Below, piece by piece: positions 1 to 64,000 of a stretch of 64,000 nucleotides of DNA. The number at the start of each line of letters is the position of its first letter. The first letter of the stretch is position 1. Source of the stretch: Lentzea sp. NEAU-D7 (lineage in GTDB: Bacteria; Actinomycetota; Actinomycetes; Mycobacteriales; Pseudonocardiaceae); the NCBI RefSeq assembly GCF_026242055.1, contig NZ_JAPJDL010000026.1, forward strand, positions 51,711-115,710. Reading direction: 5' to 3'. The notes under the pieces were generated by a model. That model searched no databases and was not told the origin of the DNA. It saw only the letters and a list, made by a program, of their open reading frames with translations. Made by a program: the position numbers and the translations under genes.

Positions 1-950
1 AGCGGGTACCCGGCCCCTCGCGCCGCGGCGCCCACCCCCGCCTGGAACCGGGTCTGCGCGCCCAGCTCGTCCATCAACCGGTGCAGCCGCCGCTGGAACG
101 TCCGATAGCTCAGCCCGAGCTGCTTCGCGATGCTGCGGTCCGGCAGTCCGGTGGCCAGCAACGCGAGCAGGCGCGCGTCCTCGATCGAGATCTCGGTGCT
201 CGCGGGCTGCCCCGGCAACGCCAGCGGCACCGCGTCGTCCCACAGCCTGGCGAACAACGCCCCGAGCGAGTCGAGCAACGCCGACCGGTGCACGATCACC
301 GCGCTCTCCAGCGTCGTCTCCGTGCTGTGCAGCGGGATGAGCCCCAGATGGGCGTCCGCCAGGATCATCTTCGTCGGCGCGACGGCGACCACCCGCGCCT
401 CCTCCCCCAGCGACAGCCCCATCTCCAGGTCGGCGCGCAGGTCGTGCAGCTCCAGCGCCTGGCGCTCGTAGATCCCGCGGAACCGGATGCCGCGGTTCAG
501 CAGCTCCTCCTCCACCGGGTGCAGGGACGTGGGCGCCTTGGCGTAGGGCGGCTTGTCCACGAAGCAGACCTCCCGCCGGGCGGTGCGCATGACCTGGTCG
601 ACGCGCCGCGAGATCGCCTCGGCCCCGTGCACGACCTCGACGAGGTCGGCGGGCGCGCGCACGCCGGCCGCGCGTTCGTACCGGACCTGCAGCTCGCCTG
701 CCAGCAGCCGGTCACGCCGCAGGTCGTCCTCCCGGCGCAGGAAGTGCATGGCGAGCGCGACGTCCGGGGCCACGGCCGTGTGCAGCCCGTTGACCTGGTG
801 GACGAACCCCAGCTCCGTCAACGACCTCAGCACGCCGAGGACGTCCGGCTCGTCCAGGTCCGTGGCGAGGCGGAGCTCGGCCAGGCCGAGCTGGTAGGCG
901 TCCACGAGCACCTCGTACACCGCGAACTCCGCCGGGCGCAATCCGAGCAC
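1..950 (-). CDS. LuxR-type HTH transcriptional regulator with TrmB-like N-terminus (3' end off the window)
   Basis: The reading frame is open from a GTG at 950 to the left edge, so the protein is cut at its C-terminus. The N-terminus (LGLRPAEFAVYEVLV) resembles the TrmB-like winged helix found in actinobacterial regulators. The middle holds a PLD-like sensor region (RTARREVCFVDKPPY). Near the left edge is a LuxR-type helix-turn-helix (EDARLLALLATGLPDRSIAK, then QLGLSYRTFQRRL). Such proteins are DNA-binding regulators, often next to biosynthetic genes; the ligand is unknown. No clear ribosome binding site precedes the GTG, so the exact start is uncertain. It is co-directional with the MarR gene upstream, with about 135 bp between them. 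Confidence 0.75.
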   Translation of the reverse strand, partial: MLGLRPAEFAVYEVLVDAYQLGLAELRLATDLDEPDVLGVLRSLTELGFVHQVNGLHTAVAPDVALAMHFLRREDDLRRDRLLAGELQVRYERAAGVRAPADLVEVVHGAEAISRRVDQVMRTARREVCFVDKPPYAKAPTSLHPVEEELLNRGIRFRGIYERQALELHDLRADLEMGLSLGEEARVVAVAPTKMILADAHLGLIPLHSTETTLESAVIVHRSALLDSLGALFARLWDDAVPLALPGQPASTEISIEDARLLALLATGLPDRSIAKQLGLSYRTFQRRLHRLMDELGAQTRFQAGVGAAARGAGYP

Positions 951-1085
951 GCGAGCAGTATGCCGACTTCGGGCACGCGTTGACGCGGGGCCATCACGAA
1001 CGTGACGACCGCGAAGCCGAGCATCAAGAACGCGAACGGCACCACGTTCACCGGCGTGAGGATCAACGGCAGGGAGGTCTGACGC

Positions 1086-1544
1086 TCACTCCCGGACGAG
1101 GTGCGCCTGGAGGTCGTCCACGAACCGGCCGAGCAACCGGCCGAACGCGGCCTTGTCCTCCTCGGACCAGTCGGCGACGGCGTCGGCGAACCAGCCGAGG
1201 ACGGCCTCGAGGTACCGCCCGGCCGCCGCCGCACCCTGCTCCGTGAGCTCGACCAGACGCGCGCGCTGGTCGTCGGGGTCGGTGACGCGGCGGACCAGAT
1301 CGGCGCGCTCCAGGTCGTGCAGGTGCCTCGTGACGTGCGGGCCGACGACCTGCATCCGCGCGGCGATCTCCCCCACCCGCAACGGCCGGTCGGCCATGCG
1401 CAGGGTGATGAGCACGGTCAGGGCCGGGCGGTCGATCCGGAGGCCGACGTGCTCCATCGCCCGCTCGACCAGCTGGCTGCGGTTGAGCACGGTGCCCAGT
1501 TGCATCAGTTGCGGCAGCATCGCCGCAGGGTCCAGCCCGCTCAT
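1086..1544 (-). CDS. MarR family transcriptional regulator
   Basis: A 152-residue MarR-type winged-helix repressor. The recognition region runs through residues 50-95 (RVGEIAARMQVVGPHVTRHL followed by DLERADLVRR) and the wing carries the family pattern DPDDQRARLVELTEQG. It is transcribed divergently from the FAD monooxygenase gene at 1654, the usual arrangement for a MarR repressor controlling a neighbouring redox or detoxification enzyme and itself. A perfect 15-nt palindrome lies 14-28 nt upstream of its ATG. AGGTG before the ATG serves as ribosome binding site. Ligand unknown, plausibly the substrate of the neighbouring monooxygenase. Confidence 0.9.
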   Translation of the reverse strand: MSGLDPAAMLPQLMQLGTVLNRSQLVERAMEHVGLRIDRPALTVLITLRMADRPLRVGEIAARMQVVGPHVTRHLHDLERADLVRRVTDPDDQRARLVELTEQGAAAAGRYLEAVLGWFADAVADWSEEDKAAFGRLLGRFVDDLQAHLVRE

Positions 1545-1557
1545 CTCACACCTTACT

Positions 1558-1572
1558 TACCTAACTTAGGTA
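1558..1572. promoter_or_regulatory. Palindromic operator between MarR and monooxygenase genes
   Basis: TACCTAACTTAGGTA is a perfect 7-1-7 inverted repeat in the divergent promoter region. A second copy of its half-site, TACCTAAG, lies at 1627-1634, 20 nt before the monooxygenase start. Two sites flanking a divergent promoter next to a marR gene fit autoregulation plus control of the flavoenzyme. Binding is inferred. Confidence 0.6.
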
Positions 1573-1653
1573 TATGCTTGCCCTGGTCGCGCATCACCGT
1601 AGCGATCATCGCGATCCGAAAAAGGATACCTAAGTCAGTTATCTGGAGGCATC

Positions 1654-2811
1654 ATGAGCTCGGTCCTGATCTCCGGCGCCAGCATCGCCGGCCCGGCGCT
1701 CGCGTTCTGGCTGCGGCGGCGCGGCTTCGACGTCACCGTCGTCGAGAAGTCCCACACCCTGCGCGGCGGCGGCTACCCCATCGACATCCGCGGCACCGCG
1801 CTGGGCGTGGTCGAGCGGATGGGCCTGCTCCCCCGGCTGCGCGCGGCCCACGTCGACACCCGCCGGATCACGTTCCTCGACGCCGGCGGCGACCAGGTCG
1901 CGTCGGTCCGGCCGGAGTCGCTCACCGGTGGCGGAGGCGACGACCTGGAGGTCCGGCGCGGCGACCTCGCGGAGATCCTCTACGACGTCGTGCGCGACGA
2001 CGTGGAGTTCCTCTTCGACAACACGATCGTCACCATGGACGAGCACTCCGGCGGCGTGGACGTGACGTTCCGCAGCGGCCTCGCACGCACCTACGACCAC
2101 GTGATCGGCGCCGACGGACTGCACTCGGTGGTGCGCGAGCTGACGTTCGGGCCGGAGGAGCAGTTCCACCGCTACCTCGGCTACTGCTTCGCGGGCTTCA
2201 CGCTCCCCAACCACCTCGGCCTCACGCAGGAAGCCGTGATGTGGAACGAACCCGGCCGCGCCGCCGCGCTGTACGCCGTCGGTGCGAACGAGACGGTGCA
2301 CGGCTTCCTGAGCTTCGCGCGCGCCGAGGCGCCGTTCCGCGCGTTCCGCGACCCGCAGGCCCAGCGAGACCTCGTGGCGGAGGTGTTCGCCGGTGACGGC
2401 TGGGAGGTGCCGGGGCTGGTCGAGGCGATGCACGGGGCCGACGACCTGTTCTTCGACACGGTCAGCCAGATCCGCATGCCGCGCTGGTCGTCCGGTCGCG
2501 TCGCCCTGGCCGGGGACGCCGCGCACGCCCCGTCGTTCCTGACCGGGCAGGGGTCGAGCCTCGCGCTGGTCGGCGCCTACGTGCTGGCGGGCACCATGAG
2601 CGACTTCGGGGCGTACGAGCGCACGATCCGGCCGTTCGTCGAGGCGAACCAGAACCTGGTCGACGTCGGCAACGCGGAGCTGTTCCCCGGCACCCCCGAG
2701 GCGCTGGCCGCGCGCAACGCCGCCCTGCGCTCGCGCGAGACGATGCCCGCCGAAGCCGCCCGGCCCGAGCACTCCGCGCTGACCCTCCCGGAGTTCGAAC
2801 CGCGTGCGTGA
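1654..2811 (+). CDS. FAD-dependent monooxygenase (PHBH/TetX-like)
   Basis: A 385-residue class A flavoprotein monooxygenase, predicted to hydroxylate a small aromatic or polyketide-like substrate with NAD(P)H and O2. The N-terminal dinucleotide fold has the motif GASIAGPALAF (8-18); the DG motif is VIGADG (about 150-155); the FAD-ribityl GD motif is LAGDAAHAPSFLTGQG (about 285-300). GGAGG at 1645-1649 precedes the ATG. The protein resembles small cytosolic TetX/rifampicin-monooxygenase-type enzymes without the C-terminal thioredoxin-like domain. Its stop codon lies in the first unit of the 75-bp repeat array downstream. Substrate unknown; the divergent MarR suggests it is induced by the compound it modifies. 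Confidence 0.88.
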   Translation: MSSVLISGASIAGPALAFWLRRRGFDVTVVEKSHTLRGGGYPIDIRGTALGVVERMGLLPRLRAAHVDTRRITFLDAGGDQVASVRPESLTGGGGDDLEVRRGDLAEILYDVVRDDVEFLFDNTIVTMDEHSGGVDVTFRSGLARTYDHVIGADGLHSVVRELTFGPEEQFHRYLGYCFAGFTLPNHLGLTQEAVMWNEPGRAAALYAVGANETVHGFLSFARAEAPFRAFRDPQAQRDLVAEVFAGDGWEVPGLVEAMHGADDLFFDTVSQIRMPRWSSGRVALAGDAAHAPSFLTGQGSSLALVGAYVLAGTMSDFGAYERTIRPFVEANQNLVDVGNAELFPGTPEALAARNAALRSRETMPAEAARPEHSALTLPEFEPRA

Positions 2812-3340
2812 GTTCAACCCCCAGACGAACCACCGCCGTCTACCCCTTGACGCCGACGCTGCCGAACTCCAAGTCACGCATGTGAGTTCAACTTCCCGAC
2901 GAACTCACCGCCGTCTGCCACTCCACGCCTCCCCTCCCGGCCTCCGAGCTGCGCGCGTGAGTTCAACCTCCCGACGAACTCACCGCGGCCTGCCACTCCA
3001 CGCCACCCCTCCCGGACTCCAAGTCACGCGCGTGAGTTCAACTTCCCGACGAACTCACCGCGGCCTGCCACTCCACGCCACCCCTCCCGGACTCCAAGTC
3101 ACGCGCGTGAGTTCAACTTCCCGACGAACTCACCGCCGTCTGCCACTCCACGCCACCCCTCCCGAACCCCGAGTCGCGCGCGTGAGTTCAACTTCCCGAC
3201 GAACTCACCGCCGTCTGCCACTCCACGCCACCCCTCCCGAACCCCGAGTCGCGCGCGTGAGTTCAACTTCCCGACGAACTCACCGCCATCTGCCACTCCA
3301 CGCCGACCCTCCCGGAGTCGAGTCGCACGTGTGAGTTCGT
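2808..3340. repeat. 75-bp tandem repeat array, each unit with an 8-bp hairpin
   Basis: Unit starts marked by GTGAGTTC fall at 2808, 2882, 2957, 3032, 3107, 3182, 3257 and 3331, a period of 74-75 bp. Six central units (2882-3257) contain GTGAGTTC, an 11-nt spacer, then GAACTCAC, a perfect 8-bp inverted repeat, followed by a conserved C-rich segment (CCGCCGTCTGCCACTCCACG). Because 75 is a multiple of three, reading frames stay open on both strands (25-residue repeats), but no frame has a credible start or ribosome binding site. First and last units are degenerate. Possible roles: REP-like transcript 3'-end structures behind the monooxygenase gene, or a protein-binding array. Confidence 0.9.
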
Positions 3341-3400
3341 GTCGGTCGTCCGGTCGCCTCTTCGGGTCAACCGCCGAAGGCGATTCGGCCCGAAGCGGCG

Positions 3401-3461
3401 GCCCCCCCCGCCCCCCCCGCGCCCCCCCCCCGCCCCCCCCGCGCCCCCCCCCCCCCCCCCC
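3401..3461. other. Poly-C tract (probable assembly artefact) fused to a partial repeat unit
   Basis: About 60 nt consist almost only of C with scattered G. Immediately after, 3461-3489 resumes inside a copy of the 75-bp repeat (ACTTCCCGACGAACTCACCG), whose left hairpin arm is replaced by the C run. This looks like an unresolved or low-quality base-called section of the repeat array. A similar tract occurs at 53090-53140. Confidence 0.7.
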
Positions 3462-3573
3462 ACTTCCCGACGAACTCACCGCCGTCTGCGAAGCAGCGGC
3501 CATGAACACAGCCATAAAACACAGACAGCTCGCCCACAGGCGGCTCACAGGATTCGGCCGCAGTCTGGGTCGC

Positions 3574-4371
3574 ATGACGGACAACCACGACCGCGGCCTC
3601 CAGTTCGACCTCGCCACGCTCATCGGGCGCCGGCGGGCGCTGTCGCTGCTCGGCGGCGCAGGCCTCACGCTCGTGGCCTGCGCCCCGTCGACCACCACCG
3701 CGACCCCGACCACCACCGGCTCCGCCACGACAGCCGACGGCTCGCCGCTGGAGACCATCCCCGAGGAGACCGCCGGCCCGTACCCCGGCGACGGTTCCAA
3801 CGGCCCGAACGCGTTGACGCAGAGCGGAATCGTGCGTTCGGACATCCGTTCCAGCTTCGGTTCGTCGAGCCGCACGGCCGAGGGCGTGCGGCTGACGATC
3901 GACCTGACGGTCCAGAAGGACGACGGCAAGCCGTTCGCGGGCGCCGCGGTCTACCTGTGGCACTGCGACATCAACGGCGACTACTCGATGTACTCGGACC
4001 GCGTGAAGAACGAGAACTTCCTGCGCGGGGTCCAGGAGGCCGACGCGTCCGGCGGGCTGACCTTCGTCAGCGTCTTCCCCGGCGCGTATGCGGGGCGCTG
4101 GCCGCACATCCACTTCGAGGTCTACCCGAGCCTCGCCGAGGCGACCAAGGCAGGCAACAAGATCACGACCTCGCAGCTCGCGTTGCCCGAGACGACGTGC
4201 AAGGAGGTCTACGGCACGGCCGGGTACACGCAGAGCGTGCAGAACATGTCGCGCACTTCTTTGAAGCAGGACATGGTGTTCCGCGACGGCGTCGACCACC
4301 AGATGGCGACGGTGTCGGGTGACGTCCAGTCCGGCTACACCGCCTCACTGACCTTCGCGGTGGAGGGCTAG
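3574..4371 (+). CDS. Secreted intradiol ring-cleavage dioxygenase-like lipoprotein
   Basis: A 265-residue protein with a signal region containing RRR, a hydrophobic stretch and a lipobox-like LVAC at about residues 29-32, so probably an exported (possibly Tat) lipoprotein. The mature part has the intradiol dioxygenase core: YLWHCDINGDYSMY (127-140) and GRWPHIHFEVY with the His-x-His pair at 178 and 180. Family members use two Tyr and two His as Fe(III) ligands; Y137, Y172, H178 and H180 are the candidates. Such extracellular proteins are often annotated protocatechuate 3,4-dioxygenase beta-subunit-like, with unproven activity. An in-frame ATG at 3502 would add 24 residues; 3574 places the signal better. 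The 3' end overlaps the convergent PucR gene by 27 bp. Confidence 0.82.
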   Translation: MTDNHDRGLQFDLATLIGRRRALSLLGGAGLTLVACAPSTTTATPTTTGSATTADGSPLETIPEETAGPYPGDGSNGPNALTQSGIVRSDIRSSFGSSSRTAEGVRLTIDLTVQKDDGKPFAGAAVYLWHCDINGDYSMYSDRVKNENFLRGVQEADASGGLTFVSVFPGAYAGRWPHIHFEVYPSLAEATKAGNKITTSQLALPETTCKEVYGTAGYTQSVQNMSRTSLKQDMVFRDGVDHQMATVSGDVQSGYTASLTFAVEG

Positions 4372-5607
4372 CCACAACTCCGCGCGCAGGCCGGGTGAGT
4401 CGAGCGAGCGGTTCAACGCCTGCTCGGCGCGGCGCACCCGGTTGCGCAGCGTGTGCCGGTGCACGCCCAGCTCCGTCGCCGCCGGGTCCCACGCGCCGTG
4501 GTGCGCCAGCCACACCCGGAGCGTCGCACGGGTTTCCGCGTCGAGAGGCTTCAGCAACGCTTCCGCGAACCCGTCCGGCAGCGGCAGGTTCCCGGCGAGC
4601 TCCTCGAACGTGCGCAGGCCGGCCTGACGGACCTGGCGGGCCTCGCGGTATCCCCGCGCGACGCCGCTCTGGTCCACTTCGGACGATGCGACACCGTCGA
4701 ACTCGTCGGTGAGCACGACGACATCGCCGTCGTGCTCGGCCCAGAACACGTCCTCGTCGGGTGGTTTGGCAACGAGGAACACCCGGAACCGGCGGGGCAG
4801 CCCGTCGACCGCGAGCCCGGCCAGCAGCATCCGGAACTGGGCGGCGCGGAGTTCCCTCCTGGCCGCGTCGGCGGAGTCGTGCTGGGCGAGCGCGAGGACG
4901 AGCAGCGACGCGGCCGTGTTGACGATCCCCGGATCCGGCCGGGCGGTACCGACCGCCAGGACGCCCCGGGCACGGCTGCCGAGGACCTGGAGGAACACGT
5001 GCACGCCGTCGAGCTCGAACGCGGCGCTGGCCAGGCCGCCCGCTGTCCTCAGCCGGGTCAGCTCGGCGGTCAGGTCCGGGACGAGGCGGGGGTTGTGGGC
5101 GTGCACGGGCTGACCGGCCGCGTCGAGGAGCACGGCCCAGCCGTCGATCCACTGGCCGAGCCGGCGCACCACCGCGCCGACGCCGGACCGGACGGCGGCT
5201 CTGGTGAGGGCGCGCTGGGCTTCGCTGGTCCTGGTCAGCGCCGCGTACTCGTCGGCGGCGAGCGCCTTCGACACGGCCTTGCTGATCGCGATGAACGGCA
5301 CCTCGCGCGGCACCTCGACCAGCCCCAGTCCCGCCTCCGCCGCCGCTCGGACCAGCGCGGGCGGCACGACGTCGTGCCCCACGCCGGTGCCGAAGCCGAG
5401 CCCGACGACTCCCGCGCGCACGAGCCGTTCGACGTAGCCGTCGCGCAGGGCGTTGAGGCCCGTCGTGAGCAGCAGCTCGCCACCCTCCAGGAACGGCGTG
5501 GGGTCGGCGAGCTCCGTGCCGTGCACCCACCCGACCGGCTTCGACAGGTCCCCCGCCAGCACCGGCAACGCCAGCTTCCCCGCCAACTCCCGCACCGTGA
5601 TGGGCAT
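4345..5607 (-). CDS. PucR family transcriptional regulator, likely controller of the GABA genes
   Basis: A 420-residue PucR/CdaR-type regulator. The N-terminal PucR domain starts at once (MPITVREL, then LPVLAGDLSKPVGWVHGTEL); a GGDEF-like middle domain follows; the C-terminus carries the PucR helix-turn-helix (LGVHRHTLRNRVRRAEQALN, about 375-395). It is divergent from gabT with 81 bp between. In Corynebacterium glutamicum a PucR-type regulator (GabR) activates gabTDP, so the position here suggests the same role. TTGTACAA at 5616-5623 in the shared promoter is a small palindrome and overlaps a possible -10 for this gene. The function in GABA control is inferred from neighbourhood. Confidence 0.85.
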   Translation of the reverse strand: MPITVRELAGKLALPVLAGDLSKPVGWVHGTELADPTPFLEGGELLLTTGLNALRDGYVERLVRAGVVGLGFGTGVGHDVVPPALVRAAAEAGLGLVEVPREVPFIAISKAVSKALAADEYAALTRTSEAQRALTRAAVRSGVGAVVRRLGQWIDGWAVLLDAAGQPVHAHNPRLVPDLTAELTRLRTAGGLASAAFELDGVHVFLQVLGSRARGVLAVGTARPDPGIVNTAASLLVLALAQHDSADAARRELRAAQFRMLLAGLAVDGLPRRFRVFLVAKPPDEDVFWAEHDGDVVVLTDEFDGVASSEVDQSGVARGYREARQVRQAGLRTFEELAGNLPLPDGFAEALLKPLDAETRATLRVWLAHHGAWDPAATELGVHRHTLRNRVRRAEQALNRSLDSPGLRAELWLALHREGQ

Positions 5608-5688
5608 GTGCCAATTTGTACAACCTCTGTCGCGAAGAACGCCATTTCAGACACTGCGCAGGCTGCTGACCAGGGCCATGCTGAGCAC

Positions 5689-6972
5689 ATGACCCGACTG
5701 CGAACCGCGATCCCCGGTCCCAAGTCCCTGGAGCTCCAGGCGCGGCGCGGGAACGCCGTCGCCGCCGGGGTCGGCTCGACGCTGCCCGCCTACGTCGACT
5801 CCGCCGACGACGGCCTGCTGATCGACGTCGACGGCAACCAGCTGATCGACCTCGGTTCCGGCATCGCCGTGACGAACGCCGGCAACCCCGCACCCGCCGT
5901 GGCCGAGGCCGTGCACGCGCAGATCGACAGGTTCAGCCACACCTGCTTCATGATCACGCCGTACGAGAGCTACCTCCAGGTCTGCGAGGAGCTGAACGAC
6001 CTGACGCCGGGCGACCACGAGAAGCGGTCGGTGCTGTTCAACTCCGGCGCCGAAGCCGTCGAGAACGCGGTCAAGATCGCCCGGCACGTCACCGGCAGGC
6101 AGGCCGTCGTGGTGTTCGACCACGGCTACCACGGCCGCACGAACCTCACGATGGCGCTGACCGCCAAGAACATGCCGTACAAGCACAGGTTCGGCCCGTT
6201 CGCGCCCGAGGTCTACCGCGTGCCGGGGTCCTACCCGCTGCACGACGGCCTGACCGGCCCCGAAGCGGCGGCCAGGGCGATCGCCGCCGTCGAGAAGCAG
6301 GTGGGCGCGGACAACACCGCCGCCGTCGTGATCGAGCCGATCCAGGGCGAGGGCGGGTTCGTCGAGCCCGCCGAGGGCTTCCTGCCGGCGCTCGCGCGGT
6401 GGTGCCGGGAACGCGGCGTGCTGTTCGTCGCCGACGAGATCCAGACAGGCTTCTGCCGCACCGGTTCGTGGTTCGCGCTCGACCACGAGGGCGTCGTGCC
6501 GGACCTGATCACCACGGCCAAGGGCATCGCGGGCGGGCTGCCGCTCGCCGCCGTCACGGGCCGCGCCGAGATCATGGACGCCGTGCACGTCGGCGGCCTC
6601 GGCGGCACCTACGGCGGCAACCCGGTGGCGTGCGCGGCGGCCCTGGGCGCCATCCGCACGATGCGCGAGCGCGACCTCAACGCCGCCGCACGCCGGATCG
6701 AGGAGACGGTGCTGGGCCGGCTCAGGGCGATCGCGGAGAAGACCGACGTCATCGCGGACATCCGCGGCCGTGGCGCGATGCTCGCCATCGAGTTCACCGA
6801 ACGCACGCCCGACGTCGCCACGCGCGTCGCGAAGGCGTGCCACGAACAGGGTGTCGTCGTGCTGACGTGCGGCACCTACGGCAACGTGATCCGCTTGCTG
6901 CCCCCGCTGGTCATTCCGAACGACCTGCTCGCCGAAGGACTCGACGTGCTCGAAGGAGCTCTGCTCGCATGA
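5689..6972 (+). CDS. gabT: 4-aminobutyrate aminotransferase
   Basis: A 427-residue class III PLP aminotransferase, normal length for GabT. It would transfer the amino group of 4-aminobutyrate to 2-oxoglutarate, giving succinate semialdehyde and glutamate. Visible motifs: SGAEAVENAVKIAR (PLP phosphate cup), DHGYHGRTNLTMALT, VIEPIQGEGG, DEIQTGFCRTG (D249, ring nitrogen) and TTAKGIAGGLP with the Schiff-base lysine K278. Its stop overlaps the start of the next gene (ATGA at 6969-6972), so the two are translationally coupled. Together with the downstream aldehyde dehydrogenase it forms the two-step GABA shunt. A related omega-amino acid could also be the substrate. Confidence 0.92.
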   Translation: MTRLRTAIPGPKSLELQARRGNAVAAGVGSTLPAYVDSADDGLLIDVDGNQLIDLGSGIAVTNAGNPAPAVAEAVHAQIDRFSHTCFMITPYESYLQVCEELNDLTPGDHEKRSVLFNSGAEAVENAVKIARHVTGRQAVVVFDHGYHGRTNLTMALTAKNMPYKHRFGPFAPEVYRVPGSYPLHDGLTGPEAAARAIAAVEKQVGADNTAAVVIEPIQGEGGFVEPAEGFLPALARWCRERGVLFVADEIQTGFCRTGSWFALDHEGVVPDLITTAKGIAGGLPLAAVTGRAEIMDAVHVGGLGGTYGGNPVACAAALGAIRTMRERDLNAAARRIEETVLGRLRAIAEKTDVIADIRGRGAMLAIEFTERTPDVATRVAKACHEQGVVVLTCGTYGNVIRLLPPLVIPNDLLAEGLDVLEGALLA

Positions 6973-8279
6973 CCGACTTCCACACCCCCGAAGACGTCGA
7001 GAACGCCGTCGCGCAGGCGCACGCCGTCGCTGCCGAACTGGCCGCTCTCCCCGCGCACCGCCGTGCGTCCGCTTTGGACCACGTGTCGCGGCGCCTGGCC
7101 GAGCGCGCCGAGGAGTTCGCGCAGGCCATCAACGACGACTCGGGCAAGCCGCTGAAGTGGGCGCGCGTCGAGGTGACCCGCGCTGTCTCCACGTTCCGCT
7201 GGGCGGCGGAGGAGGCCCGCCGGTTCTCCGGTGAGCTGCAGCGCCTCGACACCGACCCGTCCGCCGAGGGCCGCCTCGCGCTGGTCCGCCGGGTGCCGCG
7301 CGGTCCCGTGCTGGGCATCGCGCCGTTCAACTTCCCGCTGAACCTGGTGGCGCACAAGGTGGCGCCCGCGCTGGCCGTCGGCGCGCCGATCGTGCTGAAG
7401 CCCGCGCCCGCCACGCCGAAGGTCGCGTTCCTGCTCGGCGACCTGCTGGCCGAGACCGACCTGCCGCGCGGCGCCTTCGCGGTCCTGCACCTGTCCAATG
7501 AGGACACGGCCGCGCTGGTCGAGGACCCGCGCCTGCCGGTGGTCTCCTTCACCGGGTCCGGCCCGGTCGGCTGGGGCATCAAGGAACGCGTGCCGCGCAA
7601 GCACGTCACGCTGGAACTGGGCGGCAACGCGGCCGCGATCGTCGCCCCCGACTGGCAGGACGTCGAGTTCGCGGCGCAGCGCATCGCCACGTTCGCGATG
7701 TACCAGGCCGGCCAGTCGTGCATCTCGGTGCAGCGCGTCTACGTGCACACCGACGTGTACGACGAGATCTCGGAAGCCGTCGTGCAGCACGTGAACAAGC
7801 TCGACGTGGCGGGCGACGTCGGTCCGTTGATCAACGACGCCGCGGCCGACCGCGTCGAGTCCTGGGTGCGCGAAGCCGGCGCAACGGTCCTGACGGGAGG
7901 AACCCGCGAGGGCCGCACGTATGCACCCACCGTGCTGACCGACGTGCCGGAGGACTCGAAGGTCAACGCCGAGGAGGTGTTCGGCCCGGTCGTGACGCTC
8001 ACGCGGGTGGACAGCGTCGAGGAGGCGTTCGACCGCGTCAACGCGTCCCGGTACGGCCTGCAGGCGGGTCTGTTCACCACGGACGTGCGGCTGGCTTTCC
8101 GCGCGGCGCAACGGCTCCAGGTCGGCGGCGTGATCGTCGGCGACGTGCCGAGCTACCGCGCGGACCAGATGCCGTACGGCGGCGTGAAGGAGTCCGGCAT
8201 CGGCCGGGAGGGCCTGCGGGCGGCGATGGACGACCTCACCGAGCAGCGCGTCCTGGTGCTGACCGGCCTGGAGCTGTGA
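6969..8279 (+). CDS. gabD: Aldehyde dehydrogenase, probable succinate-semialdehyde dehydrogenase
   Basis: A 436-residue NAD(P)-dependent aldehyde dehydrogenase, somewhat shorter than the usual 450-490. Motifs: APFNFPLNLVAHKVAPALAV, cofactor lysine in VLKPAPATP, FTGSGPVGWGI, general base in TLELGGNAA (E216) and catalytic cysteine in GQSCISVQ (C251). It overlaps gabT by 4 nt, and the pair would take GABA to succinate. The sequence type also resembles phosphonoacetaldehyde and glyceraldehyde-3-phosphate-type ALDHs, so the gabD assignment rests mainly on operon position. Confidence 0.85.
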   Translation: MTDFHTPEDVENAVAQAHAVAAELAALPAHRRASALDHVSRRLAERAEEFAQAINDDSGKPLKWARVEVTRAVSTFRWAAEEARRFSGELQRLDTDPSAEGRLALVRRVPRGPVLGIAPFNFPLNLVAHKVAPALAVGAPIVLKPAPATPKVAFLLGDLLAETDLPRGAFAVLHLSNEDTAALVEDPRLPVVSFTGSGPVGWGIKERVPRKHVTLELGGNAAAIVAPDWQDVEFAAQRIATFAMYQAGQSCISVQRVYVHTDVYDEISEAVVQHVNKLDVAGDVGPLINDAAADRVESWVREAGATVLTGGTREGRTYAPTVLTDVPEDSKVNAEEVFGPVVTLTRVDSVEEAFDRVNASRYGLQAGLFTTDVRLAFRAAQRLQVGGVIVGDVPSYRADQMPYGGVKESGIGREGLRAAMDDLTEQRVLVLTGLEL

Positions 8280-8334
8280 CCGGCAGGCGTCCGGCGAACG
8301 GGGCGTTCTTGACGTTCACTGCGATGATTTGCCG

Positions 8335-9297
8335 GTGGCCGTCACGATCAGGGATGTCGCGCTCCAGGCTCAGGTCTCCGTTTCGACGGTCTCGCGCGCG
8401 CTGAGCGCGCCGGGTCTCGTCAAGGAGGCCACCCGGCAACGGGTCCTGGACGTCGTCGCCGGGCTCGGCTACCAGCCGAACCGGGCGGCGCGGAGCCTGA
8501 TCACCGGCCGCACCGGGAACCTCGGCATCGTGGTGCCCGACCTGCTCAACCCGTTCTTCCCCTCGGTCCTGCGGGGCGTGCAGACGAAGGCGGGCGAGGC
8601 GGGCACCTCGGTGTTCTTCTGCGACAGCAGGGAGGACCCGGACACCGAGGCCGAGCTCGTGCGGACGATGGCGGCGCAGGTCGACGGCGTGGTGCTGTGC
8701 GCGTCGCTGCTGTCCGACGACACGATCGCCGAACTGGCGGCGGCGACCCCGCTGGTGCTGATCAACCGCATCGTGCCGGGCGTCTCGTCGGTGCTGATGG
8801 ACAGCGCGTCCGGCATGGACCAGGTGGTCGCGCACCTCGAGTCGCTGGGCCACGAGGACTACGCCTACCTCGGTGGCCCCGCCGCGGCGTGGTCGAACAA
8901 CCGCAGGATCCAGGGCCTCGCCGGCCGTGCCCGGCTGCTCGGCTCGTTCGAGCCGAACTTCAACGGGGGCCACGCGGCCGCGGAGCGGGCGCTCGGCACC
9001 GGTGCGACGGCGTTCCTCTGCTACAACGACCTGATGGCACTCGGTGTGCTCGCCTACCTCGCCGCGCACGACGTGAAGGTGCCGGAGCAGATCAGCGTGA
9101 CGGGCTTCGACGACATCCTCTACGCGACGATGTGCTCTCCCGCGCTGACGACGGTCCACATGCCGACCGAGGCCGCCGGCGAGGTCGCCGTCGACCTCCT
9201 CGCGTCCCTGCTCGCCGGTGGACCGGCCGAGCACCGGGAGCTCCCGACGACGCTCGTGGTCCGCGCGAGCACGATCAAGCGTCCGGGGACGGTCTGA
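8335..9297 (+). CDS. LacI family transcriptional regulator
   Basis: A LacI/GalR regulator of about 320 residues. The N-terminal helix-turn-helix is TIRDVALQAQVSVSTVSRAL, followed by the hinge (NRAARSLITGRTG) and a periplasmic-binding-like domain (LGIVVPDLLNPFFPSVLRGV and SVTGFDDILYA). It lies 55 bp after gabD on the same strand and may be co-transcribed. A TTG at 8329 is an alternative start two codons upstream; neither has a clear ribosome binding site. Effector unknown. LacI regulators usually sense sugars, so its presence behind a GABA pair under a PucR regulator is unusual. Confidence 0.85.
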   Translation: MAVTIRDVALQAQVSVSTVSRALSAPGLVKEATRQRVLDVVAGLGYQPNRAARSLITGRTGNLGIVVPDLLNPFFPSVLRGVQTKAGEAGTSVFFCDSREDPDTEAELVRTMAAQVDGVVLCASLLSDDTIAELAAATPLVLINRIVPGVSSVLMDSASGMDQVVAHLESLGHEDYAYLGGPAAAWSNNRRIQGLAGRARLLGSFEPNFNGGHAAAERALGTGATAFLCYNDLMALGVLAYLAAHDVKVPEQISVTGFDDILYATMCSPALTTVHMPTEAAGEVAVDLLASLLAGGPAEHRELPTTLVVRASTIKRPGTV

Positions 9298-9378
9298 CAC
9301 CCCGGCACGAAAACCGAGAAGCTCTGGACGCATTCCTCGGCGACGAACGAACAACTGTTCCGCTGGCTCACTCGGGCC

Positions 9379-9406
9379 GAGGGAGTCGCTTCGGGGTGAC
9401 TCCCTC
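9379..9406 (+). terminator. Hairpin terminator after the LacI gene
   Basis: GAGGGAGTC and GACTCCCTC form a perfect 9-bp stem around a 10-nt loop, 82 nt after the LacI stop. No T-run follows, as is common for actinobacterial hairpin terminators. Confidence 0.6.
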
Positions 9407-9426
9407 ACGCAGCCGATGGGTGACGT

Positions 9427-9483
9427 CTAGTCGTAACCGCGAACGTGCCCGTCCTCGTCGGCGAGAATTTCGTAGCCGTCCAT
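9427..9483 (-). CDS. Possible 18-residue peptide
   Basis: MDGYEILADEDGHVRGYD, preceded by AAGGAGC eight nt before the ATG, a good ribosome binding site. The frame stays open further upstream but only this ATG has such a site. The peptide is acidic and ends in YD. Its 3' end overlaps an 18-nt sequence (9419-9436) found again with one mismatch at 12777-12794. Function unknown; it may not be a gene. Confidence 0.3.
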   Translation of the reverse strand: MDGYEILADEDGHVRGYD

Positions 9484-9762
9484 GCCCAGCTCCTTCCGTT
9501 GGCGTCTGACCTCATAAACCGTAGAGCCTCGGACGCGTCCTGTGGAGTGAATTTGCATCGCAACCGGGGTAGCCGCCGATAACCCAGAGGAGTCGCGGTA
9601 ACGGCTCTCTCTCGATTCCGAAGTGTAAAGACGCCGCAAGAACGGGCGCATCACCCGCGCGTGACAAAGGCGTTTCGAAGGCGACCCGGAAATCGATTCA
9701 GTGATCGTGAAAGTCCTGGAAGACCGGTGTGGAAAAACGCGCAGTTACGACACGGCGAACAG

Positions 9763-10257
9763 TCAGCGCGAACCGGCTGTCTCCGTGACCGCCCGCAGCG
9801 CCGCCACCACGGCCGAGAACGGTGGCAGGAACGGCTTCGTGGCCGGCATCTCACCGAGCCACCGCACCCCGCCCCCGTCGATCCGCGAGGGCGGCAACGG
9901 CACGAGGGTGCCCAGCCGGTGCGTCAGCGCGCCGCGCGCCCGCAACCGGATCAGGTTCACCTGCGAGGCCTCGTCGGCGGACTCGGTGAGGATGAGCCAC
10001 CGCCCAGGAGCGCCCGCGACCGAGGGCAGCACCAGCACCGGCCCGGCCAGCATCCGCACGGACAGGTAGTGCTGCACCTCCCCGGCGATCCCCGCGGCCA
10101 TCTCCACGGCGGACACCCCGTGATCGGTGGTCAGCAGCAGCCGGTTCTCCGACCGCAGCACCAGCCACCCCCAGTCCGAGCAACGCTCGAGCGCACCGGC
10201 GAAAGTGTCGAGCTGCGGCAGAACTCCGGACGGCAGTGCTCCTCTAGGCGAGTTCAT
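9763..10257 (-). CDS. Prim-pol-like (bifunctional DNA primase/polymerase N-terminal-like) protein
   Basis: A 164-residue protein starting at the ATG at 10257 (GAGGGTGAG upstream). It resembles, from memory, small actinobacterial proteins annotated as bifunctional DNA primase/polymerase N-terminal-like: an opening ALERCSDWGWLVL segment, a central GVSAVEMAAGIAG region and a closing LVPLPPSRIDGGGVRWL motif. The acidic metal-binding residues expected of an active archaeo-eukaryotic primase are not evident, so it is probably not catalytic. It is divergent from the APC permease gene. Regulatory or structural role unknown. Confidence 0.55.
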   Translation of the reverse strand: MNSPRGALPSGVLPQLDTFAGALERCSDWGWLVLRSENRLLLTTDHGVSAVEMAAGIAGEVQHYLSVRMLAGPVLVLPSVAGAPGRWLILTESADEASQVNLIRLRARGALTHRLGTLVPLPPSRIDGGGVRWLGEMPATKPFLPPFSAVVAALRAVTETAGSR

Positions 10258-10373
10258 CGATCTCACCCTCACTTGGTTGGAGGCGGTGTAACTCCGATCA
10301 CACGATTTGACTCTCCGCCGCCATGAACTCACTATCGGCCCGCCATCGGCACACTTGAACGGGGCTGGAGAGC

Positions 10374-11705
10374 GTGACTCACCTGCGGGAACGGCATGTC
10401 ACCATGATCGCGCTGGGAGGCGTGATCGGAGCGGGCCTCTTCGTCGGGACGGGCGCCGGGATAGCGCTCGCCGGACCGGCCGTGCTCATCTCGTTCGGAC
10501 TCGCCGGAATTCTGGCGCTGCTCGTCCTGCGCATGCTCGCGGAAATGGCGGCCGAGCACCCGAGCGGCGGCGCGTTCTCCGTGCACGCCGAAAAGGCGAT
10601 CGGGCCGTGGGCCGGTTTCACGGTCGGCTGGACCTATTGGGCGGCCGTCGGTGTCGTGCTCGCGGTCGAGGCGACCGGCGCGGCCAAGATCGCGTCCGGC
10701 TGGGTGCCCGCGGTGCCGCAGTGGGCCTGGGTGCTGATCTTCATGAGCGCGCTCACCGCGGTGAACCTCGTGGGCGTCCGCAACTTCGGCGAGTTCGAGT
10801 TCTGGTTCGCTGGCCTCAAGGTCGCCGCGATCGTCCTCTTCCTCGCGCTGGGAGCGGCGGCCATCGCGGGCCTGCTCCCCGGTGTCGACTCGCCCGGAAC
10901 GCGGAACCTGAGCGATTTCCTGCCCCACGGCTGGGGCGGCGTCATCGCCGGGTTCATGGCGGTGGTGTTCGCGTTCGGCGGCCTGGAGGTCGTCACGATC
11001 GCGGCCGCCGACGCCGAGAACCCCCAGCACGCCGTCAGGAAGGCCGTCCGGACGTCCATGACCCGGCTGCTGGTGTTCTACCTCGGCTCGATGGCCGTGG
11101 TCGTGACGCTCCTGCCGTGGAACGACTCCGAGGTCGGCGCCAGCCCGTACGTCGCCGTGCTGAACCGGATCGGGATCCCGGCGGCCGGGCAGATCATGAA
11201 CGTCGTCATCTTCGTGGCCCTGCTGAGCGCGATCAACGCCACGCTCTACGGCGCCGCGCGCATGCTCAGCTCACTGGCCGAACGCGGCGAAGCCCCGAAA
11301 GCCCTGCTGGTCAAGAAGAACGGCGTGCCGCGCAACGCGGTGCTGGCCTCCACGGCGTTCGGGTTCTTCTCCGTGCTCCTCAACTACCTGTGGCCGGACA
11401 CCGTTTTCCTGCTGCTGCTCAACGCGGTCGGCTCGGCGCTGCTGGTCGTCTGGGCGTTCATCGCGATCTCGCAGATCCGCCTGCGCCGCACGATGGAGAA
11501 CCCGGCGGTCCCCATGTGGGGCTATCCGCACCTCTCCTGGCTGGCGCTGGCCGGGATCGCCGGCGTCATCGTGCTGATGCTGAGCGACGAGCAGGCCCGC
11601 GGGCAGATCCTGTCCACGGGCGTGCTCGTGGCCGTGGTCGCGGCGGTGGCGCTCAGCAGGTCGGCACTGCGCCGGCGCCGGGGCGACCGGACGCTCAGCC
11701 GGTGA
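10374..11705 (+). CDS. APC family amino acid permease, possible GABA permease
   Basis: A 443-residue amino acid-polyamine-organocation transporter with about 12 hydrophobic segments. The family start pattern is clear (HVTMIALGGVIGAGLFVGTG), with conserved ATGAAKIASG and FAFGGLEVVTIAAADAENP regions typical of the AAT/GabP branch. The GTG start follows CTGGAGAGC. It lies 2 kb after the gabT-gabD pair on the same strand; in C. glutamicum gabP is next to gabTD, so GABA uptake is the first hypothesis, but AnsP- or ProY-type substrates are equally possible. It overlaps the convergent gene at 11695 by 11 bp. Confidence 0.85.
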   Translation: MTHLRERHVTMIALGGVIGAGLFVGTGAGIALAGPAVLISFGLAGILALLVLRMLAEMAAEHPSGGAFSVHAEKAIGPWAGFTVGWTYWAAVGVVLAVEATGAAKIASGWVPAVPQWAWVLIFMSALTAVNLVGVRNFGEFEFWFAGLKVAAIVLFLALGAAAIAGLLPGVDSPGTRNLSDFLPHGWGGVIAGFMAVVFAFGGLEVVTIAAADAENPQHAVRKAVRTSMTRLLVFYLGSMAVVVTLLPWNDSEVGASPYVAVLNRIGIPAAGQIMNVVIFVALLSAINATLYGAARMLSSLAERGEAPKALLVKKNGVPRNAVLASTAFGFFSVLLNYLWPDTVFLLLLNAVGSALLVVWAFIAISQIRLRRTMENPAVPMWGYPHLSWLALAGIAGVIVLMLSDEQARGQILSTGVLVAVVAAVALSRSALRRRRGDRTLSR

Positions 11706-12222
11706 CGTTCTTCAACCGGTAGGGCTTGTACTTGGTGTTCTGCAGGCCGTACGTGAGCACGCGGTGGTCGGTGCCGTGGCCGCCGCGCTGCTCGTAGGCC
11801 ATGTACTGCGACCTGTCGGCCTTCGTCCACTTCTCGAAGATCACGACGTGGCGGAAGTCGTCGCCCGGTTCGTCGACCGGGTCGATGAGCAGATCACCGG
11901 GTTTGAGATCGGCGATCTTGATCGGAGTCGTGTACTTGGCGGTGGCGAGAGCGACGGTGTTCGGCCCGCCCTTGGGATCGGTGTTCCCCAGATTCGCGGC
12001 CATCGAGACAAAGCCCGAACAATCTTGCCGGTACCCGTCCTTCCAGTACTCGGACATGCTGTACGGCACCTGCTTGCCGTTGTTCGCGGTCAGCCACGTG
12101 GCCGCCCGCTTCAGCATCTCACCCCTGCTGATCTGCGCTTCCGGTGCCGCGTACGTCGTGGGCGCACCGACGAGGACGAGCGCCAGGAACGCGGTGATCA
12201 CCGCTGAAACGAATTTCACCAT
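11695..12222 (-). CDS. Secreted NlpC/P60-like cysteine peptidase
   Basis: A 175-residue exported protein: signal peptide MVKFVSAVITAFLALVLVGA, with likely cleavage near TYAAPEA. The mature part has the papain-like pattern DCSGFVSMAANLG (catalytic Cys, residue about 69) and HVVIFEKW (catalytic His), as in NlpC/P60 and amidase-like cell-wall hydrolases. AGGGGGAA directly precedes the chosen ATG; an in-frame GTG-type extension at 12261 lacks such a site. Substrate probably peptidoglycan stem peptides, but no cell-wall binding domain is present. It could also be an inhibitor or toxin-like single-domain hydrolase. Confidence 0.7.
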   Translation of the reverse strand: MVKFVSAVITAFLALVLVGAPTTYAAPEAQISRGEMLKRAATWLTANNGKQVPYSMSEYWKDGYRQDCSGFVSMAANLGNTDPKGGPNTVALATAKYTTPIKIADLKPGDLLIDPVDEPGDDFRHVVIFEKWTKADRSQYMAYEQRGGHGTDHRVLTYGLQNTKYKPYRLKNVTG

Positions 12223-12356
12223 TTCCCCCTGCGTCGAGAGGAGCGAATCTCGTGGCTCCACCCGAACACGGGGCGCGACAGGAGGTCAAGATCATCTGTG
12301 GAAATGCCGGCGAATTCAAACTACAGTGGTAACTCGACCGAGCGAATTCGCCGCGA

Positions 12357-12614
12357 TCAGGCCGATCGGCTTTGCGGGGTCAGCAGTTCGTTGATGGAAT
12401 CGAGCGAGATCCCGAGCGCTCCGGCGAGGGCGGCGATGGTGAAGAAGGACGGCGTGGGGGCACGTCCCGTCTCGATCTTGCGCACGGTCTCGGCGGACAG
12501 TCCGGCGCGGGCCGCGATCTCGACCATGCTCTCCTCGCCGCGGGCGTCCCGCAGCAACTGACCGAGCCGCCTGCCGCGCTCCCGTTCCAGCGACGTCAGT
12601 GGGATGCGCACCAT
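12357..12614 (-). CDS. XRE family helix-turn-helix regulator
   Basis: An 85-residue protein that is essentially one HTH_3/XRE domain: LGQLLRDARGEESMVEIAAR, then AGLSAETVRKIETGRAPTPS, followed by FFTIAALAGALGISLDSINE. Actinobacteria commonly carry this short form (opening MVRIPLT). A TAGAAT element ends about 11 nt before the ATG on the minus strand, suggesting a nearly leaderless transcript. It is divergent from the small transcription unit at 12667-12870. Target unknown. Confidence 0.85.
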   Translation of the reverse strand: MVRIPLTSLERERGRRLGQLLRDARGEESMVEIAARAGLSAETVRKIETGRAPTPSFFTIAALAGALGISLDSINELLTPQSRSA

Positions 12615-12666
12615 GCCTGCGGATTCTACGCGAAACAGGCTCGCGAAGTGGCGTGGAAAAAGTCCG

Positions 12667-12696
12667 TTGCGAGGTCCGCCGAGCCCGACGTAGGTT
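12667..12696 (+). promoter_or_regulatory. Predicted sigma-70 type promoter of a small transcription unit
   Basis: TTGCGA at 12667-12672 and TAGGTT at 12691-12696 are 18 bp apart, a good housekeeping-type promoter, just upstream of a strong Shine-Dalgarno sequence (GAGAGGAGGTGG, 12708-12719). Confidence 0.4.
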
Positions 12697-12727
12697 CGTT
12701 GTACACATGAGAGGAGGTGGTCCCAAG

Positions 12728-12766
12728 TTGTACAGCAACAGGACTCGTGAGGTGGCTGTCCGATAG
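12728..12766 (+). CDS. Possible 12-residue leader peptide with very strong ribosome binding site
   Basis: TTG start giving MYSNRTREVAVR, preceded by AGGAGGTGG, one of the strongest Shine-Dalgarno matches in the window. An ATG at 12707 in the same frame is an alternative start (19 residues). A second overlapping frame starts at GTG 12747 and ends at TAG 12788 (VRWLSDRTAFGDA). The 3' half pairs with downstream sequence (12751-12760 with 12800-12809). No full-length gene follows on this strand, so it is either a stand-alone small-protein gene or part of a structured RNA. Confidence 0.3.
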   Translation: MYSNRTREVAVR

Positions 12767-12870
12767 GACCGCCTTTGGTGACGCCTAGTCGTAATCCCAG
12801 GCAGCCACCCGACCCCCGGACTTCGAGCGCTGGTCCCGCTCGGCCTGCTCGCGCAGGAGTCGTCCGGGGG
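12751..12870 (+). ncRNA. Candidate structured RNA / terminator with three-way junction
   Basis: Stem P0: GGTGGCTGTC (12751-12760) pairs with GGCAGCCACC (12800-12809), one G-U. Then P1: CCCCCGGAC (12813-12821) pairs with GTCCGGGGG (12862-12870) and encloses P2 (CGAGCG/CGCTCG, 12824-12842) and P3 (CCTGC/GCAGG, 12844-12857), a three-way junction. It ends 11 nt before the stop of the convergent UdgX gene and may be a bidirectional terminator. Predicted by eye from pairing only. Confidence 0.35.
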
Positions 12871-12880
12871 TTGTCCCGTT

Positions 12881-13516
12881 TCAGGACTTCCGCACGGCCC
12901 GCAGATCCGCGACGAACGCGTCGAACGCCTCGGTGAAGTTCTCCGCGCGCACGACCGACGACGGGTGCACCGTCACCCCGACCTTCAGCCCGTCGTGGTC
13001 CAGCACCTCACCGCGGTGCTCGGTCAGCTTGAACGACGGCCCCAGCACCGCCTTGGCCGCCACGGCCCCCAGCACGATCACGAGCCGGGGCTCAACCACC
13101 CGGATCTCCTCGCGCAGCCAGGGGAAGCAGGCCACGACCTCGCTGCGCCGGGGCTGCTGGTGGATCCGGCGCTTCCCCCGTTCGATGAACCGGAAGTGCT
13201 TCACCGCGTTCGTCAGGTACGCCTTCGACCGTTCGATGCCCGCGGCCTCGAACGCCTTGTTCAGCAGCCGCCCCGCGGGTCCGACGAACACGTGCCCCTC
13301 GGTGTCCTCGCGGTCACCCGGGCACTCCCCGACCACCATCAGGCGGGCCGGCACCGGTCCCTCGCCGAACACGGTCTGCGTCGCGTCCCGGTAGAGCTCG
13401 CAGCCGCGGCATCCCGCCGACGCCGAACGCAAAGCCGCCCAGTCCGCCCCGTCGGGGACGTACTGGGCGGCATCCGCGGTCTTGCCGGGACTCCTACTTG
13501 TCCGAGCGGAAGGCAT
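12881..13516 (-). CDS. UdgX-type uracil-DNA binding protein/glycosylase
   Basis: A 211-residue family 4-like uracil-DNA glycosylase. The CxxC iron-sulfur motif is GCRGCELYRDATQ; the active-site loop is GECPGDREDTEGHVFVGPAG. The diagnostic feature is the insertion KRRIHQQP (K115-H119): in UdgX this loop supplies the histidine that forms a covalent bond to the abasic site after uracil removal. The C-terminal substrate loop HPSSVVRAE is present. The ATG at 13516 lies inside the last codons of csbD on the same strand (23-bp overlap), so the two are probably co-transcribed. Expected role: sequestering uracil or abasic sites during DNA repair. Confidence 0.9.
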   Translation of the reverse strand: MPSARTSRSPGKTADAAQYVPDGADWAALRSASAGCRGCELYRDATQTVFGEGPVPARLMVVGECPGDREDTEGHVFVGPAGRLLNKAFEAAGIERSKAYLTNAVKHFRFIERGKRRIHQQPRRSEVVACFPWLREEIRVVEPRLVIVLGAVAAKAVLGPSFKLTEHRGEVLDHDGLKVGVTVHPSSVVRAENFTEAFDAFVADLRAVRKS

Positions 13517-13673
13517 CCTTGACCTTCTCGCCGGCCTGCTTGATGTCGGCCTTGGCGCGCTCCGCGCGGCCCTCGGCCTGCCACTGCTCGTTGTCGGTGG
13601 CGTCGCCGACGGCTTCCTTCGCGCGACCCTTGAGTTCTTCGGCCTTGTTCTCGAACTTCTCATCGGCACCCAT
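13494..13673 (-). CDS. CsbD family stress protein
   Basis: A 59-residue, highly charged helical protein. It begins MGADEKFENKAEELKGRAKE and continues AVGDATDNEQWQAEGRAERA, the full CsbD signature, and ends KVKDAFRSDK. Members accumulate in general stress responses; biochemical role unknown. It precedes and overlaps udgX by 23 bp. Confidence 0.9.
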   Translation of the reverse strand: MGADEKFENKAEELKGRAKEAVGDATDNEQWQAEGRAERAKADIKQAGEKVKDAFRSDK

Positions 13674-13859
13674 GGAACTCGGTTACCCGGCGAGCACCGT
13701 CCGAAACAGTTGATAAGGTGATCACTCGCGGTTGAGAACCCAGCCGCAAGCCGATGTGACGGCTTGCCCTGGGTGTGCCCGCCCTTCGCAATGCAGCTCC
13801 AGAGCACCGTCGTCACACCGGCATGCCGCTGTGACATGACGACGCGAAAGGAGCCGGCG

Positions 13860-14204
13860 GTGTCGTCCGCGAGAATCACCGCCCTCGAGGCCGAGGTGGC
13901 AGGGCTGCGCAAAGCTCTGGTGTCCCGGACTGTCATCGGGCAGGCCACAGGCCTGATCGCCGCACGCAAACCCTGCACACCCCAGCAGGCTTTCCAGCTG
14001 CTGGTGCACATCTCCCAGCACCACAACATCAAGCTGCACGTCGCCGCGGACCGGCTGGTCACGGCGTTCGTGCACGCGCACCTGGGACGGCCCGTCGACC
14101 TGGCTGACCAGATGCTGTGGGATCACGTCGACGCGACGACCGCGAACGAGTCCGGCGGGAGCGACGACGGGTTCGCCGAGGAGGCGAGCAGCACTTCTCC
14201 GTGA
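13860..14204 (+). CDS. ANTAR-domain protein
   Basis: A 114-residue protein: a short coiled-coil lead (ITALEAEVAGLRKALVSR) followed by an ANTAR RNA-binding domain (TVIGQATGLIAARKPCTPQQ, then AFQLLVHISQHHNIKLHVAA). ANTAR domains bind paired hexaloop hairpins in nascent RNA and act as antiterminators. No GAF or receiver sensor is attached, so its input is unknown. GTG 13860 is chosen because AAAGGAG lies just upstream; ATG 13836 would add eight residues. It overlaps the convergent treZ gene by 82 bp, unusually long, so its C-terminal tail sequence is constrained by treZ. Confidence 0.8.
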   Translation: MSSARITALEAEVAGLRKALVSRTVIGQATGLIAARKPCTPQQAFQLLVHISQHHNIKLHVAADRLVTAFVHAHLGRPVDLADQMLWDHVDATTANESGGSDDGFAEEASSTSP

Positions 14205-15805
14205 GGCAGCGGGACGGGGGTCGTGCCGAGGTTGACGACCACGCGGATCGCTCCGCGGTGCAACACGAAGCACTCCCCGTCCTGCTTCACCACGAACCTG
14301 TCCAGTCGCGGGTCGGCCAGCTCCGGGCGGGAGCGGCGCAACGCGATCAGGGCTTTGTAGGTCTCCAGGACCTCGGCGTGGTCACCTTCCCCCGCCTCGT
14401 CCCAGCGCAGGCGCGAGTTCTCGACCGTCTGAGGCGACATCGGGTCCGGAACGTCGGATTCGCCCCATCCGTGCCGGGAGAACTCACGCCGGCGGCCGGT
14501 CCGGACGGCCTCCGCGAGCTGCGGGTCCGGGAACGACGCGAAGAACTGCCACGGGGTGGACGCCGCCCACTCCTCCCCCATGAAGATCATGGGCGTGTAC
14601 GGCGAGGTCAGCACGATCGCCGCGGCGCACAGCAACCTCCCCTTCGACACGGACGCGGGCAACCGGTCGCCCGTGGCGCGGTTGCCGACCTGGTCGTGGT
14701 TCTGCGTGTACGCGAGGAACCGGTAGCCAGGGATCAGCGCGGTGTCGACCGGCTTGCCGTGGTGCTTCTCACGGAACGAGGACCAGGTGCCGGCGTGGAA
14801 GAACACCTTCTCCAGCGTGTTCTTCACCGCTCCGGGCGCCGCGAAGTCCTCGTAGTAGCCGAAGGTCTCGCCGGTCAGCGCGACGTGCAGGCAGTGGTGC
14901 AGGTCGTCCGACCACTGCGCGTGCAGGCCGTAGCCGCCGGCTTCGCGCGCCGTCACCAGCCTGGCGTCGTTCAGGTCGGACTCGGCGATCAACGTGAGCG
15001 GACGGCCGACGGACGCCGACAGCGCGTCCACCTCGACGGCCATCTCCTCGAGGACGTGGGTCGCCCGCTGGTCCGCCAGCGCGTGCACGGCGTCGAGCCG
15101 CAACCCGTCGACGTGGAAGTCCCGCAGCCACTGCAGCGCGTTGTCGATGACGTACCGGCGCACCTCGTCGGAGCCCGGCCCGTCCAGGTTCAGCCCGGGG
15201 CCCCAGTCGTTGCGCCCGGCGAAGTACGGCCCGAACCTGTCGAGGTACGCGCCGGACGGCCCGAGGTGGTTGTAGACGACGTCCAGCAGCACGGCCAGGC
15301 CACGGGCGTGGCACGCGTCCACGAACCGCTTGAAGCCGTCCGGCCCGCCGTAGGGCTCGTGGACCGCGCCCCACAGCACGCCGTCATAACCCCAGCCCTC
15401 GACGCCGTCGAAGCTGTTGACCGGCATGACCTCGACGAACGAGATGCCGAGGTCCACCAGGTGGTCGAGCTTGCCGATCGCGGCGTCGAACGTGCCCTCC
15501 GGCGTGAACGTGCCGATGTGCAGCTCGTAGATCACGCCGCCCGGCAGCGCCCGGCCGGTCCAGGCGCTGTCGGTCCACGCGAAGTCGTGGGCGTACACCC
15601 GCGAAGGCTCGTGCACCCCGCCCGGCTGCCACAGCGACCGCGGATCCGGGTACGCCTGGCCCTCGATGACGAACGCGTAGTCCGCACCGGCCGGCGATTC
15701 CACATCGGAGAACCACCAGTCGCCGTCGCGCTTCATCTCGTGGTCGAAGCCGTCGACGCGCACGTGCACCGACTCGGGCGTCGGCGCCCAGACGGAGAAG
15801 CTCAC
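14123..15805 (-). CDS. treZ: Malto-oligosyltrehalose trehalohydrolase
   Basis: A 560-residue GH13 enzyme that releases trehalose from maltooligosyl-trehalose, the last step of the TreYZ route. An N-terminal E-set domain (FSVWAPTPESVHVRVDGF) precedes the (beta/alpha)8 barrel with the family patterns VVYNHLGPSG, GLRLDAVHAL (nucleophile Asp, about 235), LIAESDLND (acid/base Glu, about 273) and TQNHDQVGN (Asp, about 371). GTG at 15805 overlaps the treY stop (GTGA), so translation is coupled. Length is normal. Confidence 0.93.
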   Translation of the reverse strand: MSFSVWAPTPESVHVRVDGFDHEMKRDGDWWFSDVESPAGADYAFVIEGQAYPDPRSLWQPGGVHEPSRVYAHDFAWTDSAWTGRALPGGVIYELHIGTFTPEGTFDAAIGKLDHLVDLGISFVEVMPVNSFDGVEGWGYDGVLWGAVHEPYGGPDGFKRFVDACHARGLAVLLDVVYNHLGPSGAYLDRFGPYFAGRNDWGPGLNLDGPGSDEVRRYVIDNALQWLRDFHVDGLRLDAVHALADQRATHVLEEMAVEVDALSASVGRPLTLIAESDLNDARLVTAREAGGYGLHAQWSDDLHHCLHVALTGETFGYYEDFAAPGAVKNTLEKVFFHAGTWSSFREKHHGKPVDTALIPGYRFLAYTQNHDQVGNRATGDRLPASVSKGRLLCAAAIVLTSPYTPMIFMGEEWAASTPWQFFASFPDPQLAEAVRTGRRREFSRHGWGESDVPDPMSPQTVENSRLRWDEAGEGDHAEVLETYKALIALRRSRPELADPRLDRFVVKQDGECFVLHRGAIRVVVNLGTTPVPLPHGEVLLASSANPSSLPPDSFAVVAST

Positions 15806-17879
15806 TGATCCCCCTGCACCAGCAGCGCTACCGGATAGGTGTCGAGCAAGGACGCCAGGTCCTCCGTCACCGGGCGCCCGGTGAGGACGTCCGTCCACTT
15901 CGCACCCGGCAGTGGCAGAACCGTGTCCTGCCAGCCCTTCTGCTCCAGGCCGACCGGCAGCCGCGTCGCGACCGTGATCACCCCGGACCGTTCGAACGCC
16001 AGCACGTGCTCGGCGGCCGGGCCTTCGGCGTGCAGCGGCCGGTAGCCGTGCAGGCCGCGCTTGCGCACGTGCAAGGCCTTCTGCACCACGAGGAGCTTGG
16101 CCGCGCCGGAGTCGTCGACCTCCGGCAGCCAGCCGGACTCGATGCGCGCCAACAGGTCCCGGCGCACGTCGTAGTCGACGGGCCGGCGGTTGTCCGGGTC
16201 GACCAGTGAGAAGTCCCACAGCTCGGTGCCCTGGTACACGTCCGGCACGCCCGGCGCGGTGAGCTGGACCAGCTTCTGCCCCAGCGAGTTCGACCAGCCG
16301 GGCACCTTGAGCCGTTCGGCGAACGCGGCGACCTCGGGCTCGTTCAGCGCCTTGGCGGGCCACGCGGCCACCTCGGCGTCGAACTCGGCGTTCCGGTCGA
16401 CCCACGAGGTCTTGATCTTCGCCTCGCGCGACGCCTTCTCCAGGTACTGGCCCAGCCGCTCCTCGGTGAGCGGCCACGCGCCGACGACCGACTGCCACGC
16501 CAGGCGGTTCAGCGTCGGTTCGGAGATGCCGTGCTTCTCGGTCATCTCGGCCTCGAAGGCCAGGTAGGCGTCCGGGATCTCCGCCAGCACGGCGAGCCGT
16601 GCCCGCACGTCCTCGGAGCGTTTCGTGTCGTGCGTCGACAGCGCTGTCATCGCGTTCGGCTCCGCGGCCTCACGCCGGGCCGCGCGCTGGTGGAACTCGC
16701 CGACGGGCAGGCCGAACCTGTCCGGTGAGCCACCGACCTCGTTGAGCGCCACGAAGTTCGTGTACCGGTAGAACGCGGTGTCCTCGGTGCCCTTCGCGAC
16801 GACCATGCCGGACGTCTGCTGGATCCTGGTCGCCAGCTCGCCGTGCGGATCGGCGCGGACCTGCTCGTCCAGCGCGCGCACCGCGGGCGACCTGCTCAGC
16901 CTGACCGCGGTCTCCCAGTACCGCAGGCCCTCCGGGAGGTACGACCGGTACACCGGGAAGTTGACCATCACCTCGGCGACGGCCCGGCACGCCTCCTCGA
17001 ACTCCACCCCTTCGACGAGGCGCGCGATCCGGCGCACCTCCGCCACCAGGATCGAGTCCGAGACCTGCTGCCGCGAGGCGTGCTCGACCGCGTGGAAGTC
17101 GCCGGCGTAGGCGTCCGTGGGCGCGATGAACACGCCGCAGATCTCGCGCAGCGCGTCGTAGCCCGTGGTGCCGTCGACCGGCCAGCTCTGCGGCAGCGAC
17201 TCGTCCGGCCCGAGGATCTTCTCCACGACCAGCCAGCCGTCGAAGTGCTCCCGCAGCCGCCGGAAGTAGCCGCCGGGATCGGCGAGCCCGTCCGGGTGGT
17301 CGATGCGCAGCCCCGTGACACCCCACGACAGCACCGCCCGGTGCGTCGCCTCGAACACCTCGGGGTCCTCGACCCGCACCGCCGCGAGCTCGGTGATGTC
17401 GAAGAACCTGCGGTAGTTCAGCTCGGTGTTCCCGCGCCGCCAGTTGGCTTTCAGGTAGTGCTCGTGGACCTCGTCGGGGGCGTCCTCGGCGAGGACGGGC
17501 AGCAGCACCTTGCCCGACGACCAGTCGATGTCGAAGTACCGCGCGTACTTCGAGGCCTGGCCGTGCGCGAGCACGTCCTCCCACCACGGGTTCGGCACGA
17601 CCATGTGGTTCGGCACGATGTCGACGACCAGGCCGAGGTCCAGCGCCTTCAGCCGGTCCTGGAGCTCGACCCGCCCGGCGTCGCCGCCCAGTTCGGGTCG
17701 CGCGAGGGTCGGGTCGGTGACGTCGTAGCCGTGCGTCGAGCCCTCCCGCGCGTCGAGCATCGGCGACCCGTACAGCGCGCCGACTCCCAGGCGGGCCAGG
17801 TAGTCCGCGATGCCGGCGGCGTCGGCGAAGGTGAACGACGGGGTGAACTGGACGCGGTAGGTCGAGGACGGCGCGCCCA

Positions 17880-17880
<1 letters not shown>
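15802..17880 (-). CDS. treY: Maltooligosyl trehalose synthase
   Basis: A 692-residue GH13 enzyme that isomerises the reducing-end alpha-1,4 bond of maltodextrins to alpha-1,1. It starts MGAPSSTYRVQF, typical of TreY, with the barrel motifs DIVPNHMV, GLRIDHPDGL (about 195), VVEKILGPDE (about 220) and ALSTHDTKRSED (about 416). Its start overlaps the treX stop by one base (TGATG) and its stop overlaps the treZ start. Length is typical for actinobacteria. Confidence 0.93.
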
Positions 17881-19985
<2,105 letters not shown>

Positions 19986-20093
19986 AATGCTCCTCGTCAC
20001 AAGAAACTAGCTGCTGACAGACCATATCCGTGCGGCAACGGCGTGGCATCACGTCGTTGCCGCACGGCAGGTCGGGTTTTCGTGTGGACCGGT

Positions 20094-20330
20094 CACCCGG
20101 TGCGGATCGACGTTCAAGGCCACCAGCCCACGTGCAGCGGGTCTTCCGGTCGGCGCCACGTCTGGCCGGACCGCCGGGGCTCGGGGCGCGTCAGCTCGGC
20201 TTTCAGCGCACCACGATCCGGGCAGGTCTTGGACGACGGGAACCAGCGGTCTGCCACGACCAGACAACTACCCCGCCGGGACGTTTTGTACTCCTGCCGC
20301 CGGAACTCCGCGATCGGGACCGCGCGGGAG
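20094..20330 (-). pseudogene. IS200/IS605-family TnpB (OrfB) C-terminal remnant
   Basis: On the minus strand a short frame reads EYKTSRRGSCLVVADRWFPS then SKTCPDRGALKAEL, closely matching the C-terminal zinc-ribbon region of TnpB (typically VADRWFPSSKTCSGCG). The second Cys of the first CxxC is lost (CPDRG). A continuation in another frame (RGLVALNVD) suggests a frameshift. No start, no RuvC catalytic Asp and no TnpA partner are visible. A decayed insertion between treX and the gene at 20561. Confidence 0.6.
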
Positions 20331-20560
20331 CCGCGGCGCGGCGCCGAAGCGCGCGCGGACCTCGCGGCACCGCGGTGCGCGGGCTCTGCCCGCGCCTGTG
20401 CCGGGTCCGTTGCGCACCGGTAGGCCTGGTGGACGATCACACCTGAACCCTACGAGCGGGCACCGACGATTTCCGGCCCGCTGCAGCAAGGTTCTCACGA
20501 GAGTGGGAGCGGCTTTATTCGATCGTGTGATCGTCACCCGTCGGCGACTACCGGACGCAG

Positions 20561-20863
20561 TCACACTCCTTCGTGCGCCAGCACCAGCTGGCCGCGGGCG
20601 GCGGTCAGCAACGTGCGGGCTTCCTGGATCTCCACGTACTTCAGGTGTTCACACGCGGCCTGCGCGCACGCCAGCGCGTACTGCAGGGCGGTGTTGTCGT
20701 CCACGGGACCTGCGTCCCGCAGCGCGTCACGCAGGGATTCCTCCGCGCGCCGTGCCCCGACGACCGGGTCGCCGAGCGCAGTGGGCCTCACCGAAGCGAG
20801 GACCTGCTCGACGGCCAGTTCAAGCACGCCGGTCGATGTCCGCGTGCCCACGGCTGAGCTCAT
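20561..20863 (-). CDS. Hypothetical protein
   Basis: About 100 residues starting at ATG 20863; GGAGGTGG lies about 11 nt upstream, and GTG/TTG codons at 20875 and 20881 are alternatives. Predicted mostly helical: an acidic N-terminal half (ELAVEQVLASVRPTALGDPV) and an alanine-rich C-terminal half (YALACAQAACEHLKYVEIQE, ARTLLTAARGQLVLAHEG). No catalytic motif, signal or membrane segment. Family not recognised. It lies between the TnpB remnant and malQ on the malQ strand, about 95 bp after malQ. Confidence 0.55.
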   Translation of the reverse strand: MSSAVGTRTSTGVLELAVEQVLASVRPTALGDPVVGARRAEESLRDALRDAGPVDDNTALQYALACAQAACEHLKYVEIQEARTLLTAARGQLVLAHEGV

Positions 20864-20957
20864 CTGGTACGCCACCTCCAAGAACGTTCGTCTTCCGCCG
20901 TCCGGTGACGGCCTTACAGTACTCCTCAGGTCTACGACCTGCAGTTACGCAAAAGTT

Positions 20958-22772
20958 TCATCTTCCGCGGCTGCGGAGCGGACGGGTGATCTCGCGGACG
21001 AGCGGGAAGAACTCGTCCAGCTCCACCGGCAGGGGGATTCTCCAGTTCGGGTGCTCGTCGATCGTGCCCGGCACGTTCGGCTGCCGGGTTTCCCGCAGAG
21101 CGTCCTGAGGTGAGGTCAGGACCAACGCGCAGGGTGCCTGCGCGAGCAGTTCGTGGGCGCCCTCGACCCTGTCCGCGGGCTTGACGCCCTCCTGGCGCAT
21201 CAGCTCGTCGAAGTCGGGGCCGTCCGGTCCGGCGAAGAACGTCGCCGCGGTCGGCAGGTCGTGCGTCGAGATGCTGGCCATCTGGTTCGGGTTCCACTGC
21301 GACGGCGGGATCAGCGGGTGGCCCTCGGCGTAGTAGTCGCGCTGGAAGTAGAGGACGGCGCTGGTCAGCATGCCGTTCTCCTGCAACGTCTTCGTGACGA
21401 TCGGCTCGACCGTGCCGAGGTCCTCGCCGACCACGACCGCGCCCGCCCGGTACGCCTCCAGCGCGAGCACGCCCAGCATGGCGTCCGCGTCGTAGTAGAC
21501 GTACGTGCCGCGCGACGGCGGCTCGCCCGGCGGGATCCACCAGAGCCGCCACAGGCCGGCGACGTGGTCGATGCGGATGCCGTCCGCGTGCTGCAGGACG
21601 CTGCGCAGCACCTGCCGGAACGGCCGGTAGCCGGTCTCAGCGAGCCTGTCCGGGCGCCACGGCGGCAGGCCCCAGCCCTGGCCGTCCGCGCTGAACGCGT
21701 CGGGCGGCGCGCCGACCGTGACGTCGATGGCGAACACGTCGGGATCGGCGAACGTGTCCGCGCCACCGGGGTCGACGCCCACCGGCAGGTCGTGGATGAC
21801 GCCGACGGCCATGCCTGCCTCGTGCGCGGCGAGCCGGACGTCCTGGAGCTGGCGGGTGCAGAGGTGCTGGAGCCAGGCGTAGAACGCGACCCGTTCCGCC
21901 GGTGGGTCCTCGCGGTCCTCCGGCCACGCGCGCCAGTCCTTGCCGTGGACCTCGGCGAGCGCGCAGTAGGTCGCGAACTTCTCCAGCTCGGCGTCCACCT
22001 CGACCTCGCCGCCGGGGAAGAGCAGTTCGAGTGCCTGCTTCTTCGCCTCCCACACGGCGTCGTAGTCGATCAGGTCCTCGTTCGCGGGCTTGAGGTCGCG
22101 GATGAGCTGCCGGGTGCGCGGGCAGGCCTGCAGGAACTCGGCCGTGTCGGTGACGCGCAGGTACAGCGGGTTCGCGAACCGGCGGGTCGTCGGCGAGTAC
22201 GGCGAGCGCTCGACCGGGTGCGTGGGGCTCGGGGCCTGCACCGGGTTGACCAGGACGACGCCGGCGTCGAGCTCGAGGGACGACCTGCGGGCGATCGTGG
22301 CGAGGTCGGCGAAGTCGCCCATCCCCCACGACTCCTTCGAGCGCGCGGCGTAGAGCTGCAGCATCCAGCCCCAGGTGCGCGGTACCTCCGGCAGGGTCCT
22401 CGGCGCGACGGCGAGCGTGACGGTCTGGTCCCCGGTCACCACGCGGTGCCAGCCGAGCGGCACCGAGTCCGGGACGTGCCGTTCGACGGCGAACGAGGTG
22501 CCGTCCTCGAGCTCGATGGTCGCGGGACCCCGGAGGTCGTACGTCTCGTACTCGCGGATGACGATCGTCGGCGGGAGCTTCTGCTCGGCCCGGCGCCGCT
22601 CGACCTCGGTGAGCTCGCGGGCGACCGAGTCCTCAGTGGACGCGTCGACTCCGAACTGGGCGAGGATCTTGACCACGACGTCACGATCGACCGAGACCTC
22701 TTGCTGGTCCGCGTTTTCGTATCGAGTGGCGACGCCCCAGGCGTCCGCCAGCCGCGTCAGCAACTGCTCCAC
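20958..22772 (-). CDS. malQ: 4-alpha-glucanotransferase (amylomaltase)
   Basis: A 604-residue GH77 enzyme that transfers maltodextrin units between alpha-1,4-glucans. Barrel motifs: KESWGMGDFADL, DLPVGVDPGGADTF, GIRIDHVAGLWRLWWIP (nucleophile Asp, about 399), VVGEDLGTVEP (acid/base Glu, about 447) and SISTHDLPT (Asp, about 500). GTG start. An N-terminal extension of about 120 residues is usual for actinobacterial MalQ. With the treXYZ operon it completes a local maltodextrin/trehalose module. Confidence 0.92.
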   Translation of the reverse strand: MEQLLTRLADAWGVATRYENADQQEVSVDRDVVVKILAQFGVDASTEDSVARELTEVERRRAEQKLPPTIVIREYETYDLRGPATIELEDGTSFAVERHVPDSVPLGWHRVVTGDQTVTLAVAPRTLPEVPRTWGWMLQLYAARSKESWGMGDFADLATIARRSSLELDAGVVLVNPVQAPSPTHPVERSPYSPTTRRFANPLYLRVTDTAEFLQACPRTRQLIRDLKPANEDLIDYDAVWEAKKQALELLFPGGEVEVDAELEKFATYCALAEVHGKDWRAWPEDREDPPAERVAFYAWLQHLCTRQLQDVRLAAHEAGMAVGVIHDLPVGVDPGGADTFADPDVFAIDVTVGAPPDAFSADGQGWGLPPWRPDRLAETGYRPFRQVLRSVLQHADGIRIDHVAGLWRLWWIPPGEPPSRGTYVYYDADAMLGVLALEAYRAGAVVVGEDLGTVEPIVTKTLQENGMLTSAVLYFQRDYYAEGHPLIPPSQWNPNQMASISTHDLPTAATFFAGPDGPDFDELMRQEGVKPADRVEGAHELLAQAPCALVLTSPQDALRETRQPNVPGTIDEHPNWRIPLPVELDEFFPLVREITRPLRSRGR

Positions 22773-22877
22773 ACCTACAAGCTATGTCACAGCTCGGTCA
22801 GCATTACCAGAGCAAATGGTCCCTGGTCACCCGATGGGTGCAGGCCGGTCGGGACGCACACGCAGGGGTGCTTTTAC

Positions 22878-23303
22878 TTAGACATCCGATGCTTCGTCCG
22901 GAATGGCCACGACCGCCTCGACCTCGACCAGGAAATCGGGCCCGAACAACGCCGCCACCTGGACCAGCGTGCTGGCCGGGTTGTGCACCTCGCCCAGCGC
23001 GGGACGCAGGATTTCGTCACGCACGTCGCGGATCGTCTGCACCTCGGACGCGTCCAGCACGAACCAGGTGAACTTCACGACATCCGACCAGTCGGCGCCA
23101 AACCTCCGGATGACGTGATGAAGATTGCTCAGCGCCTGCCGCGTCTGCGCCGCCAGGTCGTCCACCCCGACCACGCACCCGGCCGCGTCGACCGCCACCT
23201 GGCCGGAGATGAACGCGAGTTTGCCGGTGACCGCCACGGCGTGGGCGTAGCCGGGGGTGGTCGGCAGCGCGGCGAGCTCGGTCAGGCGTTCTCCGGCGGG
23301 CAT
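22878..23303 (-). CDS. RidA family (YjgF/UK114) protein
   Basis: A 141-residue single RidA domain: AVAVTGKLAFISGQVAVDAA, QTRQALSNLHHVIRRFGADW and a C-terminal LVEVEAVVAIP. Members deaminate reactive enamine/imine intermediates, using a conserved Arg near the C-terminus; in this copy the usual NPAxR-type motif reads NPASTLVQV, so the key Arg appears replaced and imine deaminase activity is doubtful. That points to one of the divergent RidA subfamilies. It is co-directional with the LacI-type gene upstream. Confidence 0.85.
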   Translation of the reverse strand: MPAGERLTELAALPTTPGYAHAVAVTGKLAFISGQVAVDAAGCVVGVDDLAAQTRQALSNLHHVIRRFGADWSDVVKFTWFVLDASEVQTIRDVRDEILRPALGEVHNPASTLVQVAALFGPDFLVEVEAVVAIPDEASDV

Positions 23304-23317
23304 GACCGACACCCTAC

Positions 23318-24238
23318 TCAGGCGGCGGGCCCGCTGGAGTTGCGCACGACCAGCCGCACCTGGTGCTCCGCCGGTTCGATCTCCCCGCCCCTGATCAGCG
23401 TGAAGAGGTCGGCGACAGCCCGCTCCCCCTGCGCCTTCGCCGCCCCCTCGACGGCGGTCAGCCCGACGACGCGGGTGAGCTCCTGCCCGTCGAGCGACAC
23501 GATCGACACCTCGTCCGGCACCGCGCGCCCGTCCCGCTGCATGCGCAGGAAGATCCCCACCGCGGCGGCGCCGTTCGAGCTGATGACCGCCGTCGGCAGC
23601 CGTTCGCCGTCGAGCAGCACGTCGACCACCTGCTCGCCGCCGTCGACCGTCGGCGAGCACCAGACCGTCCACTCGGGACGCACGGTGAGCCCGGCGGCGA
23701 CCAGGATCTCGTCGTACGACTCGTCGACGCCGTCGGCCAGCACCAGGGCCACGTCGCGGTGCCCCAGCCCCTGCAGGTGGGACACGGCGGTCCGCAGCGC
23801 GTGGCGGAGGTCGGTGTCGTCGACCGCGACGTGCGGGACCTCCAGCGACTCCAGCGCGACCTGCTCCGCCGGGGACAACGACATCGACAACAGCAGCACA
23901 CCGTCCACACGGCGCCCGAGTGGCAGCTCGCCGAAGAACTTCGCGCGCGCGTCCGCGTCCCCGAGCACGTAGAGCAGCACGTCGTAGCCGGCCTGCCGCA
24001 ACGCGCCCTCCGCGCCCGCCAGCACCGGGCTGACCTCGGACGTCAGCACGGCGATCGCGTACCGTCGGCCACCGGCCAAAGAGGAGGCGTCCCGCGCGAT
24101 CGCGTACTTCATGCGCCGCGCGATCTCGCTCACGTGCTGCCTGGTCGCCTCGGACACGCCCGGTTCGCCCCGCAGCGCACGCGATACGGTCGCAGCGGAC
24201 ACCCCTGCGGCCTTGGCCACGTCGGACATGCTGGTCAC
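23318..24238 (-). CDS. LacI family transcriptional regulator
   Basis: A 306-residue LacI/GalR regulator with HTH SMSDVAKAAGVSAATVSRAL and hinge RDASSLAGGRRYAIAVL. The ligand domain contains VDGVLLLSMS and AVISSNGAAAVGIFLRM. GTG 24238 is chosen because family members start a few residues before the DVAxxAGVS helix; an ATG at 24262 overlaps the peroxiredoxin start on the other strand. Divergent from the peroxiredoxin gene with almost no spacer, so it may control that gene. Confidence 0.85.
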   Translation of the reverse strand: MTSMSDVAKAAGVSAATVSRALRGEPGVSEATRQHVSEIARRMKYAIARDASSLAGGRRYAIAVLTSEVSPVLAGAEGALRQAGYDVLLYVLGDADARAKFFGELPLGRRVDGVLLLSMSLSPAEQVALESLEVPHVAVDDTDLRHALRTAVSHLQGLGHRDVALVLADGVDESYDEILVAAGLTVRPEWTVWCSPTVDGGEQVVDVLLDGERLPTAVISSNGAAAVGIFLRMQRDGRAVPDEVSIVSLDGQELTRVVGLTAVEGAAKAQGERAVADLFTLIRGGEIEPAEHQVRLVVRNSSGPAA

Positions 24239-24260
24239 GGCCCGAGCGTATTGGAGATCC

Positions 24261-24716
24261 ATGAAGCCCGGCGACCTCGCCCCCGACTTCACACTGCCCG
24301 ACCAGGACGGCACCGACCGCAAGCTGTCGGCACTGCTCGAGGCCGGCCCGGTCGTGCTGTTCTTCTACCCCGGCGCGATGACCACCGGGTGCACCGCGCA
24401 GAGCTGCCACTTCCGCGACCTCGGGAAGGAGTTCGAGGAGGCAGGCGCCCAGCGCGTCGGGATCTCGATGGACGACGTGGCGAAGCAGAAGCAGTTCGCC
24501 GAGCTGAACGACTTCGACTACCCGCTGCTCTCCGACACCGGCGGCGACGTCGCGGAGCAGTACGACGTGCGGCGCCGGTTCGGGCCGATCCCGGTCAAGC
24601 GGCACACGTTCGTCATCGGCGCCGGCCGCGAGATCATCGAGGTGATCAAGAGCGAGTTCTCCATGAACGCGCACGCGGACAAGGCGCTGGCGGCACTCAG
24701 GAGCCGCGCCCAGTAG
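24261..24716 (+). CDS. Peroxiredoxin, BCP/PrxQ type
   Basis: A 151-residue thiol peroxidase: thioredoxin-fold start (PGDLAPDFTLPDQDGTDRKL) and active site YPGAMTTGCTAQSCHFRD. C44 is the peroxidatic cysteine; C49, five residues later, is the resolving cysteine typical of PrxQ. It reduces peroxides with thioredoxin in the cytosol. GGAG precedes the ATG. The last 32 nt of its coding end are repeated at 24811-24842. Confidence 0.92.
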   Translation: MKPGDLAPDFTLPDQDGTDRKLSALLEAGPVVLFFYPGAMTTGCTAQSCHFRDLGKEFEEAGAQRVGISMDDVAKQKQFAELNDFDYPLLSDTGGDVAEQYDVRRRFGPIPVKRHTFVIGAGREIIEVIKSEFSMNAHADKALAALRSRAQ

Positions 24717-24842
24717 GCGGTCGGGACCGGCACGGCCGCGGCGACGCGCGCCGTGCCCGGGTTTCCGCAACAACATGCGTCCGAGGGCGGGCCGGACTCC
24801 GCCAGCGGCCCACGCGGACAAGGCGCCGGCGGCACTCAGGAG
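24672..24842. repeat. 32-bp direct repeat (24672-24703 and 24811-24842)
   Basis: The 3' end of the peroxiredoxin gene (starting CACGCGGACAAGGCGCTGG) recurs 139 bp downstream with one mismatch, at the stop of the convergent MmpS-like gene, whose last codons and stop come from the repeat. This suggests a local duplication or a target-site-like footprint. Confidence 0.8.
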
Positions 24843-25345
24843 TCGGTGATCGTCAGAACGCCGTACGGCCCGGAAGCCTTGCCCTCGCGGACAGTCACAC
24901 CGTCGATCGTGTACTTGCCGCGTACCTCGGCACCGTCCGGGCCCGCCACCACCACGAGCATCACGGACTCGGACGTGGGGCCGGCGGGCACCTCGACGGT
25001 GCGCGTCCACGGGAGAGTCACGCCCGCCTCGTTGTGGATGGACGCGCCGACGGTCGCGGTGATGTTGAAGGCCTTGCCGGTGCCGGTCACCTCGAACACG
25101 ACGACCCGTTCCGCCGGTGCGGCAGGCGGTTCGGGCAGCACCACCGGCTCCGGCTCCGGTTCGGTCCGCTGAACGGCGTCGCGCACCGCGTCGACAGCGC
25201 CAGGCCCGTACATCACGCCGCCCACGGCCAGCAGCGCGACGAGCAGCAGGAAGATCCACGGCCCCTTCCGCGTCCTGCGCACCTCGTCGTGCAACGGCGG
25301 CGCGACGCCGTACTCAGGTGGCTGGTGCTGCGGCAGATGCGACAT
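24836..25345 (-). CDS. MmpS-like membrane-anchored protein
   Basis: A 169-residue protein: a short cytosolic N-terminus rich in Pro/His, one membrane segment (GPWIFLLLVALLAVGGVMYG, about 28-47), a Pro/Glu linker, and an exported beta-domain beginning RVVVFEVTGTGKAFNITATV. That arrangement matches MmpS-family proteins, accessory subunits of RND lipid exporters in mycobacteria. No MmpL-type transporter is in the window. The C-terminal codons derive from a duplicated piece of the neighbouring peroxiredoxin gene. Confidence 0.7.
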   Translation of the reverse strand: MSHLPQHQPPEYGVAPPLHDEVRRTRKGPWIFLLLVALLAVGGVMYGPGAVDAVRDAVQRTEPEPEPVVLPEPPAAPAERVVVFEVTGTGKAFNITATVGASIHNEAGVTLPWTRTVEVPAGPTSESVMLVVVAGPDGAEVRGKYTIDGVTVREGKASGPYGVLTITDS

Positions 25346-25447
25346 GAAGACCCCCTGCTGTGGGAGTCGATCTCCCGACTCCCGCCGTTACCCGGGAACT
25401 AGGACGCGGCACGGTGCGAAGAGGATCCCTGCCGAGATGATCGGGGA

Positions 25448-26731
25448 TCAGGCGGTCCGCACCGGGCTGGTCCGGGCGAGCCGTTCCACGTGGTCGGCGC
25501 TGAGCGCGCCGGCGTCGTGCAGCCGGTACTCCGCCGCCAGCTCGCGGGCCCGCACCCGGAACGTCCCGCCGTGCAGCACCTCGCGCACCGCGGCCTTGAT
25601 CGCCTTCTCCGACGGCGTCGCCGTGCGCAGGTTCAGTCCGGCGCCGGACCGTTCGACGCGGGCGGCGACCTCGGGCTTGTCCTCCGTCGCGCCCGCCACG
25701 ACCAGCGGGACGCCCTGGGCGAGCGCGAGTTGCACACCGCCCATCCCGCCGTTGGTGACCATGGCGGACAGCTCCGGCAGCAGCCTGTCGTAGGGCAGGA
25801 ACGGCGCCGTGAAGACGTTGGCGGGCAGCGGTCCCACGTCGTGCGCGCCGGTGCTGGCGACGACGGTGACGTGGTCGTCCGCGAGTGCGCGGATGACCGG
25901 TAGCACCAGCTGGCCCAGGTCCGTGTCCGCGACGGTCCCCTGGGTGACGTGCACGATCGGGCGGCCGGCGGTGATCATGCGGTCCCACCAGTCCGGCAGC
26001 GCGGCCTCCGGTGCCGGGTCGACCAGCGCGCCGACGAACCGCACCTGCGGCGGCATGAACGAGCGCGGGTGTTCAAGGCTGGCGATGCCGTTCTGCAGGT
26101 GCAGATGCGGTGACACGGCCATGAGCCCGCGCTCACCCCGCGGCAGGTGCAGGCCGGCGCGGATCCGGTCGCGGTGTTCGAACACGGGCTTGAACACCAC
26201 GTTGTCCAGCAGCCCGCGCACGACCGCGTACCGCAACCGCGCGAGCGGGCCGGTCCGGTGCTTCAGACCGGGTCCGAACGGCGGCACGTCCGGTGCGGGC
26301 AGCATCATCGGTGTGACGCCGACGCTGACGGCGCGCGGGCCGCCGAGCTCCTCGAACACGGCCGCGCCGAGGTAGGCGGCGTCGTGCAGAACGAGGTCGG
26401 CAGGCCGTTCGGCCAGCGCCCGCCGCAGGTCGCCGACCTGTGCGGGGATCGGGTCGAGGAACACCGCGGTCATGTCGTAGCGCAGCTTCGCGATGCCCTT
26501 GAGCCGGGCGCGCTCGGGGAACAGCTCGTCGGCGTTGCGGCCCTGGTGGTCGGCCGACGGGTCCATCGCGACGAACTCCGCACCGGTGGCGGTGATCCTG
26601 TCGGCGAACACACGGCCGGTGCACCAGCGCACGTGGTGGCCTCGCTCGGTCAGCGCACGGGCGATGGGCAGCAACGGCGCGACGTGGCCGGGTATGGGCA
26701 TGGTCGCGAACAACAGGTTCAGACGGGGCAC
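25448..26731 (-). CDS. Glycosyltransferase, GT1 (macrolide/UDP-glucuronosyltransferase-like)
   Basis: A 427-residue GT-B fold enzyme. N-terminal acceptor domain opens NLLFATMPIPGHVAPLLPIA; the C-terminal nucleotide-sugar domain shows VHVTQGTVADTDLGQLVLPV and the MGT-type donor motif TNGGMGGVQLALAQGVPLVV (the usual HGG is NGG here). Enzymes of this type glycosylate small hydrophobic molecules, including macrolides and phenolics. GTG start with a weak ribosome binding site. It lies 41 bp after the TetR gene on the same strand and may be co-transcribed with the LLM-TetR pair. Acceptor unknown. Confidence 0.85.
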   Translation of the reverse strand: MPRLNLLFATMPIPGHVAPLLPIARALTERGHHVRWCTGRVFADRITATGAEFVAMDPSADHQGRNADELFPERARLKGIAKLRYDMTAVFLDPIPAQVGDLRRALAERPADLVLHDAAYLGAAVFEELGGPRAVSVGVTPMMLPAPDVPPFGPGLKHRTGPLARLRYAVVRGLLDNVVFKPVFEHRDRIRAGLHLPRGERGLMAVSPHLHLQNGIASLEHPRSFMPPQVRFVGALVDPAPEAALPDWWDRMITAGRPIVHVTQGTVADTDLGQLVLPVIRALADDHVTVVASTGAHDVGPLPANVFTAPFLPYDRLLPELSAMVTNGGMGGVQLALAQGVPLVVAGATEDKPEVAARVERSGAGLNLRTATPSEKAIKAAVREVLHGGTFRVRARELAAEYRLHDAGALSADHVERLARTSPVRTA

Positions 26732-26772
26732 TGCGGCAGTCGACCAGAACGCCCTTAACGCCCGCTAATTCG

Positions 26773-27342
26773 TCATCTCAATCCGGCCAGCACGAAGTCG
26801 GCGATCTCCCCTGCCAGCTGCGCGGGCGTCTTCTGACCGTCCGGCCGGAACCACATGGGCAGCTGGTTCACGACGCCCAGCGCGATCCGCACGACGGTGT
26901 CCGCGGGCACGACGGAGCTGAACTCGCCGTCCGCCTGCCCCTTCTCCACGACGGCGAGGAACGTCTCGTGGTAGCGGCGGCGTTCGGCGCGGAAGTCCGT
27001 CATCCGGTCCTCGCCGAGCCGGTGCAGCTCCCGGACGAACACCGCCGTCTCGTCGACCCGTTCGGCCGTCGAGACGACGAGCGACGCCAGGATCTCGCGC
27101 ACCGTCTCGGCGGCGGACAGACCGAGGCCGATGATCCGGTCCATGTCGGCGGACTGGGCCGTGATCAGCAGCCGGTAGATCTCGAAGAGCAGGTCGTCCT
27201 TCGAGCGGAAGTAGTGGTACAGCGCGCCCTTGGTGACCTCGGCGGCCTTGACGATCTCCTGCACCGAGGTCGCGTCGTAGCCCTGCGACGCGAACAGGCG
27301 CACGGCCGCGTCGATGATCTTCTGCTCGGTCGCGCTGGGCAC
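26773..27342 (-). CDS. TetR family transcriptional regulator
   Basis: A 189-residue TetR repressor. The HTH occupies residues 5-50 (QKIIDAAVRLFASQGYDATS, VQEIVKAAEVTKGALYHYF), followed by a ligand domain with the KstR2-like ending FVLAGLR. GTG start, 3 nt after the stop of the LLM oxidoreductase gene, so it is the second gene of that operon. The perfect 16-nt palindrome at 28330-28345 upstream of the operon is its likely autoregulatory operator. Ligand unknown; acyl-CoA-type effectors are common in this branch. Confidence 0.9.
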   Translation of the reverse strand: MPSATEQKIIDAAVRLFASQGYDATSVQEIVKAAEVTKGALYHYFRSKDDLLFEIYRLLITAQSADMDRIIGLGLSAAETVREILASLVVSTAERVDETAVFVRELHRLGEDRMTDFRAERRRYHETFLAVVEKGQADGEFSSVVPADTVVRIALGVVNQLPMWFRPDGQKTPAQLAGEIADFVLAGLR

Positions 27343-27345
27343 GGG

Positions 27346-28296
27346 TTATTCCCGGGGTGCGAGCGCGCGTGCCTGCTCGGCCTGGTCGCCCCCGGTCGGG
27401 AGCAGCGCGATGATCGGCGTGTCGACCCCGTTGGCCTGGTATTCGGCCACGCGGCTGCGGCAGTGGTCGAGCGACCCGTGCACGACCAGCGCGTCCACGA
27501 CCTCGTCCGGGATCGCCTTCGACGCGGCCTTGCGGTCGCCCGCCGCCCACGCCTCGTGCATCGGGCGCAACGCCTCGCCGCGGCCGAGCCAGTCGTGGAA
27601 CGCCGCGTAGGCCGGCACGGTCAGGTACGTGCTGATCAGCATGCGGCCCAGGGCCCGCGCGGCGTCGGCGTCCTCGGTCGGGCACACGAAGATCCGTGCC
27701 GCGAGCTCGGCCTCGCCCAGTTCCTCACGCACCTTCGGCACGTCGGAGGCGGCGAGCCAGTTCGTGATCGCGCCGTCGGCCTCGCGACCGGCCAGGCGCA
27801 GCATGTTGGGACGCAGGGCCGCGAGCATGATCGGCACCTTCTCCGCGGGCGGGCGCTCCAGCTTGAAGCCCTTCACCGAGAACGTGTCGTAGTCGGCGGA
27901 GACCTTCTCGCCCGCCAGCGCGGCCTTCAGGAAGCGCAGCGTGTCGCGGGTGCGCTTGAACGGCTCCTCGAACGGGATCGCGTTCCAGCGCTGCACGATG
28001 GCGGGCGACGACGAGCCGATGCCCAGCACGAACCGGCCGCCGGTCACCTCCGCGAGCGTCGCGGCGGTCATCGCCAGCGTGGCCGGGCCACGGGTGTAGA
28101 CGGGCGCGATCGCCGTGCCGAAGCGCAGCTCGGAGGACCACTGCGCGGCCAGGGCGAGCGGCGTGAACGCGTCGGTGCCGGTCGTCTCGGCCGACCACAC
28201 GTCCGTGTAGCCGAGCCCGGCGAGCTCGGACACGAGCGCGCGGTGCTCCAGCACCGGCACACCGATCAGCGGCAGCGTGATTCCCCAACGAGCCAT
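27346..28296 (-). CDS. LLM class F420-dependent oxidoreductase
   Basis: A 316-residue luciferase-like monooxygenase fold protein: WGITLPLIGVPVLEHRALVS, GTAIAPVYTRGPATLAMTAA and GRFVLGIGSSSPAIVQRWN are the flavin/F420-binding patterns of the actinobacterial LLM family. It probably performs an F420-dependent hydride transfer on an unknown substrate. TGGAGGCATTC precedes the ATG. First gene of an operon with the TetR gene, under a palindromic operator. Confidence 0.9.
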   Translation of the reverse strand: MARWGITLPLIGVPVLEHRALVSELAGLGYTDVWSAETTGTDAFTPLALAAQWSSELRFGTAIAPVYTRGPATLAMTAATLAEVTGGRFVLGIGSSSPAIVQRWNAIPFEEPFKRTRDTLRFLKAALAGEKVSADYDTFSVKGFKLERPPAEKVPIMLAALRPNMLRLAGREADGAITNWLAASDVPKVREELGEAELAARIFVCPTEDADAARALGRMLISTYLTVPAYAAFHDWLGRGEALRPMHEAWAAGDRKAASKAIPDEVVDALVVHGSLDHCRSRVAEYQANGVDTPIIALLPTGGDQAEQARALAPRE

Positions 28297-28329
28297 GAAT
28301 GCCTCCAGTTCAGGACTTGGAGGTCACCC

Positions 28330-28345
28330 TACCGACCGGTCGGTA
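28330..28345. promoter_or_regulatory. Perfect TetR-type operator
   Basis: TACCGACCGGTCGGTA is a perfect 16-nt palindrome, 34-49 nt upstream of the LLM gene start and just beyond the stop of the O-methyltransferase gene (28357). ACCGACCGGTCGGT cores are typical of actinobacterial TetR operators, and the second gene of the operon encodes a TetR protein. Confidence 0.75.
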
Positions 28346-28356
28346 TGCCCACAACC

Positions 28357-29013
28357 TCACCTCTTGCGCGCCATGGTCAGCCCGTCCGCGATCGGCACCA
28401 GCACCGACTCGACCCGCGTGTCGGCGAGCACGAACCTGTTGAAGGCGTCGATCGCGGCGGCGTTGCCCTCGGGCTGCTCGTCGGCCGCCTCTCCGTAGTA
28501 AAGGGTGTTGTCGGCGAGCAGCAGGCCGCCCTGGCGCACGCGCGGGACCAGCAGGTCCCAGTAGTGGACGTACCCGACCTTGTCCGCGTCGATGAACACC
28601 AGGTCGATGACCGGTTCCTCCGGCAGCTCGGCCAGCGTCTGGGCCGCCGCGCCGAGCCGCAGGTCGATCCGGTCGCGCACGCCCGCCGCCTGCCACGCCT
28701 CCTCCGCGATGGAGGTCCACTCGGCGGAGACGTCGCAGGTGATGACCTTGCCGGACGGGGGAAGTGCCTGCGCGAACGCCAGCGTGGAGTAACCGGTGTA
28801 GGTGCCGATCTCGACCACGGTCTGCGCGCCGGTGATCTTGACCAGCAGCGACAGCAGCACCGCCTGCTCGTGCGGGATCTGCATCTCCGCCGAGTCGCCG
28901 AGCTCCAGCGTGCGGGCGATGAGCTTCTCCTGCACCGCGCTGGGCCGGCCTGCCTGCTCGCGCACGTAGCGGTAGATCTGCGGGGTCATGACCACGGCCT
29001 TGAAGTCGTTCAC
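28357..29013 (-). CDS. Caffeoyl-CoA O-methyltransferase-like (class I, cation-dependent)
   Basis: A 218-residue SAM-dependent O-methyltransferase of the CCoAOMT/catechol type. SAM loop TVVEIGTYTGYSTLAFAQ (65-82); acidic motif VFIDADKVGYVHYWD (139-153), whose Asp binds the divalent metal; second metal motif LLADNTLYYG (166-175). Such enzymes methylate one hydroxyl of vicinal diphenols such as caffeoyl-CoA or catechols. GTG start after GAGAAGG, 13 nt behind the preceding gene: last gene of the predicted phenylpropanoid operon. The context (ammonia-lyase, CoA ligase) makes a caffeoyl-type substrate plausible. Confidence 0.88.
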   Translation of the reverse strand: MNDFKAVVMTPQIYRYVREQAGRPSAVQEKLIARTLELGDSAEMQIPHEQAVLLSLLVKITGAQTVVEIGTYTGYSTLAFAQALPPSGKVITCDVSAEWTSIAEEAWQAAGVRDRIDLRLGAAAQTLAELPEEPVIDLVFIDADKVGYVHYWDLLVPRVRQGGLLLADNTLYYGEAADEQPEGNAAAIDAFNRFVLADTRVESVLVPIADGLTMARKR

Positions 29014-29026
29014 GCGCGGCCTTCTC

Positions 29027-29785
29027 TCATAGTCGGGTGGCGAACGTCCTGAGTGTCTCTCCGTACTCGGGCCTCAGCGGGTGTTTCGCGAGGTCGTGAC
29101 CGATCGCGGACAAAACGGCGGCGCGGTGCGCGCGGTAGCGGCTCACGCACACGTTCTCCCGGCTGACGAGGAAGAACTCGTCGAACCGGGCCCGTTCGGC
29201 GTCGGTGGTGGACATGCGCGCACGGCCGGACTCGCGCAGCAGCGACGGGCCGTCGGGCACGAGCCTGCGCATGACCTCCATGTGCGCCACCAGGTTCGCC
29301 TTGCTCGCAGAGGTGAGCGGTTCGGCCGCCACGGACCCCAGAGCGGCACGTGCCCGGCGCAGCAGGCCGGGCAGTGGCTCGTAGTCACGCGCCCACCGCC
29401 CGCTGAACGCCGGGTCGAACGTCACCATCATCGGCCGGATGACGTCCTCGTACACCTCACGGGAACAACTGCCCGAATAGGCGAGCATCACCGAGTACGC
29501 GTCGTATCCAAGCGCAGCGAGGCGGGCCAGCCGGGAATCAGGCTCGCGTATCAGCCGATCGAGTGAAGCCGAAAGAAACCTCCAGACCAGGAACGCGCCG
29601 TGGTGGCCGAGGAACCACCGGTGCACGGCCTGCTCGACCGGGTCTTCCGGCGTGCGGATGGCGATCGGCGTCTGAAAGCAGCCGGTCGCGCACGGGATCA
29701 GGTCCGCGCCCGGCATCGGCAACCGCAGGACGGGCAGATCCACCCAGGTGTGCCCCCACCGGGGGAGGCAGACTGGAGCACTCAT
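29027..29785 (-). CDS. Unknown protein; candidate heme-dependent L-tyrosine 3-hydroxylase (LmbB2/Orf13-like)
   Basis: A 252-residue protein without signal or membrane segment. Distinct segments are VHRWFLGHHGAFLVWRFLSA (55-74), YDAYSVMLAYSGSCSREVYE (94-113), IRPMMVTFDPAFSGRWARDY (116-135) and a C-terminal RENVCVSRYRAHRAAVL (209-225). From memory these resemble actinobacterial proteins labelled L-tyrosine 3-hydroxylase, the heme-histidine family first known from lincomycin and anthramycin biosynthesis; I cannot verify this here, and the protein is shorter than those (about 300). Candidate ligands: H55, H61, H62, H220. Its ATG overlaps the lyase stop (TGATG), so the two are coupled. If correct, it would supply L-DOPA to the lyase. 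Confidence 0.5.
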   Translation of the reverse strand: MSAPVCLPRWGHTWVDLPVLRLPMPGADLIPCATGCFQTPIAIRTPEDPVEQAVHRWFLGHHGAFLVWRFLSASLDRLIREPDSRLARLAALGYDAYSVMLAYSGSCSREVYEDVIRPMMVTFDPAFSGRWARDYEPLPGLLRRARAALGSVAAEPLTSASKANLVAHMEVMRRLVPDGPSLLRESGRARMSTTDAERARFDEFFLVSRENVCVSRYRAHRAAVLSAIGHDLAKHPLRPEYGETLRTFATRL

Positions 29786-31293
29786 CAAGCACACTCCACT
29801 TCGGACACGAGACTGTCGAGTACGTCCGCCACCCGGCCCAGCGCGGTGTCGAGAGGCCGGTCCTCCGCGATCGGTGGCACCTCGTCCGCGAGCCGGTCGA
29901 ACACCGCCGCGAGCCGCGTCCCCTGCGGACGGCGCGCACCGACGTGCACCGCCTGGCGCAGCGCGATCGCGAGACCCGCGTGCAGGTACCGCAGCAGGCG
30001 CGCCTGGTCGAGCGCCGTCAGCGCGGCCTGCGTGCCGAACGGGACGACGTCCTGGTTGTGCAGGTTCGTCGGCAGGCTCTGCGTCGAGGCCGGTGTGGCC
30101 GCCCTGCGCATCGCCGCCACGGTGGCGGTCGCGCAGAGCTGGACTCCCTGCAGCGCGTGGTGGTGGCCGGGCAGCGGGCTCAGCATCGGCGGCAACCCGT
30201 TGCTGCGGTGGGGATCCACCAGCAGGTCGAGCTGGCGTTCGGCCAGGTTGCCCAGCTGCACCAGGGCGACGTTGAGCTGGTCGGCCGCGAAAGCGCTGGG
30301 CTGGCCGAAGAAGTTGCCGCCGTGCACGACCTCCCCGGTCTCCGGGAAGAACAACGGGTTGTCGCTCACCCCGTTGAGGTCGCGGCGCACCACCTCGTCG
30401 GCGTGCCGCACGCTCGTGCCGGCCGCTCCGATCAGCTGCGGTGTGCACCGGATGCTGTACGGCTCCTGCAACGGGCGCGCACCGGATGGCGTACTGCCTT
30501 CGAGCCAGGTCCTGATGGACGCACCCGATTCAGCGACGTCCGGATGCCCGAACGCGGCCAGTAGTCCAACCGAGGTGAACTCGGTGCCGCAGCCCAGGAC
30601 GTCGGTCATCAAGGCGGACAACAACTCCGCCGTCCGGCGTGCGCGAACCGCCTGCGCGACAGCGAGTCCGAGTGCTGCGGCGGTCACCGAAATGCCGTTC
30701 ACCAGAGCGAGCGCGTCACGCCCGTCCAACGCGAGCTTCTTGAGCCCGGCCAGTGCAAGCGCTTCCACGGCGGGCATGAGCCGCCCCTGGAAGAACGCGT
30801 TCCCGTTACCGCGCAAAGAATGTGCCACGTAGGCGAGCGGCTGGAGGTCGCCGCTCGCACCGAGTGAGCCCAAACGTGGTACAGCTGGGGCGAACTCGGT
30901 GTCCAGCATGGCAGTCAGCGAGTCCACGACCTGCTCGGACACTCCGGATCGCCCTTGCGCCAACGAGAACAGCCGCGCGAGCACGGCAGCGCGAGCGACG
31001 TCGGGCGGCAGCAGTTCACCGTGGCCGACGATGAGGTGGAAGAGGGTGTTGTCACATTGACCGGCGCTGTCCGGACGGCCAGCGAACTCGACGAGCGGGC
31101 CGAAACCCGTTGTGACGCCGTAGATCGCGCGTCCGGACGCGCTGACTTCGAGCACGAACCCGCGGCAGCGCGCGATCCGGTCGCGCACGTCCGCCGGCAG
31201 GTCGACGTGCAACGGGTCGCGGGCGAGTTCGAGGTGAGCCGGTTCGAGGTGCGCGGCCAGATTCAGGGCAGCAGGGGATGTTCCGACAGGCAC
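29785..31293 (-). CDS. Aromatic amino acid ammonia-lyase, predicted tyrosine/DOPA ammonia-lyase
   Basis: A 502-residue MIO-dependent lyase. The MIO cofactor forms from A146-S147-G148 in GSLGASGDLQPLAY; the catalytic Tyr lies in AIYGVTTGFGPL (Y58); substrate-side motifs include LVNGISVTAAAL and QEPYSIRCTPQLIG. The selectivity loop reads NTLFHLIVGHGE: H86-L87 occupies the place of the His-Leu pair of tyrosine ammonia-lyases, where histidine lyases have Ser-His and phenylalanine lyases Phe-Leu. Expected reaction: tyrosine to p-coumarate, or DOPA to caffeate. AGGAGG sits 4 nt before the GTG. Third gene of the operon, 96 nt after the SDR gene. An aminomutase cannot be excluded. Confidence 0.85.
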   Translation of the reverse strand: MPVGTSPAALNLAAHLEPAHLELARDPLHVDLPADVRDRIARCRGFVLEVSASGRAIYGVTTGFGPLVEFAGRPDSAGQCDNTLFHLIVGHGELLPPDVARAAVLARLFSLAQGRSGVSEQVVDSLTAMLDTEFAPAVPRLGSLGASGDLQPLAYVAHSLRGNGNAFFQGRLMPAVEALALAGLKKLALDGRDALALVNGISVTAAALGLAVAQAVRARRTAELLSALMTDVLGCGTEFTSVGLLAAFGHPDVAESGASIRTWLEGSTPSGARPLQEPYSIRCTPQLIGAAGTSVRHADEVVRRDLNGVSDNPLFFPETGEVVHGGNFFGQPSAFAADQLNVALVQLGNLAERQLDLLVDPHRSNGLPPMLSPLPGHHHALQGVQLCATATVAAMRRAATPASTQSLPTNLHNQDVVPFGTQAALTALDQARLLRYLHAGLAIALRQAVHVGARRPQGTRLAAVFDRLADEVPPIAEDRPLDTALGRVADVLDSLVSEVECA

Positions 31294-31389
31294 GACGCCT
31301 CCTGAGGACTTGGGGAGCCACTCGCGACGATCCCGGTTGACCGGTAGGTGAGGAAGGGCCTTATGTACGCATCAAACGAGGAAAATTTC

Positions 31390-32115
31390 TCAGCTGTCCT
31401 TCGGCGTGATCACGCCGCCGGAGAGGTGATCGAACTCTCCGCGCACGATTCGGGCCAAAAGATCGGCCGACTGCTCCACCGGGGTGAACCTGCCCGCGGC
31501 GCGCTGAGACCTCGCCCACTCCGAGATCTTCCGCTGGTGCGGATCACCGGAGTCCATCTCGGCGCCGCGGCGCATCAGACCGATGTCGACCATGCCGGGG
31601 TCGTAGCACAGCACGGCGATCGGCCGGTGCTTCAGTTCGACCGCGAGGTTCTCGGTCAGCTTGATGACGGCCGCTTTGGACACCGAATACGCTGTGACAT
31701 AAGGCCATCGGTGCACACCGGCGTTGCTGACCACGTTGACGACCCGCCCGCTCGTCATCGTGCGGATGGCGGCGTTCGCGGCGAACGCGGTGCCGCGCAG
31801 GTTCACCTCGAACGTGTGCCACCAGTCGTTCTCGTCGACCTGCCACGTCGGACCGACCGGCCCGCCGAGCGCACCGTTGTTGACCAGCACGTCGATCCCG
31901 CCGAGGCTCTCGATCAGCTTGGCCGTCGCGTGCGGATCGCCGAGGTCCGCGACGTGCGTCTCGACGTCGGCGCCCTGGGCCTTCAGCTCGGCCTCGGCGA
32001 TGCCGAGCGCCTCCTCGTCGCGGCCGGTGAGCACGAGCTGATGCCCTTGCGCGGCAAGAACACCGCTGAACGCCCTGCCGAGCTCCTTGGCGCCACCGGT
32101 GATCAGCACCTTCAC
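31390..32115 (-). CDS. Short-chain dehydrogenase/reductase
   Basis: A 241-residue classical SDR: NAD(P) motif TGGAKELG (6-13), NNGAL (79-83, the NAG position), catalytic S130, Y143 and K147 (YSVSK). It starts with GTG overlapping the ligase stop (GTGA). In this operon it could reduce or oxidise a phenylpropanoid CoA-thioester side chain or a keto intermediate, for example a beta-hydroxy/keto step of C2 shortening; the substrate is not predictable. Confidence 0.88.
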   Translation of the reverse strand: MKVLITGGAKELGRAFSGVLAAQGHQLVLTGRDEEALGIAEAELKAQGADVETHVADLGDPHATAKLIESLGGIDVLVNNGALGGPVGPTWQVDENDWWHTFEVNLRGTAFAANAAIRTMTSGRVVNVVSNAGVHRWPYVTAYSVSKAAVIKLTENLAVELKHRPIAVLCYDPGMVDIGLMRRGAEMDSGDPHQRKISEWARSQRAAGRFTPVEQSADLLARIVRGEFDHLSGGVITPKDS

Positions 32116-33539
32116 TGCGAGTCGTCCTTCAGCAGGCGACGGAGGATCTTGCCCGACACGGACTTCGGTATCTCTCGCACGAACTCAACCTGGCGGATCT
32201 TCTTGTACGGCGCCACCTCTGCCGCCACGAAGGCCATGAGTTCATCCGAAGTGACGTCGCCTTGCGTGACCACGAAGGCTTTCGGGATCTCGCCGTTAAC
32301 CCGATCGGGCGCACCGATCACCGCCGCGTCCCGGACGGCGGGATGGCGCCGCAACACGGCCTCCAGCTCGGCGGGTGCGACCTGGTACCCCTTGTACTTG
32401 ATCATCTCCTTGATGCGGTCGACGACGTGGAACCGGCCGTTGTGGACGCGCACCAGATCACCGGTGCGCAGCCAGCCGTCCACGAAGGCGTCGCGCGTGG
32501 CCCGTTCGTCGCCGAGGTAGCCCTGCATGACCTGCGGGCCGCGGACGAGCATCTCGCCCTCCGCCGCGTCCGTCGTGGTGCCCGGCTCGACGATCCGCGC
32601 CTCCGTGCCGGGACACAGCACGCCGACGCTCGCGGGGTCGGATTCCACGTCACCGTCGAATGTCTGGTGCGTGCCACCGGCTTCCGTGAGGCCGTACCCC
32701 TGGCGGACGGGCGCCTGGAGCTTGCGCTCGGCTTCCCGGCGGACGGCGTCGTCGAGGGGCGCGGCGCCGCAGAGGACGAGCTTGAGGCCGAGTTCCGGGA
32801 CGGGTTCCCCGTGGTCCGCGATGGCCGCGGCGAGCGGAGGCACCAGGAACGCCCGGGTGACCCGGTGTTCTCCGAGGCACCGCAGGTAGGTGCCGGCGTC
32901 GCAGCGGGGCATGGTGACGAGCGTGGCGCCGCCGAGCAGACCGGAGTTGAGGATGATCGTGAAGCCGTAGACGTGGAAGAACGGCAGGTTCGCGGCGAGG
33001 ACGTCGGTCTCGTCGATGCGCCAGCCCGGCCGGTGCTGCTCCAGGTTCGCGACGAGCGCGCGGTGGCTGTGGCCGACGGCTTTGGTGAGACCGGTGGTGC
33101 CGCTGGAGAAGAGGACGACGGCGGTGCCGTCCGGGTTTCCCGGTGGGAGCGAATCGGTGTCGCTGGAGGGAAGGTCGTCGAGGTCGAGCGTCCGCGTGAC
33201 GTTCGCGAGCTGCTTCAGCCGCGCGATCTCCGGCGGCGTGAGCATCGGGTTGATGAGCGCGGCCGTCGCTCCCGCGGCCAGGACGGCGTGCAGGCCGACG
33301 GCGTACCGCGGTCGGTTGGCACTGGCGATCGCGACGGTGTCACCGGGTCTGATCCCGTTGTGCACCAAGCCTTTGGCCGTGGTCTCGACCTGTCGGGCCA
33401 ACTCGGCGTACGTGAGCGACTCGCCCGTGACGGCGTCCACGAGAGCGAGCTTGTCGTTGTGCCACGCGCGTTCCAGCACGTGCTCCGGAACGGTGCGGTC
33501 GGGAACGGCCACCGCGGGCAGGGGGCTGCGGTAGATCAC
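32112..33539 (-). CDS. 4-coumarate:CoA ligase-like acyl-CoA synthetase
   Basis: A 475-residue ANL-superfamily enzyme that would activate a carboxylate as adenylate and transfer it to CoA. Motifs: P-loop FSSGTTGLTKAVGHSH (144-159), adenine motif QGYGLTEAGG, hinge GWLRTGDLVRV, DRIKEMIKYKGYQVAPAELE and catalytic lysine in SGKILRR (K464). GTG 33539 gives MIYRSPLPAVAVPD, the standard opening of actinobacterial 4CL homologues; the ATG at 33575 is rejected because it lies in a hairpin loop. Promoter-proximal gene of the five-gene operon. The neighbouring lyase makes p-coumarate or caffeate the likely substrate. Confidence 0.85.
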   Translation of the reverse strand: MIYRSPLPAVAVPDRTVPEHVLERAWHNDKLALVDAVTGESLTYAELARQVETTAKGLVHNGIRPGDTVAIASANRPRYAVGLHAVLAAGATAALINPMLTPPEIARLKQLANVTRTLDLDDLPSSDTDSLPPGNPDGTAVVLFSSGTTGLTKAVGHSHRALVANLEQHRPGWRIDETDVLAANLPFFHVYGFTIILNSGLLGGATLVTMPRCDAGTYLRCLGEHRVTRAFLVPPLAAAIADHGEPVPELGLKLVLCGAAPLDDAVRREAERKLQAPVRQGYGLTEAGGTHQTFDGDVESDPASVGVLCPGTEARIVEPGTTTDAAEGEMLVRGPQVMQGYLGDERATRDAFVDGWLRTGDLVRVHNGRFHVVDRIKEMIKYKGYQVAPAELEAVLRRHPAVRDAAVIGAPDRVNGEIPKAFVVTQGDVTSDELMAFVAAEVAPYKKIRQVEFVREIPKSVSGKILRRLLKDDSQ

Positions 33540-33556
33540 TGGCTCGGCTCCGGTCT

Positions 33557-33589
33557 CCACACCGCCGCACCTCATGCACGGCGGCGTGG
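33557..33589 (-). terminator. Hairpin between M23 peptidase and 4CL-type genes
   Basis: CCACACCGCCG (33557-33567) pairs with CGGCGGCGTGG (33579-33589), 10 of 11 positions, and GTCTCC arms extend the stem outward after a 3-nt bulge. It lies behind the M23 gene stop (33634) and before the ligase start, so it probably ends the M23 transcript. Confidence 0.55.
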
Positions 33590-33633
33590 CCGGAGACTAT
33601 CGGGACTTCTCGTGATCGTGTGACCGAGTTCGG

Positions 33634-34593
33634 TCAGAGACTCACACCGCGCTCGGCGAGCCAGCCGACGGGGTTGACCTTCTGCCCGCCCGCGACCCAC
33701 ACCTCGAAGTGCAGGTGCGGCCCGGTCGACTGGCCGCGGTTGCCGATCGTCGCGATCTGCTGCCCGGACTTGACCTTCGCACCCTGCTGGACGTCGATGG
33801 TGTTCATGTGCCCGTAGACGGTGATGGTGCCGTCCTCGTGCTGAACGCGGACCCACAGCCCGAACCCGGACGCGGGCCCGGCCTCGACGACGGTGCCGTC
33901 CATGACGGCGACGATCGGCGTGCCGATGGCGTTCGCGATGTCGACGCCGTTGTGGCTGGTTCCCCAGCGGGCACCGAACCCGGACGTGAACGAACCCTGG
34001 GCGGGCCGCACGCACTTGGGCCGCTTCGCCTCCTCCTCGGCGGCGATCCGCGCGGCCTCGGCCGCGAGCCGCGCAGTCTCGGCCTTGGCGGCCTCCTGCC
34101 GCTTCACGAAGGCGCCCTCGGCGGACTTGAGCGCCTCGGCGACGTGGAACTGCGCCTGGATCTGCTCGGCCTGCAGCAGCTTGCGCGCCTCGGAGCCGGT
34201 GTTGACGTCGTGGATCGTCTGCGGACCCTGCGGCGCCTGCTGCTCGGCGGTCATCGCCGCAGCGAGGTTCTTGGTGGCCGCAACGGGGGCGATGATGCGG
34301 TCGACCGGGGTGACGGCGGTAGCCGCCTGAGCGAAACCGGCGCCGGCGAGGGCGCCCGCGGCGACCACCACCGCAACAGCCTTCTTGCGGTCCAGGTCCA
34401 CCTTGGTGATGACGTCGACCAGGGGACCCTTCGAACGATGCCGTGCCAAACCTGTCTCCATGCACTCGGGGGAGTTCGGATGACCGCGCTTCGCCTGGCG
34501 TCGGGGGGCCTGGCTGCGGGCTTCGGGGGCCCGGTGGTGGACTGGACCGCTTCGGGGGAGATCCGTGTCCTTGCGGTTATCGAACCGTGACAT
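33634..34593 (-). CDS. M23 family metallopeptidase
   Basis: A 319-residue membrane-anchored or exported lysostaphin-type endopeptidase. A basic N-terminal region is followed by a hydrophobic segment (KAVAVVVAAGALAGAGFAQA), a helical Ala/Glu-rich coiled region (about 160-215) and a C-terminal peptidase domain with the zinc motifs SHNGVDIA (HxxxD) and GPHLHFEVW (HxH). It cleaves peptidoglycan cross-bridges. ATG 34593 is chosen; ATG 34461 would leave only the hydrophobic part. A neighbouring class A PBP gene is upstream on the same strand, beyond the repeat-rich gap. Confidence 0.85.
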   Translation of the reverse strand: MSRFDNRKDTDLPRSGPVHHRAPEARSQAPRRQAKRGHPNSPECMETGLARHRSKGPLVDVITKVDLDRKKAVAVVVAAGALAGAGFAQAATAVTPVDRIIAPVAATKNLAAAMTAEQQAPQGPQTIHDVNTGSEARKLLQAEQIQAQFHVAEALKSAEGAFVKRQEAAKAETARLAAEAARIAAEEEAKRPKCVRPAQGSFTSGFGARWGTSHNGVDIANAIGTPIVAVMDGTVVEAGPASGFGLWVRVQHEDGTITVYGHMNTIDVQQGAKVKSGQQIATIGNRGQSTGPHLHFEVWVAGGQKVNPVGWLAERGVSL

Positions 34594-35076
34594 GCGGCCC
34601 AGAACGTAACCTCGCGTGACCGGCGCAGGCAAGCGAAGTGGGCGTTCAGGTGATTAGGCCCACTGCTCGTCACTTTGAGTAGTCGAGTGGTTTAGGGCTT
34701 GGTCAACGGGCTTTGGACCAATCCTCGGGTTGGCGTTTGTACTGGTCAGTCGCTTTATCGTGAAAGGTTTGCCTGGGGGTGGGGCGGGGACGGGGCTGGC
34801 GGGGGTGGTTACTTCGGGTGGCTGGGTCGTTTGGGCTCGCGTCGGCGCCGGGGTGGTGGCCTTTGCCGTGGGCGCGTGCGCGACGGGTGTGGGCTGGCGG
34901 GCGGCTGATGGGCGAGCAGGCGCGTTCGAGCCCGAGGAGGCGTGCGGGTCGGCTTGCGTTGGCTTGTCGCCGGTTCCAGCGGGGTGGTCGCCTGCCGTGC
35001 GCTGCGGTCACCTTGTGTGGGTGGTTGGGCGGGCAGTGCCGAGCCGGTGCCGGTCATCGCCGCTTCGCGTCGATAG

Positions 35077-35200
35077 CGATTGGGGCTTGACCTTGAGCCT
35101 CTGGCGGGATGCTGAAACGGCCGGAAAAGGCCGGGCTGAAAAGCGCCCGGCCGTGCCCATGAGGGGAGCATCCCGCCCCCTCAAGGTCAAGCCCCAATCG
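35077..35200. repeat. 124-nt nested inverted repeat (MITE-like or structured RNA)
   Basis: The outer arms are 21 nt and perfect (35077-35097 begins CGATTGGGGCTTGACC; 35180-35200 is its reverse complement). A second pair GGCGGGATGCT / AGCATCCCGCC (35103-35113, 35167-35177) and a third ACGGCCGG / CCGGCCGT complete a long cruciform. Confidence 0.85.
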
Positions 35201-35248
35201 CCGTCGGGGTTGCGTCACCACCGCTTGACCAGCAGGCCTAGGTTCACA

Positions 35249-35395
35249 CGCCTCGGCTTCGCCATTGCCGTGGGCGGCAGGGTGGCTCGGCTCCGCCGTT
35301 GCCCCTTTGCTTGAGGAGGGACGCCTCGGCTTCGCCATTGCGTTGGGTGGCAGGTGGCTCGGCTTCGCCGTTGCCCTTCGGGCTAGCGTCCTCTG
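35249..35395. repeat. Two ~73-bp tandem units
   Basis: Units start with CGCCTCGGCTTCGCCATTG at 35249 and 35322 and continue in parallel (GGTGGCTCGGCT then CGCCGTTGCCC), differing at several positions. Confidence 0.7.
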
Positions 35396-36217
35396 CACCG
35401 CCTGTTCTGGGTCGATGCGCTCGGCTGGCCTCGCCCCCGGACCGACCACTCCGGTTGGCACCATCACGCCAGCCTCACCAGGCTCGGCGTCGCTGCCTAG
35501 GCGCTCCAATCGGCGCCGCTCCGCCGTGCCGCCCGGTCTCTCCCTTTGGCCACGCCGTCACCGCACCTGCACCACTATGTGAGCGCCCCGCCGCTCAGCC
35601 ACTCCGCCCGGCCTCACCCTGGACCGGACCCCACCCACCTGGCGCCAAGACTCGGGCGCCAGGTGGGTGGGGCCACTCCGCTTGGCGTCACAGCTCAGCC
35701 CTCTCCACCCGGCACGTCCCACCACAGCGGCACCACAACCTGGCCGCTGCTCCAACCGGTTGCCGCCGCGCCACCTGGCCGCCCCGCCACTCCGCCCAGC
35801 TCCACCTCTAAGCCGGGCCCACCGCGGTTGGCGCCACCACTTGGGCGCGGCGCCTCTCAGCCACCCCGCTCGGCGTCACCACTCAGCCACACCAGCAGGC
35901 CTCGCCGCCTGGCTACCCACTACTTGACCTTTGGCTTCGCCCGACCGCCGCACCACCCAGCCACCACACCCGGCCCTGACCCGGCCGCTGTTCCCTCCCG
36001 GCTGCCCCCACCGCCCGGCCGCCGCGCCGCCAGCCACCACAACTGGCCCCTCCACCTGGCCGCTGCTCCTCCCGGCTGCCCCACCCGTCCGGCAGCCCCA
36101 CCCCGCACTTCTGCTCCGCCTGCCGCCACTCCGCCATCCACCGCACGGCCCGCCACGACGCTCCCACCCCACCTCCACCGGCCACACCGCCCAGGCCCGA
36201 CCCCGCTCAACGCAAAG

Positions 36218-36250
36218 GGCCGCCGGACGCGCGTGGCGTCCGGCGGCCCC
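36218..36250 (-). terminator. Rho-independent-type terminator of the class A PBP gene
   Basis: GGGCCGCCGGACGC and GCGTCCGGCGGCCC form a perfect 14-bp stem with a 5-nt loop, 16 nt after the PBP stop; on the minus strand it is followed by TTTGCGTT. Confidence 0.85.
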
Positions 36251-36265
36251 TCGGTCGGGCGTTGG

Positions 36266-38383
36266 TTACTTGTACCTGGGTGCTGCCGGGGGCAGCGGGG
36301 CCACCGGGAGGCCCTCGTGGATCACCTTCATGGCGTTGAACCAGGTGGGTGCGGCTACCTGGCCACCGAAGACGCCCTGCGAGCTACCGGGGCAGAGGCG
36401 GATCGGGTTGGCGCAGATGACCTGCGGGTTGTTGCCGTCGGCGTAGGTCATGACGGCGCCCGCGTACTGCGGGGTCGCGGCCAGGAAGGCGACCGACTTG
36501 TGCTCTTCGGTGGTGCCGGTCTTGCCGATGACGGGGCGGTTCCAGCCGGAGCCGGTCGCCGCGCCCGCTGCCGTGCCGCCGCCGATCGTGTCGTGGGACA
36601 TGCCCTGGGCGAGGCTGTTCGCCAGGTCCGGTTCCACGGCCTGCTCGCAGGGCGCTTCCTTCAGCGGGATGTCCTTGCCGTAGCGGTCGATGACCTTCTC
36701 CACCGGGCTCGGCGGGCACCAGGTGCCGCTCGAGACGATGGTCGCTGCCACGTTGGCCAGTTCGAGGACGCTGGTGGCGCCGGGGCCGAGGGTGTACGAG
36801 CCGGCGTTGTTCTGCTTGGTCCAGTCGCCCTGCGACGGGCCGTTGGAGCCGTCGGACTTCAGGGGCTCCGCGCCGCGGTTCACGCCGGTGAGGGTCTCGC
36901 GCATGCCGAGCTTGTAGGCCATGTCGACGACGTTGTTCAGGCCCGCCTGCTCCTGCAGGATCACGAAGCCCGTGTTCGGGGACGTCGCGAGGGCCTGGGT
37001 GAGCGTCATCTCCTCCGGGTAGTCGGCCGCGTTCTGCACGCGCCAGGCCGTGCCGTCGTTCGGGTAGACCTTGGAGTTGTAGACCTTCGGGACCTTGATC
37101 TTGCGGTCGATCCCGGTGACGCCGTTCTTCAACGCGGCGGCGGCGGTGAAGATCTTGTTCACCGAGCCGGGACCGAACGGCAGGACCTCGGCGGGCACGG
37201 GGCGGGCGACCTGGCCGAGCTCGGCCTTGTTGCCGTAGTCGCGGGAGGCGACGAGGGCGCGCACGCGGTGCTTGTCGGTGCCCGGCTGGACGACGGACAT
37301 GACGTTCGCGATGCCGTTCTGGGTCTTCGGGACCTGCTGCTCGGCCGACTGCTTCGCGGCCTTGGTGGCCTTCGGGTCCATCGTGGTCTTGATGGTGAGG
37401 CCACCGCGCTGCAGCTGCTTGTTCGTGATGCCGGAGGCGCGCAGGTAGTCGAGCAGGTAGGAGCAGAAGAAGCCGTAGATCGGGCCGTCACCGGCGCCGA
37501 CGCAGCCCTTGGGCAGGATCTGCAGGTCCTCGACGATGCCGAGCGGCTGGGCCTTGAACTCCTCGGCCTTCTTCTTGGCCTCGGTCTCGTCGGCGCCGAA
37601 CGCGCCGTTCTCGCGCATCTTGTCGATGACGATGTTGCGGCGCTCCAGCGCCTTGTCCGGGGAGGCGCCGGGGTTCAGCGACGACGGGCGGTTCGCGATC
37701 GCGGCGAGCAGTGCGGCCTGCGGAACCGTCAGCTTGTCGGCGGTGGTGTTGAAGTACGCCTTCGCGGCGGCACCGACGCCGTAGGTCTGGTTCCCCAGCG
37801 GCACGATGTTGAGGTAGCCGGTGAGGATCTCGTCCTTCGTCATCTGCTGCTCGAGCTGCAGCGCGACGCGCGCCTCGCGCATCTTGCGGCCGATGGTCGC
37901 CTCGGTGGCCTTCTCCCAGGCCTCCTGCTCGTTGTCGGCGCCGAGCACGAACGCCATGTAGTTCTTCACGTACTGCTGGGTCAGCGTCGACGCGCCCTGC
38001 GTCGCCCCACCGTCCACACCGGCCTTGGCGGCGGCACGGGCGATGCCCTGCCAGTCGACGCCCTGGTGCTCGTAGAACCGCTTGTCCTCGATGGCCAGGA
38101 TCGCGCCCTTCATGGTGTCCGCGATGTCCTTGGTCTCCAACGGGATGCGGTACTGGTCGTACAGGTAGGCGATCGGGTCGCCGTTCATGTCCTGGATGGT
38201 GGTGACGAGCGGCAGCTCACCCTTCGCGAGGTCACCCGACGTCTGGTCGACCTGGTCGGCCGCGCGGTTCGACGCGAGCCCGAGACCTCCGACGAACGGG
38301 AACACCATCGCAGCGAGGAGGACGCCCGCCGTCAGGCACAACCCCAGCAATTTGACCAAGCCTGACGCGCGTGCGGCGAACAA
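36266..38383 (-). CDS. Class A penicillin-binding protein (transglycosylase/transpeptidase)
   Basis: A 705-residue bifunctional PBP. Membrane anchor near the N-terminus (LLGLCLTAGVLLAAMVFPFV); GT51 domain with EDKRFYEHQGVD and GASTLTQQYVKN; transpeptidase with SVNK (SxxK), SPN (SxN) in LATSPNTGFV and KTGTT. It polymerises and cross-links peptidoglycan outside the membrane. TTG 38383 is chosen because GGAAGGAG lies 7 nt upstream; an in-frame TTG at 38404 precedes that site. The SxxK motif reads GPGSVNK rather than the common PGSTFK, a modest deviation. Confidence 0.9.
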   Translation of the reverse strand: MFAARASGLVKLLGLCLTAGVLLAAMVFPFVGGLGLASNRAADQVDQTSGDLAKGELPLVTTIQDMNGDPIAYLYDQYRIPLETKDIADTMKGAILAIEDKRFYEHQGVDWQGIARAAAKAGVDGGATQGASTLTQQYVKNYMAFVLGADNEQEAWEKATEATIGRKMREARVALQLEQQMTKDEILTGYLNIVPLGNQTYGVGAAAKAYFNTTADKLTVPQAALLAAIANRPSSLNPGASPDKALERRNIVIDKMRENGAFGADETEAKKKAEEFKAQPLGIVEDLQILPKGCVGAGDGPIYGFFCSYLLDYLRASGITNKQLQRGGLTIKTTMDPKATKAAKQSAEQQVPKTQNGIANVMSVVQPGTDKHRVRALVASRDYGNKAELGQVARPVPAEVLPFGPGSVNKIFTAAAALKNGVTGIDRKIKVPKVYNSKVYPNDGTAWRVQNAADYPEEMTLTQALATSPNTGFVILQEQAGLNNVVDMAYKLGMRETLTGVNRGAEPLKSDGSNGPSQGDWTKQNNAGSYTLGPGATSVLELANVAATIVSSGTWCPPSPVEKVIDRYGKDIPLKEAPCEQAVEPDLANSLAQGMSHDTIGGGTAAGAATGSGWNRPVIGKTGTTEEHKSVAFLAATPQYAGAVMTYADGNNPQVICANPIRLCPGSSQGVFGGQVAAPTWFNAMKVIHEGLPVAPLPPAAPRYK

Positions 38384-38479
38384 CCCGCAACTCCTTCCGA
38401 ACAAACCCCAGAAAGTCTCTACGTATTAAGTCGCGCGGGAGGCCCGTGAGGTTGCGTCCGCTGATCGACTGTTTTCAAC

Positions 38480-39514
38480 CTACCGGAGCAACCGGAGGCC
38501 GATCGTCGGACTGGCCCTGCGCACCTCGACGCCCGTGTGGTCGGGAAGCAGGTCGTCCAGGAACCCGTAGCGCGACAGTTCTTCGTCCGGCCGCCTGCTC
38601 ACCGTGCGCCACCAGACCGCGATGTCTCCCCAGCCCGGTGCCGACAGCGAACCACCGAAGTGCTGCACGGACAGCGCGGCGCACAGGTTCGCGAACCGCA
38701 CCCGGTGTTCGAGCGGCCACCCGGCCAGAGTGCCCATCACGAACCCGGCCCCAAACACGTCACCGGCACCGGTCGCGTCGAGTTGCGCGACGTTGAGCCC
38801 CGGCACGTCCACGCACTCGCCGGTGGCGCTGTCCACCGCGACCGCTCCCCCGCCGCCGCGTGTGACGACCACCACGGGCACGTGCTCGGCGAGCCGGCGC
38901 GCGGCGGCCACCGGGGTGTCGGTGCGGGTGTACCCCTGCGCCTCCACGTGGTTCGGGAGGAACACGTCATAACCGTCGAGCCGGCGCAACAGCTCCGGCG
39001 ACCACGCCCCGGTGCGGTCCCAGCCGATGTCGGCGAAGAGCTTCGCGCCGTTCTCCTTCGCCGTGCGCACCCACTGCTCGTCCTCCGCCTGGATGTGCAC
39101 GAAGCACGCACGTGCCGACGGCGGCGGAGAGAAGAGGTCATCGGCGACGACGGGCGCCTTGTGCCCGTGCGTGACCATGCTGCGGTCGCGCTCCATCGCC
39201 ATGGACACGGTCACGGGCGAGTGCCACCCGTAGAAACGGCGGCAGTAGGAGAGGTCGACGCCTTCCTGGTCCGCCAGGACGTCCCAGCAGAAGTCGCCGT
39301 ACGCGTCCTCCCCGAACGCCGCCGCCAGCGCGGTCTTCAGCTCGAGCCGGCGCAACGCCACGGCGAGGTTCGCGATGCCGCCGGGACACGACCCGAGTCC
39401 CTCGGCCCACACCTCGGTCCCCGGCTCCGGCGGCCGGGGCAGACCGGTGAAGATGATGTCGAGGAAAACGGTGCCGGTGAGCAGCACGTCGTAGGCGGGT
39501 TCCGGATGGGCCAT
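38480..39514 (-). CDS. PfkB family carbohydrate kinase
   Basis: A 344-residue ribokinase-fold kinase: N-terminal CPGGIANLAVALRRLELKTA (PfkB signature 1) and C-terminal LDATGAGDVFGAGFVMG (signature 2, catalytic Asp in GAGD). Substrate is a sugar or nucleoside; the flanks do not say which. ATG 39514 is preferred. Divergent from the MFS gene with about 50 bp between. Confidence 0.88.
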   Translation of the reverse strand: MAHPEPAYDVLLTGTVFLDIIFTGLPRPPEPGTEVWAEGLGSCPGGIANLAVALRRLELKTALAAAFGEDAYGDFCWDVLADQEGVDLSYCRRFYGWHSPVTVSMAMERDRSMVTHGHKAPVVADDLFSPPPSARACFVHIQAEDEQWVRTAKENGAKLFADIGWDRTGAWSPELLRRLDGYDVFLPNHVEAQGYTRTDTPVAAARRLAEHVPVVVVTRGGGGAVAVDSATGECVDVPGLNVAQLDATGAGDVFGAGFVMGTLAGWPLEHRVRFANLCAALSVQHFGGSLSAPGWGDIAVWWRTVSRRPDEELSRYGFLDDLLPDHTGVEVRRASPTIGLRLLR

Positions 39515-39565
39515 GCGTAAACCTTGCCACCCGAAGCCGGTGATCATGCGCTAAGAACAGTCCTC

Positions 39566-40762
39566 ATGGCGGTTCCGCTCAGGAAGAACTCCCGTTTCCA
39601 GCTGCTCTGGGCCGGCGCCGCCGTGTCGCAGCTGGGCACGCAGCTCACGACCGTGGCGGTCCCGCTGCTGATCTTCGCGGTCACCGGGTCGGTCTTCTGG
39701 GCGGGCGTGTTCGCGGGGGTGCGGGCGGCGGCGCTGATCCTCACGCAGATGCCGGCGGGCGTATGGGTGGACCGCTGGGACCGCGGCAAGGTCCTGGTCC
39801 GCAGCCAGGCCACGCAGGCCCTGGCCGCCGCGGCGATGGCGGCCAACGTCGTCACCGGCCTCGACTCGATCCCCGTGTTCCTCGTCCTGGCGGCGGTGGA
39901 CGGCGTCTGCACCGCGTTCGCCGGCCCGGCCCGCGCCACCGCCATCAAGGAGGTCGTGCCACCGGAGCAGCTCAGGACCGCGTACGCGCAGGAAGAAGCG
40001 CGCACCCACGTGGCGTACCTGGTCGGACCGTCCCTCGGCGCGCTCCTGTTCGGCCTCGGGCGCTCGGTCCCGTTCGTCGGCGACGCCCTGTCGTTCCTCG
40101 TCGCCGCCGTGTGCGCGTGGTTCGCCAAGATCCCGCCGCGGACCGGGCAGCGGCCACGTCAGCGCATGCGCCAGGACCTGCGCGAGCCGTGGGCCTGGCT
40201 GTGGCACCAGCGCGGGCTGCGCAACATCGTCGTGATCTTCCTGACGCTGAACCTGCTCGGCGGGGCCTCGGTGCTGCCGGTCATGGCGCTGGTCAAGGAG
40301 CGGGGCGGCGCCGACTGGCTGGTCGGCCTGGTGCTCACCGGCCTCGGCGTGGGCGGCGTCCTCGGCGCCCTGCTGTCGCCCAGGGTCACCCTGACGCCCG
40401 CCCGGCTGATCGTCGCGGTGCTCACCGTCATGGGCGTGTGCATGACGGCGATGGCACTCCCGCTCGGCGCGTGGTGGCCGTTCGTGCCGCTCGTGATCAC
40501 CGCGATCGGCACCCCGTTGCTCAACGTCTCCGTGGGCGCGGTCTTCACCGCGATGGTGCCCGAGGACCTGATGGGCCGGATGGACGCCGTCCTGAACTTC
40601 GCGAGCCGCGGGCTCACGCCGATCGCACCGGTGCTCGGCGCGTTCCTGGCGGACGTGGCCGGCGGCGCGGTCGCGCTGCTCGTGTTCGGCACGTTGGTGC
40701 TGGTCACGGCTGCGGTCGGGGCGCTCGCGGATCTGCGGACGACGGTTCCTCAACAGCCTTGA
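39566..40762 (+). CDS. MFS transporter
   Basis: A 398-residue major facilitator with about 12 membrane segments. It starts LRKNSRFQLLWAGAAVSQLG, typical of the enterobactin-exporter/EntS-like actinobacterial group; the MFS loop 2-3 motif is AGVWVDRWDRGKVLV. Members export drugs or siderophores. ATG 39566 is chosen over the upstream in-frame ATG 39524, which overlaps the kinase promoter. Substrate unknown. Confidence 0.88.
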   Translation: MAVPLRKNSRFQLLWAGAAVSQLGTQLTTVAVPLLIFAVTGSVFWAGVFAGVRAAALILTQMPAGVWVDRWDRGKVLVRSQATQALAAAAMAANVVTGLDSIPVFLVLAAVDGVCTAFAGPARATAIKEVVPPEQLRTAYAQEEARTHVAYLVGPSLGALLFGLGRSVPFVGDALSFLVAAVCAWFAKIPPRTGQRPRQRMRQDLREPWAWLWHQRGLRNIVVIFLTLNLLGGASVLPVMALVKERGGADWLVGLVLTGLGVGGVLGALLSPRVTLTPARLIVAVLTVMGVCMTAMALPLGAWWPFVPLVITAIGTPLLNVSVGAVFTAMVPEDLMGRMDAVLNFASRGLTPIAPVLGAFLADVAGGAVALLVFGTLVLVTAAVGALADLRTTVPQQP

Positions 40763-40815
40763 GCCGCGGGCCCTCACCCAGTCGCCCGCGATGCCCGCCG
40801 CGATCGGCGAGCGGG

Positions 40816-41511
40816 TCAGCCCTCCTCGGCGATCATCTCCCGCATCCGGGTGAGCGCGCGGTGCTGCGCCACCCGCACCGCGCCCGGAGTCGACGAGACC
40901 GCCAGCGCGACCTCCTCGGCGGACAGGCCCACAGCCACCCGCAGCACGAGGATCTCGCGCTGGCGAGCAGGCAGCTTGTGCAGCAGGCGCGTCACCTGGG
41001 CCATCATCTCGCCGTTGACGGCGTGCTGTTCCGGGCCCAGGTCCAGCGACGGGCAGTCCGGCAGCTCCGGCACGACCTCGGCTCGGTTGCGGACGGCGCG
41101 CCGGCGGGCGTCGGCGACCTTGTGCGCGGCGATGCCGTACACGAACGCGAGGAACGAACCGGGTTCGTAGCGGTACTTCGACAACGCGCCGAGCACCGCC
41201 ACGCACACCTCCTGCGCGATGTCCTCGGCCGAGACCAGCGTGCGCTCGCGGCCGCCGACCCTGGCGCGGCAGTAGCGCACGATCAGCGGCTGGATGCGGC
41301 CGAGCAGGTGCTCGACCGCCCGTCTGTCTCCGGCGAGAGCGGCATCGACGAGGTCGGCGAACTCGGCTTCGGCGAGCCACTGGTTGGAGACCGGTGCCTG
41401 GAGCACCCGGCGGCGTGTGGGCACCGTCGGCCGGTCCCAAGCCCCTGCGCCTTCACCGGGCACGAGGACCGAGACACCGCCACCGGCCCGCACGGCTGTG
41501 GGTAGAACCAT
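40816..41511 (-). CDS. RNA polymerase sigma factor, ShbA-like
   Basis: A 231-residue ECF-type sigma factor. Region 2 is HLLGRIQPLIVRYCRARVGG, DIAQEVCVAVLGALSKYRYE and FVYGIAAHKVADARRRAVRN; region 4 is LPARQREILVLRVAVGLSAE then EVALAVSSTPGAVRVAQHRA. The sequence matches actinobacterial ShbA, which in Streptomyces griseus directs transcription of the principal sigma gene hrdB. No anti-sigma gene is adjacent, as expected for ShbA. ATG 41511 is chosen because GGAGGAGG lies 8 nt upstream. Confidence 0.82.
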   Translation of the reverse strand: MVLPTAVRAGGGVSVLVPGEGAGAWDRPTVPTRRRVLQAPVSNQWLAEAEFADLVDAALAGDRRAVEHLLGRIQPLIVRYCRARVGGRERTLVSAEDIAQEVCVAVLGALSKYRYEPGSFLAFVYGIAAHKVADARRRAVRNRAEVVPELPDCPSLDLGPEQHAVNGEMMAQVTRLLHKLPARQREILVLRVAVGLSAEEVALAVSSTPGAVRVAQHRALTRMREMIAEEG

Positions 41512-41657
41512 CCCGGCGACCTCCTCCACTACAGCGACACTAGGGGCTTCACTGAAGAAGAGACCGCAGCGAGCCGATTGATACCGCCTGCTTCAAAGAG
41601 GACCACGAAGTCCGCACGGACGGGGGAACGAGCACCCTTCTGGGGTAGAACGTGGTC

Positions 41658-42884
41658 CTAATGGCCCAGTCTTTCGGCCATGCCGAACTGCTGCACCCCG
41701 AGGTACCCGACGCGGAACCCGGCCTCCGAGTAGGCCAGGTAGAACTCCCACATCCGGCGGAACGTGTCGTCGAAGCCCAGCTCCCGCACCTCGTCCCAAC
41801 GGGTGAGGAACGTTTCGCGCCAGCGGCGCAGCGTCTCGGCGTAGTCGAGGCCGAACGACCTCGACCCGACGATCTGCAGCCGCGTGTTCTCGCGCACGGA
41901 ATCCTCGATCGACCGCACGGACGGGATGAGCCCGCCGGGGAAGATGTACTTGTGGATCCAGGTGTAGCTGGCCTTGCTCGCGATCATGCGGTCGTGCGGC
42001 ATGGTGATCGACTGCAGCCCCACCCGGCCGCCCGGCGCGAGCACCCGGTCGAGCACGGAGAAGTACTCGGGCCAGTATTCGGCACCGACTGCCTCGATCA
42101 TCTCGACGCTCACGACCGCGTCGTACCGGCCGTGCTCCTCTCGGTAGTCGCGCAACTCGACCGTCACCCGATCGTGGAGGCCCGCGTCCCTCACCCGGTC
42201 CAGCGCCAGTTTCCGCTGTTCGGCGGAGATGGTCAGCGACGTGACCGTGGCACCCCGCTGGGCGGCGCGGATGGCGAGCGCGCCCCAGCCCGTGCCGATC
42301 TCCAGCACGCGCGAGCCCGCGCGCACGCCCGCGTAGTCGAGCACGCCGTCGATCTTGCGCAGCTGGGCCGTGCGCAGGTCGGTGTCCCCGGGCTCGAACA
42401 GGGCCGACGAGTACGTCATCGTCTCGTCGAGGAACAGCGCGAACAGCTCGTTCGACAGGTCGTAGTGGCGGTGGATGTTCTGCCGAGAGCCCGCGACGTC
42501 GTTGATCTCGGTCTGCCGCCGCTCCGCCCACCGCCGCATCAGCTGCAGGCTGGGCGGGATCAGCGTCGAGAGCTTCGCCGCGAACACCGAGAGCACGTCC
42601 GCGAGCTCGTCGGACTCCCAGTCGCCCACCATGTAGGCCTCGCCGAAGCCGATCTTGGCGTCGGCGCCGAGCCGGTGGAAGAACTCGCCGGGCCGGACGA
42701 TCCGCATCTCCGGGCCGCCCGCTCCCCACGTCCTGCCGTCGGGGAACCGGACGGTCACCGCCAGGGGGCGCACGGCCCTGCGGAACAACGCCTCGGCGAC
42801 GCGGGCGCGCATCGGCGAACGCGGCGCCGTGAACAGTCCGGGCCAGACGCCCTGGTTGGGCCGGGGCAGGGACAACGTGCTCAT
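41658..42884 (-). CDS. Cyclopropane-fatty-acyl-phospholipid synthase-type methyltransferase
   Basis: A 408-residue SAM-dependent CFA synthase family enzyme. SAM motif VLEIGTGWGALAIRAAQRG; family patterns NIHRHYDLSNELFALFLDET, MTYSSALF and VSVEMIEAVG. It methylates or cyclopropanates double bonds of membrane phospholipid acyl chains. Its ATG overlaps the DUF1365 stop (ATGA). Gene order oxidoreductase-DUF1365-CFA resembles mycobacterial Rv0449c-Rv0447c (ufaA1) and the proteobacterial ufa genes. Product could be cyclopropane, 10-methyl or furan fatty acid. Confidence 0.9.
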   Translation of the reverse strand: MSTLSLPRPNQGVWPGLFTAPRSPMRARVAEALFRRAVRPLAVTVRFPDGRTWGAGGPEMRIVRPGEFFHRLGADAKIGFGEAYMVGDWESDELADVLSVFAAKLSTLIPPSLQLMRRWAERRQTEINDVAGSRQNIHRHYDLSNELFALFLDETMTYSSALFEPGDTDLRTAQLRKIDGVLDYAGVRAGSRVLEIGTGWGALAIRAAQRGATVTSLTISAEQRKLALDRVRDAGLHDRVTVELRDYREEHGRYDAVVSVEMIEAVGAEYWPEYFSVLDRVLAPGGRVGLQSITMPHDRMIASKASYTWIHKYIFPGGLIPSVRSIEDSVRENTRLQIVGSRSFGLDYAETLRRWRETFLTRWDEVRELGFDDTFRRMWEFYLAYSEAGFRVGYLGVQQFGMAERLGH

Positions 42885-43561
42885 CCATCACTCCTGGGGA
42901 TGATCGGGACTCGCCTCACGTAGAGCGCGATTCCGTGGCGGCGGATCAACGCGGACACGCGCTGGGGCATCAGCGGACGGCGCAGCAGCATGCGCAGTCC
43001 CGAACTGCGCTCGCCCTTCATCGTCGCGCTGAAGATCGTCTTCCCGTCCCGCCGCAACGCGATGGTCACCGACAGCCGGTCTCCCGGTTTCGGCAGCTTC
43101 ATCACGTAGTGGCCGTCGACCTCCAGGAACGGGGAGACGTAGAACTCCTTGTCCACCGACGCACGGCCCTTGTCGTCGGTGCGCAGCAGATAGCAGTGCC
43201 GTCCGCCGTAGGTGTTGTGCACTTCCGCGACGACGCACACGAGCTCTCCGGAAGCGTCGTGGCACCAGTACACGGACAGCGGGTTGAAGACGTAACCGAG
43301 CACGCGCGCGTTCGCGAGCATGAGGACCTGTCCGCCGCCGAGGTCGATCCCGCGCCCGGCCAGCCACTCGTCGAGGTTCTCCCGGATGGTCTTCGACGGT
43401 GACCCGAGGTGGTCACGGGCCTCGAACTTCGCGAACGGGCGCGCCCACCAGGGCAGCCGCGGGAGCTCGGCCAGGTCGACCAGCCACATGTAGGCGCGGT
43501 GGCTGAACGCCCGGTCGATGAGCTCGCGGCGGGCGTGCGTGATGACGACGTCGTAGATCAC
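42881..43561 (-). CDS. DUF1365 domain protein
   Basis: A 226-residue DUF1365 protein: THARRELIDRAFSHRAYMWL at the start, the characteristic LANARVLGYVFNPLSVYWCH, AEVHNTYGGRHCYLL and KEFYVSPFLEVDGHYVM. Catalytic role unproven; it nearly always sits between a flavin oxidoreductase and a CFA-type methyltransferase and takes part in fatty acyl modification. The GTG start overlaps the oxidoreductase stop (GTGA). Confidence 0.92.
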   Translation of the reverse strand: MIYDVVITHARRELIDRAFSHRAYMWLVDLAELPRLPWWARPFAKFEARDHLGSPSKTIRENLDEWLAGRGIDLGGGQVLMLANARVLGYVFNPLSVYWCHDASGELVCVVAEVHNTYGGRHCYLLRTDDKGRASVDKEFYVSPFLEVDGHYVMKLPKPGDRLSVTIALRRDGKTIFSATMKGERSSGLRMLLRRPLMPQRVSALIRRHGIALYVRRVPIIPRSDG

Positions 43562-44796
43562 CAGTCGACGCCGAGGTGCTGGGCCGCGCGCACTCCCGAC
43601 GCGCAGCCGTCCTCGTGGAAGCCCCAGCCGTGGTACGCGCCGGCGTAGGCGGTCGAGCGGGTGTTGATCTCCGGCAGACGTCGTTGGGCCGCAACGGACT
43701 CCGGCGTGTAGATCGGGTGCTCGTAGACCATCTTCGCGAGCACGCGGTCCGGGTTCACGTCGTGCGGGTTGAGCGTGACGACGAAGTCGCGCGGGTCGTC
43801 CAGGCGCATCAGCCGGTTCATGTGGTAGCTGACGAGCACCTGGTCGTTCGCCTCGTGGCAGGCCTTCTTGTAGAGGTTCCACGACGCCCGCGCGCCGCTC
43901 GTGCGCGGCAGGATCGAGGCGTCGGTGTGCAGCCAGGTCTCGTTGCGCGAGTACTGGAACGCGCCGAGCACCTCCTTCTCCTCGCGCGTCGGGTCGGCCA
44001 GCAGCCCCAGCGCCTGGTCCGGGTGCGTGGCGATGACGACGTGGTCCGCGGTGTGCAGCACGTTGTTCTCGTCCCGGATCTCCACGCCGGAACCGCTGCG
44101 CGTGACGGCCCTGACGGGCGTGCCGACGTGCACGGCCTTGAGACCCTTCACCGCGCGCTCGACGTACGTGCGCGAGCCGCCGACGACGGTCTTCCACTGC
44201 GGGGTGCCGCCGATCGCGAGCATCCCGTGGTTCGCGAGGAACTCGAACAGGTACCAGGCCGGGTACTTCATGCTCAGCGCCGCGCCGGACGACCACACCG
44301 CGCTGACCAGCGGAACGATGAAGTGGTCGACGAAGTACCGGCTGTACCCGCCGATCGCGAGGAACGCGCCGAGCGTGACGTCGTGCGTCTCCTCGTGGTC
44401 GAGGACGCGCTGGGCGTGCTTGTAGAACCGGGTGACCTCGCTGAGCATGCGCAGGTAGTCGAGGTTGATGGCGTTCTCGCGGCGGGCGAACAGCCCCGGC
44501 AGCTTCTTCGCGCCCGCGTACTCCAGGCCGCAGCCGTCGCACCGGACGCTCATCGACATCTCGGAGTCCTGAGTGGACACGCCGAGCTCGCGGAAGAGCC
44601 TGATCAGGTTCGGGTAGGTCCGTTCGTTGTGGACGATGAACCCGGAGTCGACGGCCACGCCACCCAGGTCGTGCGTGTGCGCGTGGCCGCCGAGCCGGTC
44701 GTCGGCCTCGAACAGGGTGACCTCGTGCCCGCGTTGCAACACATAGGCGGCCGTGAGACCGGCGACCCCTGCTCCGATGACGGCGACCTCAGCCAC
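43558..44796 (-). CDS. NAD(P)/FAD-dependent amine-oxidase-like oxidoreductase
   Basis: A 412-residue flavoprotein: Rossmann motif VAVIGAGVAGLTAAYVL, FEADDRLGGHAHTHDLGGVA and the long insert with VDSGFIVHNERTYPNLIRLF seen in the lipid-modifying branch. It likely acts on fatty acyl chains (desaturation or oxidation next to the methylated carbon) with the DUF1365 and CFA partners. GTG 44796 is chosen: GGGAGG lies 5 nt upstream; it overlaps the preceding hydrolase stop by 8 nt. Confidence 0.9.
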   Translation of the reverse strand: MAEVAVIGAGVAGLTAAYVLQRGHEVTLFEADDRLGGHAHTHDLGGVAVDSGFIVHNERTYPNLIRLFRELGVSTQDSEMSMSVRCDGCGLEYAGAKKLPGLFARRENAINLDYLRMLSEVTRFYKHAQRVLDHEETHDVTLGAFLAIGGYSRYFVDHFIVPLVSAVWSSGAALSMKYPAWYLFEFLANHGMLAIGGTPQWKTVVGGSRTYVERAVKGLKAVHVGTPVRAVTRSGSGVEIRDENNVLHTADHVVIATHPDQALGLLADPTREEKEVLGAFQYSRNETWLHTDASILPRTSGARASWNLYKKACHEANDQVLVSYHMNRLMRLDDPRDFVVTLNPHDVNPDRVLAKMVYEHPIYTPESVAAQRRLPEINTRSTAYAGAYHGWGFHEDGCASGVRAAQHLGVDW

Positions 44797-45499
44797 GCGA
44801 GCCTCCCAAAGGCACGTCGAGGCCTCGCGGTGAGGCCTCCCGCATGGCATTCGCGATGTCGGGGGCGACCGGTTCGAGCCCGAGCTCACCGTGGACGAAG
44901 GAGACGACCAGCCGGGTCCAGTCCCGTGCCCTCCTGAGCATCGCGTGCCCGTCGCCGACGACGCTGAACCGCGCCACCCGGTCCGTCACGGTCTTGGCCT
45001 GCCGCGCGAACCACAGCGACTTGGCGGGGTCGGTCATCCGCTCCCGATCACCGTGCGCGATGAGCAGCGCCTTGCCCCTGAGCTGCTCGAACGGCTCGCC
45101 GGGCACGATCCACGGCGCCAGCGCGCACACGGCGACCACGCTCGGGTCCCCGGCGACGCGCAGCGCGGTCCGGCCTCCCATCGAGTGTCCGACCAGGACG
45201 ACCGGCCTGCCGGGGTGCAGTTCGGTGATCCTCGAGAGCGCCCACCGCGCGTCCTTCACCGGGTCGAGGCTCGGCGCGTTCCAGCCGCGGACGCGGTAGC
45301 GCAGGTTCCAGACCTCGACACCGGGCGCGCGCAGCGCCCGGGCCAGCGGGACCATGCGCAGGTACGCGAGGTTGTGGCGCCGGACAGGTCCGGTGCCGCG
45401 TTCCCTGCCGCCGTGCAGGACGAGCACGACGGCTCTCGTCGCGCCCTGCGGTTTCAGCACGTCTACATGCGGTTGCACATTTGCTGTTCGTGAGGCCAC
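44789..45499 (-). CDS. Alpha/beta hydrolase, first gene of the lipid operon
   Basis: A 236-residue serine hydrolase: oxyanion region VLVLHGGRERGTG, nucleophile elbow VLVGHSMGGRTAL, acid in LIAHGDRERMTDP and His in VVGDGHAMLRRARDW. GTG 45499 is the preferred start; a later GTG (VQPHVDVL) is possible. It heads the operon hydrolase-oxidoreductase-DUF1365-CFA and may release or remodel acyl chains, although the substrate is unknown. Confidence 0.82.
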   Translation of the reverse strand: MASRTANVQPHVDVLKPQGATRAVVLVLHGGRERGTGPVRRHNLAYLRMVPLARALRAPGVEVWNLRYRVRGWNAPSLDPVKDARWALSRITELHPGRPVVLVGHSMGGRTALRVAGDPSVVAVCALAPWIVPGEPFEQLRGKALLIAHGDRERMTDPAKSLWFARQAKTVTDRVARFSVVGDGHAMLRRARDWTRLVVSFVHGELGLEPVAPDIANAMREASPRGLDVPLGGSRG

Positions 45500-45550
45500 G
45501 CCCTTCGGCTCGCCCGTTGAGAGCCAGGTCACACCGGTAGTGTCGGGGCC

Positions 45551-46375
45551 GTGATCGACCACATCGGCATCCCCACCGAGGCAGGCTCCTTCGACGCCAT
45601 CGCGTCCGGCCCGGAGGACGGCCGCCCGGTGTTGCTGCTGCACGGCTTCCCCGAGGCCGCGATCGAGTGGGAGCACCAGGTCGCGGTGCTCGGCGTGAAC
45701 GGTTTCCGCGCCGTCGCACCCGACCAGCGCGGCTACTCCCCCGGTGTGCGCCCGGAACAGGCGTCCGAGTACACGATCACGCACCTGGTCGGTGACGTGA
45801 TCGCGATGGCGGACTCGCTGGGCTGGGACACGTTCGACCTCGTCGGGCACGACTGGGGCGGCGCCGTCGCGTGGTGGACCGCGATCGAGCACCCCGAACG
45901 CGTGCGCACGCTCACCGTCTTCTCCACACCGCACCCCGCCGCGCTGAAGGTCGCGCTGCAGTCCGATGAGGACCAGGCGATGCGGTCGCAGTACATGCGC
46001 GACTGGCGTGAGCGCAGCACCGAGAAGCGCATGCTCGACAACAACGCGCAGGCCATCAAGCAGATGTTCGAGTGGCGGATCCGGCCCTCGCACGTCGAGG
46101 AGTACGTCCAGCGGCTGAGCGAACCGGGCGCGCTCACCGCCGCGCTCAACTGGTACCGCGCCGGCAAGCCGCACGGCGCCGCGGACAAGGTCGGCGTCAA
46201 GACCATGTACGTGTGGAGCACGGAGGACGTCGCGTTCGGCTCGGTGGCCGCCTTCGAGACCGAGAAGTGGTGCACCGGGCCGTACCGCTTCGAGATGGTC
46301 GAGGACGTCAGCCACTGGATCCCCGAGGAGATCCCGGAGGCCGCCTCGTCGCTGATCCTGGAAAACCTCGGCTGA
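45551..46375 (+). CDS. Alpha/beta hydrolase, epoxide-hydrolase-like
   Basis: A 274-residue hydrolase: HGFPEAAIEWEHQV (oxyanion HGFP), DQRGYSPG, nucleophile Asp in VGHDWGGAVAWW and His in EDVSHWIPEEIPE. The HGxP plus GHDWGG set is the epoxide hydrolase/haloalkane dehalogenase pattern. GTG start. Divergent from the lipid operon; its end overlaps the convergent ABC permease gene by 68 bp. Confidence 0.85.
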   Translation: MIDHIGIPTEAGSFDAIASGPEDGRPVLLLHGFPEAAIEWEHQVAVLGVNGFRAVAPDQRGYSPGVRPEQASEYTITHLVGDVIAMADSLGWDTFDLVGHDWGGAVAWWTAIEHPERVRTLTVFSTPHPAALKVALQSDEDQAMRSQYMRDWRERSTEKRMLDNNAQAIKQMFEWRIRPSHVEEYVQRLSEPGALTAALNWYRAGKPHGAADKVGVKTMYVWSTEDVAFGSVAAFETEKWCTGPYRFEMVEDVSHWIPEEIPEAASSLILENLG

Positions 46376-47708
46376 CGGCGAGCAACGTCGCGGCCGCCGC
46401 GTAGGCGCCCAGCACCAGGAGCCCGGCCCACCCCGGCAGCGGGAAGTATCCGGCCGACGGCGCGTAGTGCGCTGTCACCTGCGGATACGCCACCACCGTC
46501 TGCTTGACGGCGAAACCCGCCGCCGGTGTGAGCCGCAGCAGCCAGTCCGCGATCTCGTCGGGCAGCAGTGGCACCGCGGTCACCGCATAGGGCACGGCGA
46601 CCAGCGTCAGTCCGATGAGGATCGCTGCCCAGCCGCGGCGCAGCCACGCACCGAGCCCGTACGAGAAGACCGCGCAGAGCGCGAGGGCCGTGGCGACACC
46701 GGCGACCACCCGGACGTAGGTCGGCAGCTGCGTCGTCTCGACGACGATCCCGGCGGCGAGCAGACCCGTGACGAAGGTGGCCGATCCGATGAGGACCGTC
46801 CGGGCGGCGAGCACCCGCCGGGGCGTCTCACGGGCGCCGTAGCGGGCCGCGACGACCAGCACGACGATCAGCGCGATCACCAGTCCGGACAGAGCTTTCT
46901 CGACGCCGCGCGCACCTCCCTCACCGATCGGCCCGATGTCGCCGGTACCGCTGATGGTGACGACGCCGTCCTTCTCCACGGCTCCTGACGCGTTGTGGAA
47001 CTTCTCCCAGTCGGTGTGGTTCATCTCGCCGACCGAGCGGCTGTTCCACCCACCGGTGCCCCCCTCGACGGTGACGTGGTCGAAGACGCCGACGGCCTGG
47101 GTGAACCGGACCTGGTCGATCGCGCCGCCCAGGCCTGTCTTCCGGAGCGTCAGGTCGCCCGGCGAGGTGGCGAACAGTCCGACCTGGACGGTCTCCTGCA
47201 GCCCCTTGAGCTCCGCGGTCCCGACGACGCGCCACTGCTCGCCGTCCGCCGACTCGGACCCGGTGACCGTGTCGCCGGAACGGGTCAGCCGCAGCCAGCG
47301 AGGAGTCCGGGCCGCGCTTCCGGCGACGTCGTGCACGTAGTCGTGCTGGAACCGCACGCCGTGGGCGCCCGTCATCGCGAGCGCGGCGTACCGCGAGCCC
47401 TGCCGCAGGCCGTCCTTGACGATGATCCCGGACTTCGCCCACGGCACGAGCCCGGCGACGATCTGGTCGTGACCGGGCGGCGGATAGGTGATCGTCCCGG
47501 TCATCGACGTCATCCTGACCGTGATGGTGCCGTTCCGGCCGAGGTCCTGGTACCGGAACCAGAAGGTGTCGCTGACGCTGGACGAGGTGGCGCCGGCGAA
47601 CAGCAGGCCCGCCGCGATGACGGAGAGGCCCGCGACGGCCAGGGAGATCAGGCGGCCGGGCGTGCGGAACGCGGTCCACTCCCGCCGGAGAAGTTCGGTG
47701 ATCGACAT
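46308..47708 (-). CDS. ABC-2 type permease with extracytoplasmic beta-sandwich insert
   Basis: A 466-residue membrane protein: first membrane segment near residue 20-40 (LISLAVAGLSVIAAGLLFAG), then about 220 exported residues with a DUF1349/lectin-like pattern (RLTRSGDTVTGSESADGEQW), then five or more membrane segments (SGLVIALIVVLVVAARYGAR onward). Resembles actinobacterial ABC-2 permease subunits, but no ATP-binding subunit is within the window, so it is an orphan or shares an ATPase encoded elsewhere. Divergent from the histidine kinase gene, which may control it. Confidence 0.65.
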   Translation of the reverse strand: MSITELLRREWTAFRTPGRLISLAVAGLSVIAAGLLFAGATSSSVSDTFWFRYQDLGRNGTITVRMTSMTGTITYPPPGHDQIVAGLVPWAKSGIIVKDGLRQGSRYAALAMTGAHGVRFQHDYVHDVAGSAARTPRWLRLTRSGDTVTGSESADGEQWRVVGTAELKGLQETVQVGLFATSPGDLTLRKTGLGGAIDQVRFTQAVGVFDHVTVEGGTGGWNSRSVGEMNHTDWEKFHNASGAVEKDGVVTISGTGDIGPIGEGGARGVEKALSGLVIALIVVLVVAARYGARETPRRVLAARTVLIGSATFVTGLLAAGIVVETTQLPTYVRVVAGVATALALCAVFSYGLGAWLRRGWAAILIGLTLVAVPYAVTAVPLLPDEIADWLLRLTPAAGFAVKQTVVAYPQVTAHYAPSAGYFPLPGWAGLLVLGAYAAAATLLAVSRGFPGSATRRPPGSPRGSSG

Positions 47709-47793
47709 GGCGCAGGTCTACGGATCAACGGCTAACACGGTCCGAAGCGGCCTTGTCATGCCGCTGTTAGGTCCTCGCGGGCATGCTGGCGGC

Positions 47794-48921
47794 ATGAGCA
47801 GGCTGCGCAGCGGAACCATCGGGGTGCGGTTCACGATCCTTTACGCCGTCGTGTTCCTCGCGTCGGGCATCGGGTTGCTGGGCCTGACGTTCCTGCTGTC
47901 CCGCGGCAGGGTGACCGACGTGGCGCCCGCACCCGGCCTCGACTCGGCGCAACAGCAGGTCCGGCAACTGCAGGACCAGCTGGCCGAGGTGCACACGCAG
48001 CAGGCACGTCAGCTGCTGGCCGGATCGCTGCTGGCGCTGGTCGTGATGGCGATCGTCTCGCTGCTCGTCGGCCGGGTGCTGGCCCGGCGCGTGCTGCGGC
48101 CGTTGCGGACCATCACGAGCGCCACGCGGCGCATCTCCGCGGACAGGCTCGACCAGCGGCTGGCCGTCACCGGCCCGGCCGACGAGGTGAAGGGCCTCGC
48201 CGACACCATCGACGAGTTGCTCGAACGGCTCGAGGTGTCGTTCGCCGCGCAACGCCGCTTCGCCGCCAACGCCTCGCACGAGCTGCGGACACCGCTGACG
48301 ACGATGCGTACGTCACTGGACGTCGCGGTCGCCAAGCCGGATCCGGCCGCGTCGACGGTGGCACTGGCGGATCGTCTGCGCGTGCAGCTCGACCGAGTCG
48401 ATCATCTGCTCGACGGGTTCCTCGTGCTGGCCAGGGCGCAGCACGGCGCGCTGGCCGACTCCGCCCCGGTCGACCTCGGCGAGCTCGTGCGGGGAGCGCT
48501 GCGCGACCTGTCCGGCGAGGTGCGGGCGAAGGGGCTGGACGTGGTGGTGGACGTGCCGCCGGGGACGTCGGCGCAGGGAAGTCCGGCGCTGCTGGCGCGG
48601 CTGGTGGCCAACGTCGTCGACAACGCCGTGACGCACAACGAGAGCGGCGGATGGGTCCGCGTCACCGGATCCGTGAGCGGGAGGACAACGCTGGTCGTGG
48701 AGACCGGCGGAGCCGTCTTCGACCAGCGGGAGGTCGACCGGCTGGCGCAGCCGTTCGAACGGCTCGGCGGCGAGCGCATCGGCTCCTCGGGTCTGGGACT
48801 GTCCATCGTGGCCGCGATCGCCACCGCGCACGGCGGCCGGCTCGACCTGCTCGCCCGGCCGGCGGGCGGCCTGCGCGTGTCGGTCGCGCTGCCGGCCGCG
48901 AAGGTGCCGGTGCGGGCGTGA
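47794..48921 (+). CDS. Sensor histidine kinase (OmpR-type pair)
   Basis: A 375-residue membrane kinase: two membrane segments (about 12-35 and 76-95) around a short exported loop, HAMP domain (RRVLRPLRTITSATRRISAD), HisKA with NASHELRTPL (phosphorylated H162) and a catalytic ATPase domain (NVVDNAVTHN and GSSGLGLSIVAAIATAHGG). ATG 47794. Its stop overlaps the response regulator start (GTGA). Signal unknown; the small sensor loop suggests membrane or cell-envelope stress. Confidence 0.9.
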   Translation: MSRLRSGTIGVRFTILYAVVFLASGIGLLGLTFLLSRGRVTDVAPAPGLDSAQQQVRQLQDQLAEVHTQQARQLLAGSLLALVVMAIVSLLVGRVLARRVLRPLRTITSATRRISADRLDQRLAVTGPADEVKGLADTIDELLERLEVSFAAQRRFAANASHELRTPLTTMRTSLDVAVAKPDPAASTVALADRLRVQLDRVDHLLDGFLVLARAQHGALADSAPVDLGELVRGALRDLSGEVRAKGLDVVVDVPPGTSAQGSPALLARLVANVVDNAVTHNESGGWVRVTGSVSGRTTLVVETGGAVFDQREVDRLAQPFERLGGERIGSSGLGLSIVAAIATAHGGRLDLLARPAGGLRVSVALPAAKVPVRA

Positions 48922-49580
48922 GGGTCCTGCTCGTGGAAGACGACGCCGCCCTCGCCGAGGTCGTCGCGGAGGGCCTGCGCGACCAGGGCATGCCCGTCGA
49001 CCTCGCGCACGACGGGCTGACCGCCGCCGGTCTCGACCTCCTCGCGTACGACGTGGTGGTCCTGGACCGGGACCTGCCGGGCCTGCACGGCGACGTGCTG
49101 TGCCAGATGATCATCGAGCGGCCGGGCAGGCCGATGGTGCTGATGCTGACCGCGGCGGGCGAGCCCGGTGACCGGGTCAGCGGGCTGACGCTGGGCGCGG
49201 ACGACTACCTCGCCAAGCCCTTCCACTTCCCGGAGCTCGTCCTGCGGGTGCGGGCGCTGGCCCGCCGCAGGCCGGACGCCAGACCGCCGGTGCTGCGCGC
49301 GGCCGGGATCGAACTGGACCCGGTGCGCCGGACCGTCGTGCGCGATGGCCGTCACCTCGCGCTCTCGGTGAAGGAGTTCGCCGTGCTGGAAGCGCTGCTG
49401 GAGGCCAGTCCGGGCTTCCTGAGCGCCGAGGCCCTGCTGGAGCAGGTCTGGGACGAGCACGCCGATCCGTTCACCAACACCGTCACCGTCACGGTGGGGC
49501 GGTTGCGCCGCAAGCTCGGTGAACCGCCGGTCATCGCCACGACACCGGGGGTCGGCTACCGGATCGGCGAAACCGGCTGA
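48918..49580 (+). CDS. OmpR/PhoB-type response regulator
   Basis: A 220-residue regulator: receiver domain with acidic pocket LLVEDDAAL, phospho-acceptor D50 (VVLDRDLPG) and K in DDYLAKPFHF; winged-helix output domain (LSVKEFAVLEALLEASPGFL, then VTVTVGRLRRKLGEP). Coupled to the kinase by a 4-nt overlap. Likely targets include the divergent ABC permease gene. Confidence 0.92.
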   Translation: MRVLLVEDDAALAEVVAEGLRDQGMPVDLAHDGLTAAGLDLLAYDVVVLDRDLPGLHGDVLCQMIIERPGRPMVLMLTAAGEPGDRVSGLTLGADDYLAKPFHFPELVLRVRALARRRPDARPPVLRAAGIELDPVRRTVVRDGRHLALSVKEFAVLEALLEASPGFLSAEALLEQVWDEHADPFTNTVTVTVGRLRRKLGEPPVIATTPGVGYRIGETG

Positions 49581-49630
49581 CCGCGCAATCGCCCGGCGGC
49601 GTTGCCGGTCACAGCAGTAGATTCGAGGTC

Positions 49631-50206
49631 ATGCGCGTGGCCGGTCTTCTGCTCGCCGCGGGGGCCGGCCGCCGGTTCGGTTCCCCCAAGGCCCTCGTCC
49701 CGTTGCACGGCAAGCTCTTCGTGGACTCGGCCGCCGAGCTGCTCAGAGCCGCCGGCTGCGACCCGGTCGTCGTGGTGCTCGGCGCGCAGGCGGCGGAGGT
49801 GCGGCGACAGGCCACCCTCCAGGGCGTGACCGTCGTCGACAACCCCCACTGGGACACCGGCATGGGGTCCTCGCTGCGCACCGGCCTGCACGCCGTAGGC
49901 ACCGCGGACGCCGTCGTGGTGCTCCCCGTCGACACACCGGGGGTCACCGTCGAGGCGTTGCACCGCCTGATGGCCCTCGCCGAGCCGAAAGTGCTGGCCC
50001 GCGCCACCTACGACGGCGAGATCGGGCACCCGGTGCTGATCGGGTCGGACCACTTCGCGGGCGTCGTGGCGTCGGCGGCGGGCGACCAGGGCGCGCGGGA
50101 CTACCTCCAGGCGAACACCGTCCGCCACGTCGACTGCGCCGACGTGGCGGACGGTGCCGACGTCGACCGGCCCGAGGACCTCAGGCGGCGTACCGGCGGA
50201 GCTTGA
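49631..50206 (+). CDS. MobA/MocA-like nucleotidyltransferase
   Basis: A 191-residue NTP transferase fold protein: LLAAGAGRRFGSPKALVPLH (nucleotide loop), DNPHWDTGMGSSLRTGL and VVLPVDTPGVT (metal Asp). The pattern fits the molybdenum cofactor cytidylyltransferase MocA and coenzyme-F420-type guanylyltransferase relatives; the closest is MocA/NTP_transf_3. No other molybdenum genes are near, so the physiological nucleotide acceptor is open. Confidence 0.85.
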   Translation: MRVAGLLLAAGAGRRFGSPKALVPLHGKLFVDSAAELLRAAGCDPVVVVLGAQAAEVRRQATLQGVTVVDNPHWDTGMGSSLRTGLHAVGTADAVVVLPVDTPGVTVEALHRLMALAEPKVLARATYDGEIGHPVLIGSDHFAGVVASAAGDQGARDYLQANTVRHVDCADVADGADVDRPEDLRRRTGGA

Positions 50207-50277
50207 CGCCCGGTGCCACCGCGACTCCGCGCCGGGCGTTGAACCGCAGGCCCGGTCCGCCGTCGTCGTGCACGGCT

Positions 50278-50460
50278 TCAGGGCCTGGCCCGGACCGCCG
50301 CCCTGGCGCACCCGGCCGCGACGACGAGCAGCGCCAGCCCCACCCACACCGGCCAGAGCTCGGAGTAGGTGACCGCCAGCGCGATGTTCGTGGCCGCCGC
50401 TGCCGTGAACACCGCGACCAGCGCGACCCAGAAGTAGAAGTACCGCCTGATCAAACCCAC
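50278..50460 (-). CDS. Small membrane protein
   Basis: A 60-residue protein with two hydrophobic segments (YFYFWVALVAVFTAAAATNI and ELWPVWVGLALLVVAAGCAR) and basic ends. GTG start after ACAGGGGGTG. Family not recognised; probably an integral membrane protein of unknown function. Confidence 0.6.
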   Translation of the reverse strand: MGLIRRYFYFWVALVAVFTAAAATNIALAVTYSELWPVWVGLALLVVAAGCARAAVRARP

Positions 50461-50562
50461 CCCCTGTCCGAGAGCGCCACCGCACCCCTCATCGCGCGTA
50501 TCGAGGTTTGTGGTGCCCGGGTTACTGGTGAGGTGATCTGCAATCGGGTACTACTGGGCCGC

Positions 50563-51303
50563 ATGACGACCGACACCGTGACCGGGTCCGACTACGGCAA
50601 TCTCGTGCGCACGCACCTCACGCGCGTCGAGCAGCACAACGCGGCCGCGCTCGACGACGTGGCCGAGCTCGTGCTGGCCGCCGTCCAGGCCGACGGAATC
50701 CTCCTCACCGCCGGCGCGGGCCACTCGCTGGCGGCGGTCGCCGAGACCTTCTACCGGGCAGGCGGCCTGGCCTGCGTGCGCCCGATCTACCACCCCGAGC
50801 TGCTCCCGATGCACGGCGCGATCAGCAGCACGTCGGCCGAACGCCGCTCCGGTCTCGCGGGCGAGGTCCTGCGCGAGTCGGGTCTGGCCCCGCACGACGT
50901 GCTGTTCGTGTTCTCGACGTCGGGCGTCAACCACTACCCGGTCGAACTGGCCCAGGAGGCCGCGAGCAAGGGCTGCCCGGTGGTGGGCGTGACCTCCGTG
51001 GCGTCCAGCGCCCAGGCGCCTCGGCGCGCGGGGGCGACCCTGGCCGAGGTCTCGACCGTCGTCCTCGACAACCTGGTCCCGCCCGGCGACTCGACCTACC
51101 CGGTGCACGCCCCGGTCACCGCGGCGATCTCCACGCTGGCCACCACGTTCCTGTGGAACCTGCTGATGGTCCGCCTGATCGACAAGGCGGCCGAGTCCGG
51201 CGTGCGGCTCCCCCTGTGGCGCAGCGCGAACGTGGAGGGCGGCGACGCGGCCAACGCCGACCTGCTCCGCCACTACCAGACCCGCATCCCGCAGCTCGGA
51301 TAG
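50563..51303 (+). CDS. SIS domain protein
   Basis: A 246-residue sugar isomerase (SIS) domain protein: GILLTAGAGHSLAAVAETFY, VLFVFSTSGVNHYPVELAQE and PVVGVTSVASSAQ are the phospho-sugar binding loops. Resembles the UPF0309/YckC-type group related to MurQ and GmhA. It probably binds or isomerises a phosphosugar. No enzyme neighbour indicates which. Confidence 0.82.
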   Translation: MTTDTVTGSDYGNLVRTHLTRVEQHNAAALDDVAELVLAAVQADGILLTAGAGHSLAAVAETFYRAGGLACVRPIYHPELLPMHGAISSTSAERRSGLAGEVLRESGLAPHDVLFVFSTSGVNHYPVELAQEAASKGCPVVGVTSVASSAQAPRRAGATLAEVSTVVLDNLVPPGDSTYPVHAPVTAAISTLATTFLWNLLMVRLIDKAAESGVRLPLWRSANVEGGDAANADLLRHYQTRIPQLG

Positions 51304-51383
51304 GTGGAAACCCCCACAAAACCTCAGCGTGATGTCGTTAGTCTCCCACCGGGGAAAGCACATACCTGGGGGGATTCGAACAA

Positions 51384-52943
51384 GTGGAGCAGAAGACTCG
51401 TAGATGGATCCTGATCGGCGGAGCGCTCGCCACGACGGCCGTGGTCGGTGTGGCGGGCACCCTGCTCTGGTCGGGCAACAGGTCGGTGGTGGTCGCCGAC
51501 GCGCCGATCAAGGCGGCGGAGACTCCGGTGCAGGTGGCCACCTCCTTCCTGACCAGGGCCTTCTCGGGCCCGGCCACTGCCGCCGCCTTCACCGACGCGC
51601 CGGCGGCGGCGACCACGGCCCTGGAAGCCAGCAAGGCCGGCATGGGCACGTCCGCCTACCAGGCCACGGTCGCGGCGGCCGAACCACCGGCGGCTGACGC
51701 CACGACGACCGAGCTCACCGCGTCCGTCACCTGGACGCTGCCGAGCTCCGGCCAGCTGAAGTACGACGTCAAGGTCCCGATGACCCGCGCCGACGGCGCC
51801 TGGAAGGTCCACTGGACGCCCTCGGTCGTCCACCCTCGGCTCACCGAGGGCGCGTCGCTCACCTATCGCAAGTCGCTCGCGGAGGGCGCGCTGCTGGGCC
51901 GCGACGGCAAGCCGCTGACCCAGGGCACTGTCCCGGACGGCCTGTACAAGACGATCACCGCCACCGTCGGCGACGTGAAGGGCGTCGACGGCTGGGAGGT
52001 GGGCATCACCGCGGGCGGCGCGTTCACCGTGCTGGACGCCAAGAAGGCGGAGGGCGGCGAGAAGATCACCGTCACCATCGACCCCGCCCGCCAGGCCGCG
52101 GCCCAGGCAGCCGTGGACGCCCTCCCGCAGGGCGCGGCGATCGTGGCGATCGAGGCCTCCACCAGCGAGATCCTGGCCGTGGCGCAGAACAAGGCGCTGG
52201 CCGGCACCAACCCGTTCGTCGGCCGCTACGCCCCCGGCTCGACGATGAAGATCGTCACCGCGGCGGCGGTCATGAACGCGGGCCTGGTGCAGAGCGGCAC
52301 CGCCGTCCCCTGCCCGGCCACCGCCACCATCGGCACCCGCAGGATCAACAACGCGGACTTCGGCCACGACAGCGTGCCGTTCCGCACGGCGTTCGCGCTG
52401 TCGTGCAACACGACGTTCGGCGACCTGGGCTCCAAGCTCGAGCCGAACGCCCTGCCGAACATGGCGAAACGGTTCGGCCTGGGCGCCGACTGGGTCGTCC
52501 CCGGCGCGGAGACGAACACCGGCAAGGTCCCACCGGCCACCGGCGACCAGCGGGTGGAGAACAGCTTCGGCCAGGGCAACGTGGTGGCCAGTCCGTTCGG
52601 CATGGCGCTGGTCGCCGCCACCGTCGTCTCGGGCAGGACGCCGACGCCGACGCTGCTGCGCGGCAAGCCGTCCGAGCCGAACGACGTGGCGGCGGGCCCG
52701 CCCGCCGCCGTCCTGCCGCCGCTGCGCGCGATGATGCGCGAGGTGGTCACCGCGGGCACGGCGAAGCAGCTCGCCGGCATCCCCGGCCTGGCCGGGAAGA
52801 CCGGCACGGCGGAGGCGAGCGGCGGTGAGGCGCACGGCTGGTTCGTCGGCTACCAGAACAACGTGGCGTTCGCGGTGGTCGTGGAGAAGGCGGGCTCGTC
52901 GCAGAGCGCGCTGAACGCGACGGCGGCGTTCCTCAAGGGCTGA
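51384..52943 (+). CDS. Class B penicillin-binding protein with MecA_N/NTF2-like domain
   Basis: A 519-residue transpeptidase: one N-terminal membrane anchor (RRWILIGGALATTAVVGVAG), an NTF2-like MecA_N domain (about 45-150: QVATSFLTRAFSG, DGAWKVHWTPSVVHPRL), a dimerisation region and the transpeptidase with PGSTMKIV (SxxK), LSCNTT (SxN) and AGKTGTAE (KTGT). It cross-links peptidoglycan on the outer side of the membrane. GTG start after GGGGGG. The 3' end overlaps the convergent response regulator gene by 11 bp. Confidence 0.92.
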   Translation: MEQKTRRWILIGGALATTAVVGVAGTLLWSGNRSVVVADAPIKAAETPVQVATSFLTRAFSGPATAAAFTDAPAAATTALEASKAGMGTSAYQATVAAAEPPAADATTTELTASVTWTLPSSGQLKYDVKVPMTRADGAWKVHWTPSVVHPRLTEGASLTYRKSLAEGALLGRDGKPLTQGTVPDGLYKTITATVGDVKGVDGWEVGITAGGAFTVLDAKKAEGGEKITVTIDPARQAAAQAAVDALPQGAAIVAIEASTSEILAVAQNKALAGTNPFVGRYAPGSTMKIVTAAAVMNAGLVQSGTAVPCPATATIGTRRINNADFGHDSVPFRTAFALSCNTTFGDLGSKLEPNALPNMAKRFGLGADWVVPGAETNTGKVPPATGDQRVENSFGQGNVVASPFGMALVAATVVSGRTPTPTLLRGKPSEPNDVAAGPPAAVLPPLRAMMREVVTAGTAKQLAGIPGLAGKTGTAEASGGEAHGWFVGYQNNVAFAVVVEKAGSSQSALNATAAFLKG

Positions 52944-53592
52944 ACCGCTGCTCGCGCGGGACGAGCAGCCCGCGGTGGAACGCCTCGGTGACGGCGGCCG
53001 CCCGGTCGCCCACCTCCAGCTTGGCGTAGATGTTGAGCAGGTGCGACTTGACGGTGGCCTCGGTGATGAAGAGGCCCCGGGCCACGTCGCGGGGGGGGGG
53101 GCCCCCCCCCGCCGCCCCGCCCCCCCCCCGCCCCCCCCACCGCAGCACCTCCAGCTCGCGCGGGCTGAGCACCTCCGCCGCGGCGCCGCGCACCCGTTTC
53201 ATCAGCAACGCCGCCGCGGCCGGGGCGAGCACGGCCTCGCCCCGCGCGGTGGCCCTGACCGCGCGCACGAGCTCGTCGCGCGGAGCGTCCTTGAGCAGGT
53301 AGCCGGTGGCGCCCGCCTCGACCGCCGCCACCACGTCGTTGTCGTTGTCGTAGGTGGTCAGCACCAGCACATGGGCGATGCCCGCGAGCTCCCTGGTGGC
53401 GGTGAGGCCGTCCGTGCCCGGCATGCGCAGGTCCATCAGCACGACGTCGGGCCGCAGCGCCTGGGCGAGCCGCACCGCCTCGGCGCCGTCGCCCGCCTCG
53501 CCGACCACCTCGAAACCGGGGTCCTGGGCGAACAGGCTCGCGAGCCCGTCCCTGACCACCGGGTGGTCGTCGACGACCAGCACCTTGATCAC
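52933..53592 (-). CDS. NarL/LuxR-type response regulator, HTH interrupted by a G/C homopolymer
   Basis: 219 residues as read: receiver domain VLVVDDHPVVRDGL with D54 (VLMDLRMPG) and K in GYLLKDAPRDE; LuxR HTH LSPRELEVLR...DVARGLFITEATVKSHLLNIYAKL. Between EVLR and DVARGLF the usual nine residues (LVAxGxSNR) are replaced by 17 Gly/Ala/Pro-rich residues encoded by 53090-53140, a run of G then C. The frame is kept, but such an insert would destroy the first HTH helices, so a sequencing or assembly artefact is likely. GTG overlaps the kinase stop (GTGA). Confidence 0.85.
   Translation of the reverse strand: MIKVLVVDDHPVVRDGLASLFAQDPGFEVVGEAGDGAEAVRLAQALRPDVVLMDLRMPGTDGLTATRELAGIAHVLVLTTYDNDNDVVAAVEAGATGYLLKDAPRDELVRAVRATARGEAVLAPAAAALLMKRVRGAAAEVLSPRELEVLRWGGRGGGGAAGGGPPPRDVARGLFITEATVKSHLLNIYAKLEVGDRAAAVTEAFHRGLLVPREQRFSP
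53090..53140. other. G/C homopolymer tract inside a conserved HTH
   Basis: About 12 G followed by roughly 40 C with few G, in the codons for the response regulator HTH. Same texture as the tract at 3401-3461. Probably low-quality consensus rather than genomic sequence. Confidence 0.7.
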
Positions 53593-54737
53593 GCTCTCGC
53601 CTCCAGTGGCACGCGGGCCGACACTCCCGTGCCCGCACCGGGTTCGGACTCGATCTGCACCGTGCCCGCCAGTCCTTCGATCCGCTGCCTCATCGCTTCG
53701 AGCCCGAACCCTCCGGGCCGGACGTCGCCGAACCCGCGGCCGTCGTCGCGCACGTCCAGCGCCACCTCGTTCTCCAGGTACGACAACGTGACGCCGACCC
53801 GGCCGGCCCGCGCGTGCCTCGCCACGTTCGCCAGCGCCTCCTGCGCGGCGCGCAGCAGCGCGAACTCGGCCTCCGGCGCGATCGGCCGCGCGTCGCCGGT
53901 GGTCGTGACCTCGACCGGGATCCCGTGCAGCGCCGACCACTTCCCGGCGACGCCGGTGAGCGCCTCGGTCAGCCGCGCGGTCCGCAGCGGTTCGGGACGC
54001 AGTGCCGCGACGGACCTCCTCGTCTCGTCGAGGCTCTCCCTGGCGAGCTCGGTGGCGGCCGCGACGTGGCGGGCCCACGTCCTGTCGTCGGCGGCGCGGA
54101 GCTGGCTGATGATGCCGGTGAGCCCCTGGGCGAGCGTGTCGTGGATCTCCCGCGCCATCCGCTGCCGCTCGTCGCGCACCCCGGCCTCGCGTGCCTGCAC
54201 GACCAGTTGCTCGTGCAGCGTGGCGTTGTCCGCCAACGACTCCGCGAGCCTGCGGTTCGCCTCGCGTGCCTGAGCGAGCGCCTGCTCCCGTTCCGCCTCC
54301 TGCTGGTCGGATTTCCGCGCCACGAACGCGTACGCGCACATGGGCACGGCGTTGCCGGCGATGACGGCGAGCCAGATGGCGACGCCGCCGGAAGTCGACT
54401 TGTCGATCCCGTACGACTGGGCCGTGCCCGCCACCACGGCGACCGCCGCCACGTTCACCGGCTGCCAGGGAAAGGCGATCGTGCGGAACGTGTAGAAGTA
54501 CGGCACCGGCGTGAGGAACCCGAACAACGGGTTGAGCGCCACCAGCGCTCCCGTGAGCGCGGTCAGCCCCACGGCGACCACCCACGGTCTGATCGGCAGG
54601 GTCGTCCCCGCCGCCAGCCAGGCCGCCACGACCGCGCACAGCACGAGCTCGGCGGGCTCCGGCCGCCGGTCGAGCGTGGTGGCCGCGGCCAGCACCGCCA
54701 GCAGGACGTAAGGCCACCGCGCCGCAGGAATGCTCAT
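53589..54737 (-). CDS. NarL-type sensor histidine kinase
   Basis: A 382-residue kinase: about five membrane segments (residues 8-140), a coiled-coil (about 143-185), HisKA_3 with RQRMAREIHDTLAQGL (H199) and HATPase with AAQEALANVARHARAG and VRDDGRGFG. ATG 54737 after GGGAGGAACGCGG. It pairs with the overlapping response regulator. Signal unknown; the multi-pass sensor suggests membrane state. Confidence 0.92.
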   Translation of the reverse strand: MSIPAARWPYVLLAVLAAATTLDRRPEPAELVLCAVVAAWLAAGTTLPIRPWVVAVGLTALTGALVALNPLFGFLTPVPYFYTFRTIAFPWQPVNVAAVAVVAGTAQSYGIDKSTSGGVAIWLAVIAGNAVPMCAYAFVARKSDQQEAEREQALAQAREANRRLAESLADNATLHEQLVVQAREAGVRDERQRMAREIHDTLAQGLTGIISQLRAADDRTWARHVAAATELARESLDETRRSVAALRPEPLRTARLTEALTGVAGKWSALHGIPVEVTTTGDARPIAPEAEFALLRAAQEALANVARHARAGRVGVTLSYLENEVALDVRDDGRGFGDVRPGGFGLEAMRQRIEGLAGTVQIESEPGAGTGVSARVPLEARA

Positions 54738-54763
54738 CCGCGTTCCTCCCCCGGCCCACAAGC

Positions 54764-56353
54764 CTAGGCCTCGATCGCAAGGGCGTGGCTGAAGACGTTG
54801 CGCGGATCCCAGCGGGCCTTGATCTGTCGCAGGCGCGGGTAGTTGTCCTTGTAGTAGAGGCGCTGCGCGGACACGCCCGAGGTGTTCCACGCCGGGTCCG
54901 CCAGGTCGGCGTCGGCGTAGTTGATGTAGGAGCCGTCGTTGACCTCGTTCGGCACGGGCACGCCACCGGTGTCGGCGTACACATCGCGGTAGAGCGCGCG
55001 CACCCAGGCGAGATTGGCCGCGTCCTCGTGTTCCTCGCTCCACACCGCCTGGTAGACCGCCTTCATCACCACGTCCCGTTGCGCGATCGCGGTGTCCTGC
55101 GGCCGCACCGCGTTGGCCTGACCTCCGTACCCGATCAGCAGCACGCTCCCCGCCCCGCCGTCGGGCCCGGTGAGGTTGCGCCACAAGGCGTTCAGCTGCC
55201 TCGGCGTGTACGACCGGCGCAGGTAGGCCGCCTTGATCTTGTACCGCCGGGTGAGCACGTCCCCCGGTTCACCGGTGCCCGGCCACGTCATCCGGTGCAG
55301 CCACGGCATCGTCCTGCGCAGGTCGAACACCGGCGTGAGGCCGAGCCCCGCCGACACGGCGTCCACGAACTCCGTCACCATCGCGTCGACGCCCGGCAGG
55401 TCCGCGTCGGCCTGCACCGCGAGCATCACCACGCCACCGGCCTGGTGCTTCACCTCGAGGACCCCGTACAGCCCGGCCTGCGGCACCCCCGGCGCGCTGT
55501 TGCGCTCGTGCCACGTCCCGAAGTTGCGCAGCAACCCGCCCAGCTTCTCCTCGGTGAGCTGTCCCCAGTCCCAGAAGACCACGTGCTGCAACATCGTCCG
55601 CGGCACCGGCGGCAACAACCGCTCCCCGGCGCCCGGCGACCGCAACCAGTACCTGGTCACGACACCGAAGTTGCCGCCACCACCCCCGGTGTGCGCCCAC
55701 CACAGCTCGCGATGGGGATCATCCCGCTCCCGCGTGGCGACCACCAGGCGCGCCCGCCCGTCCTCGCCGACCACGACGACCTCGACGCCGTACAGGTGGT
55801 CCACCACGGCCCCGTACCTGCGCGACAACGGCCCGTACCCACCACCCGCGATGTGCCCGCCGGCCCCCACCTCCGGACACCCGCCACCGGGAATCGTGAC
55901 GCCCCACCCCGCGCACAACGTCCGGTACACCTGCCCGAGCGTGGCCCCCGGCTGCACCGAGAAGGCCTTCCGCCGCGCGTCGTACCCGACGTCGTTCATC
56001 CCCGAGAGGTCGAGCAACGTCCTGAACTCCGGCGCCGCCGTGAGGTTCTCGAAGCAGTGCCCGCCACTGCGCACCGCGATCCGCCGCCCGGCCCGCACCG
56101 CCTCGTCCACCGCGCGGACCACCTGGTCGGCCGAGGTGGCCACCCGAATCTCGTCGGGCCGCCCGGCGAACCGGAAGTTGTTGCCCCGCAACAGGTTCTC
56201 GTACCGCACGTCACCCGGCCCGATCCGCGGCGCCTGCACAGCAGACTCCTGCGCCGCCGCACTCGCCCCGCCCCGTCCCGTCAGCCCGCCCGCCGCCACC
56301 GCGCCGACGATCAGCGCTCGCCGGCTCACGTGCCCGCCCCCGGAGATGCTCAT
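54764..56353 (-). CDS. Secreted FAD-binding oxidoreductase, berberine-bridge-enzyme type
   Basis: A 529-residue flavoenzyme with a Tat-like signal (SRRALIVGAVAAGG). FAD_binding_4 domain with H99 in RSGGHCFEN (8-alpha-histidyl) and C159 in GGGCPEVGAGGH (6-S-cysteinyl), so bicovalent FAD is predicted; BBE domain at the C-terminus (YYKDNYPRLRQIKARWDPRN). Members oxidise sugars, lignans or natural-product intermediates. GGAAGGGG precedes the ATG. An exported oxidase of unknown substrate. Confidence 0.88.
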   Translation of the reverse strand: MSISGGGHVSRRALIVGAVAAGGLTGRGGASAAAQESAVQAPRIGPGDVRYENLLRGNNFRFAGRPDEIRVATSADQVVRAVDEAVRAGRRIAVRSGGHCFENLTAAPEFRTLLDLSGMNDVGYDARRKAFSVQPGATLGQVYRTLCAGWGVTIPGGGCPEVGAGGHIAGGGYGPLSRRYGAVVDHLYGVEVVVVGEDGRARLVVATRERDDPHRELWWAHTGGGGGNFGVVTRYWLRSPGAGERLLPPVPRTMLQHVVFWDWGQLTEEKLGGLLRNFGTWHERNSAPGVPQAGLYGVLEVKHQAGGVVMLAVQADADLPGVDAMVTEFVDAVSAGLGLTPVFDLRRTMPWLHRMTWPGTGEPGDVLTRRYKIKAAYLRRSYTPRQLNALWRNLTGPDGGAGSVLLIGYGGQANAVRPQDTAIAQRDVVMKAVYQAVWSEEHEDAANLAWVRALYRDVYADTGGVPVPNEVNDGSYINYADADLADPAWNTSGVSAQRLYYKDNYPRLRQIKARWDPRNVFSHALAIEA

Positions 56354-57223
56354 CTCGACCCCTTCCGCCTCGGTGGTTCTCACCGTGGCGGAACGGGATC
56401 CGCGGGACATCAGCCGATCACCCGGTCAGGAGGATGAGCCGCGACCCAGCCGATCGGCTGGCCGGGCCACCGCCGCATTGCGCCGGCCGGAGACCGCCGC
56501 GGACACCCGGGAAGTCGTTTGCCGACGCCTGTCCGCTCAGCCGGGCACGGCGATCGCTTACGCAGCCGCCGCGAAGCCTCGGACTTGGCCCGTCAGCTGT
56601 CTCCGGCGGCCGTCCCCTCAGCTGTCCCTCTCAGCCGCGTTCCTCAGCCGTCCACGCAATCGCCGCCGACACCTTGGACACCCAGCCCAGACGCCGCTCC
56701 CAGGCACCTCTTCCCCACGTACAAGCGCCCTGAACCACTCCTGCGGCCGCTGCCCCGCACGACCACCCAAGGCACCGTCTCCTGGCAGCCGTCCCCTTCG
56801 GTCGGGCTCGCGCCGCCGACACCCGGACAGCTGCCCCGCACGACCACCCAAGGCACCGTCTCCTGGCAGCCGTCCCCTTCGGTCGGGCTCGCGCCGCCGA
56901 CACCCGGACAGCTGGCCCGGACGCCTCTTCCAAGCAGCCTTTCCACGAACAAGCTCTCGGAACCACTCTCGCGGCCACTGCCGCACACGGCCATCCCAGG
57001 GGTCGTTTCCCGGCGGCCGTCCTTACTCAGCCGTCCCGCTCGGGAGCCGTCCCCCAGCCGCCCACGCCTCGGACACCGGACCCCGATGCCGTTTGCCGAC
57101 AGCCCTTGCCCTCGGACAAGCTCCCGAACCACTCCTGCGGCCGCGGCCCCGCACAACCACCCCGGACACCTTCGCTCCAGGCGCCGATCCCTGGGGCGGG
57201 CTCGGCGGGTCCGCCTGCCGGGA
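56354..57223. other. Gene-poor stretch with 81-bp tandem repeat
   Basis: 870 bp without a supportable gene between the flavoenzyme start and the ABC exporter stop. It is C-rich with degenerate motifs (CCGGACAGCTG, CAGCCGTCCC) and includes a near-exact 81-bp duplication at 56750-56911. Confidence 0.6.
56750..56911. repeat. 81-bp tandem duplication
   Basis: CTGCCCCGCACGACCACCCA begins at 56750 and again at 56831; the two 81-bp units are essentially identical, and the start of a third diverged unit follows (CTGGCCCGG). 81 is a multiple of three, keeping frames open on both strands (27-residue repeats). Confidence 0.9.
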
Positions 57224-59113
57224 TCAGTTCGTCTGCGGCACCCCGAGGCGCTCGCTGAACTTCGGCGTCGGCACCACACCGACCACCGGAGGCTCGGCGA
57301 ACTGCGTGTTGTAGAGGTCGGCGTACCGGCCCTCGGCGGTCATCAGCTCGGTGTGCGTGCCCCGCTCGACGATGTCGCCGTGCTCCAGCACCAGGATCTG
57401 GTCGGCCGCCCGGATCGTCGAGAGACGGTGGGCGATCACCAGCGACGTGCGGCCCTGCAGCGCCTCGGTCAGCGCCTCCTGCACGGCGGCCTCCGATTCC
57501 GAGTCCAGGTGCGCGGTGGCCTCGTCCAGGATCACCACGCGCGGCTTGGCGAGCAGCAGGCGGGCGATGGTGAGCCGTTGCCGTTCGCCGCCGGACAACC
57601 GGTAGCCGCGTTCGCCGACCACGGTGTCGAGCTGGTCAGGTAACGAGGCCACCAGGTCCAGCAGGCGGGCGCGGCGCAGCGCGTCCCACAGCTCGTCGTC
57701 GGTGGCGCCGGGCGACGCGTACTCCAGGTTCGCGCGGATGGTGTCGTGGAAGAGGTGCCCGTCCTGGGTGACCACGCCGACGGACGCGCGCAACGCCTCG
57801 AAGGTCAGGTCTCGGACGTCCACTCCGGACAGGCGCACGGAACCCGAGTCGACGTCGTAGAGCCGCGGCACGAGCGAGGCGAGGGTCGACTTGCCCGCGC
57901 CGGACGAGCCGACCAGGGCGACCAGCTGGCCGGCCTCGGCCTTGAAGCTGATGCCGTGCAGCACTTCCTCGCCGCCACGGGTGTCCAAAGTGGCCACCGA
58001 CTCCAACGAGGCCAGCGAGACCTTGTCCGCCGACGGGTACGCGAAGCGCACGTCGGAGAACTCGACGGACACCGGGCCGTCGGGCACCGGGCGGGCGTCC
58101 GGCTTCTCCTTGATCATCGGGTCGAGGTCGAGGACCTCGAAGACGCGCTCGAACGACACCAGCGCCGTCATCAGGTCGACGCGCGCGTTCGCGAGAGCCG
58201 TCAGCGGGGCGTACAGCCGCGTCAGCAGCAGCGCGAGCGACACCACGGCACCGGCCTGCAGGTGCCCGGTCAGCGCCAGGTAGCCGCCCAGGCCGTAGAC
58301 CAGCGCCTGCGCCAGCGCCGAGACCAGCGTCAGGCCCGTCATGAACCAGCGGGTGGCCATCGCGGTCCGGATGCCGATGTCGCGAACCTGCGCGGCCTTC
58401 TCGGAGAACTCCTGCTCCTCGCGGGCCGGACGGCCGAAGAGCTTCACCAGCGTCGCGCCGGGCGCCGAGAACCGCTCGGTCGACTGGGTGACCATCGAGG
58501 CGTTGAGGGCGGAGGCCTCCCGCTGCATGTCCGCCATCCGGCGGCCCATCCGCTTGGCGGGCAGCACGAACACCGGGAGCAGCACCAGGGCCAGCGCCGT
58601 GACCTGCCACGACAGCGTGAACATGACGGCCAGCGACAGGACCAGCTGGATGATGTTCGTGACGAAGCCGGACAGCGTCGAGGTGAAGGCGCGCTGGGCG
58701 CCGATCACGTCGTTGTTCAGGCGCGAGACCAGCGCGCCGGTGCGCGTGCGGGTGAAGAACGCGACGGGCATCTTCTGCACGTGGCCGAACACGGCACGGC
58801 GCAGGTCGTAGATCAGGCCCTCACCGATGCGCGTCGACTGCCAGCGCTCCACCACGCCCAGGCCGGCGTCGACGACGGCGATCAGCGCGATCGCCACCGC
58901 GAGCCACACGACCACGGACGGCACCGAGCCGCCGACGATCGCGTCGACCACGCGGCCCGCCAGCAGTGGCGTCGACACCGCGAGAACCGACGAGACGACC
59001 GTCAGCAGCAGGAACACCAGCAGCTTCGCCCGGTGCGGCCGGGCGAAGGTGAGAACGCGGCGGAACGTGCCCCGGCGCACCTTCGAAGGCGCGTCCGAGG
59101 TCGCTCCCATCAT
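57224..59113 (-). CDS. ABC exporter (fused permease-ATPase)
   Basis: A 629-residue half-transporter: six membrane segments (about 25-300; PHRAKLLVFLLLTVVSSVLA first), then an ATPase with Walker A GSSGAGKST, Q-loop VTQDGHLF, signature LSGGERQRL, Walker B VVILDEATAHLD and H-loop VIAHRLST. It forms a homo- or heterodimer exporting lipids, drugs or peptides. ATG pair at 59113/59110; a longer in-frame start is possible. Substrate unknown. Confidence 0.9.
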   Translation of the reverse strand: MMGATSDAPSKVRRGTFRRVLTFARPHRAKLLVFLLLTVVSSVLAVSTPLLAGRVVDAIVGGSVPSVVVWLAVAIALIAVVDAGLGVVERWQSTRIGEGLIYDLRRAVFGHVQKMPVAFFTRTRTGALVSRLNNDVIGAQRAFTSTLSGFVTNIIQLVLSLAVMFTLSWQVTALALVLLPVFVLPAKRMGRRMADMQREASALNASMVTQSTERFSAPGATLVKLFGRPAREEQEFSEKAAQVRDIGIRTAMATRWFMTGLTLVSALAQALVYGLGGYLALTGHLQAGAVVSLALLLTRLYAPLTALANARVDLMTALVSFERVFEVLDLDPMIKEKPDARPVPDGPVSVEFSDVRFAYPSADKVSLASLESVATLDTRGGEEVLHGISFKAEAGQLVALVGSSGAGKSTLASLVPRLYDVDSGSVRLSGVDVRDLTFEALRASVGVVTQDGHLFHDTIRANLEYASPGATDDELWDALRRARLLDLVASLPDQLDTVVGERGYRLSGGERQRLTIARLLLAKPRVVILDEATAHLDSESEAAVQEALTEALQGRTSLVIAHRLSTIRAADQILVLEHGDIVERGTHTELMTAEGRYADLYNTQFAEPPVVGVVPTPKFSERLGVPQTN

Positions 59114-59203
59114 GAATCGCCAAGAGCTGTATCCGTCCACGCTGTCTAGAACAGCACAGCGGTCCGACAATTCCTTCGCGGGCGGCTACAGCGGCGGAAA
59201 GGT

Positions 59204-60016
59204 TCAGCTCTGAGCGGACAAGGCCGCGAACGACTGCAGCCGGCGCAGCTGGGCGGCGCGTTCCAGCGCGAGCTGCGCCTCCGCCGTCGGCGTCTCCGCG
59301 GCCGCCAGGATCAGCGACAGCGTCTCCGACACGGCACCGGCCATCGGCTTGAGGACGGCGGCGACCAGCTCGTCGACGGCGCCGTCGAGCCCGTCCGCGG
59401 GCACGACGGAGTTCGCGAGGCCGATCCGCAGCGACTCCTCCGCCGACACCCGGCGGGAGGTCACGCACATCTCGGCCGCGCGCGAGTACCCCACGAGTCG
59501 CACCAGCGGCAGCGTGCCGCCGAGGTCGGGCACCAGACCCAGCCCGGTCTCGGCCATGCAGAACTGCGCGTCCTCGGCGAGCACGCGGAAGTCGCACGCC
59601 AGCGCCAACTGGAAACCCGCGCCGATGGCATGCCCCTGCACCGCGGCGATCGTCACGCGTGCGGGGTCGCGCAGCCAGGTGAACCCGGCCTGGTACGACG
59701 CGATGCGGGCGTCGGCCTCCTCAGCGGGAAGCGACAGGATCGCGCCGAGACCACCGGGTTCGCCGTCGACGGGCTCACCGGTGAACATCCGCCGGTCCAG
59801 CCCTGCCGAGAAGGCACGGCCGGAGCCCCGGACGACCACGACGCGGACGTCCGGGTCCAGCTGTTCGCCGATGTGCCGCAACGCCTGCCACGTGGCCGGC
59901 GTCTGCGCGTTCAGCACGTCGGGACGATCGAGCGTGATGGTCGCGCGCGGCCCCGAGATCGCGAGCCGAACGCCACCGCGCTCGAGCAGGCCAGCGTCGA
60001 TGGAAGGCACTGGCAT
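59204..60016 (-). CDS. Enoyl-CoA hydratase/isomerase family protein
   Basis: A 270-residue crotonase-fold protein: oxyanion loops RGSGRAFSAGLDRR and VQGHAIGAGFQLALACDFR, followed by AETGLGLVPDLGGT, with the usual Glu of the second catalytic position in AETG. It acts on an acyl-CoA double bond. GGAGGTAACGACC precedes the ATG. Upstream is a small HTH gene on the same strand. Confidence 0.9.
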   Translation of the reverse strand: MPVPSIDAGLLERGGVRLAISGPRATITLDRPDVLNAQTPATWQALRHIGEQLDPDVRVVVVRGSGRAFSAGLDRRMFTGEPVDGEPGGLGAILSLPAEEADARIASYQAGFTWLRDPARVTIAAVQGHAIGAGFQLALACDFRVLAEDAQFCMAETGLGLVPDLGGTLPLVRLVGYSRAAEMCVTSRRVSAEESLRIGLANSVVPADGLDGAVDELVAAVLKPMAGAVSETLSLILAAAETPTAEAQLALERAAQLRRLQSFAALSAQS

Positions 60017-60075
60017 GGTCGTTACCTCCGGCGAACTAGTAGCTAGTTACCGGAGAGTAGCAGTCTGAGTTGTGG

Positions 60076-60285
60076 CTACTTCTTCTTCGTCCGGGTGGCG
60101 CCACCGCGACCGCGCAGCGTGACCCCGGATTCCGACAGAACCCGGTGCACGAAGCCGTAGGAACGCCCGGTGCTCTCGGCCAAAGCCCGGATGCTCGCGC
60201 CCTTTTCGTACTTCTTCTTCAGGTCAGCGGCCAGCTTGTCCCGCGTGGCGCCGGTGATCCGGGCACCCTTCTTCAGGTCAGCCAC
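60076..60285 (-). CDS. Small helix-turn-helix protein
   Basis: A 69-residue basic protein beginning with GTG 60285 (MADLKKGARITGATRDKLAA): one HTH (KKYEKGASIRALAESTGRSY, then GFVHRVLSESGV) and a Lys/Arg-rich tail (RGRGGATRTKKK). This type is common and conserved in actinobacteria and probably binds DNA nonspecifically or as a nucleoid-associated factor. GGAAGG lies about 9 nt upstream. Confidence 0.8.
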   Translation of the reverse strand: MADLKKGARITGATRDKLAADLKKKYEKGASIRALAESTGRSYGFVHRVLSESGVTLRGRGGATRTKKK

Positions 60286-60459
60286 CTTGTCCCGCCTTCC
60301 GTACGAGCAGGTGGGCCGTTTGACGGCCCCTGTCGTCGCAATGATCGAACAGGAACCGGCAGAACGCCAGGTGATCAAGCAAAGAGATCGGTGAACGGTC
60401 GATTCGATCACACTGAGTTGATCACAGAACGCGCTCGGTAGTCCTTTGACGGGTGGAGA

Positions 60460-62088
60460 TCACGCCAGCTGAACGAGGTCGAGGTAGTCCTCGGACCAGT
60501 GGTCCTCGGTGCCGTCGGGCAGCAGGATGACCCTCTCGGGCTCCAGCGCCTCGACCGCGCCGGGGTCGTGCGTCACCAGGACGACGGCGCCCTCGTAGCG
60601 CCGCAACGCGTCGAGCACCTGCTCGCGCGAGGCCGGGTCGAGGTTGTTGGTCGGCTCGTCGAGCAGCAGCACGTTCGCGGCCGACGACACCAGACCGGCC
60701 AGCGCGAGCCGCGTCTTCTCGCCACCGGACAACGTGCCCGCGGGCTGGTCGAGCTGCTCGCCGCTGAACAGGAACGTGCCGAGCAACGACCGCAGCCGCT
60801 GTTCCTGCTCGTCCGGCGCCATGTGGCGGATGTTCTCCCACACCGACGCGTTGTGGTCGAGCGTCTCGTGCTCCTGCGCGAAGTAGCCGATCTTCAGGCC
60901 GTGGCCGGGGACGACGCCACCGGCGTCCGCCTTCTCGCTGCCGCCCAGCAACCGCAGCAGCGTGGTCTTGCCGGCACCGTTGAAGCCGAGCACGACGACG
61001 CGGGAACCCTTGTCGACCGCCAGGTCCACGCCGGTGAAGATCTCCAGCGATCCGTAGGACTTGCTCAGACCCTCTGCCATCAAAGGGGTCTTGCCGCACG
61101 GCGCGGGCGACGGGAAGCTGATCTTCGCGACCTTGTCGCTCTGGCGCACCTCGTCGAGACCGTCGAGCAGCTTCTGGGCGCGCTTCGCCATGTTCTGCGC
61201 CGCAACGGCCTTCGTGGCCTTCGCGCCCATCTTGGCGGCCTGCGTCATCAGCGCGCCGGCCTTCTTCTCGGCGTTGGCGCGCTCACGGCGACGACGCTTC
61301 TCGTCCGTCGCACGGGCCTCGAGGTACTTCTTCCAGCCGAGGTTGTAGATGTCGACCTCGCCGCGCATCGCGTCGAGGAACCACACCTTGTTCACGACGT
61401 CGTCGAGCAGCTCGACGTCGTGCGAGATCACGACGAGGCCGCCGTCGTGCGACTTGAGGAAGCCGCGCAGCCACGTGATCGAGTCGGCGTCGAGGTGGTT
61501 CGTGGGCTCGTCGATCAGCAGGATCGTGCTCGACTTGGCACCGATGCCCGCCTCGGACGCGGCGAACAGGATGCGGGCCAGCTCGACGCGGCGGCGCTGG
61601 CCACCGGACAGCGTGCTCAGCGGCTGCGCCAGGACCCGGTCCGGCAGGCCGAGGTTCGAGCAGATGCGGGCGGCCTCGGACTCGGCGGCGTACCCGCCGA
61701 GCGAGGAGAAGCGCTCCTCGAGCTTGCCGTACTTGGTGACGGCGACGTCGAGCTCGGCCGGGTCGACCAGCTCGGCCATCTTCGACTGGGCCTTCTCCAT
61801 GTCGCGGAGCAGCTGGTCGAGGCCGCGCGCGGACAGCACCCGGTCCTTGGCGATGACCGACAGGTCGCCCTCGCGGGGGTCCTGCGGCAGGTAGCCGAGC
61901 TCGCCCTTGCGGGTGATGGCGCCGGCGTAGGGCTGGCCCTCACCGGCGAGAACGCGCAGGGAGGTGGTCTTGCCGGCACCGTTGCGGCCCACGAGGCCGA
62001 TGCGGTCGCCGGGCTGAACGCGCAGGTTGGCGCCGCTCACGAGAATGCGTGAGCCCGCGCGCAACTCCATGTCGGTTGCGGTGATCAA
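60460..62088 (-). CDS. ABC-F family ATPase
   Basis: A 542-residue soluble tandem ATPase: first domain GRNGAGKTTS, LSGGQRRRVE and LLIDEPTNHLD; a charged linker (about 260-310); second domain GFNGAGKTTL, LSGGEKTRLALA and LLLDEPTNNLD. ABC-F proteins act on the ribosome in translation control or antibiotic resistance. TTG 62088 is chosen: it gives MITATDMELRAGSR and GGAG lies 6 nt upstream; an ATG seven codons later has none. No transmembrane part. Confidence 0.9.
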   Translation of the reverse strand: MITATDMELRAGSRILVSGANLRVQPGDRIGLVGRNGAGKTTSLRVLAGEGQPYAGAITRKGELGYLPQDPREGDLSVIAKDRVLSARGLDQLLRDMEKAQSKMAELVDPAELDVAVTKYGKLEERFSSLGGYAAESEAARICSNLGLPDRVLAQPLSTLSGGQRRRVELARILFAASEAGIGAKSSTILLIDEPTNHLDADSITWLRGFLKSHDGGLVVISHDVELLDDVVNKVWFLDAMRGEVDIYNLGWKKYLEARATDEKRRRRERANAEKKAGALMTQAAKMGAKATKAVAAQNMAKRAQKLLDGLDEVRQSDKVAKISFPSPAPCGKTPLMAEGLSKSYGSLEIFTGVDLAVDKGSRVVVLGFNGAGKTTLLRLLGGSEKADAGGVVPGHGLKIGYFAQEHETLDHNASVWENIRHMAPDEQEQRLRSLLGTFLFSGEQLDQPAGTLSGGEKTRLALAGLVSSAANVLLLDEPTNNLDPASREQVLDALRRYEGAVVLVTHDPGAVEALEPERVILLPDGTEDHWSEDYLDLVQLA

Positions 62089-62234
62089 AAGAAACTCCGA
62101 GTAGCTACGAGAACTCCGGGCATGGCAAGGGATGGCACGTCCGGTTCGGCCTACTCCAGGAGGATCACGCACCCATCCTACGGGATCACGACCATCGAAT
62201 TTCCCACCTGTGGCGGGACGCATAGATTGCGGCC

Positions 62235-62999
62235 ATGAGCGAAGACTTCTCGGGCAAGGCCGCGCTGGTCACCGGCGCGTCCCGCGGCATCGGCCACGGC
62301 ATCGCGCGCGAGCTCCTCTCCCGCGGCGCGTCCGTCACGATCACGGGCCGCAAGGCCGATCAGCTGGCCGAGGCGGCCAGGCAGCTGGAGGCGGACACCG
62401 GCGGCCGCGTCCTCGCGGTAGCGGGCAACGCGGGCGACGACGCGTCGCGCGAAGAGGCCGTGGCGCGCACGGTCGAGGAGTTCGGCCGCCTCGACGTGCT
62501 CGTGAACAACACCGGCATCAACCCGCAGTTCGGCTTCCTGATGGAGGCGGACCTGAACGCCGTCAAGAAGATCTTCGACGTCAACGTGGTGGCCGCGCTC
62601 GGTTTCGTCCAGCTCGCGTGGAAGGCGTGGATGAGCGAGCACGGCGGCGCGGTCGTGAACGTCGCGTCGATCGGCGGCATCCGGTCCACGGGCGTCATCG
62701 GCGCGTACGGCGCGTCCAAGGCGGCGTTGATCCGCCTGACCGAGGAACTCGCGTGGCAGCTCGGCCCGAAGGTGCGCGTGAACGCCGTCGCGCCCGCCGT
62801 GGTGAAGACGAAGTTCGCGGAAGCGCTCTACGTGGGCCGAGAGGACGAGGCCGCGCAGCAGTACCCGATGAAGCGCCTCGGCACGCCTGAGGACGTCGCC
62901 TCTCTCGTGGCGTTCCTGTGTTCGGACGGCGCTTCGTGGATCACGGGCGAGACCGTCCGCGTCGACGGAGGGCTGCTGTCCACGGGCACGGCGGGCTGA
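62235..62999 (+). CDS. Short-chain dehydrogenase/reductase
   Basis: A 254-residue classical SDR: TGASRGIGHGIA (NAD(P) loop), NNTGINPQ, catalytic S in NVASIGG and YGASK (Tyr/Lys), and the C-terminal ASWITGETVRVDGG of FabG-like enzymes. Divergent from the ABC-F gene with about 146 bp between. Substrate unknown. Confidence 0.9.
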   Translation: MSEDFSGKAALVTGASRGIGHGIARELLSRGASVTITGRKADQLAEAARQLEADTGGRVLAVAGNAGDDASREEAVARTVEEFGRLDVLVNNTGINPQFGFLMEADLNAVKKIFDVNVVAALGFVQLAWKAWMSEHGGAVVNVASIGGIRSTGVIGAYGASKAALIRLTEELAWQLGPKVRVNAVAPAVVKTKFAEALYVGREDEAAQQYPMKRLGTPEDVASLVAFLCSDGASWITGETVRVDGGLLSTGTAG

Positions 63000-63029
63000 G
63001 CCACACGGGCTCGGGGGCCGCGGTCCGGC

Positions 63030-63540
63030 TCGTCTGGGCGCGGTTCGGTGTTCTTGGGGGCGTCCGGCGTTGCTCGGGGCGTCTGGCGCCTCCATGGAAT
63101 GTCCCGCGCTCCACGGGCGTGGGTGTTCCCAGGGACGTTCGGCGCTTCCAGAGGCGTCCTGCGTTGCCTGGAGACGTGTGGCGTTCCTCCGGGGACATCC
63201 AGAGCCGTCCCGCGCTCCCAGGGACTGTTCAGCGGCCCTTAGTGGTGTTCGGTGTTACCCAGGGACGTCCGGCATTCTCAGGGACATCCGACGCATCCAA
63301 GGGCGTCCAGCGCCCCTGGTGACGTTCGGCGTCACCAGTGACTTCCGGCGTTCTCCAGGGACATCCAGCGCCCCCGGAACGCTCTGCGCTCCCAGCGACA
63401 TCCGGCGCCCCAGCGACGTTCCGCGTTCCTAGCGGCGTTCGGGTCCCCAGGAACGTCCATTGCCCCCAAAGACGTCCCGCGTCCCCATGAACGTCCAGCG
63501 TTCCCTAAAAACGGCCCGGCCTCTCAGAATCGTCCGGCGT
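63030..63540. repeat. Degenerate ~19-bp tandem array
   Basis: About 25 units approximating GGCGTTCCCAGGGACGTCC, for example GGTGTTACCCAGGGACGTCC and GGCGTTCTCCAGGGACATCC. Units are 18-21 nt and diverged, with no fixed spacer. No reading frame with start and ribosome binding site spans the array. Confidence 0.75.
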
Positions 63541-63607
63541 GCACCGGCGCGGCATCTGCCGCCAGGTCCGGTCCACAGGCCGGTGTCCGCACGCCGAGCC
63601 ACGCTCA

Positions 63608-63636
63608 CGCAGGGGTCCCCCGCAGGGGTCCCCTGC
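63608..63636 (-). terminator. Hairpin with 13-bp direct repeat after the LysR gene
   Basis: CGCAGGGGTCCCC occurs twice in tandem (63608-63620, 63621-63633); the second copy extends into the perfect palindrome GCAGGGGTCCCCTGC (63622-63636), 11 nt after the LysR stop, with a T-rich stretch on the plus strand side. Confidence 0.5.
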
Positions 63637-63646
63637 TTTCATTCTC

Positions 63647-64000
63647 TCAGGCACCACCGACAGTTTCGGGCACTCCGAGCACGTCCAGGAACGCCGAGGC
63701 GGCCGGTGTCAGCCCGCCCGCGCTCCACACCAGGTGCTCCACCCGCGAGGGCCCGTCCACGATCGGCACGGTCACCACCCCGCTCAGCCGGGGCGTGTAC
63801 CGCGACGGCAGCACGGCCACGGCCAGCCCTTCCCGGATCAGCCCCGCCATCAGCTCCGCGGTCGTCACCTCGAACGCGACCTCGCGGTGCAGCCCCGCGA
63901 TCGAGAAGGCCTGGTCCGACTGCGTCCGCCCCGGCGATCCGGCCGGGAAGTCGGCGAACAGCTCCTCCGCCAGGGTCCGCAGGGTCGTCGACTCCTGCCG
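63647..64000 (-). CDS. LysR family regulator, C-terminal part (5' end off the window)
   Basis: The frame is open to the right edge; about 117 residues are visible. They match the end of a LysR substrate-binding domain: FEVTTAELMAGLIREGLAVA then VLPSRYTPRLSGVVTVPIVD, closing with WSAGGLTPAASAFLDVL. The DNA-binding domain lies outside. Target unknown. Confidence 0.8.
   Translation of the reverse strand, partial: RQESTTLRTLAEELFADFPAGSPGRTQSDQAFSIAGLHREVAFEVTTAELMAGLIREGLAVAVLPSRYTPRLSGVVTVPIVDGPSRVEHLVWSAGGLTPAASAFLDVLGVPETVGGA

What the first reader, a model, noticed from the sequence alone, without database searches (positions are those of the whole stretch)
28357..33539. Five-gene operon encoding a possible bacterial phenylpropanoid (caffeoyl/feruloyl-CoA) pathway
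On one strand, with overlapping or near-touching junctions except one 96-nt gap: 4CL-like ligase (GTGA overlap) SDR, tyrosine-ammonia-lyase-like MIO enzyme (TGATG overlap) unknown 252-residue protein, 13 nt, CCoAOMT-like methyltransferase. The lyase has the His-Leu selectivity pair at 86-87. These parts fit tyrosine -> (DOPA) -> caffeate -> caffeoyl-CoA -> feruloyl-CoA, comparable in logic to the saccharomicin Sam genes of Saccharothrix, but with a different candidate hydroxylase and an SDR. I know of no described cluster with this order.
Basis: partly seen in the sequence, partly recalled or inferred. Interest (0 to 1): 0.8.

Follow-up and report, generated by a model that had tools for sequence, protein, structure and literature searches.

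The report
Bacterial tyrosine-to-ferulate gene module
A soil bacterium of the genus Lentzea and nearly all its sequenced relatives carry a small gene set that probably turns the amino acid tyrosine into a plant-like phenolic acid such as ferulate, using an unusual haem enzyme for one step, although nobody has yet tested it.

Summary
The five genes exist as described. The "unknown 252-residue protein" is a haem-dependent tyrosine hydroxylase homologue (TyrH/LmbB2 family: phmmer 3.4e-24; model Z 22.5 to S. sclerotialus TyrH). The lyase family's best solved match is 2o6y, which I recall as Rhodobacter tyrosine ammonia-lyase. Best reading: tyrosine -> DOPA -> caffeate -> ferulate or isoferulate, hydroxylated at the amino-acid stage, unlike saccharomicin Sam8/Sam5. 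First, it is no obligate five-gene route to feruloyl-CoA: in the 23 Lentzea genomes with this TyrH, lyase and methyltransferase are always beside it, but the ligase is retained in 17 and the SDR in 15. Second, His-Leu is not conserved: 17 of 23 orthologues have His-His. The trio recurs at 21 of 37 other TyrH loci, 16 of them with ligase and SDR, which are one fused protein at 12; 12 of the 21 have a Zn-alcohol dehydrogenase. This hints at a monolignol-like extension. All chemistry is inferred from sequence. Novelty: new variant of a known kind.

The parts
32112..33575 (-). Acyl/aryl-CoA ligase (AMP-binding), 4-coumarate:CoA-ligase-like; start codon ambiguous (33575, 33560 or 33539)
   Evidence: PF00501 1.8e-71; 4CL 3a9u 2.5e-78, just behind acyl-CoA synthetase CG6178 1.7e-78; retained in 17 of 23 Lentzea, one of them (L054) in two pieces
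31390..32115 (-). Classical short-chain dehydrogenase/reductase; homologues are fused to the ligase in sister clusters
   Evidence: PF00106 6.4e-38; retained in 15 of 23 Lentzea; fused at 14 of 37 other loci
31419..31488 (-). 3' part of the SDR gene, kept as a remnant in most genomes that lost the SDR; possible upstream control region of the lyase (inferred)
   Evidence: Remnants of the SDR 3' part in 7 of 8 SDR-less loci; alignment. Synonymous constraint in intact copies is not significant
31321..31361 (-). Conserved non-coding block in the 96-nt gap, likely promoter or leader of the lyase-TyrH-OMT unit (inferred)
   Evidence: Mean column identity 0.95 over 41 nt in 23 genomes, against 0.79 for the 28 nt before it and 0.86 for the 27 nt after it; only one match in the own genome
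29785..31293 (-). MIO-type aromatic amino acid ammonia-lyase, tyrosine-lyase-like (His86-Leu87, Gln414); substrate Tyr or DOPA (inferred)
   Evidence: PF00221 2.5e-127; profile best match 2o6y 328.9 bits vs tyrosine aminomutase 291 and histidine lyase 1gkm 290
29027..29785 (-).
   Evidence: phmmer 3.4e-24 to 7kqr; Z 22.5 to 7kqs, next family 9.8; R56-W57-x3-H61 and H168 invariant in 22 sequences
28357..29013 (-). Cation-dependent catechol/caffeoyl-CoA-type O-methyltransferase (PF01596)
   Evidence: PF01596 3.2e-53; best solved relatives 5lhm/5log 4e-50, best chain named caffeoyl-CoA O-methyltransferase 2.2e-28

Best explanation
A genus-wide phenylpropanoid module. The haem protein hydroxylates L-tyrosine to L-DOPA, probably with H2O2; the MIO lyase removes ammonia to give caffeate; the methyltransferase makes ferulate (or isoferulate). 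This trio is the functional core. The upstream 4CL-like ligase and SDR are an ancestral but dispensable extension that would activate the acid as a CoA ester and reduce it, probably to an aldehyde. Shown: gene content, homology, conservation, co-inheritance, loss pattern. Inferred: every reaction, the order hydroxylation before deamination, the methylation position, the SDR substrate, and separate transcription of the trio.
For: TyrH family by sequence and fold, with the RWx3H motif discussed for LmbB2 in PMC3851162 (passages). Lyase profile nearest to 2o6y (recalled as Rhodobacter TAL; deposited as a putative histidine ammonia-lyase), with His86 and Gln414; the genome's strongest PF00221 match, taken as HutH, has Ser-His and Glu there. 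Ligase and methyltransferase families. Lyase and methyltransferase lie beside TyrH in 23 of 23 Lentzea with this TyrH (window plus 22 loci; these loci were found through TyrH) and at 21 of 37 other TyrH loci, with a ligase at 19 and an SDR at 16 of those 21. TyrH, MIO and OMT distances correlate (Mantel r 0.83-0.90, 0 of 5000 permutations as high; not corrected for shared species history). Ligase-SDR fusion at 14 of 37 loci.
Against: No activity or metabolite data. The window's lyase passes no curated NCBIfam cut-off, and the best-scoring of those models is histidine ammonia-lyase (350.5 bits, cut-off 524), ahead of the aminomutase and tyrosine-lyase models. Lyases with TyrH beside them do not form one clade against those without, and no position separates the two groups by my criterion, so a DOPA-specialised lyase is not visible in sequence. 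His-Leu is His-His in 17 of 23 orthologues. The methyltransferase is nearer to 5lhm/5log (recalled as SafC, which acts on DOPA-type substrates) than to caffeoyl-CoA O-methyltransferases, so methylation could come before deamination. Engineered TyrH accepts indole (PMC13096859, passages), so the family is not bound to amino acids in principle.
Confidence: 0.6

Rival explanations
1. Deamination first: the lyase makes p-coumarate from tyrosine, and the haem protein has evolved to hydroxylate p-coumarate to caffeate, as Sam8 then Sam5 do in saccharomicin.
For: The lyase profile best matches 2o6y, recalled as a tyrosine lyase. Lyases of the same clade occur without TyrH nearby, so tyrosine may be the common substrate. 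Sam8/Sam5 order is precedent (PMC3469384, passages).
Against: LmbB2 of this haem family hydroxylates tyrosine itself (PMC3851162, passages), and titles of solved relatives name substrate-bound or 3-fluoro-L-tyrosine complexes. RWx3H and H168 are invariant in 22 sequences, seven of them from loci without an ammonia-lyase.
Confidence: 0.2
2. Methylation at the amino-acid stage: tyrosine -> DOPA -> O-methyl-DOPA -> deamination to ferulate or isoferulate.
For: The methyltransferase's best solved relative is 5lhm/5log, recalled as SafC of Myxococcus, which methylates DOPA-type catechols.
Against: PF01596 enzymes are often promiscuous for catechols (established knowledge), so the nearest relative does not fix the step. 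Nothing in the gene order tells the stage.
Confidence: 0.12
3. The MIO enzyme is an aminomutase, and the module makes a methoxylated beta-tyrosine-type unit, as in enediyne clusters.
For: Tyrosine aminomutases were the top single-sequence matches in the PDB (2qve 8.4e-66; 2o6y 2.5e-63).
Against: The family profile prefers 2o6y by 37 bits. The window's lyase has Pro66 where the aminomutase chain has Glu in TTGYGE. Score against the aminomutase model is 284 bits, cut-off 501.
Confidence: 0.05
4. Two separate units that happen to adjoin: ligase-SDR serves fatty or aryl acid metabolism, and only lyase-TyrH-OMT is a pathway.
For: Ligase and SDR are lost independently of the trio (6 and 7 losses by parsimony). 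A conserved non-coding block precedes the lyase.
Against: Ligase and SDR homologues recur beside the trio at 19 and 16 of 21 other loci and are fused to each other at 12 of them; the fused ligase's four best PDB matches are named 4-coumarate:CoA ligases.
Confidence: 0.15

Closest known systems
Saccharomicin caffeate genes sam8/sam5/sam7 of Saccharothrix espanaensis
   Same: Actinomycete tyrosine ammonia-lyase and ring hydroxylase leading to caffeate, with an acyl-CoA-synthetase-like Sam7 (PMC3469384, passages)
   Different: Sam5 is a 4-coumarate 3-hydroxylase acting after deamination; here the hydroxylase is a haem TyrH homologue expected to act on tyrosine, and a methyltransferase and an SDR are added
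LmbB2 / Orf13 / TyrH haem tyrosine hydroxylases of lincomycin, anthramycin and related clusters
   Same: Same family, fold and conserved histidines; DOPA is the expected product
   Different: There DOPA goes to ring cleavage and alkyl-proline units (established knowledge); here it sits with an ammonia-lyase and an O-methyltransferase. The window protein is 252 aa against 316 for the solved chain
Tyrosine ammonia-lyase 2o6y (recalled as Rhodobacter sphaeroides TAL)
   Same: Best profile match, same His-Leu pair in the window copy, same TTGFGPL and NQDVV segments
   Different: Most Lentzea orthologues have His-His at the selectivity pair
Plant monolignol pathway (4CL, CCoAOMT, CCR, CAD)
   Same: 4CL-like ligase, CCoAOMT-family enzyme, an SDR and, in sister clusters, a Zn-alcohol dehydrogenase
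   Different: The SDR is of the classical type, and the ADH's 25 listed solved relatives are named alcohol, isopropanol, formaldehyde or zinc-binding dehydrogenases, none CAD. No product is known

Membership tests
Haem-dependent tyrosine hydroxylase (TyrH/LmbB2) | Sequence and fold similarity over most of the chain | tested here: met
   3.4e-24 over residues 55-241; model pLDDT 88.9, Z 22.5 over 236 residues, next family Z 9.8
Haem-dependent tyrosine hydroxylase (TyrH/LmbB2) | Conserved RWx3H and a second invariant histidine as haem ligand (ligand assignment recalled; the LmbB2 paper discusses RWx3H) | tested here: met
   R56, W57, H61 and H168 invariant in 22 sequences
Haem-dependent tyrosine hydroxylase (TyrH/LmbB2) | Haem binding and conversion of tyrosine to DOPA | not testable with these tools
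   Needs protein
MIO tyrosine ammonia-lyase | Ala-Ser-Gly that forms the MIO group, and family domain | tested here: met
   A146-S147-G148 invariant in 16 sequences; PF00221
MIO tyrosine ammonia-lyase | His-Leu selectivity pair | tested here: inconclusive
   Met in the window copy; 6 of 23 Lentzea orthologues HL, 17 of 23 HH; HL in the 15 sister-cluster lyases of alignment A2
MIO tyrosine ammonia-lyase | Score over a curated TAL model | tested here: not met
   FlxA 254.6 vs 700, BagA/FevW 232.3 vs 1000; also below the histidine-lyase, aminomutase and PAL cut-offs. So 'TAL-like', not a named TAL family
Histidine ammonia-lyase | Ser-His pair and Glu at the position of Gln414 (rule recalled) | tested here: not met
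   HL or HH and Gln in 23 of 23; the genome's strongest PF00221 match (L001, taken as HutH) has S-H and E
Histidine ammonia-lyase | Score over the curated hutH models | tested here: not met
   350.5 vs 524 and 345.3 vs 539, though these are the best-scoring NCBIfam models
4-coumarate:CoA ligase | Closest similarity to 4CL among characterised ligases | tested here: inconclusive
   4CL 3a9u 2.5e-78 but CG6178 1.7e-78; a sister fused ligase has 4CLs as the four best matches
Caffeoyl-CoA O-methyltransferase | PF01596 domain | tested here: met
   3.2e-53
Caffeoyl-CoA O-methyltransferase | Nearer to CCoAOMT than to other methyltransferases of the family | tested here: not met
   5lhm/5log 4e-50, norbelladine methyltransferases from 1.7e-33, best chain named CCoAOMT 2.2e-28
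Saccharomicin-type caffeate pathway | Sam5-type 4-coumarate 3-hydroxylase in the cluster | tested here: not met
   None of the five proteins matches a flavin hydroxylase in Pfam; a TyrH homologue is there instead
Plant-type cinnamoyl-CoA reductase | Extended SDR type (type recalled) | tested here: not met
   Classical adh_short 6.4e-38, Epimerase only 1.4e-07

The most novel reading that the evidence does not exclude
Actinobacteria evolved their own monolignol-like route: a haem peroxygenase makes DOPA, a DOPA ammonia-lyase (His-Leu or His-His pocket) makes caffeate, a catechol methyltransferase makes ferulate, and a ligase-SDR (one protein in many sister clusters) plus a zinc alcohol dehydrogenase reduces it to coniferyl aldehyde and alcohol. 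In some clusters this is followed by a multicopper oxidase, probably secreted, or a wax-ester-synthase-like acyltransferase that couples or esterifies the product. The Lentzea operon is a version being trimmed back to ferulate.
Probability: 0.2. Interest if true: 0.85.

Novelty: new variant of a known kind. Interest (0 to 1): 0.62.

Why it matters
Little is known of how actinobacteria make caffeate or ferulate (a review says so: PMC8773403, passages). If the reading holds, hydroxylation at the amino-acid stage by a haem enzyme that needs no NAD(P)H is a third logic beside plants and Sam8/Sam5, it predicts a bacterial DOPA ammonia-lyase, and it gives a compact enzyme set for making ferulate. 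Presence in 23 of 24 genomes of one genus, between the same neighbours, suggests a general role in the organism and not a strain-specific antibiotic. The ligase-SDR fusion makes a bacterial aldehyde- or alcohol-forming branch directly testable.

Tried and rejected
Five-gene unit as one obligate pathway: rejected, because ligase and SDR are lost repeatedly. One ligase counted as present (L054) aligns in two pieces and may itself be broken. 'Retained' means a match over nearly the whole protein; I did not check each copy for small defects.

Ligase moved elsewhere in the six genomes without it: not found. Their best other match is 45-47% identical, and two genomes that keep the operon's ligase have a like match at 46%.

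DOPA-specific lyase clade: not seen. TyrH-linked and unlinked lyases are mixed in the tree, some nodes are poorly supported, and no position is at least 90% fixed in the linked group and at least 80% fixed to another residue in the unlinked one (a few genes are in the set twice).

DNA-level constraint on the SDR 3' end in intact copies: not significant (16 of 154 windows as low; 1717 of 20000 random draws). The control-region idea rests on remnants and on the non-coding block only.

Regulon of the conserved block: one match in the own genome with up to 3 mismatches.

Histidine lyase and aminomutase: argued against, equivocal. CCR or CAD identity of SDR and ADH by sequence: not found.

Promoter scan: no sigma-70-type site in 28000-34000; not informative for this GC content. 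Terminator-like sites: 4 found, shuffles mean 2.1, sd 1.5. Repeat search: nothing I could use. My Pfam query for the neighbour at 26765-27685 was in the wrong frame and found nothing.

Literature: no paper on this module in the listings (open-licence PMC only; most listed papers not opened).


Full report
THE OBSERVATION. All five frames lie on the minus strand at the stated places, with the stated junctions. The ligase start is open (33575, 33560 or 33539). The genome is 9.3 Mb in 43 contigs. I take it as Lentzea because 19 of the 20 named loci with close TyrH matches (83-94%) are titled Lentzea and one 'Nocardia sp. NRRL S-836'.

THE UNKNOWN PROTEIN. Pfam (E up to 1) and NCBIfam (E up to 0.01) give nothing for it. 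A phmmer search of PDB sequences gives haem-dependent L-tyrosine hydroxylase at 3.4e-24; titles name Streptomyces sclerotialus. An AlphaFold2 model from 22 sequences has mean pLDDT 88.9. Its best structural match is the same enzyme, Z 22.5 over 236 residues, against 9.8 for MarE and 9.0 for tryptophan dioxygenase. R56-W57-x3-H61, the motif discussed for LmbB2 (PMC3851162, passages), and H168 are invariant in 22 sequences, seven of them from loci without an ammonia-lyase. LmbB2 makes DOPA from tyrosine (same paper). Oxidised TyrH works with H2O2 (PMC11791213, passages).

THE LYASE. A profile of 16 relatives matches 2o6y best (328.9 bits), then 7tqr, a probable histidine lyase (297), tyrosine aminomutase (about 291) and histidine lyase 1gkm (290). 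2o6y is deposited as a putative histidine ammonia-lyase; I recall it as Rhodobacter tyrosine ammonia-lyase, and 2o78 in the same list differs from it by Phe for His at the pair. The single window sequence ranks aminomutase slightly first. Among NCBIfam models histidine lyase scores highest (350.5 bits), but no curated cut-off is reached by any. Pro66 stands where the aminomutase has Glu, and Gln414 where the presumed HutH of this genome has Glu. The His-Leu pair is real in the window copy, but of 23 Lentzea orthologues 6 have His-Leu and 17 His-His. His86, expected to face the para-hydroxyl (recalled), is kept in all 23. A second histidine could face a meta-hydroxyl; that is speculation.

THE OTHER ENZYMES. 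The ligase is AMP-forming and 4CL-like. The SDR is classical. The methyltransferase is PF01596, nearest to 5lhm/5log and farther from caffeoyl-CoA O-methyltransferases.

CONSERVATION IN THE GENUS. 23 of 24 genomes of the genus, own included, have a TyrH orthologue at 83-100% identity. These loci were found through TyrH, so the next counts are conditional on it. In all 22 others the lyase and methyltransferase stand beside TyrH, between the same M23-peptidase and luciferase-like neighbours. Ligase and SDR do not share this. Counting the window, the ligase is retained in 17 of 23 (L054 in two pieces) and the SDR in 15 of 23; 12 have both and 3 neither; remnants of a lost gene are seen at 9 of the 11 trimmed loci. 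On a five-gene tree this needs 6 ligase and 7 SDR losses, if both genes were there at the start (some nodes weakly supported). In the six genomes without it the ligase was not found elsewhere. The one genome without TyrH, G019, has no lyase match above 38% identity, and between the same flanking genes it carries two other genes. Median pN/pS, uncorrected: OMT 0.19, lyase 0.23, ligase 0.30, TyrH 0.31, SDR 0.35 (23, 23, 16, 23 and 15 sequences).

CONTROL REGION. The 96-nt gap contains 41 nt (31321-31361) with mean column identity 0.95 in 23 genomes, against 0.79 in the 28 nt before it and 0.86 in the 27 nt after it. Seven of the eight loci without an SDR keep a piece of its 3' part. I infer a promoter or leader of the trio. 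Synonymous constraint in intact SDRs does not support an element inside the gene, and the block has one match in the own genome.

OUTSIDE THE ORTHOLOGUES. I examined 37 other TyrH loci: the 29 named loci that are not Lentzea orthologues and 8 of the 18 fetched for that purpose (the own genome's second copy among them), leaving out ten that looked like duplicates of named ones. Lyase, TyrH and methyltransferase occur together at 21 of 37. Ten others (L123-L132, named) have TyrH without these partners; they resemble alkyl-proline clusters (recalled). Of the 21, 19 have a ligase within 8 kb, 16 an SDR, 12 a Zn-alcohol dehydrogenase and 5 a wax-ester-synthase-like protein; in 12 the ligase and SDR are one protein of about 730-770 aa, as also at two loci without a lyase. 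The named genera among the 21 are Lentzea, Kutzneria, Saccharothrix, Nocardia, Amycolatopsis, Actinoallomurus and Actinokineospora, plus one uncultured actinobacterium. Several of the 21 are close relatives, so they are not 21 independent events. Distances of TyrH, lyase and methyltransferase correlate at 0.83-0.90 over 22 loci, without correction for species history. In the own genome a second such module (L066) has TyrH, methyltransferase, ligase-SDR fusion, Zn-ADH, a multicopper oxidase and a SnoaL-like protein, but no lyase within 8 kb; families were named on its relative L068.

RESULTS AGAINST A SPECIALISED DOPA LYASE. In a tree of 33 TyrH-linked and 13 unlinked lyases (some genes twice, such as L004 and L154; L005 is distant), the two kinds are mixed, and no position separates them by my criterion. 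So the lyase may be a general tyrosine or DOPA lyase. The order of hydroxylation and deamination rests on what the TyrH family is known to do.

MECHANISM. Most likely: tyrosine + H2O2 -> DOPA (TyrH), DOPA -> caffeate + NH3 (MIO lyase), caffeate -> ferulate or isoferulate (methyltransferase), with ligase and SDR, where present, making the CoA ester and reducing it. The enzyme families are shown; the reactions and their order are inferred. The SDR step is the least certain.

COMPARISON. In saccharomicin, Sam8 deaminates tyrosine and Sam5 hydroxylates coumarate (PMC3469384, passages). Here the hydroxylase belongs to another family and should act earlier. [quoted passage not shown] The listings of my searches showed no paper on the module, in a library limited to open licences.

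VERDICT. A real, conserved, probably functional variant of bacterial phenylpropanoid biosynthesis. The new points are the identity of the hydroxylase, the three-gene core, the varying lyase pocket and the ligase-SDR fusion in sister clusters.

Noticed in passing
window 28330-28345, with 27346-28296 and 26773-27342: A perfect palindrome TACCGACCGGTCGGTA lies between the methyltransferase and an F420-type luciferase-like oxidoreductase (TIGR03841) followed by a TetR-like regulator (by eye). Its 14-nt core occurs once in each of the 22 other operon-carrying Lentzea stretches, at matching places, and not in the stretch of G019, which lacks the operon.
   Followed up: partly
G000:C26, L066 2392-10261: Second module in the own genome: TyrH, methyltransferase, ligase-SDR fusion, Zn-ADH, SnoaL-like protein and multicopper oxidase, without a lyase nearby; the oxidase relative in L068 begins with a twin-arginine-like signal (by eye).
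   Followed up: partly
L154 6513-18173 (G000:C42): Another relative of the lyase sits in a cluster with a two-component system, two flavin-oxidoreductase-like proteins (Pyr_redox_3), an AMP ligase, an FMN dehydrogenase, a P450 and an antiporter; the same gene families stand together in L156, L157 and L159 from two other genera of the family.
   Followed up: partly
L074 15497-16879, L109 15806, L117 11649: A tyrosine phenol-lyase/tryptophanase-like protein (PF01212 in L074) stands near TyrH at three loci.
   Followed up: no
G000:C40:341003-342334 and G000:C2:284484-285815: Two MIO-lyase matches with identical scores (398.7 bits) on two contigs: a duplicated gene or a duplicated stretch of assembly.
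   Followed up: no
L113, L114, L120, L079, L083: Wax-ester-synthase/DGAT-like acyltransferases beside the phenylpropanoid trio, which could esterify an aryl alcohol.
   Followed up: no
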